Assembly (NCBI GenBank): GCA_039636865.1
Contig: CP144172.1
Location: 1,116,001 to 1,180,000 of the forward strand
Reading direction: 5' to 3'
DNA from: Dermatophilaceae bacterium Sec6.4
GTDB taxonomy: Bacteria > Actinomycetota > Actinomycetes > Actinomycetales > Dermatophilaceae
DNA: 64,000 nucleotides
The notes below the pieces were generated by a model. That model was given only the letters and a program-made list of their open reading frames with translations, ran no database searches and had not been told where the DNA came from. Positions 1 to 64,000 of this stretch are shown here, one piece after another. A program made the position numbers and the translations under genes. Numbering within the stretch: position 1 is the first letter of the stretch; the number at the start of each line of letters is the position of its first letter.

Positions 1-1094
<1,094 letters not shown>

Positions 1095-1134
1095 ACACCC
1101 CACGAACTTCCTCGCCTAGCGGTTCGGATACTTC

Positions 1135-1159
1135 GCGGGGGCCTCGAAAGGGCCTCCGC
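1135..1159 (+). other. Hairpin in rpoB-rpoC spacer
   Basis: GCGGGGGCC and GGCCTCCGC form a 9-bp stem with one G-U pair around a 7-nt loop, in the 131-bp rpoB-rpoC spacer. No U-run follows, so it is more likely an mRNA processing or stability element than a terminator. The role is inferred. Confidence 0.5.
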
Positions 1160-1225
1160 GGGGTACCCGGGACCGCATCACGTAGCTCTTGTTAGCTAGC
1201 AACAAATGAAAGAAGGACAGCAACA

Positions 1226-5122
<3,897 letters not shown>

Positions 5123-5134
5123 TCTACTGAGATC

Positions 5135-5176
5135 ACGAAGCGGCCCCCGAACCGAACGGTTCGGGGGCCGCTTCGT
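5135..5176 (+). terminator. Rho-independent-type terminator after rpoC
   Basis: A perfect 19-bp inverted repeat (5135-5153 and 5158-5176) with a 4-nt GAAC loop lies 12 bp after the rpoC stop. It is very GC-rich with no long T tract, as is common in actinobacteria. It also lies just beyond the 3' end of the opposing gene at 5206, so it may serve both strands. Confidence 0.9.
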
Positions 5177-5205
5177 GCGTTGTACCGGGCGTAAGAGGGC
5201 GTGAG

Positions 5206-7458
5206 TCAGTTCGGCAGCAACTGCCAGGCGCTGGCGTCCGCATCGCGGTACCGCAGAACGGCGTACGGCGCAAGACTGGCCGAGTGGGGGCGGGTGTTCT
5301 CTTCGTAGACCCAGCGCACTCCCATCCCCCACAGTTTGCGGGCCCCGGCCGCGGTCGGGTGGGTGTAGAACTCGTCATTCAGCCGGAGGAGGGCGGGATT
5401 CCAGTAATTGATCGTGATGGAGTCACGACCGTTCGGAGCGAGCCGAGTTGCCGTGTTCGTCGCGGTCCATCCCTCGATCAATGCCTGCCGCTGGGTATAG
5501 GCCGTCACCAGCCATCGGCGGCTGTCGCAATGATCAGGGGCTGACGGTCGTTGGCAGTGTCGATTCGTCATCACCAGGTCCTGCTCCTGCGAATGGTCGC
5601 GGATGTACACGGCCGCCGAGATCTGGCCGTTGGAGCTCACCCCGGGCTGGTCGACGGACAGGTTTCTGGCTACCGGCGACAGGGAGATCGACGGTAGATA
5701 CCGGCCGTACGCGATCGGTGCGGACAGCACCACCGCCGCCGCGATGGGGGCGGCACCGATACGCCAATCGAGACGACGGTGGTCATCCCTGATCAGGACC
5801 ATCGAAATCGCTCCTGCGACGATCAGCACGATGACCGCCAGGAGGGCAATCATCTGCATTTGCTGGAAGTCGTGCGATCGCAGCATTCCCAGGGCGAGTT
5901 CCGGGAGCACGTAGAAGCCGAATGCGCCGACGACGGAGACTGCCACCAGCTTTATCCGAGTAGATCGCTCCACCATGCGCAGGATGCGTTCCGCCCCGAT
6001 TGCCGACGCGATAGCTGCCAATGGAAGAGCAGTGAGCAGGAAATAGCCTTGGCTCCCGCCGGGGTGGGAGAAAATACCGGTGGCCGTGGCTCCCGCCACC
6101 GCTGAGCCGAGAAGCACCCAGATCACCGGATCGTTGCGGTCCGCGCGTCGGCCGAGTGCTGCGCAGCCGAGCAGCGCCGGACCCACAGCCAGCAAAATCG
6201 ACAGGCCCGAGATGATCAATTGCCACATCGGTGTCGGCGCGCCCCTCAGGACTCCCGCGAGCGTCGTCTGTTTGGCTGAATCGCCGATGCCCAATTTAAG
6301 CCCTGATGCCGATCCATGGAAGACAATCACGAGAGTGAGCGCCAGCGATGCGATCGTCATCACCAGATCGGCGACGAGGTGCGGCACCAGTCGACGTTGC
6401 CAGATCAGCATCGCGACCAGGGCCAGCGCCAGACCCGCAATGACGGTCGGAGCGGTCGAGCCCTTTGTTCCCGTAGCAATCACGGTCAGGAGGGGGACGA
6501 GGATGACCGATCCGCGTTGCGCCTGCCCGCGCCAGCGCATGGCCAGCACGGCAACGAGCGCCATCACGGTCGGCACCCCGAGGCCGAGGGTGGGAGAGTC
6601 CGGGGTGATCAGCGGGTGGGGAACATTGAACTGGAACGGACTGGTCCGCCCACCGAGCGATGCCAGCGCCACGGCGCCGAGTGCGACGTACGGACTCCGG
6701 GTGAGCCGCAGCGCCAGCGCTGCCACGCAGCTCACCGCAACGATCGGCATGAGGGCCGGCAGAATCCGCATCAGAACAACATCGAGTGACACCCCGCTGG
6801 ACGCAGTGACCTGGGCGATCCACGCGTGTGCGAACCACTGGTATCCGAGCGGTTCGCCGATGACGGTGGGCCAGGCTGCTGGACCTCGTTCGAGCAGTTC
6901 GGAGGACAAAGCCAGGTGCAGGTAGGTGTCGACCGCCGGGCGCCCGGTGCTGAGGGGCCAGGTCGGTTGGTTCACGCGGAAGTAGGAGATCAGCGAAGAC
7001 AGGGTCGTGATGGAGAACAGCGCAATGCCGCCGCTGAGCCACCAGGGCAGAGGTGCACATCTGGCACGGCTGATACGGGACCGGGTGATCGGCGTGCCGA
7101 GCAGAGTAGCCGCGACCAGTAACGGGAGCACCACCGCGAGCCAGCGTTGATGGGCGAATCCGGCAATGGTCTGGGTCGGGACGGCTACGACGATGCCCAT
7201 GGCGAAACCCATCGCCATGTCCTCCAGCAGCCAACCGTCGGCCGGACGGATGCATCGCCACAACAGAATGCCGGGGAACATCTGGGTCACCGCGATCGCG
7301 CCGACAGCGACGATGACGTCCAGGCCGGTGGCGCCACCCGTGGCTGCGTACCAGAGGTAGAGACCAGCGCCTATCAGTAGGAGCCAGTAGCCTCTCTGAT
7401 GGCCTAGCCAGTTGAATATCGTCCGCCGGGTCACACGCAGGCGTTCAGAGGCGGGCAC
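5206..7458 (-). CDS. Large polytopic membrane protein, GT-C glycosyltransferase-like
   Basis: A 750-residue integral membrane protein on the minus strand. The N-terminal ~600 residues contain many hydrophobic helices (for example the regions starting GYWLLLIGAGLYLWYA and LAVVLPLLVAATLLG). A soluble C-terminal domain carries AAVYIRDHSQEQDLVMTNRHC and a following Tyr-Thr-x-Arg segment, a pattern I associate with actinobacterial GT-C-like envelope proteins. An early extracytoplasmic loop reads RPAVDTYLHLALSSEL, consistent with a lipid-sugar transferase, but no substrate can be assigned. The GTG start at 7458 is chosen because the longer frame runs into the divergent methyltransferase region; its ribosome site is weak. 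It diverges from a methyltransferase / GT2 / phosphatase-like cassette, suggesting joint work on a cell-envelope glycan. Confidence 0.7.
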   Translation of the reverse strand: MPASERLRVTRRTIFNWLGHQRGYWLLLIGAGLYLWYAATGGATGLDVIVAVGAIAVTQMFPGILLWRCIRPADGWLLEDMAMGFAMGIVVAVPTQTIAGFAHQRWLAVVLPLLVAATLLGTPITRSRISRARCAPLPWWLSGGIALFSITTLSSLISYFRVNQPTWPLSTGRPAVDTYLHLALSSELLERGPAAWPTVIGEPLGYQWFAHAWIAQVTASSGVSLDVVLMRILPALMPIVAVSCVAALALRLTRSPYVALGAVALASLGGRTSPFQFNVPHPLITPDSPTLGLGVPTVMALVAVLAMRWRGQAQRGSVILVPLLTVIATGTKGSTAPTVIAGLALALVAMLIWQRRLVPHLVADLVMTIASLALTLVIVFHGSASGLKLGIGDSAKQTTLAGVLRGAPTPMWQLIISGLSILLAVGPALLGCAALGRRADRNDPVIWVLLGSAVAGATATGIFSHPGGSQGYFLLTALPLAAIASAIGAERILRMVERSTRIKLVAVSVVGAFGFYVLPELALGMLRSHDFQQMQMIALLAVIVLIVAGAISMVLIRDDHRRLDWRIGAAPIAAAVVLSAPIAYGRYLPSISLSPVARNLSVDQPGVSSNGQISAAVYIRDHSQEQDLVMTNRHCQRPSAPDHCDSRRWLVTAYTQRQALIEGWTATNTATRLAPNGRDSITINYWNPALLRLNDEFYTHPTAAGARKLWGMGVRWVYEENTRPHSASLAPYAVLRYRDADASAWQLLPN

Positions 7459-7498
7459 GACGCACACCGTACCTACCGCGGCTGTCGGTACCGCAGCG

Positions 7499-8233
7499 AT
7501 GCGGGCACTGCGTTGGATCGCAGATCGTGGCCGGCCAGGGCACCACGACAACAACGAGAAGGAACTCCCCATCACCGAAGCAGCATCCGGCACCTATGAG
7601 CCCGGATATTTCGAGACTCGACTAGCTCACAATCCCGCTCGCTCAGATGTGTGGCGGCACTTGGGAATCTACTTTCAGCAGTGGGTCGCAGCTGATGCGA
7701 GCGTGCTGGAACTGGGTGCTGGGTGGTGCGATTTCTCCAACGAGATCAGCGCCGCGCGCGTGGTGGCCATGGACCTGGACGACATTGTCGAACGGAAAGC
7801 GGGGGAGCATGTCGAGGCTGTGGTCGGCGACTGCACCGATCTGAGCCGGTTCGAGGAGAACTCCTTCGACGTGGTGTTCGCCTCCAACCTGTTGGAACAC
7901 CTGGAACGCTCACAGACCAACCAGCTTGTCGACGGGGTTTTGCGGGTACTGCGGCCGGGCGGGCGGTTGATACTGATGCAGCCGAACTTCCGGCTGGCGC
8001 CCAAACGATACTTCGACGACTACACGCACGTCGCGATTTTTACCGATCAGTCGTTGAGCGACTATCTCACCTCGCGGGGCCTGCACATCGAGACGGTCAA
8101 AGCGAGGTTCATGCCGTTGACGATGAAGTCCTCGGCGTCCCGGTTGTCCTTTCTGGTGCCCTGGTACCTGCGGTCGCCGATCAAGCCATTGGCGGGCCAG
8201 ATGCTCGTCGTCGCACGTACCTCGACGCCGTGA
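7499..8233 (+). CDS. Class I SAM-dependent methyltransferase
   Basis: About 244 residues. It has the Rossmann SAM-binding motif VLELGAGWCDFSNE, the acidic end of beta-2 (VVAMDLDD) and a post-motif VVFASNLLEHLE, typical of methyltransferase type 11 proteins. The conserved part begins near TYEPGYFETRL. The first in-frame ATG (7499) gives a long non-conserved N-terminus. A better-placed AGAAGGAA ribosome site precedes an ATC codon at 7571, so the true start is uncertain. The stop overlaps the GTG start of the next gene (GTGA), implying translational coupling with the GT2 glycosyltransferase. The substrate is unknown; a glycan or polyprenyl-linked sugar is plausible from context. Confidence 0.8.
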   Translation: MRALRWIADRGRPGHHDNNEKELPITEAASGTYEPGYFETRLAHNPARSDVWRHLGIYFQQWVAADASVLELGAGWCDFSNEISAARVVAMDLDDIVERKAGEHVEAVVGDCTDLSRFEENSFDVVFASNLLEHLERSQTNQLVDGVLRVLRPGGRLILMQPNFRLAPKRYFDDYTHVAIFTDQSLSDYLTSRGLHIETVKARFMPLTMKSSASRLSFLVPWYLRSPIKPLAGQMLVVARTSTP

Positions 8234-8961
8234 CCGTTTCGGGGCGCCCATCGCTGACTGTTGTGCTTCCTACCTACAACGAGAGGGACAGCATTGCGGC
8301 ATGTATCACCGCCTTCGCGACCATGCCGGAGGTCGACGAGGTACTGGTCATCAACAACAACGCGGCGGACGGCACTTCCGCCCAAGTTGCTCTGACGGGT
8401 GCACGAGAAGTGTGCGAGCCACGTCAGGGCTACGGCGCCGCTATCCAGCGTGGTCTTCGTGAGGCTCGCACCGACTTGATCGCCGTATGCGAGCCCGACG
8501 GTACGTTCGACCCGACGGATCTACGCAAGCTGCTTGCGTTCATGCCCGAATGCGGATTCGTCGTCGGCTCACGCACGGTGAACGAGTTCATTTGGGATGG
8601 TGCCAACATGGGGTGGTTCCTCAAGTGGGGCAACTGGGCGGTGGCCAAGTGGGTAGAGGTTCTCTACAACACCACCAGCCTGTCCGACGTCGGTTGCACC
8701 TTCCGGGTGATGACCCGTGCACATGCCGATTACCTGCTCGAGCACTCGACGATGGATGGATCCGCATACGGCCTGGAGATGTTGGTGTTGACGGCAAAGA
8801 GCGGGACGAAGATGGTCCAGGTGCCGGTCAACTACCACCCGCGAGTGGGGGAATCGTCGGTCACGGGCGATCTGAGCAAGACGATCCCACTCGGGGTGAA
8901 GATGTTCGCGATGAGCACCTCTATGCGGATGAAGGAACCACGGCGGCAGAAGTCTCGGTGA
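8230..8961 (+). CDS. Family 2 glycosyltransferase (dolichyl-phosphate-mannose-synthase-like)
   Basis: 243 residues with a GT-A fold: N-terminal SLTVVLPTYNERDSI, nucleotide-sugar region EVLVINNNAADGTS, metal-binding region CEPDGTFDP and the downstream VGSRTVNEF and GCTFRVM motifs. This resembles bacterial polyprenyl-phosphate mannose/glucose synthases that charge a lipid carrier with a sugar on the cytoplasmic side. No C-terminal membrane helices are present, so it is probably soluble or membrane-associated. The GTG start at 8230 overlaps the upstream stop, and its own stop overlaps the GTG of the next small gene, making a tight coupled chain. It could feed the GT-C-like membrane protein divergent at 5206-7458. 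The exact sugar cannot be read. Confidence 0.85.
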   Translation: MTVSGRPSLTVVLPTYNERDSIAACITAFATMPEVDEVLVINNNAADGTSAQVALTGAREVCEPRQGYGAAIQRGLREARTDLIAVCEPDGTFDPTDLRKLLAFMPECGFVVGSRTVNEFIWDGANMGWFLKWGNWAVAKWVEVLYNTTSLSDVGCTFRVMTRAHADYLLEHSTMDGSAYGLEMLVLTAKSGTKMVQVPVNYHPRVGESSVTGDLSKTIPLGVKMFAMSTSMRMKEPRRQKSR

Positions 8962-9143
8962 ACGTGCCTGTCGAACTGCGCTTCGATGATGGCGAGCAGC
9001 TCCGTCGATCAACGGCCGATGCCTGGGACACCGTTGTTTTCCTGTGGGCGGCGGCACGATACGCCGAGGTTGACGTCCTCGCCTTGCGCCACACCGGTGC
9101 GCGGCTGAGGCGGCGTGCAAACCGTCGTACCCTGACTCGGTGA
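8958..9143 (+). CDS. Small conserved-context protein, 61 residues, unknown function
   Basis: A 61-residue reading frame starting at GTG inside the stop of the GT2 gene (GTGA) and ending in a TGA that overlaps the GTG start of the next large gene. The two four-base overlaps are the main evidence that it is translated. The N-terminal half is acidic (VELRFDDGEQL), the middle is hydrophobic (TVVFLWAAARYAEVDVLAL) and the C-terminus is strongly basic (RLRRRANRRTLTR). I do not recognise a family. It could be a membrane-peripheral adaptor for the neighbouring envelope enzymes. Confidence 0.55.
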   Translation: MNVPVELRFDDGEQLRRSTADAWDTVVFLWAAARYAEVDVLALRHTGARLRRRANRRTLTR

Positions 9144-11308
9144 CCCGGCGCTGGCTGATCGTGTGCGCAGTGGCGCTGCTGGCAGCCTTCGGCGGGTTGA
9201 CGCTCACTTCGTGGATGACCCAGCGGGCGCCGTTGCAGAGCGTTTCCCAGCCGGGACCGACTGTTCTGGTGCGGGTGCCGACCATCGACTGGAACTCCAC
9301 GTCCGTGCAGGCCAACCCGACTCTCTACGCATTGGCCCGGCGCGGGGCGGTTGCTGCGATGTTGACCCGCAATATCGCCGGCCACAGCTGCACCAACGAC
9401 TCGTGGCTGACGTTGTCGGCCGGCACCCGCACGTCGGTGGGTGCGGTGGTCCAGGAGACATTGCCCGGTCAGCCGGTCGGCAGCTGTCCTGCAGTGCCGA
9501 AGTTCCTGAACCTTGACGCCGGCACCGTCCAGTACCCGTATTGGGCTCGGTGGCGGCAGATCGCGCTGTCGCGTTCACCGAAGGCCGACATCGGTCGGCT
9601 TGCTTCGACCGCAGCGCTGTCGAATCAATGCGTGCTCGCGGTTGGTAGCGGTGCTGCGTTGGGCGCAGTCGACCGCGAGGGCGTGGTCACCCACTATGCG
9701 CCCGGTGTTGCCCAGGCCGATTTCAATGAGTGTTCCATCAGTCTGGTCAGTCTCACCACGACGAAGGACTCCGTGCTGCGGCAGGTCATTGACAGACTTC
9801 CGCAGAACGCGACCGTCATCGTCGCTGCGCTGGCAGATGACGCCACTCCGGAGCATGTACGTGCTGTCGTTGTCGCCGGACCCGGCGTGCCGCACGGGCG
9901 GATGACGTCCCTGAACACCCGCCAACCCGGTCTGATCGCGACCCCTGATCTCTCGGCGCTGCTGTTGCACCGATTCGGTGCCGATGCGCCGAACCTGCCC
10001 GAAGGCCGGATGCCGTCGGTCGAGCCGACGGGGAGCGTCTACGGGTCGGTGAGGCTGTCTCGGGATCTGGGTCAGGAACTCGCTGTTCAACATTCGGTGC
10101 TGCGCAGCTTCTTTCCCCGTTCCCTGGTGATCGGCGCGGCGATCCTCGGTCTGGGCATCCTGGTGTGGCGCTGGCTGGTGCACCGGGTTGGTCGGGGCAA
10201 ACGGGTACGGGCCGCACATCCGTCGCTTCGTGGCGCTATCGCGCTCACTGCCGGCGCATTGTCTGCGCTGCCGGTAGCGACATTCGCTGTCGGGCTGGTG
10301 CCCTGGTATCGAAGCAGTCATCCCGGAATTGCGCTGACAGTGTCGGTGCTCCTGATCGCGATTCTGATTCCCGCGGTCGCGCTCGTGGGTCCATGGCGCA
10401 AGTTCCCTGGCGGCCCGCTGATCGTCATCCTCGCGGTTACCTGGTACGTCGTGGTCGATGACACCACTCACGGGTCTCGACTTCAGCTCACCTCGATGAT
10501 GGGCCTGGAACCGGTCTACGGCGGCCGTTTCTACGGCATGGGGAACGTCGGGTATGCCATGTTGGCGACCAGCGGACTGCTCCTTGCGGCGCTACTGGCC
10601 GATCCGCTGATCAGGGCCGGCCGACGCGATCTGGCGGCGCTGACGGTCATCCTTTTCGCCGTCCCGTCCATTCTGGTGGACGGTTACCCGTGGTGGGGAG
10701 CCGACGGTGGAGGCCCGGCGGCGATGATCCCTGCATTCGCCTACCTGGCGCTGAACGCAGCGGGGTTGAAGGTGACCTGGCGGCGGGTGGGTATTACCGG
10801 CGGCGCGACTGTCGTGGTGGTCGGTGCGCTGGCCGTGATCGACTACCTTCGGCCGGTCGCCTATCGAACCCACCTGGGTGATTTCGTCGCGGGTCTCAGG
10901 GATGGCGGGAAGGTCGGTGGACTCGGCCGGATCCTCACGCTGAATGAACAGATGGTCACCTCGAGCCCACTGACGCTGTTTGTGCCGGTCCTGCTCATTG
11001 TGGCGATCATCGTGCTGATCGCACCAGGGCGGCGCTTGACCCAACCGGTGAGCCGGCTCTGGGATCGTCTGCCGTTCCTGGGCAACGGCCTGGTCGCGTG
11101 TGTGATCTGCTGGGTGATCGGCTTCTTCGCCAACGATTCGGGTACAGCCATACCGCCGGTCGGCATGTTGATCAGCGTGCCCCTACTTGTGGTGTTGTCG
11201 ACCTGGGCCGGGCGATCCCAGACCGGCACGGCCCTCGCTGGCCCTTCCGGTGCTTCCGCCGGAAAGGGATCGAGGACGATAGACCCCGGCGTACCGAACT
11301 CGGACTGA
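9140..11308 (+). CDS. Membrane protein with N-terminal alkaline-phosphatase-like extracytoplasmic domain
   Basis: 722 residues. A signal-anchor helix (IVCAVALLAAFGGLTL, about residues 8-23) is followed by an extracytoplasmic domain of about 300 residues. This contains VLVRVPTIDWNST and CTNDSWLTLSAGTRTSVG, which resemble the nucleophile region of alkaline-phosphatase/sulfatase-superfamily proteins. The C-terminal half (from about 330) has roughly ten hydrophobic segments including GGRFYGMGNVGYAMLA. Similar two-part proteins occur widely in actinobacteria without a fixed function. The GTG start overlaps the preceding stop. Context points to envelope polymer or lipid-carrier processing; a canonical full set of metal ligands is not evident by eye, so enzymatic activity is unproven. 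Confidence 0.65.
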   Translation: MTRRWLIVCAVALLAAFGGLTLTSWMTQRAPLQSVSQPGPTVLVRVPTIDWNSTSVQANPTLYALARRGAVAAMLTRNIAGHSCTNDSWLTLSAGTRTSVGAVVQETLPGQPVGSCPAVPKFLNLDAGTVQYPYWARWRQIALSRSPKADIGRLASTAALSNQCVLAVGSGAALGAVDREGVVTHYAPGVAQADFNECSISLVSLTTTKDSVLRQVIDRLPQNATVIVAALADDATPEHVRAVVVAGPGVPHGRMTSLNTRQPGLIATPDLSALLLHRFGADAPNLPEGRMPSVEPTGSVYGSVRLSRDLGQELAVQHSVLRSFFPRSLVIGAAILGLGILVWRWLVHRVGRGKRVRAAHPSLRGAIALTAGALSALPVATFAVGLVPWYRSSHPGIALTVSVLLIAILIPAVALVGPWRKFPGGPLIVILAVTWYVVVDDTTHGSRLQLTSMMGLEPVYGGRFYGMGNVGYAMLATSGLLLAALLADPLIRAGRRDLAALTVILFAVPSILVDGYPWWGADGGGPAAMIPAFAYLALNAAGLKVTWRRVGITGGATVVVVGALAVIDYLRPVAYRTHLGDFVAGLRDGGKVGGLGRILTLNEQMVTSSPLTLFVPVLLIVAIIVLIAPGRRLTQPVSRLWDRLPFLGNGLVACVICWVIGFFANDSGTAIPPVGMLISVPLLVVLSTWAGRSQTGTALAGPSGASAGKGSRTIDPGVPNSD

Positions 11309-11314
11309 CGCGAT

Positions 11315-11343
11315 TTGGTGCGGTATGTCAGCCCCGGTAGGAT
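11315..11343 (+). promoter_or_regulatory. Predicted promoter of the str operon
   Basis: TTGGTG and TAGGAT separated by 17 bp match an actinobacterial housekeeping promoter with a good -10 element. The -35 is embedded in ATTTGG, also seen upstream of rpsJ, infA and rplM in this window. A TTGACA at 11441-11446 may be a second -35 but has no clear -10 partner. Confidence 0.6.
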
Positions 11344-11684
11344 CAACGGCTGTGCATGGTCTCGCCATGTCTCGTCCCACTAGCAGTAGGGCACAGCCGG
11401 TCCGGCACGAACGTCGGGAAGCTGATCGCCGGGTTCGTTGTTGACACCATTGTGCAACCGCCGCGGTCTCTCTGTGAGTGGTACCGAGGAAATCGAGACT
11501 TGTGCGCCCGCTCTCGCCGGGCAGCCTGGCATCGTCAGGAAGTGCGGGGGAGGGCTCCGGCATCACAGGCAGGCGGCAATCACCCGACATCGGGCGGTTG
11601 CCTAGGGCTTGGCCGGCATTCCAAGGAGTCGATCGGGCATCAGCTCGTTCGTAGACAAGATCACCAACAGACGGAGTCAACAGG
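11344..11684 (+). other. Long 5' leader of str operon, no gene seen
   Basis: The 376 bp between the membrane protein stop and rpsL hold the predicted promoter and about 330 bp of untranslated leader. I see no credible coding frame in it. A GGAG ribosome site sits 8 bases before the rpsL TTG start. The length leaves room for translational or transcriptional feedback structures, but none is obvious by eye. Confidence 0.5.
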
Positions 11685-12059
11685 TTGCCTACCATCAACC
11701 AGCTCGTCCGTAAGGGTCGGCAGGACAAGGCCACGAAGGTCTCCACGCCGGCTCTGAAGGGCAGCCCACAGCGACGCGGCGTGTGCACCCGCGTTTACAC
11801 CACGACGCCCAAGAAGCCGAACTCGGCGCTACGCAAGGTGGCTCGCGTGCGGCTCACCTCCGGCATCGAGGTCACCGCGTACATTCCCGGCGTGGGCCAC
11901 AACCTGCAGGAGCACTCGATCGTGCTCGTGCGTGGCGGTCGGGTCAAGGACCTGCCGGGCGTGCGTTACAAGATCGTCCGCGGTTCGTTGGACACCCAGG
12001 GTGTCCGCAACCGCAAGCAGGCCCGTTCCAAGTACGGCGCCAAGAGGGAGAAGAAGTAA
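11685..12059 (+). CDS. rpsL: 30S ribosomal protein S12
   Basis: 124 residues, the normal length. S12 sits at the decoding centre of the 30S subunit. The conserved [16 protein letters not shown] loop and the [12 protein letters not shown] loop are present with the wild-type lysines where streptomycin-resistance changes usually occur, so the allele looks streptomycin-sensitive. The start is an unusual TTG, supported by GGAG 8 bases upstream and by the conserved N-terminus [11 protein letters not shown]. Its stop overlaps the rpsG ATG (TAATG), coupling the two genes. It is the first gene of the str operon. Confidence 0.98.
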
Positions 12060-12529
12060 TGCCACGTAAGGGCCCCGCTCCGAAGCGTCCCCTCGTCATC
12101 GACCCGGTCTACGGTTCGCCCCTGGTGACGCAGTTGATCAACAAGATCCTGCTGGACGGTAAGAAGTCCGTTGCAGAGCGCATCGTCTACGGCGCGCTGG
12201 AAGGCACCCGCGAGAAGACGGGCACCGACCCGGTCGTGACCCTGAAGCGCGCGCTGGACAACATCAAGCCGAGCTTGGAGGTCAAGAGCCGCCGCGTCGG
12301 TGGCGCCACCTACCAGGTGCCGATCGAGGTCAAGCCGGGCCGCGCGACGACCCTGTCGTTGCGTTGGCTGGTCGGCTACTCCCGGCAGCGCCGCGAGAAG
12401 ACGATGACCGAGCGACTGATGAACGAGCTTCTCGATGCGAGCAACGGCCTCGGCGCCGCTGTGAAGCGCCGCGAGGACACCCACAAGATGGCCGAGTCCA
12501 ACCGGGCCTTCGCGCACTACCGCTGGTGA
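12059..12529 (+). CDS. rpsG: 30S ribosomal protein S7
   Basis: 156 residues, beginning [11 protein letters not shown]7 is the primary binder that organises the 30S head; in E. coli it is also the feedback repressor of the str operon. The conserved [14 protein letters not shown] and [15 protein letters not shown] blocks are intact. The ATG at 12059 overlaps the rpsL stop and has a purine-rich site (GGGAGAAGAAG) just upstream. An 84-bp spacer separates it from fusA. Length and sequence are ordinary. Confidence 0.98.
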
Positions 12530-12613
12530 TCGTTGTCGGGTTCCGGATGCCTGACAGGTAGCCGGAACCCGACACTCACCACACCATTCGACGAGCGGAT
12601 AAGGAACCACACC

Positions 12614-14719
<2,106 letters not shown>

Positions 14720-14855
14720 GGCGCACCTGTTCATCCGTTTGCACTTTTAGCGGCTGAGCAGGGATCCTCAGGGACGACTGATGTCGTCTTCCCAGCAGCA
14801 TTACCACCATTAGGACGCCCCGGCGTCAGACCAACAGTCTTTGAAGGAGTACCCA

Positions 14856-16049
<1,194 letters not shown>

Positions 16050-16080
16050 TATGACCTCCGCAAGGAGGTAGAACACGAGA

Positions 16081-16116
16081 AAGACCCCGGTCTGCTGTTG
16101 CGGACCGGGGTCTTTC
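16081..16116 (+). terminator. Intrinsic terminator of the str operon
   Basis: A perfect 13-bp inverted repeat (16081-16093 and 16104-16116, AAAGACCCCGGTC) with a 10-nt loop sits 31 bp after tuf. The right arm ends in TTT. It is the clearest terminator in the window and may also act on the convergent gene at 16176. Confidence 0.93.
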
Positions 16117-16175
16117 CCGTCACAAGCGCGCAACCCGGATCGACTACGCGCTGGGTCAGGTGCGGTGCTGCTGGA

Positions 16176-16715
16176 TCAGAGCAGGACCACGATCAGCACG
16201 GCGATGATGCCCATCAGGAGGGCGAATCCCAGGCCTGCGGCAGCGACGATCAGGCCGGTGCGGGTGGCGGAATCCACCTGTTTGCGCCAGCCCGTGTCTG
16301 CCATGAAGTCGTTGACGGTCTTCGACAGCCAGGTGCTGTCGAAGGCGTAGCCGACGGCGGCCGGCCGGCCGCTGTCGGTGAGTCCGAACTGAAGGTGCAA
16401 TTCCTTCTCGTAAACGGTTCCTCGCAGCACTGTGCGTTTGGTGGAGACCTGCGCAACGGCGCCCCCTGTCCCGACCCCGGTAATCCAGGACACCGCGCGT
16501 ACGACCTGCTGACGACTGTAGATGTGTTCGTCTTCCCGGAGCATGAGTTCGATGCTGTACTCCTTCTGCAGGCTGTGCTGGTGCAGCAGGCCCACCCATC
16601 GCAGATCGGCCACCTGAAGGTGCAGCAGTAACCCGTAGTCGGTGCGCGTCACGGTGTACGGCGTGTCGCGGACCCGATCCTGCAAGCCTTGGTAGATCTC
16701 ATCTGACGTCTGCAC
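16176..16715 (-). CDS. Uncharacterised protein with C-terminal membrane anchor
   Basis: About 179 residues. The soluble N-terminal part (SDEIYQGLQDRVRDTPYTVTRTDYG) leads into a domain with a TGVGTGGAVAQVSTKRTVLRGTVYEKELHLQFG stretch. A single strongly hydrophobic C-terminal helix (VAAAGLGFALLMGIIAVLIVVLL) anchors it, with the bulk predicted cytoplasmic. The GTG at 16715 is chosen because AGGGAG lies 6 bases upstream; an ATG at 16730 gives five more residues but has no site. It is a single-gene unit convergent with tuf and divergent from the aminotransferase. I do not recognise the family. Confidence 0.6.
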   Translation of the reverse strand: MQTSDEIYQGLQDRVRDTPYTVTRTDYGLLLHLQVADLRWVGLLHQHSLQKEYSIELMLREDEHIYSRQQVVRAVSWITGVGTGGAVAQVSTKRTVLRGTVYEKELHLQFGLTDSGRPAAVGYAFDSTWLSKTVNDFMADTGWRKQVDSATRTGLIVAAAGLGFALLMGIIAVLIVVLL

Positions 16716-16973
16716 GTGGATCTCCCTCATCGTCGGTGACGCTGTTGGGACCGTTTCAGGAAAGTCTGGTGATTCGCGGTGAGAACCCTGCTGAGAACGA
16801 GGGCGACCTCGCGGAGCGGATCTCCGATGGGGCACCGGCGGGGATCTTCGCTGATCGCGCGGACGGCGGCACGTCGGCGACTCCCCATGGATGAGACGGC
16901 CCGGAACGGCGACCGGGCGTGCTGCGAGAATAGGCGCTCCGGCACATCCCCAGCACAGAAATGGTGACTTGTT

Positions 16974-18242
16974 GTGGCCTTGACCGACCTGTCGGCAGAA
17001 CAGCTGCGCGAACTGTCCGATATTCAGCGCACGGCCTACGACGATGCGGTTGCCCGCGGTCTGAAGCTGGACCTGACGCGCGGCAAGCCCAGTTCCGCGC
17101 AGCTGGACCTGGCCGAGGAGTTGCTGTCACTTCCGCGCGGTCACCGCGCGGCCGACGGCACCGATGTACGCAACTACGGGGGTCTGTTGGGTCTGCCGGA
17201 GCTGCGCGCGATGTTCGCGGAGTTGCTCGGTGTCGACCTGAACCAACTGGTAGCCGGTGGGAACGCCAGCCTGACGATGATGTCCGACGTCCTGATCTAC
17301 CATCTCTTCCACGGCGGCGTGGATTCCCAGGAGCCGTGGGGGGTGCAGGAATCGGTCAAGTTCATCTGCCCCGTGCCGGGGTATGACCGTCACTTCTCCC
17401 TTCTGGAGCACTACGGCGTCGAGATGGTCACCGTTGCGATGAATGCCGACGGTCCCGACGTCGAGGCTGTCAAGGAACTGGTCGCGGAGGACGCGAGCAT
17501 CAAGGGCATCTGGATCGTGCCGACCTATGCGAACCCCAGCGGCGCGGTGTGCTCCCTGGAGGTCGCGTCGCAACTTGCGGCGATGCAGACCGCGGCTCCC
17601 GACTTCCGCATCTTCTGGGACAACGCCTACGCGTTGCATCACCTCACGCAGGACGAAGCCAAGAGCGCTGACATCCTGTCGCTGGCGAGTGCGTCGGGCC
17701 ACCCGCACCGCCCCATTGTCTTCGCCTCCACCTCGAAGGTCTCGTTTGCCGGATCGGGTGTCGCGTTCCTTGCGGCCTCAGCCGAGACGATCGCCTGGTA
17801 CACCGGCCACCTCGGCAAGAGTTCGATCGGGCCGGACAAGGTCAATCAGCTGCGTCATGCGCAGTTCTTCGGCAGTGCGGAAGGCGTACGCGCGCACATG
17901 CGCAAGCATCGCGAGATCATCGCTCCCAAATTCGCCGAGGTGCAGCGCATCCTGCAGGAGCGGCTCGGGGAGCACGGCGTGGCGTCCTGGAACACTCCGC
18001 TGGGTGGATACTTCGTCAACCTGGACGTGCTGGATGGTACAGCCTCTCGGGTTATCGAGCTCGCGAAGGCCGCCGGCGTGGCCTTGACTCCGGCGGGGTC
18101 GTCTTTTCCCTACGGCGACGACCCGCGGGACCGCAATATCCGTCTGGCCCCGACCATGCCGCCGCTGTCGGAGGTCACTGACGCGATGGACGTGGTCGCG
18201 ACCTGCGTGTTGCTGGCCGCGGCAGAGAAGCTCCTCGCCTGA
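16974..18242 (+). CDS. PLP-dependent class I aminotransferase (aspartate aminotransferase, Rv3722c-like)
   Basis: 422 residues. Fold-type I PLP enzyme with the N-terminal LDLTRGKPSSAQLDL, substrate-side NYGGLLGLPELR, the IVPTYANPSGAVC block, the DNAYALHHL segment and the Schiff-base lysine in STSKVSFAGSGVAF. This combination matches the actinobacterial family typified by Mycobacterium tuberculosis Rv3722c, reported as the main aspartate aminotransferase (family knowledge, not tested here). The GTG start at 16974 gives MALTDLSAEQL. It stands alone ahead of ppsR and ppsA; no obvious link to them beyond central carbon/nitrogen metabolism. Confidence 0.85.
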   Translation: MALTDLSAEQLRELSDIQRTAYDDAVARGLKLDLTRGKPSSAQLDLAEELLSLPRGHRAADGTDVRNYGGLLGLPELRAMFAELLGVDLNQLVAGGNASLTMMSDVLIYHLFHGGVDSQEPWGVQESVKFICPVPGYDRHFSLLEHYGVEMVTVAMNADGPDVEAVKELVAEDASIKGIWIVPTYANPSGAVCSLEVASQLAAMQTAAPDFRIFWDNAYALHHLTQDEAKSADILSLASASGHPHRPIVFASTSKVSFAGSGVAFLAASAETIAWYTGHLGKSSIGPDKVNQLRHAQFFGSAEGVRAHMRKHREIIAPKFAEVQRILQERLGEHGVASWNTPLGGYFVNLDVLDGTASRVIELAKAAGVALTPAGSSFPYGDDPRDRNIRLAPTMPPLSEVTDAMDVVATCVLLAAAEKLLA

Positions 18243-18359
18243 TCGGATCGGGTAGGCAGGCTCCCGCGCGGCCAGGACACGGACGATTTCCTGGGTGTTC
18301 CGGGACCTGGCCGGCGGCTTGGTGTCCGTTGCGCAACGAGGTGTGTCAAGGTGACCCCT

Positions 18360-19184
18360 ATGGCATCCGTTGAAGCGACGCCGGTCTTCTTCCTGGCCGG
18401 TGGCACGGGAATCTCCGCCGAGACCCTCGGCAACATGATTCTGCAACAATTCCCTACGCTACGCTTTATTCGGCAGAAGATTCCGTTCATCACAACTGTC
18501 TCGCACGCAGAAGAAGTTCTGGCGAATGTGAACATAGCGAAGACCGAGAATGTCATTCCACTGATCTTCTCAACCGTCGCGGACGAGGAAATCCGTGCTG
18601 TTCTGATGCGTACCGACTGTGCTTTTGTCGACCTTTTCGGTGCCCAGCTCGATCTGGTCGAGCGGGTGTTGCACGTCAACGCAACCCGGGGTGGCGGCAG
18701 CGCTCACGGTGTCGGCGATCCCATGGCATATGACGCCCGGATGAAAGCTGTCGAATACGCCATCGAACACGATGACGGTCAAAGCCTGCGGGCCATCGAA
18801 CGCGCCGACCTCATACTCACCGCGCCCTCGCGATGCGGCAAGACTCCCACCACCATGTACCTGGCGCTGCAACACGGGCTCCTGGTAGCCAATTACCCGC
18901 TGGTCGAGGAAGATTTCGAATCCACCGATCTCCCTCGTCCGATCAGGGCGTATGCCAGGAAGTGTTTCGGAATCCTGACCACGGCAAGTCGGCTGAGCCA
19001 GGTGCGCGGTGAGCGTCGGCCGGGGTCGGCATATGCCTCGATCACCCAGTGCAGCTACGAGCTGCGCCGGGCAGAGGCTATGTTTCGAGCACACCGGGTG
19101 CCGAGTATCAACTCGGCAGCCATGTCGGTGGAAGAGATGGCAGCAGTCATCATGCAGACCCAGAAGTTGAACCGCGCCCACTGA
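18360..19184 (+). CDS. ppsR: PEP synthase regulatory protein (bifunctional kinase/pyrophosphorylase, DUF299)
   Basis: 274 residues. The protein has the DUF299 pattern: N-terminal VFFLAGGTGISAETLGNM, the central phosphate-binding SRCGKTPTTMYLALQ and the YARKCFGILTTASRL segment. Family members phosphorylate PEP synthase with ADP to inactivate it and remove the phosphate with inorganic phosphate. The ATG at 18360 follows AAGGTGA with suitable spacing; an in-frame GTG nine bases earlier is less likely. Its direct neighbour 49 bp downstream is PEP synthase itself, so target and regulator are paired in one operon. Confidence 0.92.
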   Translation: MASVEATPVFFLAGGTGISAETLGNMILQQFPTLRFIRQKIPFITTVSHAEEVLANVNIAKTENVIPLIFSTVADEEIRAVLMRTDCAFVDLFGAQLDLVERVLHVNATRGGGSAHGVGDPMAYDARMKAVEYAIEHDDGQSLRAIERADLILTAPSRCGKTPTTMYLALQHGLLVANYPLVEEDFESTDLPRPIRAYARKCFGILTTASRLSQVRGERRPGSAYASITQCSYELRRAEAMFRAHRVPSINSAAMSVEEMAAVIMQTQKLNRAH

Positions 19185-19232
19185 ATCACTAGTTTTTCCG
19201 TTCTCAGCTCTCGTCGAAAGAGGTCCGATTCC

Positions 19233-21608
<2,376 letters not shown>

Positions 21609-21627
21609 CCCACCCCGGTCGGTAGAA

Positions 21628-21659
21628 GTGCGGTGAACGGGAACGCCCGTTCACCGCAC
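21628..21659. terminator. Bidirectional hairpin terminator between ppsA and ABC permease
   Basis: A perfect 14-bp inverted repeat (21628-21641 and 21646-21659, GTGCGGTGAACGGG) with a 4-nt AACG loop, followed on the plus strand by TGTTTGT. It lies between convergent genes and can terminate both. Confidence 0.9.
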
Positions 21660-21673
21660 TGTTTGTGATGGTC

Positions 21674-22585
21674 TCAGGACAGGACGCGGCGGCGGAAGTT
21701 GCGCAGGCCGATGGTCAGGAACACCACGGCGAACCCAAGAATTACCGGGTAGATCGCGAAGAGTGTCATGTGTGGTGCCTGGGTGAACGCCGCCCGCATT
21801 CCTTCGTTCACGTAGATCAGCGGATTGATCAGGACGAGGGTCTGCAGCCAGTGGAAGCCGCCGATCGTCACTGGCGACAGCGTGGTCCAGGAATAGTAGG
21901 TGCCGCCGAGGAAAGTGATCGGCAGGATGATGAACCCGAACATCAGGCCGATGTTGCGTGGTTGGAAACTGGTTCCGAGAACCAGGCCGAGGCCGGCCAT
22001 CGCGACACAGGCCAGCGGTACCAAGGTCAGAATGACGGCCCAGTGCAGGTGCAGGTGGGCCTGCACCCCGTTGGCGTGCACGACCGATGCGATCGGCAGG
22101 ACGATGATCGCGGAGATGATCCCCTGCACTGCGCCGGACAGCACTTTCGCAATGGCCACCAGCCAGATGGGGCAGGGCGCCTGAACGCGGTCCTCGATCT
22201 CGCGGGTGTAGCCGAACTCCTGGGCCATCGACAGGGCAATCGACTGCACTCCCTGGAACATGATCGAGATGCCGACCACCCCGGGTACGAGCACGGTCGC
22301 GAAGTCCGACTGGCCGCCCTTACCTTTGCCGCCGCCGATGCCCTGGCCGATCTTGGGAAACACGTAGAGGAATACAAAACACAGCAGAAAAGGCTGGATG
22401 ATCGTGCGAAGGACGAACAGCCCCCAGTCCTTGCGCAGCACGGTGACGTCGCGCAGCATCAAAGCCCCGAGTGCGGTCCACGCTGCGCGCGGGACACTTC
22501 GGGTCGGAGCATCGGAGATGAACGCTCTGTCTGCGGGCACTGCGGGCACTGCGGGCACTGCGGCCGGTGCTGTGGGGCTGCTCAT
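21674..22585 (-). CDS. ABC-2 type export permease (DrrB-like)
   Basis: 303 residues. Six hydrophobic segments follow a soluble N-terminus, including TIIQPFLLCFVFLYVFP, VLVPGVVGISIMFQG, VLPIASVVHANG and LMFGFIILPITFLGGTYY, characteristic of ABC-2 permeases of the daunorubicin-resistance DrrB type. An internal Gly/Lys-rich loop (GQGIGGGKGKGG) lies after the first helix. The ATG overlaps the stop of the ATPase gene by 4 bp, so the pair is translationally coupled. The N-terminus is encoded partly by a 9-bp tandem repeat (VPA units). Together with the ATPase it forms a small-molecule exporter; its position next to the sunscreen operon makes MAA export a testable idea, not a known fact. Confidence 0.88.
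   Translation of the reverse strand: MSSPTAPAAVPAVPAVPADRAFISDAPTRSVPRAAWTALGALMLRDVTVLRKDWGLFVLRTIIQPFLLCFVFLYVFPKIGQGIGGGKGKGGQSDFATVLVPGVVGISIMFQGVQSIALSMAQEFGYTREIEDRVQAPCPIWLVAIAKVLSGAVQGIISAIIVLPIASVVHANGVQAHLHLHWAVILTLVPLACVAMAGLGLVLGTSFQPRNIGLMFGFIILPITFLGGTYYSWTTLSPVTIGGFHWLQTLVLINPLIYVNEGMRAAFTQAPHMTLFAIYPVILGFAVVFLTIGLRNFRRRVLS
22531..22566. repeat. Four 9-bp tandem repeats in the permease gene
   Basis: CTGCGGGCA is repeated three times exactly and a fourth time imperfectly, giving a VPA repeat in the permease N-terminal tail. Unit gain or loss would keep frame, so it changes tail length rather than switching the gene off. Confidence 0.85.
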
Positions 22586-23565
22586 TCGCGGAGTTCCTTT
22601 CCGGTCAGGTCGATGAAAACGGTCTCCAGGCTGGGTTCGGACACCGACAGATCCAGGATGTCGTAGCCGGCCTTCTCAGCGGCCAGGACGATCCGGGGCA
22701 CGAGGCGGTCGCTTCCGTCGATGTGCAGCTCCAGAGATTCCCCACGCACCCGATGCTCGGCAACCCCGTTCAGTTCCGCAGCCAGCAGATCGCCCAGTCT
22801 TTCCTGATCACCGGCTGCGCGGATGGTGACCACGGTATCGGCGCCGACCCGTTTCTTCAGTTCGGCGGGAGTGCCCAACGCGAGAACAGTGCCGTGATCC
22901 ATGATGGCGACCCGATCGCACAACTGGTCGGCTTCTTCCATGTAGTGGGTGGTCAGCAGAATCGTCTGACCGTCATCGTTCAGCTCCCGCAGTTTCTCCC
23001 ACAGCGCAAGGCGACTCTGGGGATCCAGCCCCGCTGTGGGCTCATCCAGGAAAAGCACCGCCGGGCGGTGGAAGATCGCCCGCGCAACCATCAGCCGTTG
23101 CGCCAGGCCTCCTGACAGGGTGAAGACGGACCGGTCGGCCCATTTGGTGAGCTGGAAGTCCGCCAGCAGTTCATCAGCCGTGGAGCGCGCGGACCTGGCG
23201 CTGTAGCCGAACAGGCGACCATGGAAGTAGAGGTTCTCCCGCACGGTCAATGCCCGGTCCAGGGTGTTCTGCTGGGAGACGATCCCGGTGACCTGCTTGG
23301 CCAGCGACGGTTGCTTGACGATGTCGATGCCGGCGATGAAGCCTCGTCCGGATGTGGGGATGACCCTGGTCGTCAGCATCCCTGCCGTGGTGGTCTTGCC
23401 CGCTCCGTTGGGTCCGAGCAATCCGAAGATCTCGCCCGTCGGCACGTCCAGATCCAGCGCCTGCACGGCGGGAGCATCGGCGCCGGAGTAGGTCTTCGCC
23501 AGCGATTCGGTGTGGATCGCCCACTCACCCTGCGGGCTGTGCCGATGATGTCTCGTCGTGTCCAT
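22582..23565 (-). CDS. ABC exporter ATP-binding protein (DrrA-like)
   Basis: 327 residues. Walker A is GPNGAGKTT, the Q-loop region is TGIVSQQNTLDRALT, the signature is LSGGLAQRLMVARA, Walker B is VLFLDEPTAGLD and the switch His is in TTHYMEEAD. A C-terminal extension of about 90 residues, ending SEPSLETVFIDLTG, is typical of DrrA-type subunits. The glutamine normally after LSGG is replaced by Leu-Ala, a mild departure. It is the middle gene of a tetR / ATPase / permease operon on the minus strand (40 bp after tetR, 4-bp overlap with the permease). It powers export of an unknown substrate. Confidence 0.93.
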   Translation of the reverse strand: MDTTRHHRHSPQGEWAIHTESLAKTYSGADAPAVQALDLDVPTGEIFGLLGPNGAGKTTTAGMLTTRVIPTSGRGFIAGIDIVKQPSLAKQVTGIVSQQNTLDRALTVRENLYFHGRLFGYSARSARSTADELLADFQLTKWADRSVFTLSGGLAQRLMVARAIFHRPAVLFLDEPTAGLDPQSRLALWEKLRELNDDGQTILLTTHYMEEADQLCDRVAIMDHGTVLALGTPAELKKRVGADTVVTIRAAGDQERLGDLLAAELNGVAEHRVRGESLELHIDGSDRLVPRIVLAAEKAGYDILDLSVSEPSLETVFIDLTGKELRE

Positions 23566-23605
23566 AGTCCCTCAAACTACCTGGGGAAGCTGTTCTCGTG
23601 GCCCA

Positions 23606-24184
23606 TCATTCGGCATGTGCAATGCCGAGTAGGGCGATGTCGACGGCTGCGGCGATGAGTGCGTCGCTGGGCAGCGTGTCATGCATCATCGCGGCATTCG
23701 AGACGAAACCGGAAAGCATCAGTGCAGCGGCTTCGAATCGTTCGCCGTCGGCGACGGTCGCCAGCATGGTCCGCAACGGAGCCTCACCGTCCCGCACCAT
23801 TTCGTCCCGAATGACCGCCATCCGCGGATCGGAGGACGCGAGCTCGGCAAGCACCGCGAGCAGTTGATCCAGGTGGTAGTCCTCGATGGCAGCGCGGAAC
23901 ATCGTCAGTTCAGCGATCAGGTCATTGCGCAGATTGCCCGTCGCCGCGTGGTGCGGCATCTGCCGCAACCAGGCGAAGGCTTCGTACAGCAGATCTGACC
24001 TGGTGGGCCAATGTTTGTAGACGGTCGCCCGCGAATAGCCGGCGACTCGCGCCACATGGTTGTGGGTAACCGCTTCGCGGCCTTCATCCACCAGTACCTG
24101 CAGGGTGGTGGTGAGGATGTCGTTACGGGTCCGGACGACCCGGGCATCAACTGGTTCCTCGGTCGGGGAGGCGGTCAGTGCCAC
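23606..24184 (-). CDS. TetR-family transcriptional regulator
   Basis: About 192 residues. The N-terminal helix-turn-helix reads ILTTTLQVLVDEGREAVTHN, then VARVAGYSRATVYKHWPTR and SDLLYEAF; the rest is an alpha-helical ligand domain. The GTG at 24184 is preferred because AGGAGG ends 8 bases upstream; a GTG at 24193 would sit inside that site. It opens the operon that continues into the DrrAB-like exporter and is divergent from the HAD/mys operon across a 165-bp gap containing a strong palindrome. TetR proteins usually repress their own operon and neighbours until a small ligand binds. The ligand here could be an MAA, an intermediate or an unrelated drug. Confidence 0.9.
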   Translation of the reverse strand: MALTASPTEEPVDARVVRTRNDILTTTLQVLVDEGREAVTHNHVARVAGYSRATVYKHWPTRSDLLYEAFAWLRQMPHHAATGNLRNDLIAELTMFRAAIEDYHLDQLLAVLAELASSDPRMAVIRDEMVRDGEAPLRTMLATVADGERFEAAALMLSGFVSNAAMMHDTLPSDALIAAAVDIALLGIAHAE

Positions 24185-24203
24185 GCCGGTCACCTCCTGG
24201 TTG

Positions 24204-24247
24204 CCTAATGGACGGATTGTCCACTAGCTTTGTTCTAGTCCATTAGG
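24204..24247. promoter_or_regulatory. Palindromic operator candidate in tetR / mys divergent region
   Basis: CCTAATGGAC (24204-24213) and GTCCATTAGG (24238-24247) are perfect inverted 10-mers. Nested at 24209-24223 is TGGAC-GGATT-GTCCA, a compact palindrome of typical TetR-operator size. The half-site GTCCAYTAG therefore occurs more than once. It lies between the divergent starts and could control both operons. The binding protein is inferred. Confidence 0.65.
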
Positions 24248-24278
24248 ACCCCCACTGCCAAAACCGGTGTGGGGGTCC
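24246..24278 (+). other. GC-rich 10-bp hairpin in the leader of the mys operon
   Basis: GGACCCCCAC (24246-24255) and GTGGGGGTCC (24269-24278) form a perfect 10-bp stem with a 13-nt loop, about 70 bp before the first ATG of the operon. No U-run follows. It may be an attenuator or RNA stability element, or a terminator for minus-strand transcription. Confidence 0.6.
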
Positions 24279-24349
24279 TGGCGCAAATCCGGAAGCCTCT
24301 GCGGTCGAAGGTCGGTGGATGTCGGTCCAGATCAACCTAGGAGCCCCAC

Positions 24350-25018
24350 ATGTCAGCTGTTCTGTTCGGTTCGATCAGCACGATCGCCGACACCTCCGAG
24401 TTGCAGCGCGAAGCCTTCAACAAGGCCTTCGTCGCGCATGACGTGAACTGGGTCTGGGATCGCTCGGACTACCTCGCGATGCTCGACAAGAGCGGAGGCC
24501 GCGACCGGATCGCTGCCTACGCGCAATCGCGTGGTGAGTCCGTCGACGCGGACGCCATCCACCGGACGAAGTCCGAGATCTTTCAACGTGACCTCGCTGA
24601 GTCGAACATCGTTCCCCGCGATGACGTCGCCCAGACGATTCAGGACGCGGTGGACGCCGGGATGTCGGTCGGTCTGGTGACCACGACGTCGCGCCGGAAC
24701 ATTTCCGCGATGTTGGACGCACTGCACCCGCAGATCCGGGTCGACCAGTTCGACATCATCGTCGACGTCACCGACGTGGACCAGCGAAAGCCGGCCGGTG
24801 ATGCGTACGAGTTCGCACTGACCAGCCTGCATGTGAAATCCGACGACTGCGTCGCGATCGAGGACAACATCGAGGGCGTCCGGGCGGCGCAGGCTGCCGG
24901 AATAACCTGCGTGGCTTTCCCCAATGCAAACACCTCCGGTCAGGACTTCGCCGCAGCTGACCGACGCGTCCATCAGGTGCAGTTCGACGAGCTCGCCTCA
25001 CTGATCACCGCCAACTGA
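24350..25018 (+). CDS. HAD-superfamily (CbbY/beta-phosphoglucomutase-like) protein lacking the motif I aspartates
   Basis: 222 residues with the overall CbbY/beta-phosphoglucomutase layout. Motif I, normally F-D-x-D-G-T, here reads [15 protein letters not shown]: the nucleophile Asp is Gly7 and the acid/base Asp is Ile9. The sequence after it ([13 protein letters not shown]) is normal. Motif II TTTS is at 111-114, motif III Lys at 147 (QRKPAGDAY) and motif IV Glu171-Asp172 (AIEDNIEGV). The substrate and Mg scaffold is therefore largely kept while the catalytic nucleophile is gone, so phosphatase or mutase activity is unlikely. AGGAG lies 7 bases before the ATG. It is the first gene of the MAA operon, 32 bp before mysA. 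It may be a partner or binding protein for a sugar phosphate such as sedoheptulose 7-phosphate. Confidence 0.85.
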
Positions 25019-25050
25019 GTTACCAAGAACCTCCGAGACAGGACCTGAAG

Positions 25051-26274
25051 ATGCCCGACCCGACCGCTTCCGTCGAGGCCACCGAGACCTCGTTCCATGT
25101 CCAGGCGTACGAGAAGATCGAATACTCCCTTACCTACGTCGATGGCGTATTTGCTGTCGAGAACAGCCATCTCGCCGACGCATATCGCGCGTGGGGCCGC
25201 ACCCTGATGGTGATCGACGAGACGGTTCTGGCGCTCTACCGCGAGAAGATCGAGGCGTACTTCGAGCACCACGAGATTGCGCTCACCATTTTCGCCATCC
25301 GCATTGCGGAGCCGGACAAGTCGTTGACCACCCTGGAGAAGATCATCGACGCGTTCGGAGCCTTCGGGCTCGTGCGTAAGGAGCCGGTCCTGGTCGTCGG
25401 GGGAGGCCTCACGACCGATGTCGCCGGCCTGGCCTGCGCAACGTTCCGGCGTGCGACGAATTACATCCGCATCCCGACCACGTTGATCGGGCTGATCGAC
25501 GCCAGCGTTGCCATCAAGGTTGCGGTCAACCACGGTCATTACAAGAACCGGCTCGGCGCCTTCCACGCATCCCAACAGGTGATTCTGGACTTCTCCTTTT
25601 TGCAGACGCTGCCGATCGATCAGGTCCGCAACGGGATGGCCGAGATGCTCAAGATCGCGGTGGTCGGCAACGCCAGCATCTTCAATCTGATGGAGAAGTA
25701 CGGCGAGGATCTGCTGACCACCCGCTTCGGGCACCTGGACGGCACGCCCGAGCTGCGTGAGATCGCCCACCGGGTGACCTACGACGCTATCGACACCATG
25801 CTCAGGCTCGAGGTGCCGAATCTGCAGGAGCTGGACCTGGACCGGGTCATCGCCTTCGGTCACACCTGGAGTCCCACCTTGGAGCTGACCCCCGACGTGC
25901 CCTACTTCCACGGGCACGCGGTCAATATTGATATGGCCTTCTCCACCACCCTCGCCGAGCGACGGGGAATGATCAGCGTCAGCGAACGTGACCGCATCTT
26001 CTGGTTGATGAGCAACATCGGCCTCACCCTGGACAGTCCTTACCTCACGCCGGAGCTGCTGCAGACCGGCACCGAGTCGATCGTGCAGACGCGCGACGGG
26101 TTGCTACGAGCTGCAGTGCCGAACCCGATCGGTAGCTGCGCCTTCATCAACGACCTTCCGGAGGCGGAGATGCGCGAGACGCTGCAGGCCCACCGCGAGA
26201 CGGCGCGCAAGTACCCGCGCGAGGGTCAGGGCGAGGACATGTTCATCGACTCCGCACCGGTTCACTCGCGGTGA
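25051..26274 (+). CDS. mysA: 2-demethyl-4-deoxygadusol synthase (DDGS), first MAA enzyme
   Basis: 407 residues, a sugar-phosphate cyclase of the dehydroquinate-synthase superfamily. Members convert sedoheptulose 7-phosphate with NAD to 2-demethyl-4-deoxygadusol. The NAD/metal region [12 protein letters not shown] is at 116-126 and the zinc region includes [11 protein letters not shown]. The closely related EEVS enzymes are separated from DDGS by two residues; in the Anabaena DDGS these are, as I recall the literature, Ala268 and Thr347. Counting codons here gives Ala268 (IAFGHTWSP) and Thr347 (VQTRDG) at exactly those positions. That supports DDGS over a cyclitol-antibiotic EEVS. mysB starts 4 bp after the stop. 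Confidence 0.93.
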
Positions 26275-26278
26275 CCCG

Positions 26279-27139
26279 ATGACCGAACCAGCTATCTGGG
26301 TCAGCCCGATGCCGAGGCCCGTGACGCCGGTGGCAATCGCCGGTCACGAGCTGTCGGCGCTGGTGCGGGATCTGGCGGCCGACACGTCCCTGGATGACAG
26401 CGTCCGGGAGCGGTTGGCCCGATGTCGCGATCTCGTGGTGGGTCTGGACCCTTACCTCGAGGCGTGTACGACGCCGGAGTCACCGGACCTGAGTCGCCTC
26501 GCCGCCCGTACCCGAGAGGAGTCCTGGGCCGATCGAGCAGGCAGCTCTGCCGTTGGTGGGGGCTGCGGTGTTCTGGAGCAGGAGATGCTCTCGGGGCATG
26601 TCGAGGGTCAGTTCCTGAAGATGCTCGTGCATGCTACGGGCGCCTCGCGGGTGCTGGAGATCGGCATGTTCACCGGATACTCGGCGCTCGCAATGGCCGA
26701 GGCGATGGGGCCGGACGGGTCGATCGTGGCGTGCGAGATCGATGCGTACGCCGCCGACATCGCGCGGGAGTGTTTTGCGGACTCCACCGCCGGCTACAAG
26801 GTGGATGTGCGGGTCGCCCCCGCCCTGGAGACGCTGGCGTCCTTGTCGCAGTCCGGCGAGCAGTTCGAGTTGGTGTTCATCGACGCCGACAAAGCCGGCT
26901 ACGGGGAGTACCTGGCGGCTGTGCTGGATTCGGATCTACTGACACCGCAAGGCCTGATCTGCGTCGACAACACGCTGATGCAGGGCGAGCCGTGGCGGAC
27001 AGGGAAGCCGGGGCAGCCCAGTGGCAACGGCGCGGCAATCGCCAGGTTCAACGAGATGGTGGCTTCTGACGCCCGCATCGAGCAGGTGCTGTTGCCGCTG
27101 CGAGACGGACTGACCTTGATTCGCAGGACCGATACCTGA
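26279..27139 (+). CDS. mysB: O-methyltransferase making 4-deoxygadusol
   Basis: 286 residues. A COMT-type SAM-dependent O-methyltransferase with motif I VLEIGMFTGYSALAMAEA, the acidic beta-2 end VACEIDAYAADIA, metal-binding FIDADKAGY and the VDNTLMQGEPW segment. MAA O-methyltransferases methylate 2-demethyl-4-deoxygadusol to 4-deoxygadusol. The first ~95 residues (YLEACTTPESPDLSRL) are an MAA-type N-terminal extension. It lies directly after mysA with a 4-bp gap, consistent with coupled translation. A 47-bp spacer leads to the dioxygenase gene. Confidence 0.92.
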   Translation: MTEPAIWVSPMPRPVTPVAIAGHELSALVRDLAADTSLDDSVRERLARCRDLVVGLDPYLEACTTPESPDLSRLAARTREESWADRAGSSAVGGGCGVLEQEMLSGHVEGQFLKMLVHATGASRVLEIGMFTGYSALAMAEAMGPDGSIVACEIDAYAADIARECFADSTAGYKVDVRVAPALETLASLSQSGEQFELVFIDADKAGYGEYLAAVLDSDLLTPQGLICVDNTLMQGEPWRTGKPGQPSGNGAAIARFNEMVASDARIEQVLLPLRDGLTLIRRTDT

Positions 27140-27186
27140 GCAGCCGCGCCGGGTGACCGGCCGTTGCCACCAAGAGGAGAGCAGAC

Positions 27187-27972
27187 ATGCAGACCACTGC
27201 ACTGGACCCGATCGGAATGCAGGTACGGGGCCTGGATCTCGCAACCATAGATGCCGACACCGTCGGCCAGTTGCAGGGCCTGTTGGCCCGGCACGGTGTT
27301 CTGGTCTTCCCGGATCAGGACATCAGCGACACTGTCTTCACGCGCTTTCTGCGTTCGTTCGGGACCATGACGTTCTCGGTGGGCGAGACCCCGGTCGAGG
27401 GCCATGAGGACCTCAACCTGATCAGCAATGTCGGTCGCAAGGTGCCGCCCAAAAGTGAATTCCACGTCGACACCAGTTACGTGAGCAGGCCCCCGGCCTA
27501 CACGGCACTGCGTGCGGTACAGATTCCCAGCGAGGGCGGCCAGACACTCTTCTCCAACCAGTACCGCGCCTACGAGACGCTTCCGGACGACGTCAAAGGT
27601 GATCTGCGGGACCGTACGATCACCCACGTGGTGACCGGGCTGGAACTTGGCGAGGACGAGGAGCGCTCGGCGCAGCATCCTATCTTCCGCCAGCACCCCG
27701 TCACCGGTGACGTGTCGCTGTATCTGACAACTGCCAAACGCTGTGAATCAGTCAGCGGCATGGGCCAGGAACAGTCGAGGGAAATTGTGGACTATCTGCT
27801 GGCGCACTCCACTGCCGATGACAACCTCTACCGACACTCCTGGGCGGCCGGAGATGTTGTCATGTGGGACAACGGATGCGTGCTGCATCGTGCGGACCAT
27901 TCCGGGGTGGTGGGTGACCGGGTCATGCACCGCGGAATGGTCGCGGATTACCCGCAGTCGGTGCCCGCGTGA
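27187..27972 (+). CDS. TauD/TfdA-family Fe(II)/2-oxoglutarate dioxygenase in MAA operon
   Basis: 261 residues. The iron-binding triad is complete: His93 and Asp95 in EFHVDTSY and His234 in WDNGCVLHRADHSG; Arg245 or Arg249 (RVMHRG) is placed to hold 2-oxoglutarate. The family hydroxylates or oxidatively trims small substrates. The gene lies between mysB and mysC, with a GGAG site before its ATG, and its stop overlaps the GTG of mysC (GTGA), so it is coupled to the pathway. The known cyanobacterial dioxygenase MysH that forms palythines belongs, to my knowledge, to the phytanoyl-CoA family; this is a different branch. A tailoring step on 4-deoxygadusol, mycosporine-glycine or the final MAA is inferred. 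Confidence 0.88.
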   Translation: MQTTALDPIGMQVRGLDLATIDADTVGQLQGLLARHGVLVFPDQDISDTVFTRFLRSFGTMTFSVGETPVEGHEDLNLISNVGRKVPPKSEFHVDTSYVSRPPAYTALRAVQIPSEGGQTLFSNQYRAYETLPDDVKGDLRDRTITHVVTGLELGEDEERSAQHPIFRQHPVTGDVSLYLTTAKRCESVSGMGQEQSREIVDYLLAHSTADDNLYRHSWAAGDVVMWDNGCVLHRADHSGVVGDRVMHRGMVADYPQSVPA

Positions 27973-29294
27973 TCGGTGCCGCCGTTCGCTCCACCCTGAA
28001 GACGACGGCAGCGCTCGCCGTACTGCAGGTCGCGCTGCCGCTCAACCTGCTCTGGACAGCGGGGGCGTTGGTCCGACCACGGTCGATGCAGGCAGTTCTG
28101 CCTGAGGCCAGCGAGCGTAGAACCATCCTGATCAGCGGCGGCAAGATGACCAAAGCACTTGCGCTGGCCCGCGCATTCCACAACGCAGGCCATCGTGTGG
28201 TCCTGGTGGAGGCAGCCAAATACCGGTTCACCGGGCACCGCTTTTCTTTCGCCGTAGCAAAGTTCTACACGGTGCCTGCGCCGACCGATCCCCGGTACGC
28301 CGATGCCCTGCTGCAGATCGTGCGCGCTGAGAAGGTGGATGTCTACATCCCGGTGTGTGCGCCGGCCGCCTCGTATCCCGATGCAATGGCAGGTGAGCTC
28401 CTCGCGCCGTACTGCGAGGTGGTGCACGGCACTCCGGCGCAGATCATGGCGCTGGACGACAAATTCGAGTTCTCAGCGATGGCGCGTGAGGCGGGGGTCC
28501 GGGTGCCCGAGTGTTTCCGGATCACCTCCGAGCAACAGCTGCGTGACTTCGACTTCGGATCGGGGCAGACGTCCTACGTGCTGAAGAATCTCGCGTACGA
28601 CCCGGTCAATCGACTCGACCTGACGCGGTTGCCGACGCCGGATGAGAGCACGCTGGACGCTTTCCTGGCAGGCAAAACGATCTCGGCGGAGAATCCGTGG
28701 ATCCTGCAGGAGTTCATTCCTGGGCGGGAGTACTGCACGCACGGAACGGTACGCGCCGGGCGGGTACAGGTGTACTGCTGCTGTCCTTCCTCCGCGTTCC
28801 AGATCAACTACGAATCGGTGGACAAACCTCGCATCCAGGAGTGGGTGACGACGTTCGTGGCGCACCACGAACTGACCGGGCAGATGTCGTTCGACTTCAT
28901 TGAATCCTCGCGGGACGGATCGATCTACGCGATCGAGTGCAACCCGCGCACCCACTCGGCGATCACGATGTTCTACGACCAGAGTGAGCAGCTGGCCGGC
29001 GCCTACCTGCAGGACGGCCACCCGCTGGTCACACCCACGCCTGCCAGCAAGCCGACGTACTGGATCTATCACGAGGTATGGCGGCTGCTCACCGGATACG
29101 GTCCGGTGCGGGAGCGGCTGCGCGTCATCGCCGAGGGCAAGGACGCGATCTTCGACGTAGCTGATCCGATGCCCTTCCTGCTGGTGCATCACCTGCAGAT
29201 CCCCTCGCTGCTGTTGACGAACCTGGTGACCTGCAAGGAATGGATCAAGGTGGACTTCAATATCGGCAAAATCGTGCAGGCGGCGGGGGACTGA
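27969..29294 (+). CDS. mysC: ATP-grasp ligase forming mycosporine-glycine
   Basis: 441 residues. An N-terminal hydrophobic segment (about residues 14-34, ALAVLQVALPLNLLWTAGAL) precedes an ATP-grasp enzyme with ILISGGKMTKALALARAF, LQEFIPGREYCTHGTV and the metal-binding AIECNPRTHSAITMF. MysC proteins condense glycine onto 4-deoxygadusol using ATP. The hydrophobic N-terminus is a shared trait of MysC-type proteins and suggests membrane association. The GTG start overlaps the dioxygenase stop. Length is close to characterised homologues. mysD follows after 4 bp. Confidence 0.92.
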   Translation: MIGAAVRSTLKTTAALAVLQVALPLNLLWTAGALVRPRSMQAVLPEASERRTILISGGKMTKALALARAFHNAGHRVVLVEAAKYRFTGHRFSFAVAKFYTVPAPTDPRYADALLQIVRAEKVDVYIPVCAPAASYPDAMAGELLAPYCEVVHGTPAQIMALDDKFEFSAMAREAGVRVPECFRITSEQQLRDFDFGSGQTSYVLKNLAYDPVNRLDLTRLPTPDESTLDAFLAGKTISAENPWILQEFIPGREYCTHGTVRAGRVQVYCCCPSSAFQINYESVDKPRIQEWVTTFVAHHELTGQMSFDFIESSRDGSIYAIECNPRTHSAITMFYDQSEQLAGAYLQDGHPLVTPTPASKPTYWIYHEVWRLLTGYGPVRERLRVIAEGKDAIFDVADPMPFLLVHHLQIPSLLLTNLVTCKEWIKVDFNIGKIVQAAGD

Positions 29295-29298
29295 GGCC

Positions 29299-30321
29299 AT
29301 GACCACGCGTGTACTGCACCTGGCCGGCTCACCGGTGAGCGATTTCTATGCCGACCTGTCGCGGCTCTATGCCTCGGATGCGCTCGCTGCGACTGCCGAT
29401 CCGGCGCGTTACGAGATGGTCCCCGCATACGTGCTGCCGGGCGGGCAGTGGTGTTTCCCGACGGACCTGAGCCACCAGGCGATCGACGACGCCCCGCGGA
29501 TGACGGTCGGCGCGGCGGTGCAGCGGCTGACCCAGTCGGGGTTGGATGCTGTGCTCCCGCAGCTGTTCTGTATCCCCGGTATGACCGCGTACCGGGGACT
29601 CCTGGAAGTGATCGGGTTGCCCTATCTCGGCAATCGGCCCGACACGATGGCCCTGGGTGCCCACAAGGCGCGCGCCCGGGCAGTAGTGGCAGCGGCAGGT
29701 GTGCGGGTGCCCGAGGGGGAGTCGCTGCGGGTCGGTGACCACCCGACGCTGACTCCGCCCGTCGTGGTCAAGCCTGTCGATGCCGACAATTCGCTCGGAA
29801 TCAGCCTGGTCCGCCGCGACAGCGAGTACGACGCGGCACTGGCACTGGCGTTCGGGTACTCCGACACGGTGCTGGTGGAGGCCTATGTCGAGCTGGGCAG
29901 GGAAGTGCGTGCCGGCATCTTCGAGCTGGACGGTGAACTCGTGCCGCTGCCGCTGGAGGAATACAACGTCGATGCGGATCGCAAGCCGATCCGCGACCAC
30001 GCCGACAAGATCGGATCGGCCGACGACGGAGACCTGCGGCTGATGGCCAAAGATGTCGAGCACGCCTGGATACTGCCGACCGACGACCCGGCGACGCAAC
30101 CCGTGTGGGCGGCAGCTCTGGCCTGTCACCAGGCAATGGGTGCCCGTCACTACAGCCTTTTCGACTTTCGGATCGATCCGCTTGGCCGACCGTTCTTCCT
30201 GGAAGCCAGCCTCTACTGCTCGTTCGCGAACTCCAGCGTGCTCGCCGTGATGGCCAAAGCCGCTGGTATCGAGGTATCCGAGCTATTTGCCATCACCCTC
30301 GCGCAGACGCTGAATTCCTGA
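29299..30321 (+). CDS. mysD: D-Ala-D-Ala ligase-like MAA ligase (second amino acid)
   Basis: 340 residues. An ATP-grasp enzyme of the D-Ala-D-Ala ligase group with VVVKPVDADNSLGISLV, the EEYNVDADRK loop and the conserved MysD C-terminal block FDFRIDPLGRPFFLEA followed by SLYCSFANSSV. MysD enzymes attach a second amino acid (Ser, Thr and others) to mycosporine-glycine, giving shinorine, porphyra-334 or similar. No mysE-type NRPS is present, so this is the ligase route. It is too divergent to be the cell-wall Ddl. It is the last gene of the operon; an inverted repeat follows at 30358-30415. Confidence 0.92.
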   Translation: MTTRVLHLAGSPVSDFYADLSRLYASDALAATADPARYEMVPAYVLPGGQWCFPTDLSHQAIDDAPRMTVGAAVQRLTQSGLDAVLPQLFCIPGMTAYRGLLEVIGLPYLGNRPDTMALGAHKARARAVVAAAGVRVPEGESLRVGDHPTLTPPVVVKPVDADNSLGISLVRRDSEYDAALALAFGYSDTVLVEAYVELGREVRAGIFELDGELVPLPLEEYNVDADRKPIRDHADKIGSADDGDLRLMAKDVEHAWILPTDDPATQPVWAAALACHQAMGARHYSLFDFRIDPLGRPFFLEASLYCSFANSSVLAVMAKAAGIEVSELFAITLAQTLNS

Positions 30322-30357
30322 CGCCTGCCAGGGTGGGCGAGCCGGCTCGGATTCCGT

Positions 30358-30415
30358 CGAGATGTCAATTTCGGAACATTTTTATGCTCAACGACCCTCC
30401 GATACTGACATCTCG
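30358..30415. repeat. 10-bp inverted repeat between mysD and S10 operon
   Basis: CGAGATGTCA (30358-30367) and TGACATCTCG (30406-30415) are perfect inverted copies 38 bp apart. A 12-bp palindrome CGAGCCGGCTCG sits just upstream at 30338-30349. No U-tract follows, so a terminator is not clear; a two-site operator upstream of the S10 promoter is also possible. Confidence 0.55.
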
Positions 30416-30472
30416 CAGTGGCAGCGCGCCCGGCGGGATGCGCCAGGTCGCCGTCGTTGCTGCAGGCTCGAT

Positions 30473-30501
30473 TTGGAGCGAGCCGCGCCCTCTGGCAGAC
30501 T
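30473..30501 (+). promoter_or_regulatory. Predicted promoter of the S10 operon
   Basis: TTGGAG and CAGACT are separated by 17 bp. The -35 is within ATTTGG as in the str, infA and rplM promoters. The -10 is one base off TAGACT, which rplM has exactly. It lies 314 bp upstream of rpsJ. Confidence 0.55.
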
Positions 30502-30814
30502 GCTCAAGTTGCTTGACGCGTGGGTGTCGATCAGCACAGGCCAGTTCGCACGTTCTCCGGAGCGTGCGAGGGCAGGTGCCTCGCTCCCGCCGCCTTTCAC
30601 TCCTGAGGTTCGTGGCCCAATGGCTGGGAACCGGTAGTGCAGGGAAGCGCAGGCTGGGTCCATCCGGATCCGAGAACACCCCCGGGTTAGAAGTACCGTT
30701 CAGCGCGTCGATCCGGCGTGAGGGCGACACACCCGAGCGCGGGGGTCGGAGCAGTCCGGCGGACTACAAGTTCTTTTCACAGGCAAGATGACGGCGAGAG
30801 AGAGACGCACTCAG
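30502..30814 (+). other. Long untranslated S10 operon leader
   Basis: About 310 bp between the predicted promoter and rpsJ, with no credible coding frame. A long leader is usual for S10 operons, where ribosomal protein feedback can act. I could not fold a specific L4-type structure by eye. Confidence 0.45.
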
Positions 30815-31123
30815 ATGGCGGGACAGAAGATCCGCATCCGGCTGAAGTCGTATGACCACGAGGTCATCGACAGCTCGGCGCGCAAGATCGTCGACACGGT
30901 TACCCGTGCCGGCGCAACAGTCGTAGGCCCGGTGCCGCTGCCGACGGAGAAGAACGTGTTCTGCGTTATCCGTTCGCCGCACAAGTACAAGGACAGCCGC
31001 GAACACTTCGAGATGCGCACCCACAAGCGTCTCATCGACATCATTGACCCGACTCCGAAGGCCGTCGATTCGCTTATGCGTCTGGACCTGCCGGCGGATG
31101 TCAACATCGAGATCAAGCTCTAG
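30815..31123 (+). CDS. rpsJ: 30S ribosomal protein S10
   Basis: 102 residues, the standard length, starting [16 protein letters not shown]10 is part of the 30S head and also pairs with NusG/NusB in antitermination. Conserved [26 protein letters not shown] sequence is present (here [19 protein letters not shown]). An upstream in-frame ATG at 30788 would add nine residues but the family start is at 30815. It is the first gene of a run of ribosomal genes reaching rplO at 40.8 kb. Confidence 0.98.
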
Positions 31124-31142
31124 ATCGGTAGGTGACTCACTC

Positions 31143-31808
31143 ATGACACACACGACTGAGCGCCCCGTGAAGGGCGTTCTCGGCAAGAAGCTCGGCATGA
31201 CCCAGGTGTGGGATGCCAACAACAAGCTCATTCCCGTCACCGTGGTGCAAGCAGGCCCGTGCGTCGTCACCCAGGTGCGTGGCGAGGGCGAGGGCTACCA
31301 CGCGGTGCAGCTCGCCTATGGCGAGATCGACCCGCGCAAGGTGACCAAGCCGATGCTCGGACACTTCGAGAAGGCTGGGGTCACACCCCGCCGCCACCTG
31401 GTGGAAATCCGCACGGCGGACGCCGCGCAGTATCAGCTCGGCCAGGACGTCACGGCGGAAGCCTTTGGCGACGGCCAGGTGGTCGATGTCATCGGCACGA
31501 CCAAGGGCAAGGGATTCGCAGGTGTCATGAAGCGCCACGGCTTCCACGGCGTCAGCTCCTCCCACGGTTCGCACAAGAACCACCGCAAGCCTGGTTCGAT
31601 CGGTGGCTGCGCCACTCCGGGCCGTGTCTTCAAAGGTATGAAGATGGCCGGCCGGATGGGTGGCGAACGCCAGACCACACAGAACCTGACCATTCACGCG
31701 GTCGACGCCGAGCGCGGCGTACTGCTCATCAGGGGTGCCGTTCCCGGCCCCAAGGGTGGGCTCGTGCTGGTGCGCACTGCGGCCAAGTCGACGCAGAAAG
31801 GCGCATGA
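31143..31808 (+). CDS. rplC: 50S ribosomal protein L3
   Basis: 221 residues. L3 is an early 50S assembly protein whose extended loop reaches the peptidyl transferase centre. The start [21 protein letters not shown] and the central [20 protein letters not shown] loop are normal, including the QTT segment carrying the glutamine that is methylated in some bacteria. It follows rpsJ by 19 bp, and its stop overlaps the rplD ATG. Confidence 0.98.
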
Positions 31809-32470
31809 TCGCCATGACTACGCTCGACATTCAGACCCCCGCCGGTAAGACCGATGGAACAGTTGAACTGCCCGCCGAGATCTTCGACGTCGCAACCAAC
31901 GTCCCGTTGATCCACCAGGTCGTCGTTGCGCAGCTCGCTGCTGCACGACAGGGCACGCACTCCACCAAGACCCGCGGCGAAGTCCGTGGTGGTGGCCGCA
32001 AGCCTTACAAGCAGAAGGGCACCGGCCGCGCCCGTCAGGGTTCGACCCGCGCTCCGCAGTTCGCAGGCGGTGGCGTCGTTCACGGCCCGAAGCCGCGTGA
32101 CTACAGCCAGCGAACCCCGAAGAAGATGAAGGCTGCTGCCCTGCGCGGAGCATTATCGGACCGGGCACGCCACGGCCGAATTCACGTCTACACGGGGCTC
32201 GTCGACGGCGACTCGCCTTCGACCCGCACCGCCGCGACTCTGCTCGGCAATGTCAGTGAGCGCAAGAACCTCCTGGTCGTGCTGGGTCGCGATGAGCGCA
32301 ACTCGCTGCTCTCGGTCCGCAACCTGGAAGCCGTGCACACGCTGTACGCCGACCAGTTGAACACCTACGACGTGCTCTGCGCGGACGACCTGGTATTCAC
32401 CAAGGCAGCGCTGGATGCATTCCTTGCCGGACCGCTACAGGCCGCCAAGATCACGGAGGACGCGAAATGA
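31805..32470 (+). CDS. rplD: 50S ribosomal protein L4
   Basis: 221 residues from the ATG that overlaps the rplC stop; another ATG at 31814 ([11 protein letters not shown]) would give 218. L4 lines the exit tunnel, and in E. coli it represses the S10 operon. The tunnel loop [23 protein letters not shown] is intact. The end of the gene overlaps the rplW ATG (ATGA). The first start is favoured by the overlap and the AAAGG before it, but the evidence is not decisive. Confidence 0.97.
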
Positions 32471-32772
32471 CCAGCCGGATCCACAACAAGGACCCCCGCG
32501 ACATCCTGATCAAGCCGGTTGTCTCGGAGAAGTCGTACGCCCTGATGGATGAGGGTAAGTACACCTTCGAGGTCGACCCGCGGTCGAACAAGACCGAGAT
32601 CAAGATTGCTGTCGAGAAGATCTTCGAAGTCAAGGTCGACTCGGTGCACACGCTCAACCGCAAGGGCAAGACGCGTCGGACCAAGGCCGGTCTCGGCAAG
32701 CGCAAGGACACCAAGCGCGCGATCGTCTCCCTCAAGGAAGGTGCGATCGACATCTTCGGCACCGTCAGCTGA
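32467..32772 (+). CDS. rplW: 50S ribosomal protein L23
   Basis: 101 residues. L23 sits at the tunnel exit and docks trigger factor and SRP. The N-terminal [19 protein letters not shown] and the [20 protein letters not shown] loop are typical. Its ATG overlaps the rplD stop by 4 bp. A 67-bp gap leads to rplB, with AAGGA before that gene. Confidence 0.98.
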
Positions 32773-32839
32773 CCGGCTGAGTTGCTGAAATGCATTTCGC
32801 ACACATGGACTTCGAGGGACAAGGACGTAAGGACAAGTA

Positions 32840-33679
32840 ATGGCTATCCGCAAGTACAAGCCGACAACGCCGGGACGGCGTGGGTCGAGCGTGGCGGACT
32901 TCGTCGAGGTGACTCGCTCGACACCGGAGAAGTCTCTGGTTCGCCCGCTCACCAAGACCGGTGGTCGCAACTCAGCAGGTCGGATCACAACCCGACACAT
33001 CGGTGGTGGCCACAAGCGCGCCTACCGGTTGATCGACTTCCGTCGCAATGACAAGGACGGCGTGCCGGCCAAGGTCGCGCACATCGAATACGACCCCAAC
33101 CGCACGGCGCGTATCGCGCTGCTGCACTACGCCGACGGCGAGAAGCGCTACATCATCGCCCCGAACAAGCTGCGTCAGGGCGACCCGATCGAGAACGGCC
33201 CTTCGGCCGATATCAAGCCCGGTAACAGCCTGCCGTTACGCAACATCCCGACCGGTACGGTGCTGCACTGCATCGAGCTGCGTCCAGGTGGCGGCGCCAA
33301 GATCGCCCGTTCTGCCGGTACCCGCGTGCAGCTGGTCGCCAAGGAAGGTGCTTACGCGCAGTTGCGGATGCCCTCTGGTGAGATCCGCAACGTCGACGTC
33401 CGCTGCCGCGCCACTATCGGCGAGGTCGGTAACGCCGAGCAGAGCAATATCAACTGGGGCAAGGCCGGCCGGATGCGGTGGAAGGGCAAACGCCCGACCG
33501 TCCGTGGTGTCGCCATGAACCCGGTAGACCACCCGCACGGTGGTGGTGAGGGTAAGACTTCCGGTGGACGTCACCCGGTCAGCCCGTGGGGACAGGCCGA
33601 AGGCCGTACCCGCCGCCCGAACAAAGAGAGCGACAAGCTCATCGTGCGTCGCCGTCGTACTGGAAAGAAGAAGCGGTAA
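32840..33679 (+). CDS. rplB: 50S ribosomal protein L2
   Basis: 279 residues. L2 is needed for subunit joining and peptidyl transferase function. The [20 protein letters not shown]-terminal block and the functionally important [15 protein letters not shown] loop, with the conserved His after DHP, are complete. The C-terminus is basic ([10 protein letters not shown]). rpsS follows 3 bp after the stop. Confidence 0.99.
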
Positions 33680-33682
33680 GAC

Positions 33683-33964
33683 ATGCCACGTAGCCTGAAA
33701 AAGGGTCCCTTCGTGGACGACCACCTGCAGAAAAAGGTGGATGTCCAGAACGAAGCAGGCACCAAGAACGTGATCAAGACCTGGTCCCGCCGGTCGATGA
33801 TCACCCCCGACATGCTCGGCCACACGCTGGCTGTGCACGACGGCCGCAAACACGTCCCGGTCTTCGTGACCGAGTCGATGGTCGGTCACAAACTCGGCGA
33901 GTTTGCACCGACCCGGACCTTCAAGGGTCACGAGAAGGACGACCGGAAGGGGCGCCGCCGCTGA
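33683..33964 (+). CDS. rpsS: 30S ribosomal protein S19
   Basis: 93 residues beginning [19 protein letters not shown], the usual start. S19 forms a complex with S13 in the 30S head near the A-site tRNA. The [22 protein letters not shown]-terminal segment is standard. It is tightly packed between rplB and rplV. Confidence 0.98.
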
Positions 33965-33980
33965 TCGCGGTGCAACAGTG

Positions 33981-34400
33981 ATGACTACTACAGACACCAT
34001 CTCCGAAGGGAGTGCGATGCAGGCCGAAGCTTCTGCCCGGTATGTCCGGGTGACGCCCCAGAAGGCCCGGCGTGTCGTGGACATGATCCGCGGCAAGCAG
34101 GTCTCGGACGCCATCAACGTGCTCACATTCGCTCCCCAGACGGCGAGCGAGCCGGTGCTGAAGGTGCTTCGCAGCGCCGTGGCCAACGCCCGCTTCACTG
34201 CCGACAAGTACTCGCAGGCATTCGACGAGCGGACCCTCGTGGTCACGGTCGCATATGTCGACGAAGGTCCCACCATGAAGCGGTTCCGACCGCGGGCACA
34301 GGGCCGTGCGAGCCAGATCCTCAAGCGCAGCAGTCACATCACGGTGCAGGTGACTCAGCCCGTCAAGCCCGTCAACAACACCGAGAAAGGTCGCCGGTAG
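33981..34400 (+). CDS. rplV: 50S ribosomal protein L22
   Basis: 139 residues from the ATG at 33981. The conserved part begins at [23 protein letters not shown]. An internal ATG at 34017 has a GAAGGGAG site in front and would give 127 residues; the true start is therefore uncertain. L22 lines the exit tunnel; the tunnel-loop region [13 protein letters not shown] is present. rpsC follows after 2 bp. Confidence 0.95.
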
Positions 34401-34402
34401 TC

Positions 34403-35227
34403 ATGGGCCAGAAAGTCAACCCGAACGGTTTCCGTCTCGGCATCACCACCGAGCACAAGAGCCGCTGGTACGCCGACAGCAACAAGCCCGGTCAGCGATA
34501 CCGCGATTACGTCAAGGAAGACGTTGCCATCCGGCGCCTCATGTCCAAGGGCATGGAGCGCGCGGGCATCAGCCGGGTAGAGATCGAGCGCACCCGTGAC
34601 CGGGTCCGGATCGACATCCACACCGCTCGCCCGGGTATCGTCATCGGCCGCCGCGGCGCCGAGGCCGACCGGCTGCGCGGCGAGCTGGAGAAGCTCACCG
34701 CGAAGCAGGTACAGCTGAACATCCTCGAGGTCAAGAACCCAGAGGCCGACGCTCAGCTGGTCGCACAGGGTATCGCCGAGCAGTTGACCGCTCGGGTGAA
34801 CTTCCGTCGTGCGATGCGCAAGGGCATGCAGTCCAGCCAGCGCGCGGGTGCCAAGGGCATCCGGGTGAAGGTGTCCGGTCGACTCAACGGCGCCGAGATG
34901 AGCCGCGCCGAGTTCTACCGCGAAGGCCGCGTACCGCTGCACACGCTGCGCGCGAACATCGACTACGGCTTCTACGAGGCCAAGACGACGTTCGGCCGCA
35001 TCGGTGTGAAGGTGTGGATCTACAACGGTGACATCACGGCAAAGGAGCTCGCCCGCGAGCAGGCCGCGGCCCCGTCACGGCCGGCACGTCGCCGTGATGA
35101 CCGTGGACCCCGCACCGGTCCTGGTGCAGATCGCGGCGCCAGCCGTCCTCGTCGTGACGACGCTCCCGCTACTGCAGAGAATGCGCCCGCAGCTGCTGGC
35201 GCATCCACTGAGGGGGTGCAGGCCTGA
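34403..35227 (+). CDS. rpsC: 30S ribosomal protein S3
   Basis: 274 residues. S3 is at the mRNA entry site. The N-terminus [20 protein letters not shown] and the KH-domain motif [18 protein letters not shown] are conserved. The last ~55 residues are a low-complexity Arg/Ala/Pro/Asp-rich tail ([20 protein letters not shown]), as in many actinobacteria. The stop overlaps the rplP start by one base. Confidence 0.98.
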
Positions 35228-35646
35228 TGTTGATTCCCCGTCGTGTGAAGCACCGCAAGCAGCACCATCCAGGTCGCAGCGGCGCCGCCAAGGGCGGCAC
35301 GCGCGTCACGTTCGGTGACTTCGGCATCCAGGCTCTCGAGCCCGCTTACGTCACCAACCGCCAGATCGAGTCCGCTCGTATCGCAATGACCCGTCACATC
35401 AAGCGTGGCGGCAAGGTGTGGATCAACATCTACCCCGACCGCCCGATCACCAAGAAGCCTGCGGAGACGCGGATGGGTTCTGGTAAGGGCTCGCCCGAGT
35501 GGTGGGTTGCGAACGTCAAGCCCGGTCGGGTCATGTTCGAGCTGTCCGGTGTATCCGAAGATGTTGCACGCGAGGCCCTGCGCCTGGCGATGCACAAGTT
35601 GCCGATGAAGTGTCGCTTCGTCGCGCGTGAAGGTGGTGACTTCTGA
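35227..35646 (+). CDS. rplP: 50S ribosomal protein L16
   Basis: 139 residues starting [20 protein letters not shown]16 binds near the A-site tRNA elbow. The [19 protein letters not shown] segment, including the loop with the commonly modified Arg, is present. Start and stop each overlap a neighbour by one base, so rpsC, rplP and rpmC are coupled. Confidence 0.98.
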
Positions 35647-35900
35647 TGGCTACCGGTTCCAAGGACCTCATGCCGGAGGCGCTACGCGAGTTCGATGACG
35701 AGCGCCTCGACGAAGAGTTGGGCAAAGCAAAGCAGGAGCTGTTCAACCTGCGCTTCCAGTCCGCAACGGGCCAGTTGGAGAACAACTCCCGCCTGCGGGC
35801 AGTCCGCAAGGATATTGCCCGTATCTACACCGAGATGCGTGAACGTGAGCTCGGTATCGGTCAGGCTCCGCCTGCCTCGAAATCGTCGAAGGTGAGCTGA
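35646..35900 (+). CDS. rpmC: 50S ribosomal protein L29
   Basis: 84 residues. L29 sits at the tunnel exit beside L23. The core [20 protein letters not shown] and [17 protein letters not shown] is standard. The C-terminal tail ([15 protein letters not shown]) is a short disordered extension typical of actinobacteria. rpsQ begins one base after the stop. Confidence 0.97.
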
Positions 35901-35901
35901 C

Positions 35902-36201
35902 ATGACTGACACAGAGAACAGTGCGCAGGAGAAGACCGTGACCGACAGCGAGCGCAACTACCGCAAAACGCGGCAGGGCTACGTGGTCAGCGACAAGATG
36001 GACAAGACCGTTGTGGTCGAGGTCGAAGACCGGGTCAAGCACCCGCTCTACGGCAAGGTCATCCGCACCACCCGCAAGGTGAAGGCGCACGACGAGACCA
36101 ATGACTGCGGTATCGGCGACCGCGTGCAGATCATGGAGACCCGCCCGCTCTCAGCGCAGAAGCGCTGGCGCGTGGTGGAGATCCTCGAACGCGCCAAGTA
36201 G
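35902..36201 (+). CDS. rpsQ: 30S ribosomal protein S17
   Basis: 99 residues. A primary 16S rRNA binder. The core [21 protein letters not shown] and [21 protein letters not shown] is standard; the first ~18 residues ([17 protein letters not shown]) are an acidic extension. It is the last gene of the S10 block. A 134-bp spacer without an obvious promoter precedes rplN. Confidence 0.97.
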
Positions 36202-36335
36202 ACCATCAACGGTCTGCCCTACTCCGGTACTCATCGGAGAGCGACGGGCAGCCAGCGTGACCGCACCTCAAACCACTAGTTCCGCAAGGCTCACCCGTCG
36301 CGGTGAGAACCAGTGAGACGACAGGAGACAAACCA

Positions 36336-36704
36336 GTGATCCAGCAGGAGTCGCGACTTCGAGTCGCCGACAACACCGGTGCCAAGGAGATCTTGTGCAT
36401 TCGGGTTCTCGGCGGTTCAGGCCGTCGTTACGCCGGCATCGGTGACACCATCGTGGCGACCGTCAAGGACGCCATCCCCGGTGGCAACGTGAAGAAGGGT
36501 GACGTCGTCAAGGCGGTCATCGTTCGCACCCGCAAGGAGCGTCGTCGGGTGGACGGTTCCTACATCCGCTTCGACGAAAACGCAGCAGTGATCCTCAAGG
36601 GTGACGGTGACCCTCGCGGTACCCGCATCTTCGGCCCGGTGGGCCGTGAGTTGCGCGAGAAGCGCTTCATGAAGATCATCTCGCTCGCCCCGGAGGTGCT
36701 CTGA
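36336..36704 (+). CDS. rplN: 50S ribosomal protein L14
   Basis: 122 residues, the universal length, from a GTG at 36336 ([18 protein letters not shown]); longer upstream frames are rejected because family members start here. L14 lies at the subunit interface and is the target of the silencing factor RsfS. AGGAG lies 13 bases upstream. It begins the spc block. Confidence 0.98.
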
Positions 36705-36707
36705 GCC

Positions 36708-37100
36708 ATGGCTATGAAGAAGAAGATCCAGGTCGTCAAGAAGCCGACCATGAGGATCAAGAAGAACGACCTGGTCCAGGTCATCACCGGACGGTCTCAG
36801 GCCAACGGTGGAGACAAGGGCAAGCAGGGCAAGGTCATCGAGGTCTTCCCCGAGCGCCAGCGGGTGCTCGTCGAGGGCATCAACCGGGTGACCAAGCATG
36901 TCCGCGCCGGTCAGCCGGGCGGCGGTGCTGGTGGCCTGGAGGTCGTCGAGGCGCCTATCCACGTGAGTAACGTCGCTGTGGTGGACCCCGAGTCCGGTAG
37001 GCCTACCCGTATTCGTATGCGAGTCGAGCAGGTCGAACGCGATGGCCGGATGAAGACCGTCCGTACCCGCGTCGCCGTTCGTTCCGGAAAGGATCTGTGA
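36708..37100 (+). CDS. rplX: 50S ribosomal protein L24
   Basis: 130 residues, about 20 longer than common L24. The KOW-type core is [34 protein letters not shown] (split here: [10 protein letters not shown] and [20 protein letters not shown]). Extra residues are at the N-terminus ([14 protein letters not shown]) and C-terminus ([19 protein letters not shown]). The next ATG (rplE) overlaps the stop. The ATG at 36708 is followed by a second ATG at 36714; either would be functional. Confidence 0.96.
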
Positions 37101-37684
37101 TGACTGCAACTGCTACTGAGCCCACTGCCTCCGCGGCGACCACGCCCCGGATGAAGACTCGCTACAACGCCGAAATCAAGCCGGCTCTGCGTGAACAGTT
37201 CGATTTTGCGAACATCATGCAGGTGCCCGGCGTGGTGAAGGTTGTCGTGAACATGGGTGTCGGCGATGCTGCCAGAGACTCCAAGATCATCGACGGCGCA
37301 ATCACCGACCTTTCGGCGATCACCGGCCAGAAGCCGGCCGTGACACGGGCCCGCAAGTCGATCGCACAGTTCAAGTTGCGTGAGGGTATGCCGATCGGCT
37401 GCCACACCACCTTGCGCGGCGACCGGATGTGGGAGTTCCTGGACCGGTTGGTCTCCACTGCCCTTCCCCGGATCCGTGACTTCCGTGGCCTGTCGCCGAA
37501 GCAGTTCGACGGCAACGGCAACTACACGTTCGGTCTGACCGAGCAGTCGGTGTTCCACGAGATCGATCAGGACCGTATCGACCGGGTCCGAGGTATGGAC
37601 ATCACGGTCGTGACGACCGCCAGTAACGATGACGAGGGCCGAGCGCTACTGCGTGCACTGGGCTTCCCGTTCAAGGAGAAGTGA
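37100..37684 (+). CDS. rplE: 50S ribosomal protein L5
   Basis: 194 residues. L5 binds 5S rRNA. The core [21 protein letters not shown] and the [14 protein letters not shown] loop are conserved. An N-terminal Thr/Ala-rich extension ([15 protein letters not shown]) precedes the normal start region. The ATG at 37100 shares a base with the rplX stop and has GGAAAGGA upstream; an adjacent GTG at 37097 is less likely. rpsN follows after 3 bp. Confidence 0.97.
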
Positions 37685-37687
37685 CCC

Positions 37688-37873
37688 ATGGCTAAGACCG
37701 CACTGGTCAAGAAGGCCGAGCGCAAGCCGAAGTTCGCCGTCCGCGGGTACACCCGTTGTCAGCGGTGCGGTCGCCCGCACGCTGTCTACCGCAAGTTCGG
37801 GCTCTGCCGCATCTGCCTTCGCGAGATGGCGCACCGCGGCGAGCTGCCCGGCATCAAGAAGAGCTCCTGGTAG
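37688..37873 (+). CDS. rpsN: 30S ribosomal protein S14, zinc-binding type Z
   Basis: 61 residues, the short zinc form. Ligands are C24 and C27 (CQRC) and C40 and C43 (CRIC). S14 stabilises the 30S head. Actinobacteria often also carry a zinc-free S14 elsewhere under Zur control; none is seen here. A 176-bp spacer follows, with an imperfect hairpin at about 37942-37968, before rpsH. Confidence 0.98.
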
Positions 37874-38049
37874 ACCTTCGCTCGAGGGTTCCCGCTGTGC
37901 TCAGTTGATGGGCGATAGCAGGGATCCACTGCACGTTTCACGTCGATGAGTGAGCCTCATGAGTCGACAGTCACTACGAACTACACCGTAGGTCGCTCAC
38001 GGATGTCCCGTGAATCCGAAACCCCGGTGAGGAAGGGCAATGAAGCCCA

Positions 38050-38448
38050 ATGACCATGACCGATCCGATCGCGGACATGTTGACGCGCGTCAGGAACGCC
38101 AATTCGGCGCACCATGACTCGACGTCCATGCCGTTCTCGAAGTTGAAGTCGCACATCGCGGAGATCCTGGAAGCCGAGGGCTACATCGGTGGCTTCCGCG
38201 TCGAGGATGCCGAGGTGGGCAAGACGCTCATCGTCGACCTTAAGTACGGCCCGAACCGGGAGCGCTCCATTGCAGGCGTTCGCCGCGTATCCAAGCCCGG
38301 TCTGCGGGTTTACGCCAAGTCCACGAACATGCCTCGCGTGCTCGGTGGCCTCGGCGTTGCAATCGTGTCCACGTCTTCCGGTCTACTGACCGACCGGCAG
38401 GCAGCCAACAAGGGCGTTGGCGGGGAAGTCCTCGCCTACGTCTGGTGA
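38050..38448 (+). CDS. rpsH: 30S ribosomal protein S8
   Basis: 132 residues starting [21 protein letters not shown]8 is a central 16S rRNA binder and, in E. coli, the spc operon repressor acting at the rplE region. The C-terminal [22 protein letters not shown] motif is normal. GAGGAAGGG lies upstream. The relatively long spacer before it could hold regulatory RNA. Confidence 0.98.
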
Positions 38449-38473
38449 CCAGGAACTAAGGAGGAGTTAAACG

Positions 38474-39010
38474 ATGTCTCGTATTGGACGTCTCCCCGTT
38501 CCGGTCCCTACCGGAGTGGACGTAGCGATCGACGGTCGCACCATCAGTGTCAAGGGCCCGAAGGGTCAGCTCGGTCTGACATTGCCCGAGCCGATCACGG
38601 TCGCCAAAGATGAGGGTGTACTGCAGGTATCGCGGCCCAACGACGAGCGCGCATCGCGTGCCCGCCACGGGCTCACCCGCAGCCTGATCAACAACATGGT
38701 CGTCGGTGTGACCGAGGGTTACACCAAGAAGCTGGAGATCCACGGCACCGGTTACCGAGTGACCGCCAAGGGATCCGATCTCGAGTTCGCGCTCGGGTAC
38801 AGCCACTCGATCACCATCACCGCGCCTGAGGGCATTGCCTTCACGGTCGAGAACCCCACCCGGTTCTCGGTGACTGGTATCGACAAGCAACTCGTCGGCG
38901 AAGTGTCGGCGAACATCCGCAAGTTGCGCAAGCCCGACCCGTACAAGGCAAAGGGCGTTCGCTACGAAGGCGAGCACATCCGCCGCAAGGTCGGAAAGGC
39001 TGGTAAGTGA
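38474..39010 (+). CDS. rplF: 50S ribosomal protein L6
   Basis: 178 residues beginning [18 protein letters not shown]6 lies near the sarcin-ricin loop. The C-terminal [26 protein letters not shown] is the standard ending. AAGGAGGAG lies upstream with 7-8 bases spacing. rplR follows after 3 bp. Confidence 0.98.
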
Positions 39011-39013
39011 GCC

Positions 39014-39394
39014 ATGGCTAAAGCAAAGATCACGAAGCGTTCCAGCAGCAAGCAGGCGGCCCGCAAGCGCCGTCACGCTCGCCTACGCAAGCGCATCTCC
39101 GGTACCTCGACGTGCCCGCGTCTGGTGGTGTCCCGCTCGGCGAAGCACGTTTTCGTGCAGGTCGTCGACGATGGCATCGGTCAGACCCTCGCATCTGCCT
39201 CCACGATGGAAGCAGACCTGCGCGGCTCTGAGGGTGACAAGACAGCAAAGGCCAAGCAGGTGGGCCAGCTTGTCGCTGCCCGCGCGAAGGATGCCGGTGT
39301 GCAAGCCGTTGTCTTCGACCGCGGTGGTAACAAGTACGCCGGCCGAGTCGCGGCGATCGCCGATGGCGCCCGCGAGGGCGGTCTGAAGCTATGA
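39014..39394 (+). CDS. rplR: 50S ribosomal protein L18
   Basis: 126 residues. Binds 5S rRNA with L5. The [22 protein letters not shown]-terminal and [27 protein letters not shown]-terminal blocks (the latter longer than can be quoted together) are conserved. A 46-bp spacer with GTGAGGA precedes rpsE. Confidence 0.97.
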
Positions 39395-39440
39395 CCGCGT
39401 TCATCTGCACGGCTTCAAACACGAAGGTGAGGAACCACTG

Positions 39441-40148
39441 ATGGCTGGACCCCAGCGTCGAGGTGCCGGTGGCCCCCCCCAGGGCGCCGCATCCGGTGGC
39501 AATGCCGCCAACTCCGCCGGTGGCAACGCCGGCAATGACCGTGGCGGCCGCGCAGGTGGCGGCGGCCGTGGTGGTAACGACCGTGGTGGCCGTGGTGGCC
39601 GTGGCGGGGATGAACGCAACCAGTACCTGGAGCGCGTTATCACCATCAACCGGGTATCCAAGGTCGTCCAGGGTGGTCGTCGGTTCAGTTTCACCGCGCT
39701 CGTCGTGGTCGGAGATGGACAGGGCACCGTCGGAGTCGGCTATGGCAAGGCCAAAGAGGTCCCGTCCGCGATTGCCAAGGGTGTTGAGGAAGCGAAGAAG
39801 AACTTCTTCCGCGTCCCGATGATCGGCGACACCATCCCGCACCCGTTCCAGGGTGAGGCTGCAGCAGGTGTTGTCCTGTTGAAGCCGGCATCGCCTGGTA
39901 CCGGTGTCATCGCCGGTGGCCCGGTGCGCGCCGTGCTGGAGTGCGCGGGCATCCACGACGTGTTGTCCAAGTCGCTCGGCTCGGACAACGCGATCAACAT
40001 CGTGCACGCCACCGTGGCTGCGCTGAAGGGCCTGGAACGGCCCGAGGCCGTCGCGGCTCGTCGCGGCATGCCGCTGGACCACGTTGCTCCTCCCCGGATG
40101 CAGCGTGCGATGGCAGAGGCGGCTGCAGCAGCGAAGGCAGGTGCCTGA
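39441..40148 (+). CDS. rpsE: 30S ribosomal protein S5 with long RGG-rich N-terminal extension
   Basis: 235 residues, about 60-70 longer than E. coli S5. The first ~56 residues are Gly/Asn/Arg-rich low complexity (for example [20 protein letters not shown]), recalling RGG RNA-binding tails. The normal core begins near [20 protein letters not shown]5 takes part in decoding fidelity and mRNA entry; the [19 protein letters not shown] and [17 protein letters not shown] blocks are intact. The ATG at 39441 has GTGAGGA upstream, so the tail is part of the product. rpmD starts at the stop codon's last base. Confidence 0.97.
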
Positions 40149-40330
40149 TGGCGTCGCTGAAAGTGACCCAGATCCGTTCCGACATCGGTGGCAAACCCAA
40201 GCACCGCGAGACCCTTCGTTCACTGGGTCTGCATCGGATCGGTGAGACCGTCGTCAAGGAGGATCGTCCCGAGTTCCGTGGGATGGTTCGATCGGTCGCC
40301 CACCTGGTGACCGTCGAGGAGACTGACTGA
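40148..40330 (+). CDS. rpmD: 50S ribosomal protein L30
   Basis: 60 residues: [20 protein letters not shown] then [20 protein letters not shown]. It overlaps both rpsE and rplO by one base, a tightly coupled trio. Absent from some bacteria but normal in actinobacteria. Confidence 0.97.
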
Positions 40331-40824
40331 TGAGTGAGAGCAAGAGCACGACAGGCACCGTGGCCCCGTCGGCTGCGCGTGAGCACGCCCTGAAGGTCCA
40401 CCACCTGCGTCCCGCGCCGGGAGCCAAGACGGCCAAGACTCGTGTCGGTCGTGGTGAGGGTTCGAAGGGTAAGACCGCCGGACGTGGCACCAAGGGCACC
40501 AGTGCCCGTTATCAGGTGCCCGCCACATTCGAGGGTGGCCAGACGCCGTTGCACATGCGACTGCCGAAGCTGCGTGGTTTCAAGAACCCCGCGAAGGTCA
40601 CCTTCCAGGTCGTCAACCTGGACAAGATCACCGCGTTGTTCCCTGAGGGCGGCTCCATCGGTACGCAGGAGCTCGTGGCCAAGGGCGCGGTTCGCAAGGG
40701 CGCCCCGGTCAAGGTGCTGGGTACCGGCGAGATCGGTGTGACGGTGCAGTTGACCGTCGCGGCCTTCTCCCAGTCGGCCAAGGAAAAGATCGAGGCAGCG
40801 GGCGGATCGATTTCCGCATCCTGA
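40330..40824 (+). CDS. rplO: 50S ribosomal protein L15
   Basis: 164 residues. A late 50S assembly protein. The Gly-rich [20 protein letters not shown] region and [18 protein letters not shown] are conserved. A ~20-residue N-terminal extension ([20 protein letters not shown]) precedes the usual start [10 protein letters not shown]. It ends the spc block here: a long hairpin and a 223-bp gap separate it from secY. Confidence 0.97.
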
Positions 40825-40854
40825 CCCACACGTCTCGACAGTGACGTGACCACC

Positions 40855-40908
40855 GTGCGCCCCGGGCCTGCGGGACACTCATCAGAGGGTCTCGCACCCG
40901 GGGCGCAC
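40855..40908 (+). terminator. Long hairpin between rplO and secY
   Basis: GTGCGCCCCGGG (40855-40866) pairs perfectly with CCCGGGGCGCAC (40897-40908). The intervening bases form a further stem with few mismatches, giving a near-continuous hairpin of about 24 bp with a small ATCA loop. There is no U-run, but it lies right after the stop of the spc block and may terminate or attenuate it. Confidence 0.7.
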
Positions 40909-41047
40909 GTATGCCGGGTATTGTCACCCCGGTGACCGGGACGGATCCCGTTCCGTCGTCGTCTGTATCCGCCGAGTGCCACGGCAGTCCGGCTGCTCGC
41001 AGAACGTAGGTCCGACCCGCCGGGTCGACCGTTGTAGGAGGACCCTG

Positions 41048-42373
41048 TTGCTCACCGCCCTGGCCCGCGCGTTCAAGACGCCGGAACTGCGAAAGAAGAT
41101 CCTGTTCACCCTCATGGTGATGGCGATCTTCCGTCTGGGATCGCATATCCCGACACCCGGCATCAGCCTGCCGTTGATCCAGGCATGTCAGAAGGGTGCG
41201 ACGTCCAATCAGAGCTTCCTCGGGTTGGCGAACCTCTTCTCAGGTGGTGCGCTGCTGCAGTTGTCGGTTTTCGCGCTCGGGATCATGCCGTACATCACCG
41301 CGAGCATCATCGTTCAGCTGCTCACGGTGGTCATTCCACGCTTCGAGGAATTGAAGAAGGAAGGCCAGGCGGGGCAGACCAAGATGACGCAGTACACGCG
41401 TTACCTCACCATCGGTCTTGCGTTACTGCAGTCCGCGACGTTGGTAACAGCGGCCAAGGCAAACCCGTCCTCTCTGCTGGGCGGCGACGCCAGCAGTTGC
41501 CCGACGATCATGCCCCAGCAGGGGATCTTCAACATCGTCCTGATGGTGCTGGTCCTGACAGCCGGCACCGGCCTGATCATGTGGCTCGGTGAGCAGATCA
41601 CCGAGCGCGGTATCGGCAACGGAATGTCGCTCCTGATCCTGACGGCCATCGCCGCGCAGGTGCCCGGCTCGGTCTGGGCCATTCACAGCCAGGGCTGGGG
41701 CAAGTTCATCGTTGTCGTCGTCATGGGTCTGGCCATCACCGTGGCCGTCGTCTTCGTGGAGAACTCCAACCGGCGCATCCCGGTGCAGTACGCGAAGAAG
41801 ATGGTCGGTCGCCGGATGTACGGCGGAATGTCCACCTACCTGCCGCTCAAGGTGAACATGGCGAATGTGATCCCGATCATCTTCGCAACATCCCTGCTGT
41901 CCCTGCCGGTGCTGCTCGCTGGTTTCGCCCAGCCCAGTGACCGCAGTAAGCCCCCACCCGGATGGGCGCGATGGGTGCTGGAGAATCTGGCGCGTGGTGA
42001 CAACTGGTCCTACATGCTGCTCTCAACGGTGCTCGTCGTGTTCTTCACGTTCTTCTACGTGTCGGTGACCTACCAGCCCGAAGAGGTGTCGGACAACCTC
42101 AAATCGGCCGGGTCGTTCATCCCGGGTGTGCGTGCGGGTAAGGCAACATCGGAGTACCTCAACTACGTGTTGACCCGCATTACGGTGGTCGGCGCGCTGT
42201 ATCTGGGCATTTTGGCGTTGATCCCGCTGATAGCCCTCGCTATGGTCGGTGCCAACTCCAACTTCCCGTTCGGCGGTGCATCCATCATCATCCTCGTAGG
42301 CGTGGGGTTGGAGACGGTCAAACAGGTTGACGCCAAACTTCAGCAGCACCACTACGAAGGGTTCCTGCGCTGA
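41048..42373 (+). CDS. secY: Protein translocase subunit SecY
   Basis: 441 residues with ten membrane segments, forming the Sec channel with SecE and SecG. It starts LTALARAFKTPELRKKILFT and contains the IPTPGI plug region, ALGIMPYITASIIVQLL and the cytoplasmic loop GVRAGKATSEYLNYVLTRIT. The start is TTG, six bases after a perfect AGGAGG; no better start exists nearby. The stop overlaps the adk ATG. Secretory and membrane proteins in this window would use it. Confidence 0.97.
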   Translation: MLTALARAFKTPELRKKILFTLMVMAIFRLGSHIPTPGISLPLIQACQKGATSNQSFLGLANLFSGGALLQLSVFALGIMPYITASIIVQLLTVVIPRFEELKKEGQAGQTKMTQYTRYLTIGLALLQSATLVTAAKANPSSLLGGDASSCPTIMPQQGIFNIVLMVLVLTAGTGLIMWLGEQITERGIGNGMSLLILTAIAAQVPGSVWAIHSQGWGKFIVVVVMGLAITVAVVFVENSNRRIPVQYAKKMVGRRMYGGMSTYLPLKVNMANVIPIIFATSLLSLPVLLAGFAQPSDRSKPPPGWARWVLENLARGDNWSYMLLSTVLVVFFTFFYVSVTYQPEEVSDNLKSAGSFIPGVRAGKATSEYLNYVLTRITVVGALYLGILALIPLIALAMVGANSNFPFGGASIIILVGVGLETVKQVDAKLQQHHYEGFLR

Positions 42374-42951
42374 TGCGATTGATCATTCTGGGTCCGCCAG
42401 GGGCGGGTAAAGGCACGCAGGCCCAGCGGCTGTGCGACCGGCACGGCATACCGCACGTGTCCACCGGTGATATCTTCCGGGCCAACATCAAGGACGAGAC
42501 GCCGTTGGGCCTTGAGGTCAAGGGCATCCTGGACGCAGGCGGTTATGTCACTGACGAGGTCACCAATCGGATCGTCGCCGACCGGCTCGGTCACGATGAC
42601 GCGGCAGCTGGGTTTCTGCTCGACGGATACCCCCGCACCACTGTCCAGGTCGATGCGCTGGACGAGCTGCTCGCTGCGACCGGGCACAGCGTCGACGGGG
42701 TATTGCGCCTGACGGTGGACGACGATGAGCTGGTCTCCCGGCTCGCCGAGCGTGCAAAGACGTCTGGGCGGGCGGATGACTCCGAGCAGGTCATTCGCGA
42801 ACGCCAGCAGATCTACAACAAGGAGACCTCCCCGTTGGCGCAGACCTACTCCCAACGGGGACTCCTGCACGAGGTTGATGGGATGGGCGATGTCGACGAG
42901 GTGACCGCTCGAATCGAAGCAACGCTGGACGCACTGTCGGCCGGCGGCTGA
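42373..42951 (+). CDS. adk: Adenylate kinase (short-LID type)
   Basis: 192 residues. It interconverts ATP + AMP and 2 ADP. The P-loop GPPGAGKGT is at 7-15, the AMP site includes GIPHVSTGDIFRANI and LDGYPRTTVQ. The LID is short (ERAKTSGRADDSEQV), with no zinc-binding cysteines, as usual in actinobacteria. It overlaps secY by one base and lies 15 bp before map, the standard secY-adk-map order. Confidence 0.97.
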   Translation: MRLIILGPPGAGKGTQAQRLCDRHGIPHVSTGDIFRANIKDETPLGLEVKGILDAGGYVTDEVTNRIVADRLGHDDAAAGFLLDGYPRTTVQVDALDELLAATGHSVDGVLRLTVDDDELVSRLAERAKTSGRADDSEQVIRERQQIYNKETSPLAQTYSQRGLLHEVDGMGDVDEVTARIEATLDALSAGG

Positions 42952-42966
42952 CGGGTTCAGTGCACT

Positions 42967-43818
42967 GTGTTCGGTAGGGAACGTCTCCCGGTCAAGACGC
43001 CACAGCAGTTGCTCACGATGCGAGCGGCTGGGCTGGTAGTCGGTAACTGTCTGGCCCACGTACGCGAACAGTCCCGAGCCGGTATGACGACGCAGCACCT
43101 GGATCGACTGGCCGAGGCGTTCATCCGTGACGCCGGTGCTACTCCGAGCTTCCTGGGTTATCAAGGCTTCCCCGCAACGCTCTGCATCTCCGTCAATGAC
43201 GAAGTGGTGCACGGAATACCGGGGGAGAGGGTGCTGGCCGCAGGTGATCTGGTGTCGGTGGACTGCGGTGCGATCGTCGACGGGTGGCACGGAGACGCAG
43301 CCGTCACGTTTCCGATCAGCGATTTTGCGGCTGCTTCCGACCGGGCCCTGACGACAACAACGTACGACGCGCTCTGGGCTGCGATTGCTGCTTTCCGTCC
43401 CGGCACGGGCGTCTACGACATCGGTGCGGTCATCGAGGACACCATTGCGGCCGGAGCTCAGCGGTGGAACGCCTCGGGATTGGATCTCGCCTTCGATACC
43501 GTCGATGGCTATACCGGTCACGGCATCGGTACGGCGATGCACATGGAGCCCACCGTGTACAACGAGCGGGTGCGCGGGTCGGGACCTACGATTCGCGAAG
43601 GCGCGACGGTGGCCATCGAGCCCATGGTCACGCTCGGCGGATTCGAGACGCACGAGCTCGAGGACGGCTGGACGGTTCTCACGGACGACGGCTCGCGCGC
43701 GGCACACTGGGAGCACACCGTGGCTGCCACTGCGGGCGGGCTGTGGGTACTGACCGCAATCGACGGCGGCGAGCGGGAACTCGCGGCCGTCGGAGCGCCG
43801 TACGGGCCACTGGGCTGA
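42967..43818 (+). CDS. map: Methionine aminopeptidase, type I
   Basis: 283 residues. Removes the initiator methionine. Metal ligands are visible: the two Asp in SVDCGAIVDGWHGDAAVTF, His in GYTGHGIGTAMH, Glu in VAIEPMV and Glu in HWEHTVAAT. The GTG at 42967 lies just after adk with a weak site. An insertion after the third ligand (RWNASGLDLAFDTVDG) lengthens the protein slightly. The next gene starts 6 bp downstream, so the membrane protein there is probably co-transcribed. Confidence 0.96.
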   Translation: MFGRERLPVKTPQQLLTMRAAGLVVGNCLAHVREQSRAGMTTQHLDRLAEAFIRDAGATPSFLGYQGFPATLCISVNDEVVHGIPGERVLAAGDLVSVDCGAIVDGWHGDAAVTFPISDFAAASDRALTTTTYDALWAAIAAFRPGTGVYDIGAVIEDTIAAGAQRWNASGLDLAFDTVDGYTGHGIGTAMHMEPTVYNERVRGSGPTIREGATVAIEPMVTLGGFETHELEDGWTVLTDDGSRAAHWEHTVAATAGGLWVLTAIDGGERELAAVGAPYGPLG

Positions 43819-43824
43819 GGAAGA

Positions 43825-45519
43825 ATGGCGAGGGTCTGCCCGGGGTGCGGGAGGCACGCTGCTCGTCAAGCGCCCTCGTGCTCGGCCTGCGGCGAGCCAC
43901 TGGCAGTGCGCGCCACCGGGTCTGCGGTGCTCGCCACCAGCGCCGGTCGGAGCTACGTGGCACCCAGCGACGAGGCGGGTGCGCCGGCTACCCGCGCCCC
44001 GGGCGACGCTGAGTCGATCGGGGGCCGCGTCGATGAAAATTCCGCCAGGAAGTTGACCCGGGGGACCCGGTGGATGGTGGCGACAGGGGTGGTCGTCCTC
44101 AGCGTGTCCCTGAGCGCGTCGTACGTCGCACTCAGATCCACGCCTCCACGGGTGCCCGACGGCGTGGCATATGGTCGCGTACGGCTGTCGTCGGACCCCG
44201 GGTTGCGTTGGCAGCGCAACTTCGAACAGATCGCGCCGGATCTGGGGTGTCCGACAGCGGTGACCCAGGACAACCCCAGTGTCGACGCCTGCTCGGTCAC
44301 TGCGAGCGCGACGGTCGATGGCCTCGTGGTGGTGGCGGTGCAGCGCTCCCAGCGGGCCGAGCTTGTCGGGCTTGCCACTCGTGACGGGTCCGTGAAATGG
44401 CGTCGACAGTCGCCCACGGGTTCGACCTACGACTGCATGGTGACCGGCGGTCGGTTGTGGTGTCTGAGCGTGCCGCTCTACTACCCGGTGATCGAGCACA
44501 ACACCCCGAACGGCGCCACGGATGGAAGCTTCGATGTCCTCCCGCGGCGAAGCGCCGCTTATCGCAGCGCCAGCCTGGTCCGGCTGGAGCCGACTACGGG
44601 TGCCGTGGTGGCCGGCTCACCAGTGCCCGGGTCAGGTGTGGGAGCCGCCTTCGCAGGTGTGGGCAGGGGCGGTTTCTACGTCCTCGGGCGGGGGCCAACG
44701 CCCGAGGGCACCGTCGTTAGTTACTCCGGTCGGGGCGAAATGCAGTGGAGCCACCGGGTGACACTCGTGCTGCTCCAGTCGAGTTCCTCCACTCTGATGA
44801 GGCGGGTGGCGACACCGCAGGTACACGAGCTGCAGGGTCGGGCGCTGGTCTCACTCGCGCAGGTTGCCGGTCGGCAGGCAGCTTTCACCGTCGTAGGGGG
44901 CGCCCCGGTCCGGTCGGCGGTCGGCCACATCGTGACGGTGCTGGGTCGGACTGTCGTGAGTCAGGTGGGCAGTGGCACGCTGAGGGTCGATGGCCACGAG
45001 ATACCGGAGAATGCGCTCGCCGTCCTCTCCGCTGACGACCGGTCGGGTGGGGAACCACTACTGGTGACGCAGTTCTCAGCGGTCGATCCGAACGGTCCGG
45101 GCGCCGCGGGTTCCGCCGGTTTCACCCTCCGGTCGCCGCCCCACCCGACCGTGGGCGGGCACAGTCTGCAGGCGCGGGATCAGCCTGTCGCCTACTGTGC
45201 TGGGGTTGTCCTCACGCTGGCCGACGGTGCCGTCGCTGGTTACGATTCGGTCAGCGGTGTGCGCCGCTGGACCGCGGGAGTGCTGGACGGAGCAGATCTG
45301 CAGGTGCGCTGCAACGGATCGCAGGTCGTGTTCGCGAATTCATATCAGGCGACGGCGTTTTCACTGGACAGCGGGACACAGATCTGGACTGTTTCCTACC
45401 CGCTCGGATCCATCGTGACTGGTGGCGGATTCGGAGATCCACCGCAGGGACTACTTGCCGGCCCCTCGAACAACACGGGCCTGCCCACCGGAACGACGTC
45501 AGTGAGTTACCTGCGATGA
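43825..45519 (+). CDS. Zinc-ribbon / single-TM / PQQ-like beta-propeller protein, copy 1
   Basis: 564 residues. The cytoplasmic N-terminus carries two CxxC knuckles (C5, C8, C19, C22: CPGCG and CSACG) forming a zinc ribbon. One membrane helix (about 83-103, WMVATGVVVLSVSLSASYVAL) follows, then a large extracytoplasmic domain with PQQ/WD-like repeats (GSVKWRRQSPTGSTYDC, GVRRWTAGVL, GTQIWTVSY). The gene begins 6 bp after map, with GAGGAAG as its ribosome site. It is a tandem paralogue of the gene at 45560. The function is unknown; such propellers often act in envelope assembly or signal sensing. Confidence 0.78.
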   Translation: MARVCPGCGRHAARQAPSCSACGEPLAVRATGSAVLATSAGRSYVAPSDEAGAPATRAPGDAESIGGRVDENSARKLTRGTRWMVATGVVVLSVSLSASYVALRSTPPRVPDGVAYGRVRLSSDPGLRWQRNFEQIAPDLGCPTAVTQDNPSVDACSVTASATVDGLVVVAVQRSQRAELVGLATRDGSVKWRRQSPTGSTYDCMVTGGRLWCLSVPLYYPVIEHNTPNGATDGSFDVLPRRSAAYRSASLVRLEPTTGAVVAGSPVPGSGVGAAFAGVGRGGFYVLGRGPTPEGTVVSYSGRGEMQWSHRVTLVLLQSSSSTLMRRVATPQVHELQGRALVSLAQVAGRQAAFTVVGGAPVRSAVGHIVTVLGRTVVSQVGSGTLRVDGHEIPENALAVLSADDRSGGEPLLVTQFSAVDPNGPGAAGSAGFTLRSPPHPTVGGHSLQARDQPVAYCAGVVLTLADGAVAGYDSVSGVRRWTAGVLDGADLQVRCNGSQVVFANSYQATAFSLDSGTQIWTVSYPLGSIVTGGGFGDPPQGLLAGPSNNTGLPTGTTSVSYLR

Positions 45520-45559
45520 ATGTTCCCGGTGGCCAGGGCCGATCGAAGCTGGACACCTG

Positions 45560-47266
45560 ATGCCCAGGATGTGCTCGGTGTGCGGGCGACGGGCTGCCGG
45601 TGGGGCGGTCGCGTGCGCGACGTGTGGCGAACCCTTTGCGGGGAGCGAGACCGTGTCGAGAGTGCTTGCGACCACCGCAGGTCGCAGTGCTGGTGCAGAT
45701 GCGGCGGACCTCGGCGGTGCCCAGCTCGGTGATGGGCCGGACGGTGACGGGCCGGACGGCAGCATCGTCCGCAGGTTGTCGCGGAACATTCGGTGGGTGG
45801 TGGTCGCCGGTGTCCTGACCATCTGCTTATCGCTGAGCGCGACCTACGTTGCCCTGCGCGAAGCACCGCAACGCATCCCGGACCGCAACGCGTCCGGGCA
45901 GGTGCGGCTGTCCTCGGATCCGCAGGTGCGCTGGCAGCGCCCGCTCAATGACGTCGCTGCTGCGCTGGGCTGCCCGACTGCGTTGCCGTCCTCGTCATCT
46001 CCGGAGGACCCAGGTGGTCTCTTCGCCACGGATCTGTGTTCGGTTACCTCGAGCGCCATCGTCGGTGACGTAGTCGTCGTTGCGGTTCAACGCTCGCAGC
46101 GGGCAGAACTGGTCGGTCTCGTGCGCGAAACCGGTTCGGTCCGCTGGCACCGGGCTGCCCCCGCCGGTTCGACGTACGACTGCCTGGTGATCACCGGTCG
46201 GCTGTGGTGTCTCACCGTGCCGGTGTTCTACCAGGTGGTCGACAACACATCCCCGATCGACGGTGACCAATCAAGTTTCAGTAGCCACTCCGAGCGCAGC
46301 GCTGCCTATCGAGGCGCGACGATCAGCAGGGTGGATGTCGCCACTGGCGCGATCCTGCACAACTCTCAGGTTGCGGGTGCGCCCGAGGGCGCTGCGTTCG
46401 CGGGTGTGGGTACCGGTGGTTTCTACGTGCTCGGTCATGGGTTGCCGGACGAGGCAACGGTGGCGCGTTATTCGATGGGTGGCCAGGCACAGTGGAGCCA
46501 CCGGGTTTCGCTGGTCCGGTTGCAGTCGAGTTTCTCGTTCGTGACGGGCCAGGTCGCGCATCCGCACGTCGTTGAGTTGCGGGGCCGGGCACTGGTCTCA
46601 CTCGCGCAGGTCGCGGGTCGACAGGCAGTTTTTTCCGTCGCGGGGGGTGCGCCCGTCAGTGCGGGTGCCGGTCATGTCGTCACAGTCCTCGACAGGACCG
46701 TCGTGACACAGGTGGGCGATGGCGTATTGACGGTCGGTACGCGACGGATCCCAGAGAACGCGACCGCGGTTCTCTCGGCCGATGATCGCACTCGTGGTGA
46801 ACCGCTGCTCGTGACGGTATTTTCATTTCCCGACCCCAGCGGACAGGACGGGTCGGTATCGACCGCGTATGTCGGCCGTTCGCCGTCGGACCCCGCCGCA
46901 GCTCCTCGACGACTATCGCCCGGCGATCAACCGATCGCGATCTGCGGCGGGGTGATTGTCACCCTGGGCAGCGCGGTCTTGGCCGGGTACGACGCCGCTA
47001 CCGGGGTCCGACGCTGGGTTGCGGACGGCGCGGCCGGCAACGACGTGCAGGCGCGATGCACCGACAGCCAGGTCGTCCTCGCGAACGGATATCGCATTTC
47101 GGGGTACTCGTTGCGGTCGGGTGCGAGTGCCTGGTCGCTCTCTATTCCGGTGAATTCATCGATCGGCGACAGCGGACTCGGTGACCCTTCAGACGGCATG
47201 GTCGTCGGCCTGTCCGGTGAGCTGAGCCTTCCAGGCGATCGGGGCGGGCTGAGCTACCTGCGCTGA
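45560..47266 (+). CDS. Zinc-ribbon / single-TM / PQQ-like beta-propeller protein, copy 2
   Basis: 568 residues, a clear paralogue of the preceding gene with the same layout: C5, C8, C19, C22 ribbon (CSVCG and CATCG), one helix (VVVAGVLTICLSLSATYVAL) and a propeller. Shared stretches include VVVAVQRSQRAELVGL, GRALVSLAQVAGRQA and QAQWSH/EMQWSH. The Asp/Gly-rich linker after the ribbon (LGDGPDGDGPDGS) differs. The 40-bp spacing suggests one transcript. Duplication followed by divergence is likely. The function is unknown. Confidence 0.78.
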   Translation: MPRMCSVCGRRAAGGAVACATCGEPFAGSETVSRVLATTAGRSAGADAADLGGAQLGDGPDGDGPDGSIVRRLSRNIRWVVVAGVLTICLSLSATYVALREAPQRIPDRNASGQVRLSSDPQVRWQRPLNDVAAALGCPTALPSSSSPEDPGGLFATDLCSVTSSAIVGDVVVVAVQRSQRAELVGLVRETGSVRWHRAAPAGSTYDCLVITGRLWCLTVPVFYQVVDNTSPIDGDQSSFSSHSERSAAYRGATISRVDVATGAILHNSQVAGAPEGAAFAGVGTGGFYVLGHGLPDEATVARYSMGGQAQWSHRVSLVRLQSSFSFVTGQVAHPHVVELRGRALVSLAQVAGRQAVFSVAGGAPVSAGAGHVVTVLDRTVVTQVGDGVLTVGTRRIPENATAVLSADDRTRGEPLLVTVFSFPDPSGQDGSVSTAYVGRSPSDPAAAPRRLSPGDQPIAICGGVIVTLGSAVLAGYDAATGVRRWVADGAAGNDVQARCTDSQVVLANGYRISGYSLRSGASAWSLSIPVNSSIGDSGLGDPSDGMVVGLSGELSLPGDRGGLSYLR

Positions 47267-47300
47267 GCAATCCGCATCCTCCTACTGCTGATTCACTGCA

Positions 47301-48755
47301 CTAGCCGCCGGGACGGAATGCGGAGCCCATGGAGTCCAGTGCGCCATCGGCCACCGGCACGCGACCGTTCCTGGCAGCGGTCACCAATCTGGCGTGATCA
47401 CGTTCGGTCTGGTCGGCATAGGCGAGGGCGAAGTGGCCCATTGCGCGGTCCAGGCTGGCGCCCTTTCCGACGTACCCGGCAATCATCGAGGCGCCGCTCG
47501 TCCGCGCGTGGCCTTTGGCCAGCAGGTGGCCGACGATGCCGGCATAGTCGGCCAGCGCGCGCCCATCCATCGAATCCAGGGCGATTGTGCCCTTCATGTT
47601 GCGGAACTGACGCACGTAGTACTGGCGGCGGTCGATCGTGGTCCAGCCCAGCAGCGGGTCACTCACAGTCTGCAGCGCCTGCTGGTATTCCACGACGCGC
47701 TGGCCCTGATGCCGGTGCCACGCCGAGTCGCCGTGTACGTACGTCGCCAGGACCGAACGACGGGCCTGCTTCATCTGCAGGAACACGACGTCGTCGGCGG
47801 AGGACCCCTCGAGTAACGCCACGTAGGCGCGTAGGCCCACGCTGCCTACTCCGACGACCTTGAGGGCCACATCCTGGATGGTGTACCCGCCCAACACCCG
47901 GGCCCAGTGCGGGGCCAACGTGGGTAGGTATCGGTCCAGCCCGGACGCGATCAGGTCAGCTTTGCTGTCGGTGACCCGGCGGATCAACGGCGGCTCTTCC
48001 ACGATGTGGCGCTCGTCGCCCTGCTGATGGGTGAACTTGGGCAGGGCGCGGTCACTCGTGCGCTTCTTGGCGCGTCTGACCGAACGCTTGATCTCGTTGC
48101 GCAGCGACTTCTCGGTAGCGCTCTCATGCAGCCGCCCCACGTCCAGCCGGTTGTAGGAGCGCATCAACAACGGCTCGTGAGCCAGGAACCGCACTTCATC
48201 GCGGTACGCCGCCACGCACGACTCGACAGCGGTGCGGCACTGGCCCTCGCTCAGGCCGTTCTCCCGCCCGGCCACCCAGATGCTGGTGGTCAGTCGTCGT
48301 AGATCCCATTCCCATCCGCCGGGGTGGGCTTCGTCGAAGTCGTTGAGGTCGAGCACCAGCTCACCTTCGGGGGAGCCGTAGAAGCCGAAGTTGCCCAGGT
48401 GGGCGTCCCCGCAGATGACCGGTTGGATTCCGGTCGCTGCGAGATGAGCGACGTCCCATGCCATCACAACAGCCGCGCCGCGCAGGAAACCGTACGGCGA
48501 GGAGATCATCCGGCCCACCCGGATCGGGACCAGGTCATCAACTCGGCCGCGGTGGGATCGACTCAGCAACGTCACTGGGTCGGGCCGGTCCTTCGGGGCG
48601 CCCCACGCCGCCATCGAGCTGCGCGGGACCTGCTGACGGATGGCCTTACCCGTCGCGACGCGCTCTGCCCGGGAGGTAGGACGCAGGCGCAAGGAAGCGA
48701 AGGATCCGCCGTCGGCGTTGGCCAGCACCTTGTGTCCGGAACCGGATGCGGTCAC
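47301..48755 (-). CDS. DUF2252 family protein (kinase-like fold)
   Basis: 484 residues. Family markers include PYGFLRGAAVVMAWD, the catalytic-loop-like VICGDAHLGNFGFYGS, the LVLDLNDFDEAHPGGWEWDL segment and FLQMKQARRSVLA. The arrangement resembles phosphotransferase/kinase-like folds, but no activity is established for the family to my knowledge. The GTG at 48755 has GGGAG 6 bases upstream; upstream sequence in the same frame is low-complexity and antisense to the next gene, so it is not counted. It is convergent with the propeller genes and divergent from the Thr-rich membrane protein. Confidence 0.85.
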   Translation of the reverse strand: MTASGSGHKVLANADGGSFASLRLRPTSRAERVATGKAIRQQVPRSSMAAWGAPKDRPDPVTLLSRSHRGRVDDLVPIRVGRMISSPYGFLRGAAVVMAWDVAHLAATGIQPVICGDAHLGNFGFYGSPEGELVLDLNDFDEAHPGGWEWDLRRLTTSIWVAGRENGLSEGQCRTAVESCVAAYRDEVRFLAHEPLLMRSYNRLDVGRLHESATEKSLRNEIKRSVRRAKKRTSDRALPKFTHQQGDERHIVEEPPLIRRVTDSKADLIASGLDRYLPTLAPHWARVLGGYTIQDVALKVVGVGSVGLRAYVALLEGSSADDVVFLQMKQARRSVLATYVHGDSAWHRHQGQRVVEYQQALQTVSDPLLGWTTIDRRQYYVRQFRNMKGTIALDSMDGRALADYAGIVGHLLAKGHARTSGASMIAGYVGKGASLDRAMGHFALAYADQTERDHARLVTAARNGRVPVADGALDSMGSAFRPGG

Positions 48756-48935
48756 AAGGTGCTCCCACCAGATCGTTTGGTCAGCCCGCGAAGGAAGGGC
48801 ACAGTTGAACTTACCCGGCCCGGCGCCTCTCGGCGCTGACCGGCGAATTCGTGACGGATGCGGCGCAGCGGCTCTCGATACGGCACGATCGTGCCGACGA
48901 CCCACACAGGCCGACGTGGTGAGAGGCAGCACCGG

Positions 48936-49415
48936 ATGAGCAACTTCGACGACTTCTTCCCGCGCGACCCGTCGGGGCAGGAGGACTACGTCGACGAGCG
49001 ACCCCGCGAACCCACCGGATCGGGTTCCTCGATTCCATTGCTGCTCGGGGCGATTCTCGGCGCCGTTGTCTTCGGTATTGCCGGTTTTGTCATCGGGGCA
49101 TCGCGTGATCGGGCGGTCGGACCCGCTGCTGGGACGCAGACCCAGGCCCAGACCCAGACCCGGACCGTGACGACGACCCAGGCCGCGGTCACCGAGAACT
49201 CCACTCTGGTGAGCACGAAATACTCGACTGCAACCAGCACGGTGACGGGCCCGCCGCAGACCGTGAGCGTCACGGGGCCGGGGTCCGTGACAACCGCCAC
49301 GCAGACAGTCACCGCACCCCCCACCACGGTGTCGGTGCCGCCGTCGACCGCCACCGTGACGGCCACCGCCACCGTGACGGCCACCGTCACTGCGACGGCC
49401 CCGCCCGCCCCCTGA
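48936..49415 (+). CDS. Thr-rich single-pass membrane protein
   Basis: 159 residues. A short cytoplasmic N-terminus (MSNFDDFFPRDPSGQEDY), one membrane helix (IPLLLGAILGAVVFGIAGFVIG, about 33-54) and an extracytoplasmic tail of ~100 residues that is almost only Thr, Val, Ala, Ser and Pro. The tail is likely extended and could be O-mannosylated as in other actinobacteria. The end of the gene has an 18-bp tandem DNA repeat. No known family is recognised. Confidence 0.6.
   Translation: MSNFDDFFPRDPSGQEDYVDERPREPTGSGSSIPLLLGAILGAVVFGIAGFVIGASRDRAVGPAAGTQTQAQTQTRTVTTTQAAVTENSTLVSTKYSTATSTVTGPPQTVSVTGPGSVTTATQTVTAPPTTVSVPPSTATVTATATVTATVTATAPPAP
49347..49382. repeat. Two exact 18-bp tandem repeats in the Thr-rich gene
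   Basis: ACCGCCACCGTGACGGCC occurs twice in tandem (49347-49364, 49365-49382), with a degenerate third copy to 49400. It encodes TATVTA units. Confidence 0.85.
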
Positions 49416-49475
49416 CCGACGCGCGGTCGACCACGACATCTTCGAGCGCCTGACCACCCCCGGCGGCCTCGCGAT

Positions 49476-49504
49476 TTGGGCCATATACGCCGGGCCGGTA
49501 AGGT
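49476..49504 (+). promoter_or_regulatory. Predicted promoter of infA-rpmJ operon
   Basis: TTGGGC and TAAGGT are spaced 17 bp, with the -35 inside ATTTGG. It lies about 200 bp before infA; the 291-bp gap holds nothing else I recognise. Confidence 0.6.
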
Positions 49505-49706
49505 AACTAATCGGTTCACGTGCGCGCTGTGACCTCGGTCCCGAACCAGGTCATCGTCTGCCAACTTCCGCTTCTGGCTCTCAAACTGGACAGCTCTGCT
49601 GTGCGGCCAGCCCAGGGTGCAGGAGGGCAGGTGCGCACGAAGCGTGGTCCGCACATCAGGGACGCCCGTCAGGGGTGCTCCCGCTGAAGCAGGTGAGTTG
49701 GAGGAC

Positions 49707-49928
49707 ATGGCCAAGAAGGACGGTGTCATCGAGATCGAGGGCACGATCGTGGAGGCTCTACCGAACGCAATGTTCCGGGTAGAGCTGAGCAACGGTCACA
49801 AGGTGCTCGCCCACATCTCAGGGAAGATGCGACAGCACTACATCCGGATCCTCCCCGAGGACCGTGTCGTGGTCGAGCTCAGCCCGTATGACCTGACTCG
49901 CGGTCGTATCGTTTTCCGGTATCGCTGA
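49707..49928 (+). CDS. infA: Translation initiation factor IF-1
   Basis: 73 residues, the standard actinobacterial length: [20 protein letters not shown] then the OB-fold ending [17 protein letters not shown]-1 occupies the A site during initiation. The ATG at 49707 follows TTGGAGGA; the longer upstream frame is rejected. rpmJ follows after an 84-bp spacer. Confidence 0.98.
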
Positions 49929-50012
49929 TCGACCTGATTCAACACTGGTCGATTTTTTACTGCCTGACATCCGCCCGGATGTCGGGTACCGACTTCGAAG
50001 ACAAAAGGTGCG

Positions 50013-50126
50013 ATGAAAGTCCAGCCGAGCGTCAAGAAGATCTGTGACAACTGCAAGGTGATCCGCCGTAATGGTCGGGTCATGGTGATTTGCGAGAACG
50101 CCCGCCACAAGCAGCGGCAGGGCTGA
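50013..50126 (+). CDS. rpmJ: 50S ribosomal protein L36, zinc-binding
   Basis: 37 residues: [20 protein letters not shown] then [17 protein letters not shown]. Zinc ligands C11, C14, C27 and H32 are present, so this is the C+ form. AAAAGG lies just upstream. Between infA and rpsM, the normal position. Confidence 0.98.
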
Positions 50127-50191
50127 CCTTCTGCCACTGGCAGAGGTCGTGTTTCTCTCTTAGAACGCAGCTACACAACTTCATCACGACG

Positions 50192-50290
50192 ACACAGGTT
50201 TTATCTGTGTGGCATCTGCCGCACATCTGCTCGTGCCCGGCCCCGATGGATTACTCCCATCGGACGTCACCCCCGGCTCGGAGGCCGGGG
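50192..50290 (+). other. Three hairpins in the rpmJ-rpsM spacer
   Basis: Three stem-loops occur in succession: ACACAG/CTGTGT (50192-50210), CCGATGG/CCATCGG (50243-50263) and CCCCGGC/GCCGGGG (50271-50290). They lie in the 243-bp gap before rpsM, where ribosomal feedback (S4 in E. coli) acts on the alpha operon. The role here is inferred. Confidence 0.5.
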
Positions 50291-50369
50291 ACCCATCTCA
50301 GCCACTCCGGCTGGTCATGGGATCGGCGCGTGCATCAGACCTCCGAAGACACATCAGGAGAACCACCAG

Positions 50370-50744
50370 ATGGCACGTCTCATCGGTGTCGACCTCCCGC
50401 GCGAGAAGCGCGTCGAGGTTGCACTTACCTACATTTACGGCGTGGGGCGAACCCGCGCCGAACAGACGCTGCAAGCAACCGGCGTCAGCCCGGACACTCG
50501 TGTCCGTGACCTCAGCGAAGAGGAGCTCGTTACGCTCCGTGACCACCTCGAGGCCAGTTTCCGCCTCGAAGGTGACCTGCGCCGTGAGGTGGCTGCCGAT
50601 ATCCGCCGCAAGGTCGAAATCGGCTCCTACCAGGGGCTGCGCCACCGTCGTGGCCTGCCCGTGCACGGCCAGCGCACCAAGACCAACGCGCGCACCCGTA
50701 AGGGTCCCAAGCGCACGGTCGCCGGTCGCAAGAAGGCGAAGTAA
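50370..50744 (+). CDS. rpsM: 30S ribosomal protein S13
   Basis: 124 residues starting [22 protein letters not shown]13 makes head bridges to the 50S subunit. The helix-two-turn-helix [11 protein letters not shown] and C-terminal [20 protein letters not shown] are standard. AGGAGAACC lies upstream. rpsK follows 75 bp later. Confidence 0.98.
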
Positions 50745-50819
50745 ATCCGTCCACTGGATGGTTCCACCGCCTCTCTCACATTCGTACATTCGCTGACAGT
50801 CACACCAGGAGTTCTATAA

Positions 50820-51224
50820 ATGCCTCCCAAGAGCCGTACGGCGCCCGGCGCCAAGAAGGTGCGTCGCAAGGAGAAGAAGAACGTTGCGGCAGGCCACGCC
50901 TACATCCGCAGCACGTTCAACAACACGATCGTCTCGATCACCGACCCGCAGGGTGCGGTGATCGCATGGGCGTCCTCCGGTCAGGTCGGATTCAAGGGCT
51001 CCCGTAAGTCGACCCCGTACGCCGCGCAGATGGCCGCTGAGGCCGCCGCGCGTCGGGCGATGGAACACGGAATGAAGAAGGTCGACGTCTTCGTCAAGGG
51101 CCCCGGTTCCGGTCGCGAGACCGCGATCCGTTCCCTGGCCGCCGCTGGCCTGGAGGTCGGCGCCATTCAGGACGTCACCCCCCAGCCGCACAACGGCGTC
51201 CGCCAGCCCAAGCGTCGTAGCTGA
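50820..51224 (+). CDS. rpsK: 30S ribosomal protein S11
   Basis: 134 residues. S11 is on the 30S platform near the E site. The core [20 protein letters not shown] and [21 protein letters not shown] are normal; the terminal block is [13 protein letters not shown], where many relatives have Cys-Arg-Pro-Pro, a small variation. AGGAG precedes the ATG. Confidence 0.98.
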
Positions 51225-51256
51225 GCGACCGACTTACTTTCAAGGAGATCTGAATC

Positions 51257-51865
51257 ATGGCCCGTTACACCGGCCCCATCACCAAGAAGTCGCGTCGTCT
51301 CAAGACCGACCTCGTCGGGGGTGACAAGTCTTTCGAGATGCGCCCCTTCCCGCCCGGCCAACACGGTCGCGGTCGGGTGCAGGAGAACGAGTACCTGCTG
51401 CAGTTGCAGGAGAAGCAGAAGGCCCGCTTCACCTACGGCATCATGGAGAAGCAGTTCGTCCGCTACTACAAGGAGTCTGTCCGCCGTCAGGGCCGGACCG
51501 GCGAGGTTCTGCTGACCATCCTTGAGTCGCGTCTGGACAACGTCGTCTACCGCGCGGGCCTGGCTCGTACCCGCCGCGCCTCGCGACAGCTGGTCAGCCA
51601 CGGTCACTTCAGGGTGAACGGCAAGGCTGTGGACATCCCGTCCTACCGCGTCGAGCAGTACGACATCATCACGGTGCGCGAGAAGTCCCGCGAGATCTTC
51701 CCGATCCAGCTGGCGCGCGAAACCTTCGGTGACCGTCCTATCCCGGCGTGGATGCACGTCTCGGCGGGCACGCTGCAGATCCTGATCCACTCGTTGCCGA
51801 CTCGTGCGCAGATCGACAGCCAGTTGACCGAGCAGCTCATCGTGGAGCTCTACTCCAAGAACTGA
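51257..51865 (+). CDS. rpsD: 30S ribosomal protein S4
   Basis: 202 residues. S4 nucleates 30S assembly and represses the alpha operon in several bacteria. The N-terminus MARYTGPITKKSRRLKTDL lacks the CxxC zinc motif, so it is the zinc-free form. The S4 RNA-binding domain (ASRQLVSHGHFRVNGKAVD) is intact. AAGGAG lies upstream. An unusual inverted repeat follows 8 bp after the stop. Confidence 0.98.
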   Translation: MARYTGPITKKSRRLKTDLVGGDKSFEMRPFPPGQHGRGRVQENEYLLQLQEKQKARFTYGIMEKQFVRYYKESVRRQGRTGEVLLTILESRLDNVVYRAGLARTRRASRQLVSHGHFRVNGKAVDIPSYRVEQYDIITVREKSREIFPIQLARETFGDRPIPAWMHVSAGTLQILIHSLPTRAQIDSQLTEQLIVELYSKN

Positions 51866-51872
51866 TCACTGT

Positions 51873-51918
51873 TTGGACATGCCGGACGGGGCAGATATGA
51901 CTCGTTTGGCATGTCCAA
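51873..51918. repeat. 11-bp inverted repeat between rpsD and rpoA
   Basis: TTGGACATGCC (51873-51883) and GGCATGTCCAA (51908-51918) are perfect inverted copies with a 24-bp loop, within the 141-bp rpsD-rpoA gap. It could be an attenuator tuning rpoA relative to rpsD, or a protein site. Confidence 0.6.
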
Positions 51919-52006
51919 GTCGTGGGATGGGTGTACGCGGACAGAGGTGCACACCCAGCAATCATGAGGCGTCAAATAGCGGACGCCCGTGGGAAGGAAA
52001 GAAACA

Positions 52007-53035
52007 GTGCTTATCGCACAGCGCCCCATCCTCAGTGAGGAAGTCGTCGCCGACAACCGCTCACGGTTCGTCATCGAACCGCTGGAGCCCGGCTTCGGCT
52101 ACACCCTCGGCAACTCCCTGCGCCGGACCCTGCTGTCCAGCATCCCCGGAGCCGCCGTCACCAGCCTGCGCATCGATGGTGTGCAGCACGAATTCACCAC
52201 GATCCCCGGTGTCAAGGAAGACGTCACCGAGATCATCCTGAACATCAAGAGCCTGGTGGTCTCCTCCGAGCAGGACGAGCCCGTCGTGATGTACCTGCGC
52301 AAGCAGGGTCCCGGTGCGGTGACCGCAGCCGACATCGCGCCGCCCGCCGGTGTCGAGGTGCACAACCCCGATCTGCACATCGCGACGCTGAACGATGGCG
52401 GCAAAGTCGAGATGGAGCTGACCGTCGAGCGCGGTCGCGGCTACGTCTCCGCCGCGCAGAACAAGTCCGCGGAGCAGGAGATCGGCCGGATCCCGGTGGA
52501 CTCGATCTACTCCCCGGTGCTGGCCGTGACCTACAAGGTCGAGGCGACCCGTGTCGAGCAGCGCACCGACTTCGACAAGCTCATCGTCGACGTCGAGACG
52601 AAGAACTCGATGGCGCCACGTGACGCGATGGCCTCCTCCGGTAAGACCCTGGTCGAGTTGTTCGGGCTGGCCCGCGAGTTGAACGTCGAGGCCGAAGGCA
52701 TCGACATGGGCCCGTCACCGACGGATGCCGTGCTCGCCGCGCACCTCTCGATGCCGATCGAAGACCTGGACCTCACCGTCCGCTCCTACAACTGCCTCAA
52801 GCGCGAGGGCATCCACACCGTGGGTGAACTCGTCGGGCGCAGCGAAGCCGACCTGCTCGATATTCGCAACTTCGGTGCGAAGTCGATCGATGAGGTGAAG
52901 GAAAAGCTTGTCGAGATGGGTCTGCAGCTCAAGGACAGCCCTCCCGGGTTCGACGCGAGTGCTATCGCCGACCGTTACGACGACGAAGAATCAGCTGACG
53001 ACGACGGCAGCTTTGCCGAGGACGAGCAGTACTGA
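52007..53035 (+). CDS. rpoA: DNA-directed RNA polymerase subunit alpha
   Basis: 342 residues. The N-terminal domain ([20 protein letters not shown]) dimerises and scaffolds beta and beta'. The C-terminal domain ([19 protein letters not shown]; here [20 protein letters not shown]) binds UP elements and regulators. The acidic tail ([18 protein letters not shown]) is typical of actinobacteria. The GTG at 52007 gives [23 protein letters not shown] lies upstream. Confidence 0.98.
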
Positions 53036-53087
53036 GCCGCTGAATCCACTGCTTTCGCAATGTGATTCGTAGACCAAGGAGTTATCA

Positions 53088-53828
53088 ATGCCAACCCCTA
53101 CCAAGGGACCCCGCGTCGGCGGCGGTCCTGCGCACCAGCGGCTCATCCTGGCCAACTTGGCCACAGCGTTATTTGAGCACGATCGCATCACGACCACTGA
53201 AGCAAAGGCCAAGCGGCTGCGGCCGCTGGCTGAGCGTTTGGTGACCTTCGCCAAGCGCGGTGACCTGCACGCGCGCCGTCGGGTGATGAGGACCGTGCGC
53301 GACAAGGGTGTCGTTCACCGCCTCTTCACCGAGATCGCGCCGGACATGACACAGCGTCCCGGCGGCTACACCCGTACCACGAAGATCGCTCCGCGTAAGG
53401 GCGACAACGCCCCCATGGTCGTGATCGAGTTGGTGCGCGAGGCCGTCAACGCCAAGCCCAAGCGCGCCGTAGTCGCCGAGGCCGAAGGCGCCACGCGTCG
53501 TTCCGCAGCGGACAACGCCAAGGCTGCCGAGTCGTCATCCTCGGCTGACAGCAAATACGGCGAGGAGTCAGCGGCCCCGCTCGAAGGCGGAGCATCCCCT
53601 GATGCCGCGAAGTTCACGGTCAAGGGCAACGAAGACTCGATGAAGTATCACGTCGAGGGTTCGCGGTGGTACGACTCGACCGTTGCTGAGGTGTGGTTCA
53701 CCACGTCCGAGGCAGCTGCAGCTGCAGGTTTCGCGCCGGCTGGTGGCGAGGACGCGCAGGCCGAGCAGCCTGACGCAGCTGACGCAGCTGACGCTGCAGA
53801 GGCGGACGAGCACGACACCAACGTCTGA
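53088..53828 (+). CDS. rplQ: 50S ribosomal protein L17 with C-terminal extension domain
   Basis: 246 residues, roughly twice the usual L17. The normal L17 core is residues ~1-120 ([19 protein letters not shown] to [10 protein letters not shown]). A Ser/Ala-rich linker (~125-175) leads to a small folded-looking module at ~176-215: [20 protein letters not shown] followed by [17 protein letters not shown]. This GN-x2-S-x2-YH-x2-GS-x2-Y pattern resembles a module found on several actinobacterial proteins. An Ala/Asp/Glu-rich tail ends it. AAGGAG lies upstream. A strong terminator follows, closing the alpha operon. Confidence 0.95.
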
Positions 53829-53841
53829 TCGAATATCTGAT

Positions 53842-53877
53842 GAACGGGGCTGCACCGATGCCGGTGCAGCCCCGTTC
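53842..53877 (+). terminator. Intrinsic terminator after rplQ
   Basis: GAACGGGGCTGCACCG (53842-53857) pairs perfectly with CGGTGCAGCCCCGTTC (53862-53877) around a 4-nt loop, followed by TGTCTGT. It ends the rpoA-rplQ unit. Confidence 0.92.
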
Positions 53878-53972
53878 TGTCTGTGCGCCAGCTCACGCTG
53901 CGGGCCCGTTCCTACGCAGCGCGGTGCTGTGCGAAAGTGGGGTAACCGGCGAATATCTCACGAGGAGCAGTC

Positions 53973-54137
53973 ATGAGCGATGAGCAGAAGCAGGACCCCA
54001 AGAACCAGAAGCCGGAGCAGGATGCGCCGGCTGGAACGACCGATGCGGACTCCAAGGACGCGCAGATGGCTGCTGCCGGAGCGACGGCAGCCGACGCGGA
54101 ATCGGCCTCCGCGGACCCTCAGGCCACCGACGGCTGA
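53973..54137 (+). CDS. Small acidic disordered protein, 54 residues
   Basis: 54 residues starting MSDEQKQDPKNQKPEQDAP, then an Ala/Asp/Glu/Ser-rich stretch (AAAGATAADAESASADPQ). AGGAG lies 6 bases before the ATG, which is the main support for translation. It is rich in charged and small residues, has no hydrophobic segment and looks intrinsically disordered. It stands between the rplQ terminator and a decayed MFS gene on the opposite strand. No family is recognised. Confidence 0.55.
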   Translation: MSDEQKQDPKNQKPEQDAPAGTTDADSKDAQMAAAGATAADAESASADPQATDG

Positions 54138-54634
54138 ACAGATCGGAACGATCGGGCCAGCGGGATGAGGGTGAGCATCAGCACCATCGGCCCTGAGGGT
54201 GCCGCGTGCGCCAAAGGTGCGATCAAGGTAGGTCGGAACCCACGTCGTCACCGCCATGTCAACCATGTGGAAGAGGACGAGTGCAGGCCCGATGTGGAGG
54301 ATGCGCCGCCAGGCGATGGACTTCTCGATCGAGGTGCTCGGTGGTACCTGAAGTGGGACGGTGTGACCGGCAGAGCGAGCACCATGACCACGAATCCCGC
54401 CCGTAGGATCGCCGCGTTTCCGTACCTCGGCGCGGTGCGCTCGGCGATCAGTGAGCCGAAATCGGCGGCAACGAGGAGGGCCAGAAGGAGCGCGGGGAAT
54501 TCGCCGGGACCGATGTCGAGACGGTCCTGCAGGGCGGGCAGCTTGGTACTGAGGACGATAAAGACCAGGCCCTGAGTCGCGAAGGCGGCAGCGACTGCTA
54601 TCTGATGGCGGGTGAAGTCGACGGTGTCGGACAC
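54138..54634 (-). pseudogene. Decayed MFS transporter fragment
   Basis: Reading from a GTG at 54634 on the minus strand, the frame gives DTVDFTRHQIAVAAAFATQG and LPALQDRLDIGPGEFPALLL, a typical MFS N-terminus with two to three helices. Homology-like sequence then jumps frame near 54350 to SIEKSIAWRRILHIGPALVL and FHMVDMAVTTWVPTYLDRTF, which looks like the seventh helix and following loop of an MFS protein, and shifts again near 54210. The central ~200 residues and the C-terminal half are missing. I read this as a pseudogene with a large internal deletion and frameshifts. A sequencing error alone could not explain the missing middle. Confidence 0.7.
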
Positions 54635-54704
54635 CTGCCGATTGTGGTATCCCGTTGGCCGGGCGTCCGGGGATTGCCGGGGGAGATGCCCGCGCAGATA
54701 CCCT

Positions 54705-55553
54705 GTGCGGGTGCGGCTGAGGATCGACTTCGGGTATGACGGCGGTGACTTCTTCGGCTGGGCGACGCAGCCGGGTCTGCGCACCGTCGAGCAGACGTTG
54801 AGTGAGGCGTGGGGGACGATCGCCCGTACCGGTCCCGCGCGCTTGACCGTTGCCGGGCGCACCGACGCCGGCGTGCATGCCCGCGGTGCGGTCTGTCACC
54901 TGGACGTGGACGAGGCAACGTACGAGGCACTACCGGCGAGGTCGCGTCGCACACCGGCGGTTGCTGCGACGCGACGTCTGAATGGCGTGCTGCCCGCCGA
55001 CGTCGTCGTGCATCGGGTGAGTGCGGCTCCGGAAGGATTCGATGCCCGGTTCTCCGCGCTGCGGCGACGCTACAGTTACCGGCTTTGCGACGACCGGGCC
55101 TCCTGCGACCCCACCAGACGCCATGACACGGTGTTGGCAAAGCATCCGGTGGACGTGCCGGCGATGGATCTCGCCGCGCAAGCGTTGCTCGGACTGAACG
55201 ACTATGCCGCATTCTGCAAGAAACGAGGTGGCGCAACGACGGTCCGTACGTTGCTGGAATACCGGTGGGAGCGGACAGCAGACGGGACCGCAGTCGCGAC
55301 GGTCGTCGCGGACGCGTTCTGCCATTCGATGGTGCGCTCGCTGGTCGGGGTCGTTATGCCCGTCGGGGAGGGTCTGCAGCCCGTGTCGTGGCCGCTCGCG
55401 GTCATGTCGGCCCGACTACGTCACCCGGGAGTCAAGGTAATGCCGCCGCACGGCCTGTGCCTGGAGGAAGTGACCTACCCGCCCGACGGGCAGCTCGCTG
55501 CCCGTGTCCGCGAGGCGCGAGCTACCCGCGAGCTCCCGCAATTACGAAGCTGA
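54705..55553 (+). CDS. truA: tRNA pseudouridine synthase A (positions 38-40)
   Basis: 282 residues. It isomerises uridines 38-40 in the tRNA anticodon arm. The catalytic Asp lies in VAGRTDAGVHARGAV; other family blocks are RIDFGYDGGDFFGWATQPG, ALRRRYSYRLCD and FCHSMVRSLVGVVMPVGEG. The start is one of two adjacent GTG codons (54705 or 54711), neither with a strong site. It is the usual gene between rplQ and rplM. Its 3' end overlaps the convergent SRPBCC gene by 12 bp. Confidence 0.94.
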   Translation: MRVRLRIDFGYDGGDFFGWATQPGLRTVEQTLSEAWGTIARTGPARLTVAGRTDAGVHARGAVCHLDVDEATYEALPARSRRTPAVAATRRLNGVLPADVVVHRVSAAPEGFDARFSALRRRYSYRLCDDRASCDPTRRHDTVLAKHPVDVPAMDLAAQALLGLNDYAAFCKKRGGATTVRTLLEYRWERTADGTAVATVVADAFCHSMVRSLVGVVMPVGEGLQPVSWPLAVMSARLRHPGVKVMPPHGLCLEEVTYPPDGQLAARVREARATRELPQLRS

Positions 55554-55946
55554 CGGAGCCGGCCCGGTCTCGACGAGGCGCTTGACCTCCGCCAGGGTCG
55601 CCGAGATCCCCTCGTTGATCTGGTCGGCCGCTCCGTGCTCGGTGTGCAGTTTGACGGTCACGGTCGAGGTGTGTGTATCGCCCGTGACATCCAACAGGCC
55701 CCGGTAACCGCCGGTCCCTTCGGAGCCCCACTGCAATCTCTTGGCGACCTGATCCACCCGGAACCACGCCTCGCCCTCCTCGCGTGAGCCGTTGACCTCA
55801 GCCACCACGTGGACGGCTTCACCGTCGGCCGGGTCGGCGCTGACCATGGCTGCGAAATAGTCCGGCAGGTGACGGACGTCCGACAGGTAGTCGAAAAGCT
55901 GTTGGGCGGGTGCCTGTACGTCGATGCTGCCGTCGTGATCAGCCAT
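55542..55946 (-). CDS. SRPBCC (polyketide cyclase/START-like) family protein
   Basis: 134 residues. The sequence SIDVQAPAQQLFDYLSDVRH LPDYF (a standard SRPBCC opening) and GEAWFRVDQVAKRLQWGSEG point to a ligand-binding helix-grip fold. Function in the family ranges from lipid binding to cyclases; none can be assigned. ATG with GGAG just upstream on the minus strand. It is convergent with truA and overlaps it. Confidence 0.75.
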   Translation of the reverse strand: MADHDGSIDVQAPAQQLFDYLSDVRHLPDYFAAMVSADPADGEAVHVVAEVNGSREEGEAWFRVDQVAKRLQWGSEGTGGYRGLLDVTGDTHTSTVTVKLHTEHGAADQINEGISATLAEVKRLVETGPAPSAS

Positions 55947-56167
55947 GGGGGAACTCCATTCGGCCGGTGAACGGCCTGGTCGGCACTCGGGAATCGACTC
56001 GAGCGACGGGGCGGCCCCGCCTCACCACCTTCACACGGTACGACGATCTATGGGTGAGTTGCAGAGGGCACGGTTCAAGAGCCCCTCGGGCGGTCTCCCG
56101 GACCGGTCGGCAGAGCGTGCTCGCGCGAGGTGGTGACAACGAGGGGGCGGGGTGCGACGATCGGCAG

Positions 56168-56962
56168 ATGGGGATGCCCGGGGGTCTTGCGAACGGGCAG
56201 CCGTCACCGACAGCGGATGGCGGGTGCGCAGCTGAGAAATCTATCGGGCGCGCACGTGCTGGTCGTGGGCGATGGGCGGCATCGCGCGTTGTCGGGATCA
56301 TGCTCGTGGTGTTGTGGGTGCTGTACTTCGCATCCTCGTTGTGGGCAGCTCCCGTGCGGGCATCCGGCGACTCATTGCGTGCAGCCACGGAGAGTGGCCG
56401 CGTGACCGACATCGACCGGGTGGCTTCGCGGCCGGCGCGATTGAGCGCGAGCCCGATGTTCTCGTTCCGTGGCGACAACTCCACGGACAATACGGGCGAT
56501 TACCTGGTGTGGAGTGTGCACAACGGTCATCGCTACTACACCGACGTGATGACCTTCCCCGGGCCGATCACCTCCTCGGCGATCACCAGCGGCACATCCT
56601 TCGTGAGCGGCTCATCGGAGCCGTCGTACGTCGACCGGGTCACTGACTTCGTCGTCAAACGCACGCATTTCGAGGGTGGCATCGCCTGGGCGGGACTGGC
56701 TCAGTTGTTGATTCTTCTCCTCGCTCTCGGATCGCTGTTCAATCGCGCACCGCGCACCGGCACGCGATGGTTCTGGTTCTGGGTGATCAATGTGCCGCTC
56801 GGTATCGGCCTGCTCTGGTATGCCTCGAGCGAACGGCTGCGCGAGCCGGCCCCGATCACGGTGCGCAGGGGAGGCGGTCAGGGGTTCCTGCTCGGCCTCG
56901 TCGCGACCTTTGCGATCCCGCTCGCCGTCACTGTCCTCCAGCAGCTGGTCGACCGGATCTGA
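56168..56962 (+). CDS. Uncharacterised membrane protein
   Basis: About 264 residues. One hydrophobic helix near the N-terminus (VVGIMLVVLWVLYFASSLW), an extracytoplasmic domain (MFSFRGDNSTDNTGDYLVWS) and three helices near the C-terminus (WAGLAQLLILLLALGSLF and GFLLGLVATFAIPLAVTVL). The ATG at 56168 is a guess; another ATG six bases later is equally good, and the upstream frame is low-quality sequence. It is convergent with the ThrE-like gene. The family is unknown. Confidence 0.6.
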   Translation: MGMPGGLANGQPSPTADGGCAAEKSIGRARAGRGRWAASRVVGIMLVVLWVLYFASSLWAAPVRASGDSLRAATESGRVTDIDRVASRPARLSASPMFSFRGDNSTDNTGDYLVWSVHNGHRYYTDVMTFPGPITSSAITSGTSFVSGSSEPSYVDRVTDFVVKRTHFEGGIAWAGLAQLLILLLALGSLFNRAPRTGTRWFWFWVINVPLGIGLLWYASSERLREPAPITVRRGGGQGFLLGLVATFAIPLAVTVLQQLVDRI

Positions 56963-56997
56963 TTGATTTCGGCCAGGGTGAAGGCTGGTGCAGTGCT

Positions 56998-58242
56998 TCA
57001 GGCGTTGCGTAGGCCGAGGCGGCCGAAGGGGGCGCCGATCAAAGTCCCCACCGACACCCCGACAACAGCGAAGACAGCCGTCAGAATCGCATGCGTATCG
57101 GTGCCCGACCCGAGACCGGCTGTGTTCAACAGACCGAAACTGCCGGGGACCAGAACCCAGAACGCCGGCAGGTAGGCCACCTGCCAGGACGGACCGTTCG
57201 GCAGTCGATGGGCAACGGCGGCAGCCGCGGCAGCCACCACTGCCCCGGCCAACCCGCCGAGACCAGGACCATAGAAGTGCTGGACGCTCAACTGCACGGT
57301 GGCAGTGACGGCAACCACAGCGGCAATGGGGGCGATCGCGCGCAGCGGTACGTAGACGTTCACGATGATGCCGGCGATGGCAATGGTGAGACCCAGGGCG
57401 ATTGCCCACACACCGTGGTGCGCCACCGCAGTGTTGTTCAGCACGGTTGCGGGAGCGTCGGTCACTGCGACTGCGGCCAGTACCCCCGCGAGAAAGAGCA
57501 CGAGCTGGGCTACTCCCGCCGTCAGCCTTGCGGTACCCGCCTGCAGCGCTCCGGCCGCGATTTCCGACAATCCGGTGACCAGGAGGCTGCCGGGCAGCAG
57601 GACCGCCAGCACCGCGACGATCGTGCGTAACGGCCCGTCCATCAGCGAAGCCCGAGTCGCCAGCAACACCACGATGGACACGCTGAAGGCAGCAGCGACA
57701 GGCACCAGGGGCCGCACCGATGGCCAGCGCCGCGCTGCGGCGGTCACCCCGGCGACCATGAGCGAGGCCACCGCCGCGACCAGGACGTTGGCCAGCGCCG
57801 GCTGTAGGAGCAGACAGAGACCGACCCCGATGGGCAGGGCTCCGAGATCTGAGAGCCACGCCGGCCAGCGGGCAGGTCGGTGGCGGATCGTTTGCAGCCG
57901 CTCGAGAGCAGCCGGGTAGGGCACGGTTCTGCGGCGTACGGCGTGCATGACGTCCAGGACGGCCGCCGTCTGCTCGAAACGGAGACCAGGGCCGACGGGG
58001 TGGAATCCTGTCGACGCATCGTGGCCCATCGTTACGAAGAGGCCCGTGGGGGTGGCAGCCACCATGACGTCGTCGGCGCCGAGCACCGAGCCGATCGTTC
58101 GCAGCATCTGCTCGATGTCAGGTACGGGCAGTCCGCCGCTCAACAGGTCGGCCCCCAGCTCCAGCAGGAATCTGCGCCGCAGATCAATCGCGGCGACGGG
58201 CCCGGTGTCAGCATCTTTGCCGGAAACGCCGCTACCCGACAT
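56998..58242 (-). CDS. ThrE-like threonine/serine exporter
   Basis: 414 residues. The N-terminal ~140 residues are soluble (FLLELGADLLSGGLPVPDIE and a DHASTGF-like region, here GHDASTGFHPVGPG), matching the ThrE N-terminal domain. The remaining ~270 hold about ten hydrophobic helices in two sets, as in the fused ThrE/ThrE_2 arrangement. Corynebacterium ThrE exports threonine and serine. Substrate here is inferred from family. Stand-alone gene on the minus strand. Confidence 0.82.
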   Translation of the reverse strand: MSGSGVSGKDADTGPVAAIDLRRRFLLELGADLLSGGLPVPDIEQMLRTIGSVLGADDVMVAATPTGLFVTMGHDASTGFHPVGPGLRFEQTAAVLDVMHAVRRRTVPYPAALERLQTIRHRPARWPAWLSDLGALPIGVGLCLLLQPALANVLVAAVASLMVAGVTAAARRWPSVRPLVPVAAAFSVSIVVLLATRASLMDGPLRTIVAVLAVLLPGSLLVTGLSEIAAGALQAGTARLTAGVAQLVLFLAGVLAAVAVTDAPATVLNNTAVAHHGVWAIALGLTIAIAGIIVNVYVPLRAIAPIAAVVAVTATVQLSVQHFYGPGLGGLAGAVVAAAAAAVAHRLPNGPSWQVAYLPAFWVLVPGSFGLLNTAGLGSGTDTHAILTAVFAVVGVSVGTLIGAPFGRLGLRNA

Positions 58243-58455
58243 GTGTCCTCCTCCGCTGTCCGAATGGGTCTGCAGTCACGCGTAGCCGACCCTCGTTCTG
58301 CCTGGCCCGTAGGCGGCGCGATGTCGGATGGCGACGCGCAGCGTGCACGAGGGGAGGACCAGTGTGAGCCGTATCAGGTCCCGCACGCGCTGATGGATCT
58401 CAACCTAACGTGCGGACGCTCTTGGACCCGCAATGCAAGCTCTGCGTGCAGCACT

Positions 58456-59037
58456 TCACCTCGCTGCTGGTGTCCAGGGCTGCACGAAGTCGTTGGCGGG
58501 GCGGCCCTCGACGGCGGCCTTGAGCGAGGCGGCGTCGGCGCCGTCCAGTTGCTCGCGAAGGATGTCCGCATGGCCGGCGTGCCGGGCCAGTTCCTCGACG
58601 TGATGCAGCAGGTAGAACCGTTCCCTGGTGGGTGCCTCGTGCATGATGCCGTTCCACGGCGCCGACGGCTCGATGACGTCGGCGCTGGGGTCAGCCGCGC
58701 GCACGCTGGCCAGGTACGCGCTCGCCATCTCATCGAAGCGCGCCAATGCCGCAGTCAGGGTGTCGTGGGCTGGAAGCGAGAAGCTGGTGAGAAAGGCCTG
58801 AATACCGTCCTGACTTAGTTCTGTGTTGCGGCTTCCATGAGAGTCGCGGTCCAGGCGACCCTTCATTACGTACATCGCATGCTCGATGAGGCCACCGACC
58901 GAAAGTTTGCTGCAGCAGGGAGTTTCGCGGGCCTGCTCGTCGGTCAATCCGTAGGCAGCAGCGCGTAGCCCGGCGAGTTGGTCGGCCAGGTAGAGCGCAA
59001 ACTCGGCTGATTCGGGGTGGATCCCAGGTGTCGGCAT
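58456..59037 (-). CDS. DinB-like (DUF664) protein
   Basis: 193 residues. A four-helix-bundle DinB-type protein: FALYLADQLAGLRAAAYGLT, the metal-side GGLIEHAMYVMKGR and FYLLHHVEELARHAGHADIL with conserved histidines. Some relatives are thiol (mycothiol/bacillithiol)-dependent transferases; no substrate is visible. The ATG at 59037 has GAGGAGAA upstream. Confidence 0.8.
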   Translation of the reverse strand: MPTPGIHPESAEFALYLADQLAGLRAAAYGLTDEQARETPCCSKLSVGGLIEHAMYVMKGRLDRDSHGSRNTELSQDGIQAFLTSFSLPAHDTLTAALARFDEMASAYLASVRAADPSADVIEPSAPWNGIMHEAPTRERFYLLHHVEELARHAGHADILREQLDGADAASLKAAVEGRPANDFVQPWTPAAR

Positions 59038-59236
59038 GGCAAGTTCTCCTCGGCTGCGCCGCGATGCGGTCCCGCGTGCCGCGAATGTAGCCGCGTGCAC
59101 CGACAGCCTCCCGGCAACGCGATCCCGGCTTCGACGCTGTCGTACGCCGTCCTACTGCGTCCGCGTCCGGGTGACGTCATCGCGAGGTACATCCCGGTAA
59201 TCCCTGCCCGGGTCGCCCCAGTGTCAGGATGACGAA

Positions 59237-59650
59237 ATGCATACGACGAACTACACGAACACGCTGATCACAGTGTCGCCGGACACCAAGTGTGTCGCCG
59301 CGGTGCCGCCGCCGGTAGGCAGATCGTCGATCGCAGAGATGCAATTCGCGATGCTGCATGGCCACGACTACGAGCTGACGAGCGATGACGTGATCTTTGC
59401 CGTTTTCGCTGACCGCAAGGGTGTCGCAACCTATGAGCGTGCTGCGGCTCGCGACCGTTTCTTCTCCCGAGGTCAACCGTGCATGCGCACCTCGCCGCTG
59501 GCAAAGAACTACGGGTGGGGCGTACATGCCGACGAGACGGGCAGAATCGCGCTGGTTGCGATGGGAACGAGCGCCTATCACGCCATGGTGAACGATGACG
59601 CCATCATCAAGCGACCTGCCATGAAGACATCGCGTGAGGGCGAGGCTTGA
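59237..59650 (+). CDS. DUF6157-like protein
   Basis: 137 residues beginning MHTTNYTNTLITVSPDTKCV, with the PVGRSSIAEMQFAMLHGHDY, FFSRGQPCMRTSPLAKNYGWG and YHAMVNDDAI motifs that I associate with DUF6157. Function unknown. The stop is followed after ~160 bp by the FrnE gene. Confidence 0.78.
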   Translation: MHTTNYTNTLITVSPDTKCVAAVPPPVGRSSIAEMQFAMLHGHDYELTSDDVIFAVFADRKGVATYERAAARDRFFSRGQPCMRTSPLAKNYGWGVHADETGRIALVAMGTSAYHAMVNDDAIIKRPAMKTSREGEA

Positions 59651-59807
59651 TGACTGGCGTGACTGGACCGGCTGGCCATCGGACGACATAGAGCCGCGAC
59701 CTACCTCAGCAATTCAGACGCTTCAGACATGTCGCACGCCGGACAGGGGCCAGGGTCGGCGTGCGCGGCCTCGGAAGAGGCGGGTCACCCTTGTTGTTGT
59801 CTCAGTC

Positions 59808-60521
59808 ATGAGCTTGAAGGTTGAAGTCTGGTCCGACGTTGTCTGCCCGTGGTGCTACATCGGTAAGCGCCGCCTCGAAGCGGCCTTGGCGCGCTTTGCG
59901 CACCGCGGCGAGGTGGAGTTGGTGTGGCGCAGCTTCGAACTCGACGTGTCCGCATCCCCGAGCGCTGCCGAGGGGGGCACGTACGCGCAGCGGCTCGCGG
60001 CCAAGTACGGCTGCTCGGTTGACGAGGCACAGGTGATGATCGATCAGATGACCGCAACGGCCGCGAGCGAAGGTCTTGACTTCCGTTTCGATCTGGCCCG
60101 GCCCGGCAACACCTTCGACGCGCACCGGTTGCTGCACCTTGCTTTGGAGTACGGCCACCAGGATGAGCTCAAGGAGCGCCTGGACCGCGCGACGTTCACC
60201 GAGGGGTCCCCGGTCTCCGATCATCGCGCCCTGCGAGGCCTCTGCGCGCAGGTGGGGCTGCCCGAAGCCGAAGTGGACGCCGTGCTGACATCGAACCGTT
60301 ACTCCGATGCTGTTCGTGCAGACGAGGCGCAGGCGCAGGCGTACGGCATCAGTGGTGTCCCGTTCTTCGTCATCGACGGCCGGTACGGCATCTCCGGAGC
60401 CCAACCCGCCGACGCCATCCTGCAGGCGCTGGACACAGCCTGGTCCGAACACTCTCCGCTCACCCTGGTGGCCCAGGACGGCGACGCGCCCTCCTGCGAC
60501 GGTGATTCGTGTGCCGTCTGA
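59808..60521 (+). CDS. DsbA-family thioredoxin-fold oxidoreductase (FrnE-like)
   Basis: 237 residues. The redox motif CPWC is in VWSDVVCPWCYIGKRRLEAA, close to the N-terminus, with the cis-Pro region GISGVPFFVIDGRYGISGAQ. There is no signal peptide, so it is cytoplasmic. FrnE proteins are linked to disulfide isomerisation and polyketide maturation in Streptomyces. An additional C-terminal SCDGDSC pair is present and may form a second thiol site. Confidence 0.9.
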   Translation: MSLKVEVWSDVVCPWCYIGKRRLEAALARFAHRGEVELVWRSFELDVSASPSAAEGGTYAQRLAAKYGCSVDEAQVMIDQMTATAASEGLDFRFDLARPGNTFDAHRLLHLALEYGHQDELKERLDRATFTEGSPVSDHRALRGLCAQVGLPEAEVDAVLTSNRYSDAVRADEAQAQAYGISGVPFFVIDGRYGISGAQPADAILQALDTAWSEHSPLTLVAQDGDAPSCDGDSCAV

Positions 60522-60661
60522 CGCAGGGTCCATCGGCGCCCCTGACCCGAGATTCTGCCCGCAGAAGTGCCGGATGCCCTGATCGCCCGGAGCCGACTTG
60601 TTGCGGCTGCGGCCGTAAATCGGGCTGACGGATGCCGCGACGTCGTACAGACTGGACGCTC

Positions 60662-62371
60662 GTGGGCCATGTGGATGTCAACTCGATCGACTACGCGCTT
60701 CCCGACGGACGACCGCTGCTCGGCGGTGTCAGTCTGCGGGTGGGTGAGGGCGCCAAGGTCGCGCTGATCGGTCCCAACGGCACCGGCAAGACCACACTGC
60801 TGCGGATCATTGCCGGCGAGCTCACCGCCGACGAAGGCGCGATCACCCGCAGTGGCGGTCTGGGGGTAATGCGTCAGTTCATCGGCAAGGTAGGGCGGGA
60901 CGGCAGTCAGGTCACCGTGCGGGACCTGCTGGTTGACGTGGCGCCGGGCCCGATCGCAGCCGCTGCCCGTGCCGTCGATCGGGTCGAGCTGGCGATGATG
61001 GAACAGGACGATGAGCCCACTCAGATGGCCTACGCGCAGGCGCTCGCCGACTGGGGCGAGATCGGTGGCTACGAAGCGGAGACCCTGTGGGACGTCTGTA
61101 CCGTCGCGGCCCTCGGCGTGTCCTTCGACAAGGCTCAGTGGCGCGATGTGTCGACCTTGTCCGGCGGGGAGCAGAAGCGGCTGGTCCTGGAGGCGCTGCT
61201 GCGCGGACCCGAGGAGGTGCTGTTGCTGGACGAACCGGACAACTACCTCGACGTACCGACCAAACGGTGGCTGGAGCACACCCTGAACGAGTCGCCCAAG
61301 ACCGTCCTGTTCGTCAGCCACGACCGCGAACTGCTCGACCAGGTCGCGACCCGCGTCGCCACGCTGGAGCCAAGTGCTGCCGGGTCCGCCGCCTGGACGC
61401 ACCCCGGCCGATTCGCCACCTACGCCCAGGCGCGGATCGATCGCAATGCCCGCCTGGAGGAGCTGCGCAAACGGTGGGATGAGGAGTTGGCCAAGTTGAA
61501 GGCTCTGGTGCAGATGTACAAGCAGAAGGCGGCCTACAACTCGGACATGTCTCCCCGCTACCACGCCGCTCAGACCCGGCTGCGCCGTTTCGAAGAGGCC
61601 GGTCCGCCGCAGGTGACCCCGACCGAGCAGAAGGTCACCATGCGACTGCGAGGCGGCCGCACCGCCAAGCGCGCAGTGATCTGTGAGCGCCTGGAGTTGT
61701 CGGCTGACGGTGGGCAGAGCGTGCTCATGGCGCCTTTCGACGTGGAGCTCTGGTACGGCGAACGGGTGGCGGTGCTCGGATCGAACGGGTCGGGCAAATC
61801 ACACTTCCTGCGGTTGCTCGCAGCAGGCGGCAGCGACCCGGATATCGAGCATCAACCGGTGGGCGACGTCCAGCCGGCGCCGGTCATCCATCAGGGGATC
61901 GCGCGGCTGGGCTCACGGGTACGGCCGGGTTGGTTCGCCCAGACCCACCAGCACCCTGCTCTGCTCACACGGACCTTGTTGGAGATCCTGCACCGCGGTG
62001 ACGAACACCGCGCGGGCAAACCCCGCGAGGAGGCATCGCGAGCGCTGGACCGGTACGAGTTGGCGCACGCGGCCGAGCAGACGTTCGCCTCGCTGTCCGG
62101 TGGTCAGCAGGCCCGGTTCCAGATCCTGTTGCTGGAGTTGTCCGGAGCTACCTTGCTACTGCTGGATGAGCCCACCGACAACCTAGACCTGCACTCGGCC
62201 GAGGCATTGGAGGAAGGCCTCGAGGCGTTCGAAGGCACGGTCGTGGCCGTCACGCACGATCGGTGGTTCGCGCGCGGTTTCGACCGGTTCCTGGTCTTCG
62301 GCCAGGACGGCGAGGTGTACGAGCCGAACGAGCCCGTATGGGACGAACGTCGGGTACGACGCCGACGCTGA
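60662..62371 (+). CDS. ABC-F family ATPase (ribosome-associated)
   Basis: 569 residues with two ABC domains and no membrane part. First domain: Walker A GPNGTGKTT, signature LSGGEQKR, Walker B VLLLDEPDNYLD. Second: Walker A GSNGSGKSH (His in place of the usual Thr), signature LSGGQQARF, Walker B LLLLDEPTDNLD. The inter-domain linker is YHAAQTRLRRFEEAGPPQ. ABC-F proteins act on the ribosomal E site as translation factors or antibiotic protectors. The GTG at 60662 is favoured over the ATG at 60632 because the conserved VGHVDVNSIDYALPDGR begins there. The stop lies at the start of a cluster of short repeats. Confidence 0.92.
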   Translation: MGHVDVNSIDYALPDGRPLLGGVSLRVGEGAKVALIGPNGTGKTTLLRIIAGELTADEGAITRSGGLGVMRQFIGKVGRDGSQVTVRDLLVDVAPGPIAAAARAVDRVELAMMEQDDEPTQMAYAQALADWGEIGGYEAETLWDVCTVAALGVSFDKAQWRDVSTLSGGEQKRLVLEALLRGPEEVLLLDEPDNYLDVPTKRWLEHTLNESPKTVLFVSHDRELLDQVATRVATLEPSAAGSAAWTHPGRFATYAQARIDRNARLEELRKRWDEELAKLKALVQMYKQKAAYNSDMSPRYHAAQTRLRRFEEAGPPQVTPTEQKVTMRLRGGRTAKRAVICERLELSADGGQSVLMAPFDVELWYGERVAVLGSNGSGKSHFLRLLAAGGSDPDIEHQPVGDVQPAPVIHQGIARLGSRVRPGWFAQTHQHPALLTRTLLEILHRGDEHRAGKPREEASRALDRYELAHAAEQTFASLSGGQQARFQILLLELSGATLLLLDEPTDNLDLHSAEALEEGLEAFEGTVVAVTHDRWFARGFDRFLVFGQDGEVYEPNEPVWDERRVRRRR

Positions 62372-62439
62372 CGGTGTTGGCCGGTCGTTGACGGTGTTCA
62401 ACGACCGTCAACGACCGTCAATGGCCGCCGATACCGTCA
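62369..62439. repeat. Cluster of five TGACGGT / ACCGTCA repeats
   Basis: TGACGGT at 62369 and 62389 and its complement ACCGTCA at 62404, 62414 and 62433. GGTCGTTGACGGT (62383-62395) and ACCGTCAACGACC (62404-62416) form a 13-bp inverted repeat; ACGACCGTCA is tandemly doubled (62401-62420). It lies between convergent genes and overlaps both stops, so it may be a bidirectional terminator. Confidence 0.75.
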
Positions 62440-63024
62440 ACGTGCTGGTTTCGTGTCGACGGGGAGCAACGTCGTGTACGCCGCCACGCGTCGCGCGCCT
62501 GGGCTGCCCGCCCCGATCCGCCGGTACCGCGCGAACACCTCAGCGAGTTCGGCGCTCAGCGCCGACAGTTGCTCGGTGGTGAGCAGCACCGCGTGGTCCT
62601 GGATGCCGCAGGATTCGCGCCAGGCCCGCGGCCAGTCGTCCTGCAGGTCGATCCAGGCGTCCGCGCGTTGGCCGACGTACTGCACGAGGTCGTGCTGCAG
62701 CCAACGGGCGACCGCCGCTTCATCGGGATCCTGCACGTCGTCGGCGGCGAGATCTGAGCGCTCCGGTTGGGCAGCGGCCGCCCAGACCCTGCGGCGTCCG
62801 ACGCCGGTCCCGGTGTCGTGGACGTGGCCCGCCTCGGCCAGCACTCTCAGGTGGTAACTCGTCGCGCCGGTATTGCTGTCCAGCGCTGCGGCGAGCAATG
62901 TTGCCGTGGCCGGTCCATGGACTCTCAGTCGGGCCAGCAGCCGCGAGCGCAGGGGGTGGGCGAGCGCTCGCAGACTCGTGGGTCGGGTGATCTCATCGGC
63001 ATCAGAAATGGGCACTTTATGCAC
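62437..63024 (-). CDS. ArsR-family winged-helix regulator
   Basis: 195 residues. The winged helix reads SLRALAHPLRSRLLARLRVH then GATSYHLRVLAEAGHVHDTG, a classic ArsR-type DNA-binding unit. The remaining ~110 residues (DLVQYVGQRADAWIDLQDDW, QLSALSAELAEVFARYRR) are a C-terminal domain with no metal cysteines. The GTG at 63024 lies within a perfect 9-bp palindrome, suggesting autoregulation. It diverges from the rplM promoter. Confidence 0.85.
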   Translation of the reverse strand: MHKVPISDADEITRPTSLRALAHPLRSRLLARLRVHGPATATLLAAALDSNTGATSYHLRVLAEAGHVHDTGTGVGRRRVWAAAAQPERSDLAADDVQDPDEAAVARWLQHDLVQYVGQRADAWIDLQDDWPRAWRESCGIQDHAVLLTTEQLSALSAELAEVFARYRRIGAGSPGARRVAAYTTLLPVDTKPAR

Positions 63025-63038
63025 AATACTTGTGCATA
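63018..63038. promoter_or_regulatory. Perfect palindrome over the arsR-family start codon
   Basis: TATGCACAA-TAC-TTGTGCATA, 9-bp arms with a 3-bp centre. It covers the regulator's GTG start (63022-63024). This is an obvious candidate for the operator of the ArsR protein; binding would block its own transcription or initiation. Confidence 0.7.
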
Positions 63039-63112
63039 GATCCCGTGGATACCAGCTGTATTCCTGGACCGCACCGCTCGAGATCATTGCCATCCGGGCG
63101 TTCTCAGCCAAT

Positions 63113-63142
63113 TTGGGACCTGCGACGTCGGGTTCGTAGACT
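63113..63142 (+). promoter_or_regulatory. Predicted promoter of rplM-rpsI
   Basis: TTGGGA and TAGACT spaced 18 bp, with the -35 inside ATTTGG. It is 147 bp upstream of rplM and upstream of the divergent ArsR gene's start. Confidence 0.65.
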
Positions 63143-63288
63143 GTACGAGGCGCGGAAACGTGCCCCGAGATGTTCCAGTCGCGACCGTGCGCACGCGAGA
63201 TCAGCTTCTTCCTCGTGAACGAGCTTGTGTCGTTGCCAGATCGGTTCGGCAGTCCAGCACGAAAGACCACCCCAGAAAGTTGACGAAC

Positions 63289-63738
63289 GTGCGTACTTTC
63301 ACGCCCAAGCCGGCGCAGCTCCAGCAGGAGCGCGCCTGGCACATCATCGATGCCACCGACGTGGTGCTGGGCCGACTGGCCACGCACACGGCGAGCCTGC
63401 TGCGCGGCAAGCACAAGCCTGTTTTCGCGCCGCACGTCGACGCCGGTGACTTCGTCATCATCATCAACGCCGACAAGGTTGCGCTGACCGGTTCGAAGTT
63501 GCTGAAGAAGAAGGCTTACCGCCACTCGGGCTTCCCCGGCGGCCTCAAAGAGATCTCCTACATCGACCTGATGGCCAAGGACCCGGCGAGGGCCGTTGAG
63601 AAGGCTGTCCGGGGCATGATTCCCAAGACCAGCCTCGGTCGTGACCAGATGACCAAGCTCAAGGTCTATGCCGGTCCGAACCACCCGCACGGCGCCCAGC
63701 AGCCTGTGCCGTTCGAGATCACCCAGGTCGCGCAGTAA
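63289..63738 (+). CDS. rplM: 50S ribosomal protein L13
   Basis: 149 residues, from a GTG giving [21 protein letters not shown]13 is an early 50S assembly protein. The core [24 protein letters not shown] and the [16 protein letters not shown] segment are standard. AGAAAGTTGACGAAC precedes the start. rpsI follows after 39 bp in the usual order. Confidence 0.98.
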
Positions 63739-63777
63739 CGCGCCTGCGCCCCTACCCCTTCAGACTTCAGGAGAATC

Positions 63778-64000
63778 GTGGCTGACGATCAGACCACCGA
63801 GCAGGACGTCCTCGAAACGGACGAGCCCGCACTGTCCACCTACACCTCAGAGTCCAGCGGCCCCGTTGGCGAAGACGGCGAGGGCGCACCGCGTCGTCGC
63901 ACCGCGTCCGAGCCCGGCGCCGGCACCGGCCGCCGCAAGCAGGCGATTGCGCGGGTGCGCATTGTGCCCGGCACCGGCGAATGGACGGTCAACGGCCGCA
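63778..64000 (+). CDS. rpsI: 30S ribosomal protein S9, N-terminal part (cut by window edge)
   Basis: The first 74 residues are present: an acidic N-terminal extension (MADDQTTEQDVLETDEPALS) of ~45 residues typical of actinobacterial S9, then the start of the core GRRKQAIARVRIVPGTGEW. GGAG lies 4 bases before the GTG. The rest is outside the window. Confidence 0.95.
   Translation, partial: MADDQTTEQDVLETDEPALSTYTSESSGPVGEDGEGAPRRRTASEPGAGTGRRKQAIARVRIVPGTGEWTVNGR

Follow-up and report, generated by a model that had tools for sequence, protein, structure and literature searches.

Judged by its sequence, the segment at positions 24350-30321 of the window, the whole 64,000-nucleotide stretch of Dermatophilaceae bacterium Sec6.4 DNA analyzed here, is a mycosporine-like amino acid (MAA) operon of an already known kind. 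Taken as a whole, it is quite probably best explained as an operon for shinorine-type synthesis in which a TauD-family dioxygenase yields palythines, a HAD protein binds a sugar phosphate without hydrolyzing it and a TetR-family regulator controls transcription. This operon adds to the sunscreen clusters of actinobacteria and comes from a genus with stone-surface isolates; the parts worth following are the loss of the HAD aspartates and the TetR-associated palindrome.

Gene content and distribution of the operon

The features of the locus, in window coordinates, are as follows.

23606..24193, - strand: divergent gene for a TetR-family regulator (TetR_N, 3e-8), with homologues upstream of HAD genes at other loci
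24205..24227, no strand: putative TetR operator CTAATGGACGGATTGTCCACTAG, a palindrome with a single genomic occurrence and with related palindromes at TetR-bearing loci
24350..25018, + strand: gene for a HAD-fold protein (CbbY-like), predicted pseudo-phosphatase, G7 and I9 replacing both catalytic aspartates
25051..26274, + strand: mysA, desmethyl-4-deoxygadusol synthase (DDGS); 5tpr 1e-172 vs. ValA/4p53 2e-74; E254, A268, T347; 63% identity to Nostoc HK-01
26279..27139, + strand: mysB, O-methyltransferase; Methyltransf_3 3e-47; 54% identity to Nostoc HK-01 MysB
27187..27972, + strand: gene for a TauD/TfdA-family Fe(II)/2-oxoglutarate dioxygenase, proposed to form palythines; PF02668 9e-52; H93, D95, H234, R245
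27969..29294, + strand: mysC, ATP-grasp ligase with a GTG start; NF005315 9e-127; 53% identity to Nostoc HK-01 MysC
29299..30321, + strand: mysD, D-Ala-D-Ala ligase-like ligase; PF07478 3e-14; 57% identity to Nostoc HK-01 MysD
30460..30790, + strand: conserved stretch before rpsJ, separate from the operon (alignment of three genomes of the genus; extent by eye)

The six open reading frames described in an earlier note on this DNA are all present on the + strand between 24350 and 30321. Given the Pfam or PDB matches of five of the proteins (3e-14 to 1e-172), the NCBIfam match of MysC (9e-127) and the identity of MysA-D to the proteins of a Nostoc cluster (53-63%), these genes are not chance reading frames. 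The spacing described in that note as gaps of 4 bp or overlaps applies to three of the five junctions (mysA-mysB and mysC-mysD, 4 bp each; TauD-mysC, an overlap of 4 bp), but not to HAD-mysA (32 bp) or mysB-TauD (47 bp). The mys genes do follow pathway order, with the TauD gene interposed between mysB and mysC.

MysA matches 5tpr, which we take to be the DDGS of Anabaena, far better than 4p53, presumably the EEVS ValA. It carries E254, A268 and T347, which we take to be DDGS residues at positions where ValA has L, D and H, and these are found in all 18 MysA proteins aligned. Fingerprint sites in sugar phosphate cyclases are described in the accessible text of PMC4426668. By these residues MysA is a DDGS-type sugar phosphate cyclase, and it is linked to an O-methyltransferase, an ATP-grasp ligase and a D-Ala ligase-like enzyme, as in a mysABCD cluster. 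MysA, MysB, MysC and MysD also match their counterparts in the plasmid cluster of Nostoc sp. HK-01 one for one; together with the DDGS residues, this identifies the segment as an MAA operon and upholds the earlier description of it as complete.

MysA converts sedoheptulose-7-phosphate to desmethyl-4-deoxygadusol, which MysB methylates to 4-deoxygadusol; MysC then adds glycine to form mycosporine-glycine, and MysD adds a second amino acid to give shinorine-type compounds. The operon's MysA-D would run through the same steps, from sedoheptulose-7-phosphate by way of desmethyl-4-deoxygadusol, 4-deoxygadusol and mycosporine-glycine to a shinorine-type product.

The source genome belongs to the genus of Allobranchiibius, its closest named relative being Allobranchiibius sp. 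CTAmp26 (L026, genome G001), and strains of this genus were isolated from stone surfaces according to the accessible text of PMC8928780 and PMC9670885. At E 1e-80 or better, and with the source genome included each time, a match occurs in 5 of 186 family genomes (2 of 53 genera), 5 of 396 genomes in the order sample and 11 of 394 in the class sample, among which the match of G542 is only 40% identical. A scan of contigs from named genomes returned four loci, one of them with the operon. In a tree of MysA, MysC and MysD, the genus clusters with L042 from another genus and L089 from another family (support 0.964), while L024, which is congeneric with L042, falls just outside that group (support 0.111); this topology fits horizontal movement of the operon.

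The earlier note had regarded the two extra genes as unusual for such clusters. Among 18 loci found through mysA, the window included, 15 carry both HAD and TauD, one (L039) carries HAD only and two (L044 and L045) carry neither, as judged within the stretch examined around each locus and with a broken TauD gene at L031 counted among the 15. Seven further loci all carry both, although they were picked through HAD and are thus not independent for that gene. The accessible text of a 2025 preprint (PMC11888242) also describes HAD and TauD as conserved members of actinobacterial MAA clusters, so that their presence is no novelty. Individual loci depart from the common layout. At L044, a gene resembling that of a TnpB-type transposon protein (by eye; 8487-9686, +) lies between mysA and mysB, and neither HAD nor TauD is matched in the stretch examined. 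At L037, no mysB was found between mysA and mysC (10625-10730) or in the surrounding 20 kb, where the other five genes are present.

The TauD dioxygenase and the mysA-linked HAD protein

The TauD protein is the sole PF02668 protein found in its genome. Residues H93, D95 and H234, presumably the HxD...H metal triad, and R245, which we take to be the 2-oxoglutarate-binding arginine, are invariant in all 14 TauD proteins aligned, from 22 TauD loci of which L031 and L088-L094 were left out. The iron site is thus intact, as in TauD/TfdA Fe(II)/2-oxoglutarate dioxygenases; in Pfam the protein matches TauD alone (E 1e-3), not the PhyH family of MysH. At L031, the TauD gene is split over two frames (7913-8640, -), through either gene breakage or a sequencing error.

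The dioxygenase probably trims a shinorine-type MAA to palythines: it would hydroxylate the glycine carbon, glyoxylate would be lost and palythine-type MAAs would remain, which we infer to be products of strain Sec6.4. Alternatively, the operon may yield only imino-MAAs such as shinorine, with TauD catalyzing a modification other than palythine formation. Sequence gives no information on the substrate, and TauD has no significant sequence match to the PhyH-family protein encoded in the Nostoc cluster, both of which leave room for this alternative. It is nevertheless rather unlikely, given that a conference abstract cited in the accessible text of PMC11888242 reports shinorine, palythine and palythine-serine from Streptomyces coelicolor carrying the operon of Rhodococcus fascians D188, and that palythine formation is proposed for MysI, a cyanobacterial TauD-family dioxygenase, in the accessible text of PMC10510106.

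The HAD protein matches the HAD_2 family and has a CbbY fold with a cap. In HAD phosphatases, the Thr/Ser of motif II, the Lys of motif III and the acidic pair of motif IV bind phosphate and metal, and the corresponding T113, K147, E171 and D172 are retained in all 51 copies linked to mysA. The aspartate pair of motif I is absent: FDxDGT has become FGSIST throughout, so that the nucleophile is replaced by glycine (G7) and the acid/base aspartate by isoleucine (I9), each in 51 of 51. With both aspartates lost, the HAD phosphatase mechanism is unusable. The reading as an ordinary HAD phosphatase is therefore rejected, and it is very unlikely, on these residues, that the MAA-linked "HAD phosphatase" works by that chemistry. 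A phosphatase that stays active despite an atypical motif I, dephosphorylating for example a pathway intermediate or by-product, would be in keeping with the family match, the fold and the conserved phosphate-binding Thr and Lys and metal-binding Glu-Asp. Loss of the acid/base aspartate alone would also be uninformative, as it is missing from 4 of the genome's 12 other HAD_2 proteins (by eye; the operon copy and a paralogue excluded). The nucleophile, however, is intact in all 12 of these (by eye), and two distant HAD homologues without linkage to mysA retain FDxDG; with glycine and isoleucine fixed in every mysA-linked copy, we consider an active enzyme improbable.

By its sequence, the MAA-linked HAD is instead a conserved pseudo-phosphatase that keeps its phosphate- and metal-binding residues. 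Because the catalytic residues are lost in every mysA-linked copy examined, this protein, always labelled a phosphatase, probably does something else. Its dN/dS of 0.498 is the highest of the six genes, from one distant pair (L024 vs. L042), a point that counts against the reading given here. A paralogous pseudo-HAD, 64% identical to the operon copy, is encoded elsewhere in the same genome (L109 9425-10081, -; G000:C2:722921-723580), with a DUF1989 gene on one side and an arginine deiminase-like gene on the other; no mys gene matches were found in the 20-kb stretch around it, and it is sister to the operon copy (support 0.942).

We propose that the HAD protein would bind a sugar phosphate, a phosphorylated ketose and most likely sedoheptulose-7-phosphate, without hydrolysis, and would act with or on MysA. 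The mysA gene lies directly 3' of the HAD gene at all 51 loci, abutting it or sharing about 2 bases with it at two of them, and this gene order is only an indirect sign of a HAD-MysA partnership. A partnership with TauD or a later step is suggested by co-occurrence, since none of the 18 loci found through mysA carries TauD alone. It appears unlikely: HAD constantly adjoins mysA, TauD occupies three different positions (the mysB-mysC junction, downstream of mysD or upstream of HAD), and L039 has HAD without TauD in the stretch examined. Whichever the partner, HAD is dispensable for the core pathway, as none is reported for cyanobacterial clusters and none was found in the stretches searched of Nostoc HK-01, L044 and L045.

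In its most specific form, our proposal of a MysA partner is that a CbbY-lineage HAD, dead since a common ancestor lost the aspartates, was recruited into actinobacterial MAA operons, where it binds sedoheptulose-7-phosphate or a pathway intermediate and feeds or gates MysA. This scenario is possible though doubtful. If true, the MAA pathway would acquire dedicated access to a central metabolite of the pentose phosphate pathway, and a new type of non-catalytic HAD role would be added to natural-product biosynthesis. With HAD phosphatase chemistry so unlikely, phosphatase assays on MAA-linked HAD proteins would seek the wrong activity; a role in binding or partnership is directly testable.

Location of the operon and its TetR gene

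The tuf reading frame ends at 16049, the operon begins 8.3 kb downstream, and rpsJ starts at 30788 or 30815, 466 or 493 bp after mysD depending on the start codon, with further ribosomal protein genes behind it (tuf and ribosomal gene names by eye). The position given in the earlier note, about 8 kb after tuf and directly before rpsJ, is therefore accurate. The interval from tuf to the operon contains three + strand genes, for an aminotransferase-like protein (by eye), a kinase/pyrophosphorylase (PF03618) and a PEP synthase-like protein, and on the - strand an ABC-2 type exporter pair and the TetR gene. The exporter pair (21674-23565, -) adjoins the TetR gene here but not in two other genomes of the genus. 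It was rejected as part of the cluster, as no homologue lies directly behind TetR at any of 23 loci inspected (L022 and L026 come from one genome); at four of them (L023, L036, L091 and L093), ABC ATPases of 25-34% identity lie farther off.

The operon sits between tuf and rpsJ, beside the TetR gene and PEP synthase, in all three genomes of the genus examined, but 0.95 Mb away from rpsJ in G027 of another genus; in G121, the fifth family genome, the contig is too short to tell. The tuf-rpsJ distance was searched for in 58 genomes, the source genome included, and was measurable in 49. It is at most 1.5 kb in 13 of 19 genomes of other families, which agrees with the short spacer that the earlier note had called usual. 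This does not hold within the family, where tuf and rpsJ lie 0.4 to 22 kb apart across 30 genomes and the interval is a recurrent place for extra genes; outside the genus (27 genomes), its median is 5.0 kb, with eight above 10 kb and only three at or below 1.5 kb. The location is thus a common feature of the three genomes, but an interval expandable across the family makes the insertion site fit a family habit and no special device, and its significance was over-read.

The suggestion that housekeeping neighbors favor strong expression fares no better. The operon could be part of the ribosomal transcription region, as it is on the same strand as rpsJ and less than 0.5 kb upstream, and no terminator-like site was found between mysD and rpsJ. 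We hold this to be highly improbable: opposite-strand genes separate tuf from the operon, a TetR gene and palindrome belong to the operon itself, it lies far from rpsJ in G027, and in the alignment of all three genomes of the genus the sequence preceding rpsJ is conserved separately from the operon. Given that conservation, the ribosomal genes appear to be transcribed from a separate start, a putative promoter. A sigma-70 promoter scan gave no sites, and an Rfam search gave one match only, below the gathering score.

The TetR gene and palindrome point to a local switch. Counting the window, 25 of 51 loci have a TetR gene resembling that of the window upstream of HAD (divergent at 24, co-directional at L055), and the other 26 lack one; L045, which lacks HAD, also bears one. 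The palindrome T[GA][AG]AC-N5-GT[CT][CT]A was found upstream of HAD at 14 of the 25 TetR loci and at none of the 26 without TetR (Fisher p 3.4e-6, ignoring shared ancestry, some of the 14 palindromes being identical); the remaining 11 TetR loci lack it by the pattern searched. In the 3.79-Mb genome the operator pattern occurs once at one mismatch or fewer, and the reversed control does not occur. The palindrome at 24205-24227 is likely the TetR operator, at which the divergently encoded regulator would control, by repression, transcription of the operon. If so, it suggests a means of switching MAA clusters on. Between the operator and HAD there is also a GC-rich hairpin (24247-24279) without a T run, which is not at that place in two other genomes of the genus (both by eye).

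Comparison with known systems

The clusters of Pseudonocardia alni and R. fascians D188 share the same six gene families with the window, as far as the text of PMC11888242 says, but differ in the tuf-rpsJ position. The lost HAD aspartates, the TetR gene and the operator seen here are undescribed for these two clusters in the accessible text of that preprint, and no description of the lost aspartates or the TetR gene was found in the accessible parts of the MAA-cluster literature searched. Where CbbY, a xylulose-1,5-bisphosphate phosphatase, has its catalytic aspartate pair, the HAD of the window has glycine and isoleucine. For cyanobacterial MAA clusters, no HAD or TauD is reported in the accessible text of PMC11888242. 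MysI, likened here by description only since searches turned up no cyanobacterial sequence of it, is of the same protein family as TauD and has the same proposed reaction type, but it sits with mysF and mysE in the accessible text of PMC10510106, and the operon of the window has neither. The cluster on the Nostoc sp. HK-01 plasmid (AP018319) has MysA, MysB, MysC and MysD in the same order as here; at E 1e-3, neither HAD nor TauD was matched in the stretch searched. Its dioxygenase gene, on the other strand between mysC and mysD, encodes a protein of the PhyH family, to which the palythine synthase MysH belongs (PMC10510106, accessible text). TauD in the window and PhyH in Nostoc would fit independent recruitment of oxygenases for the same proposed step.
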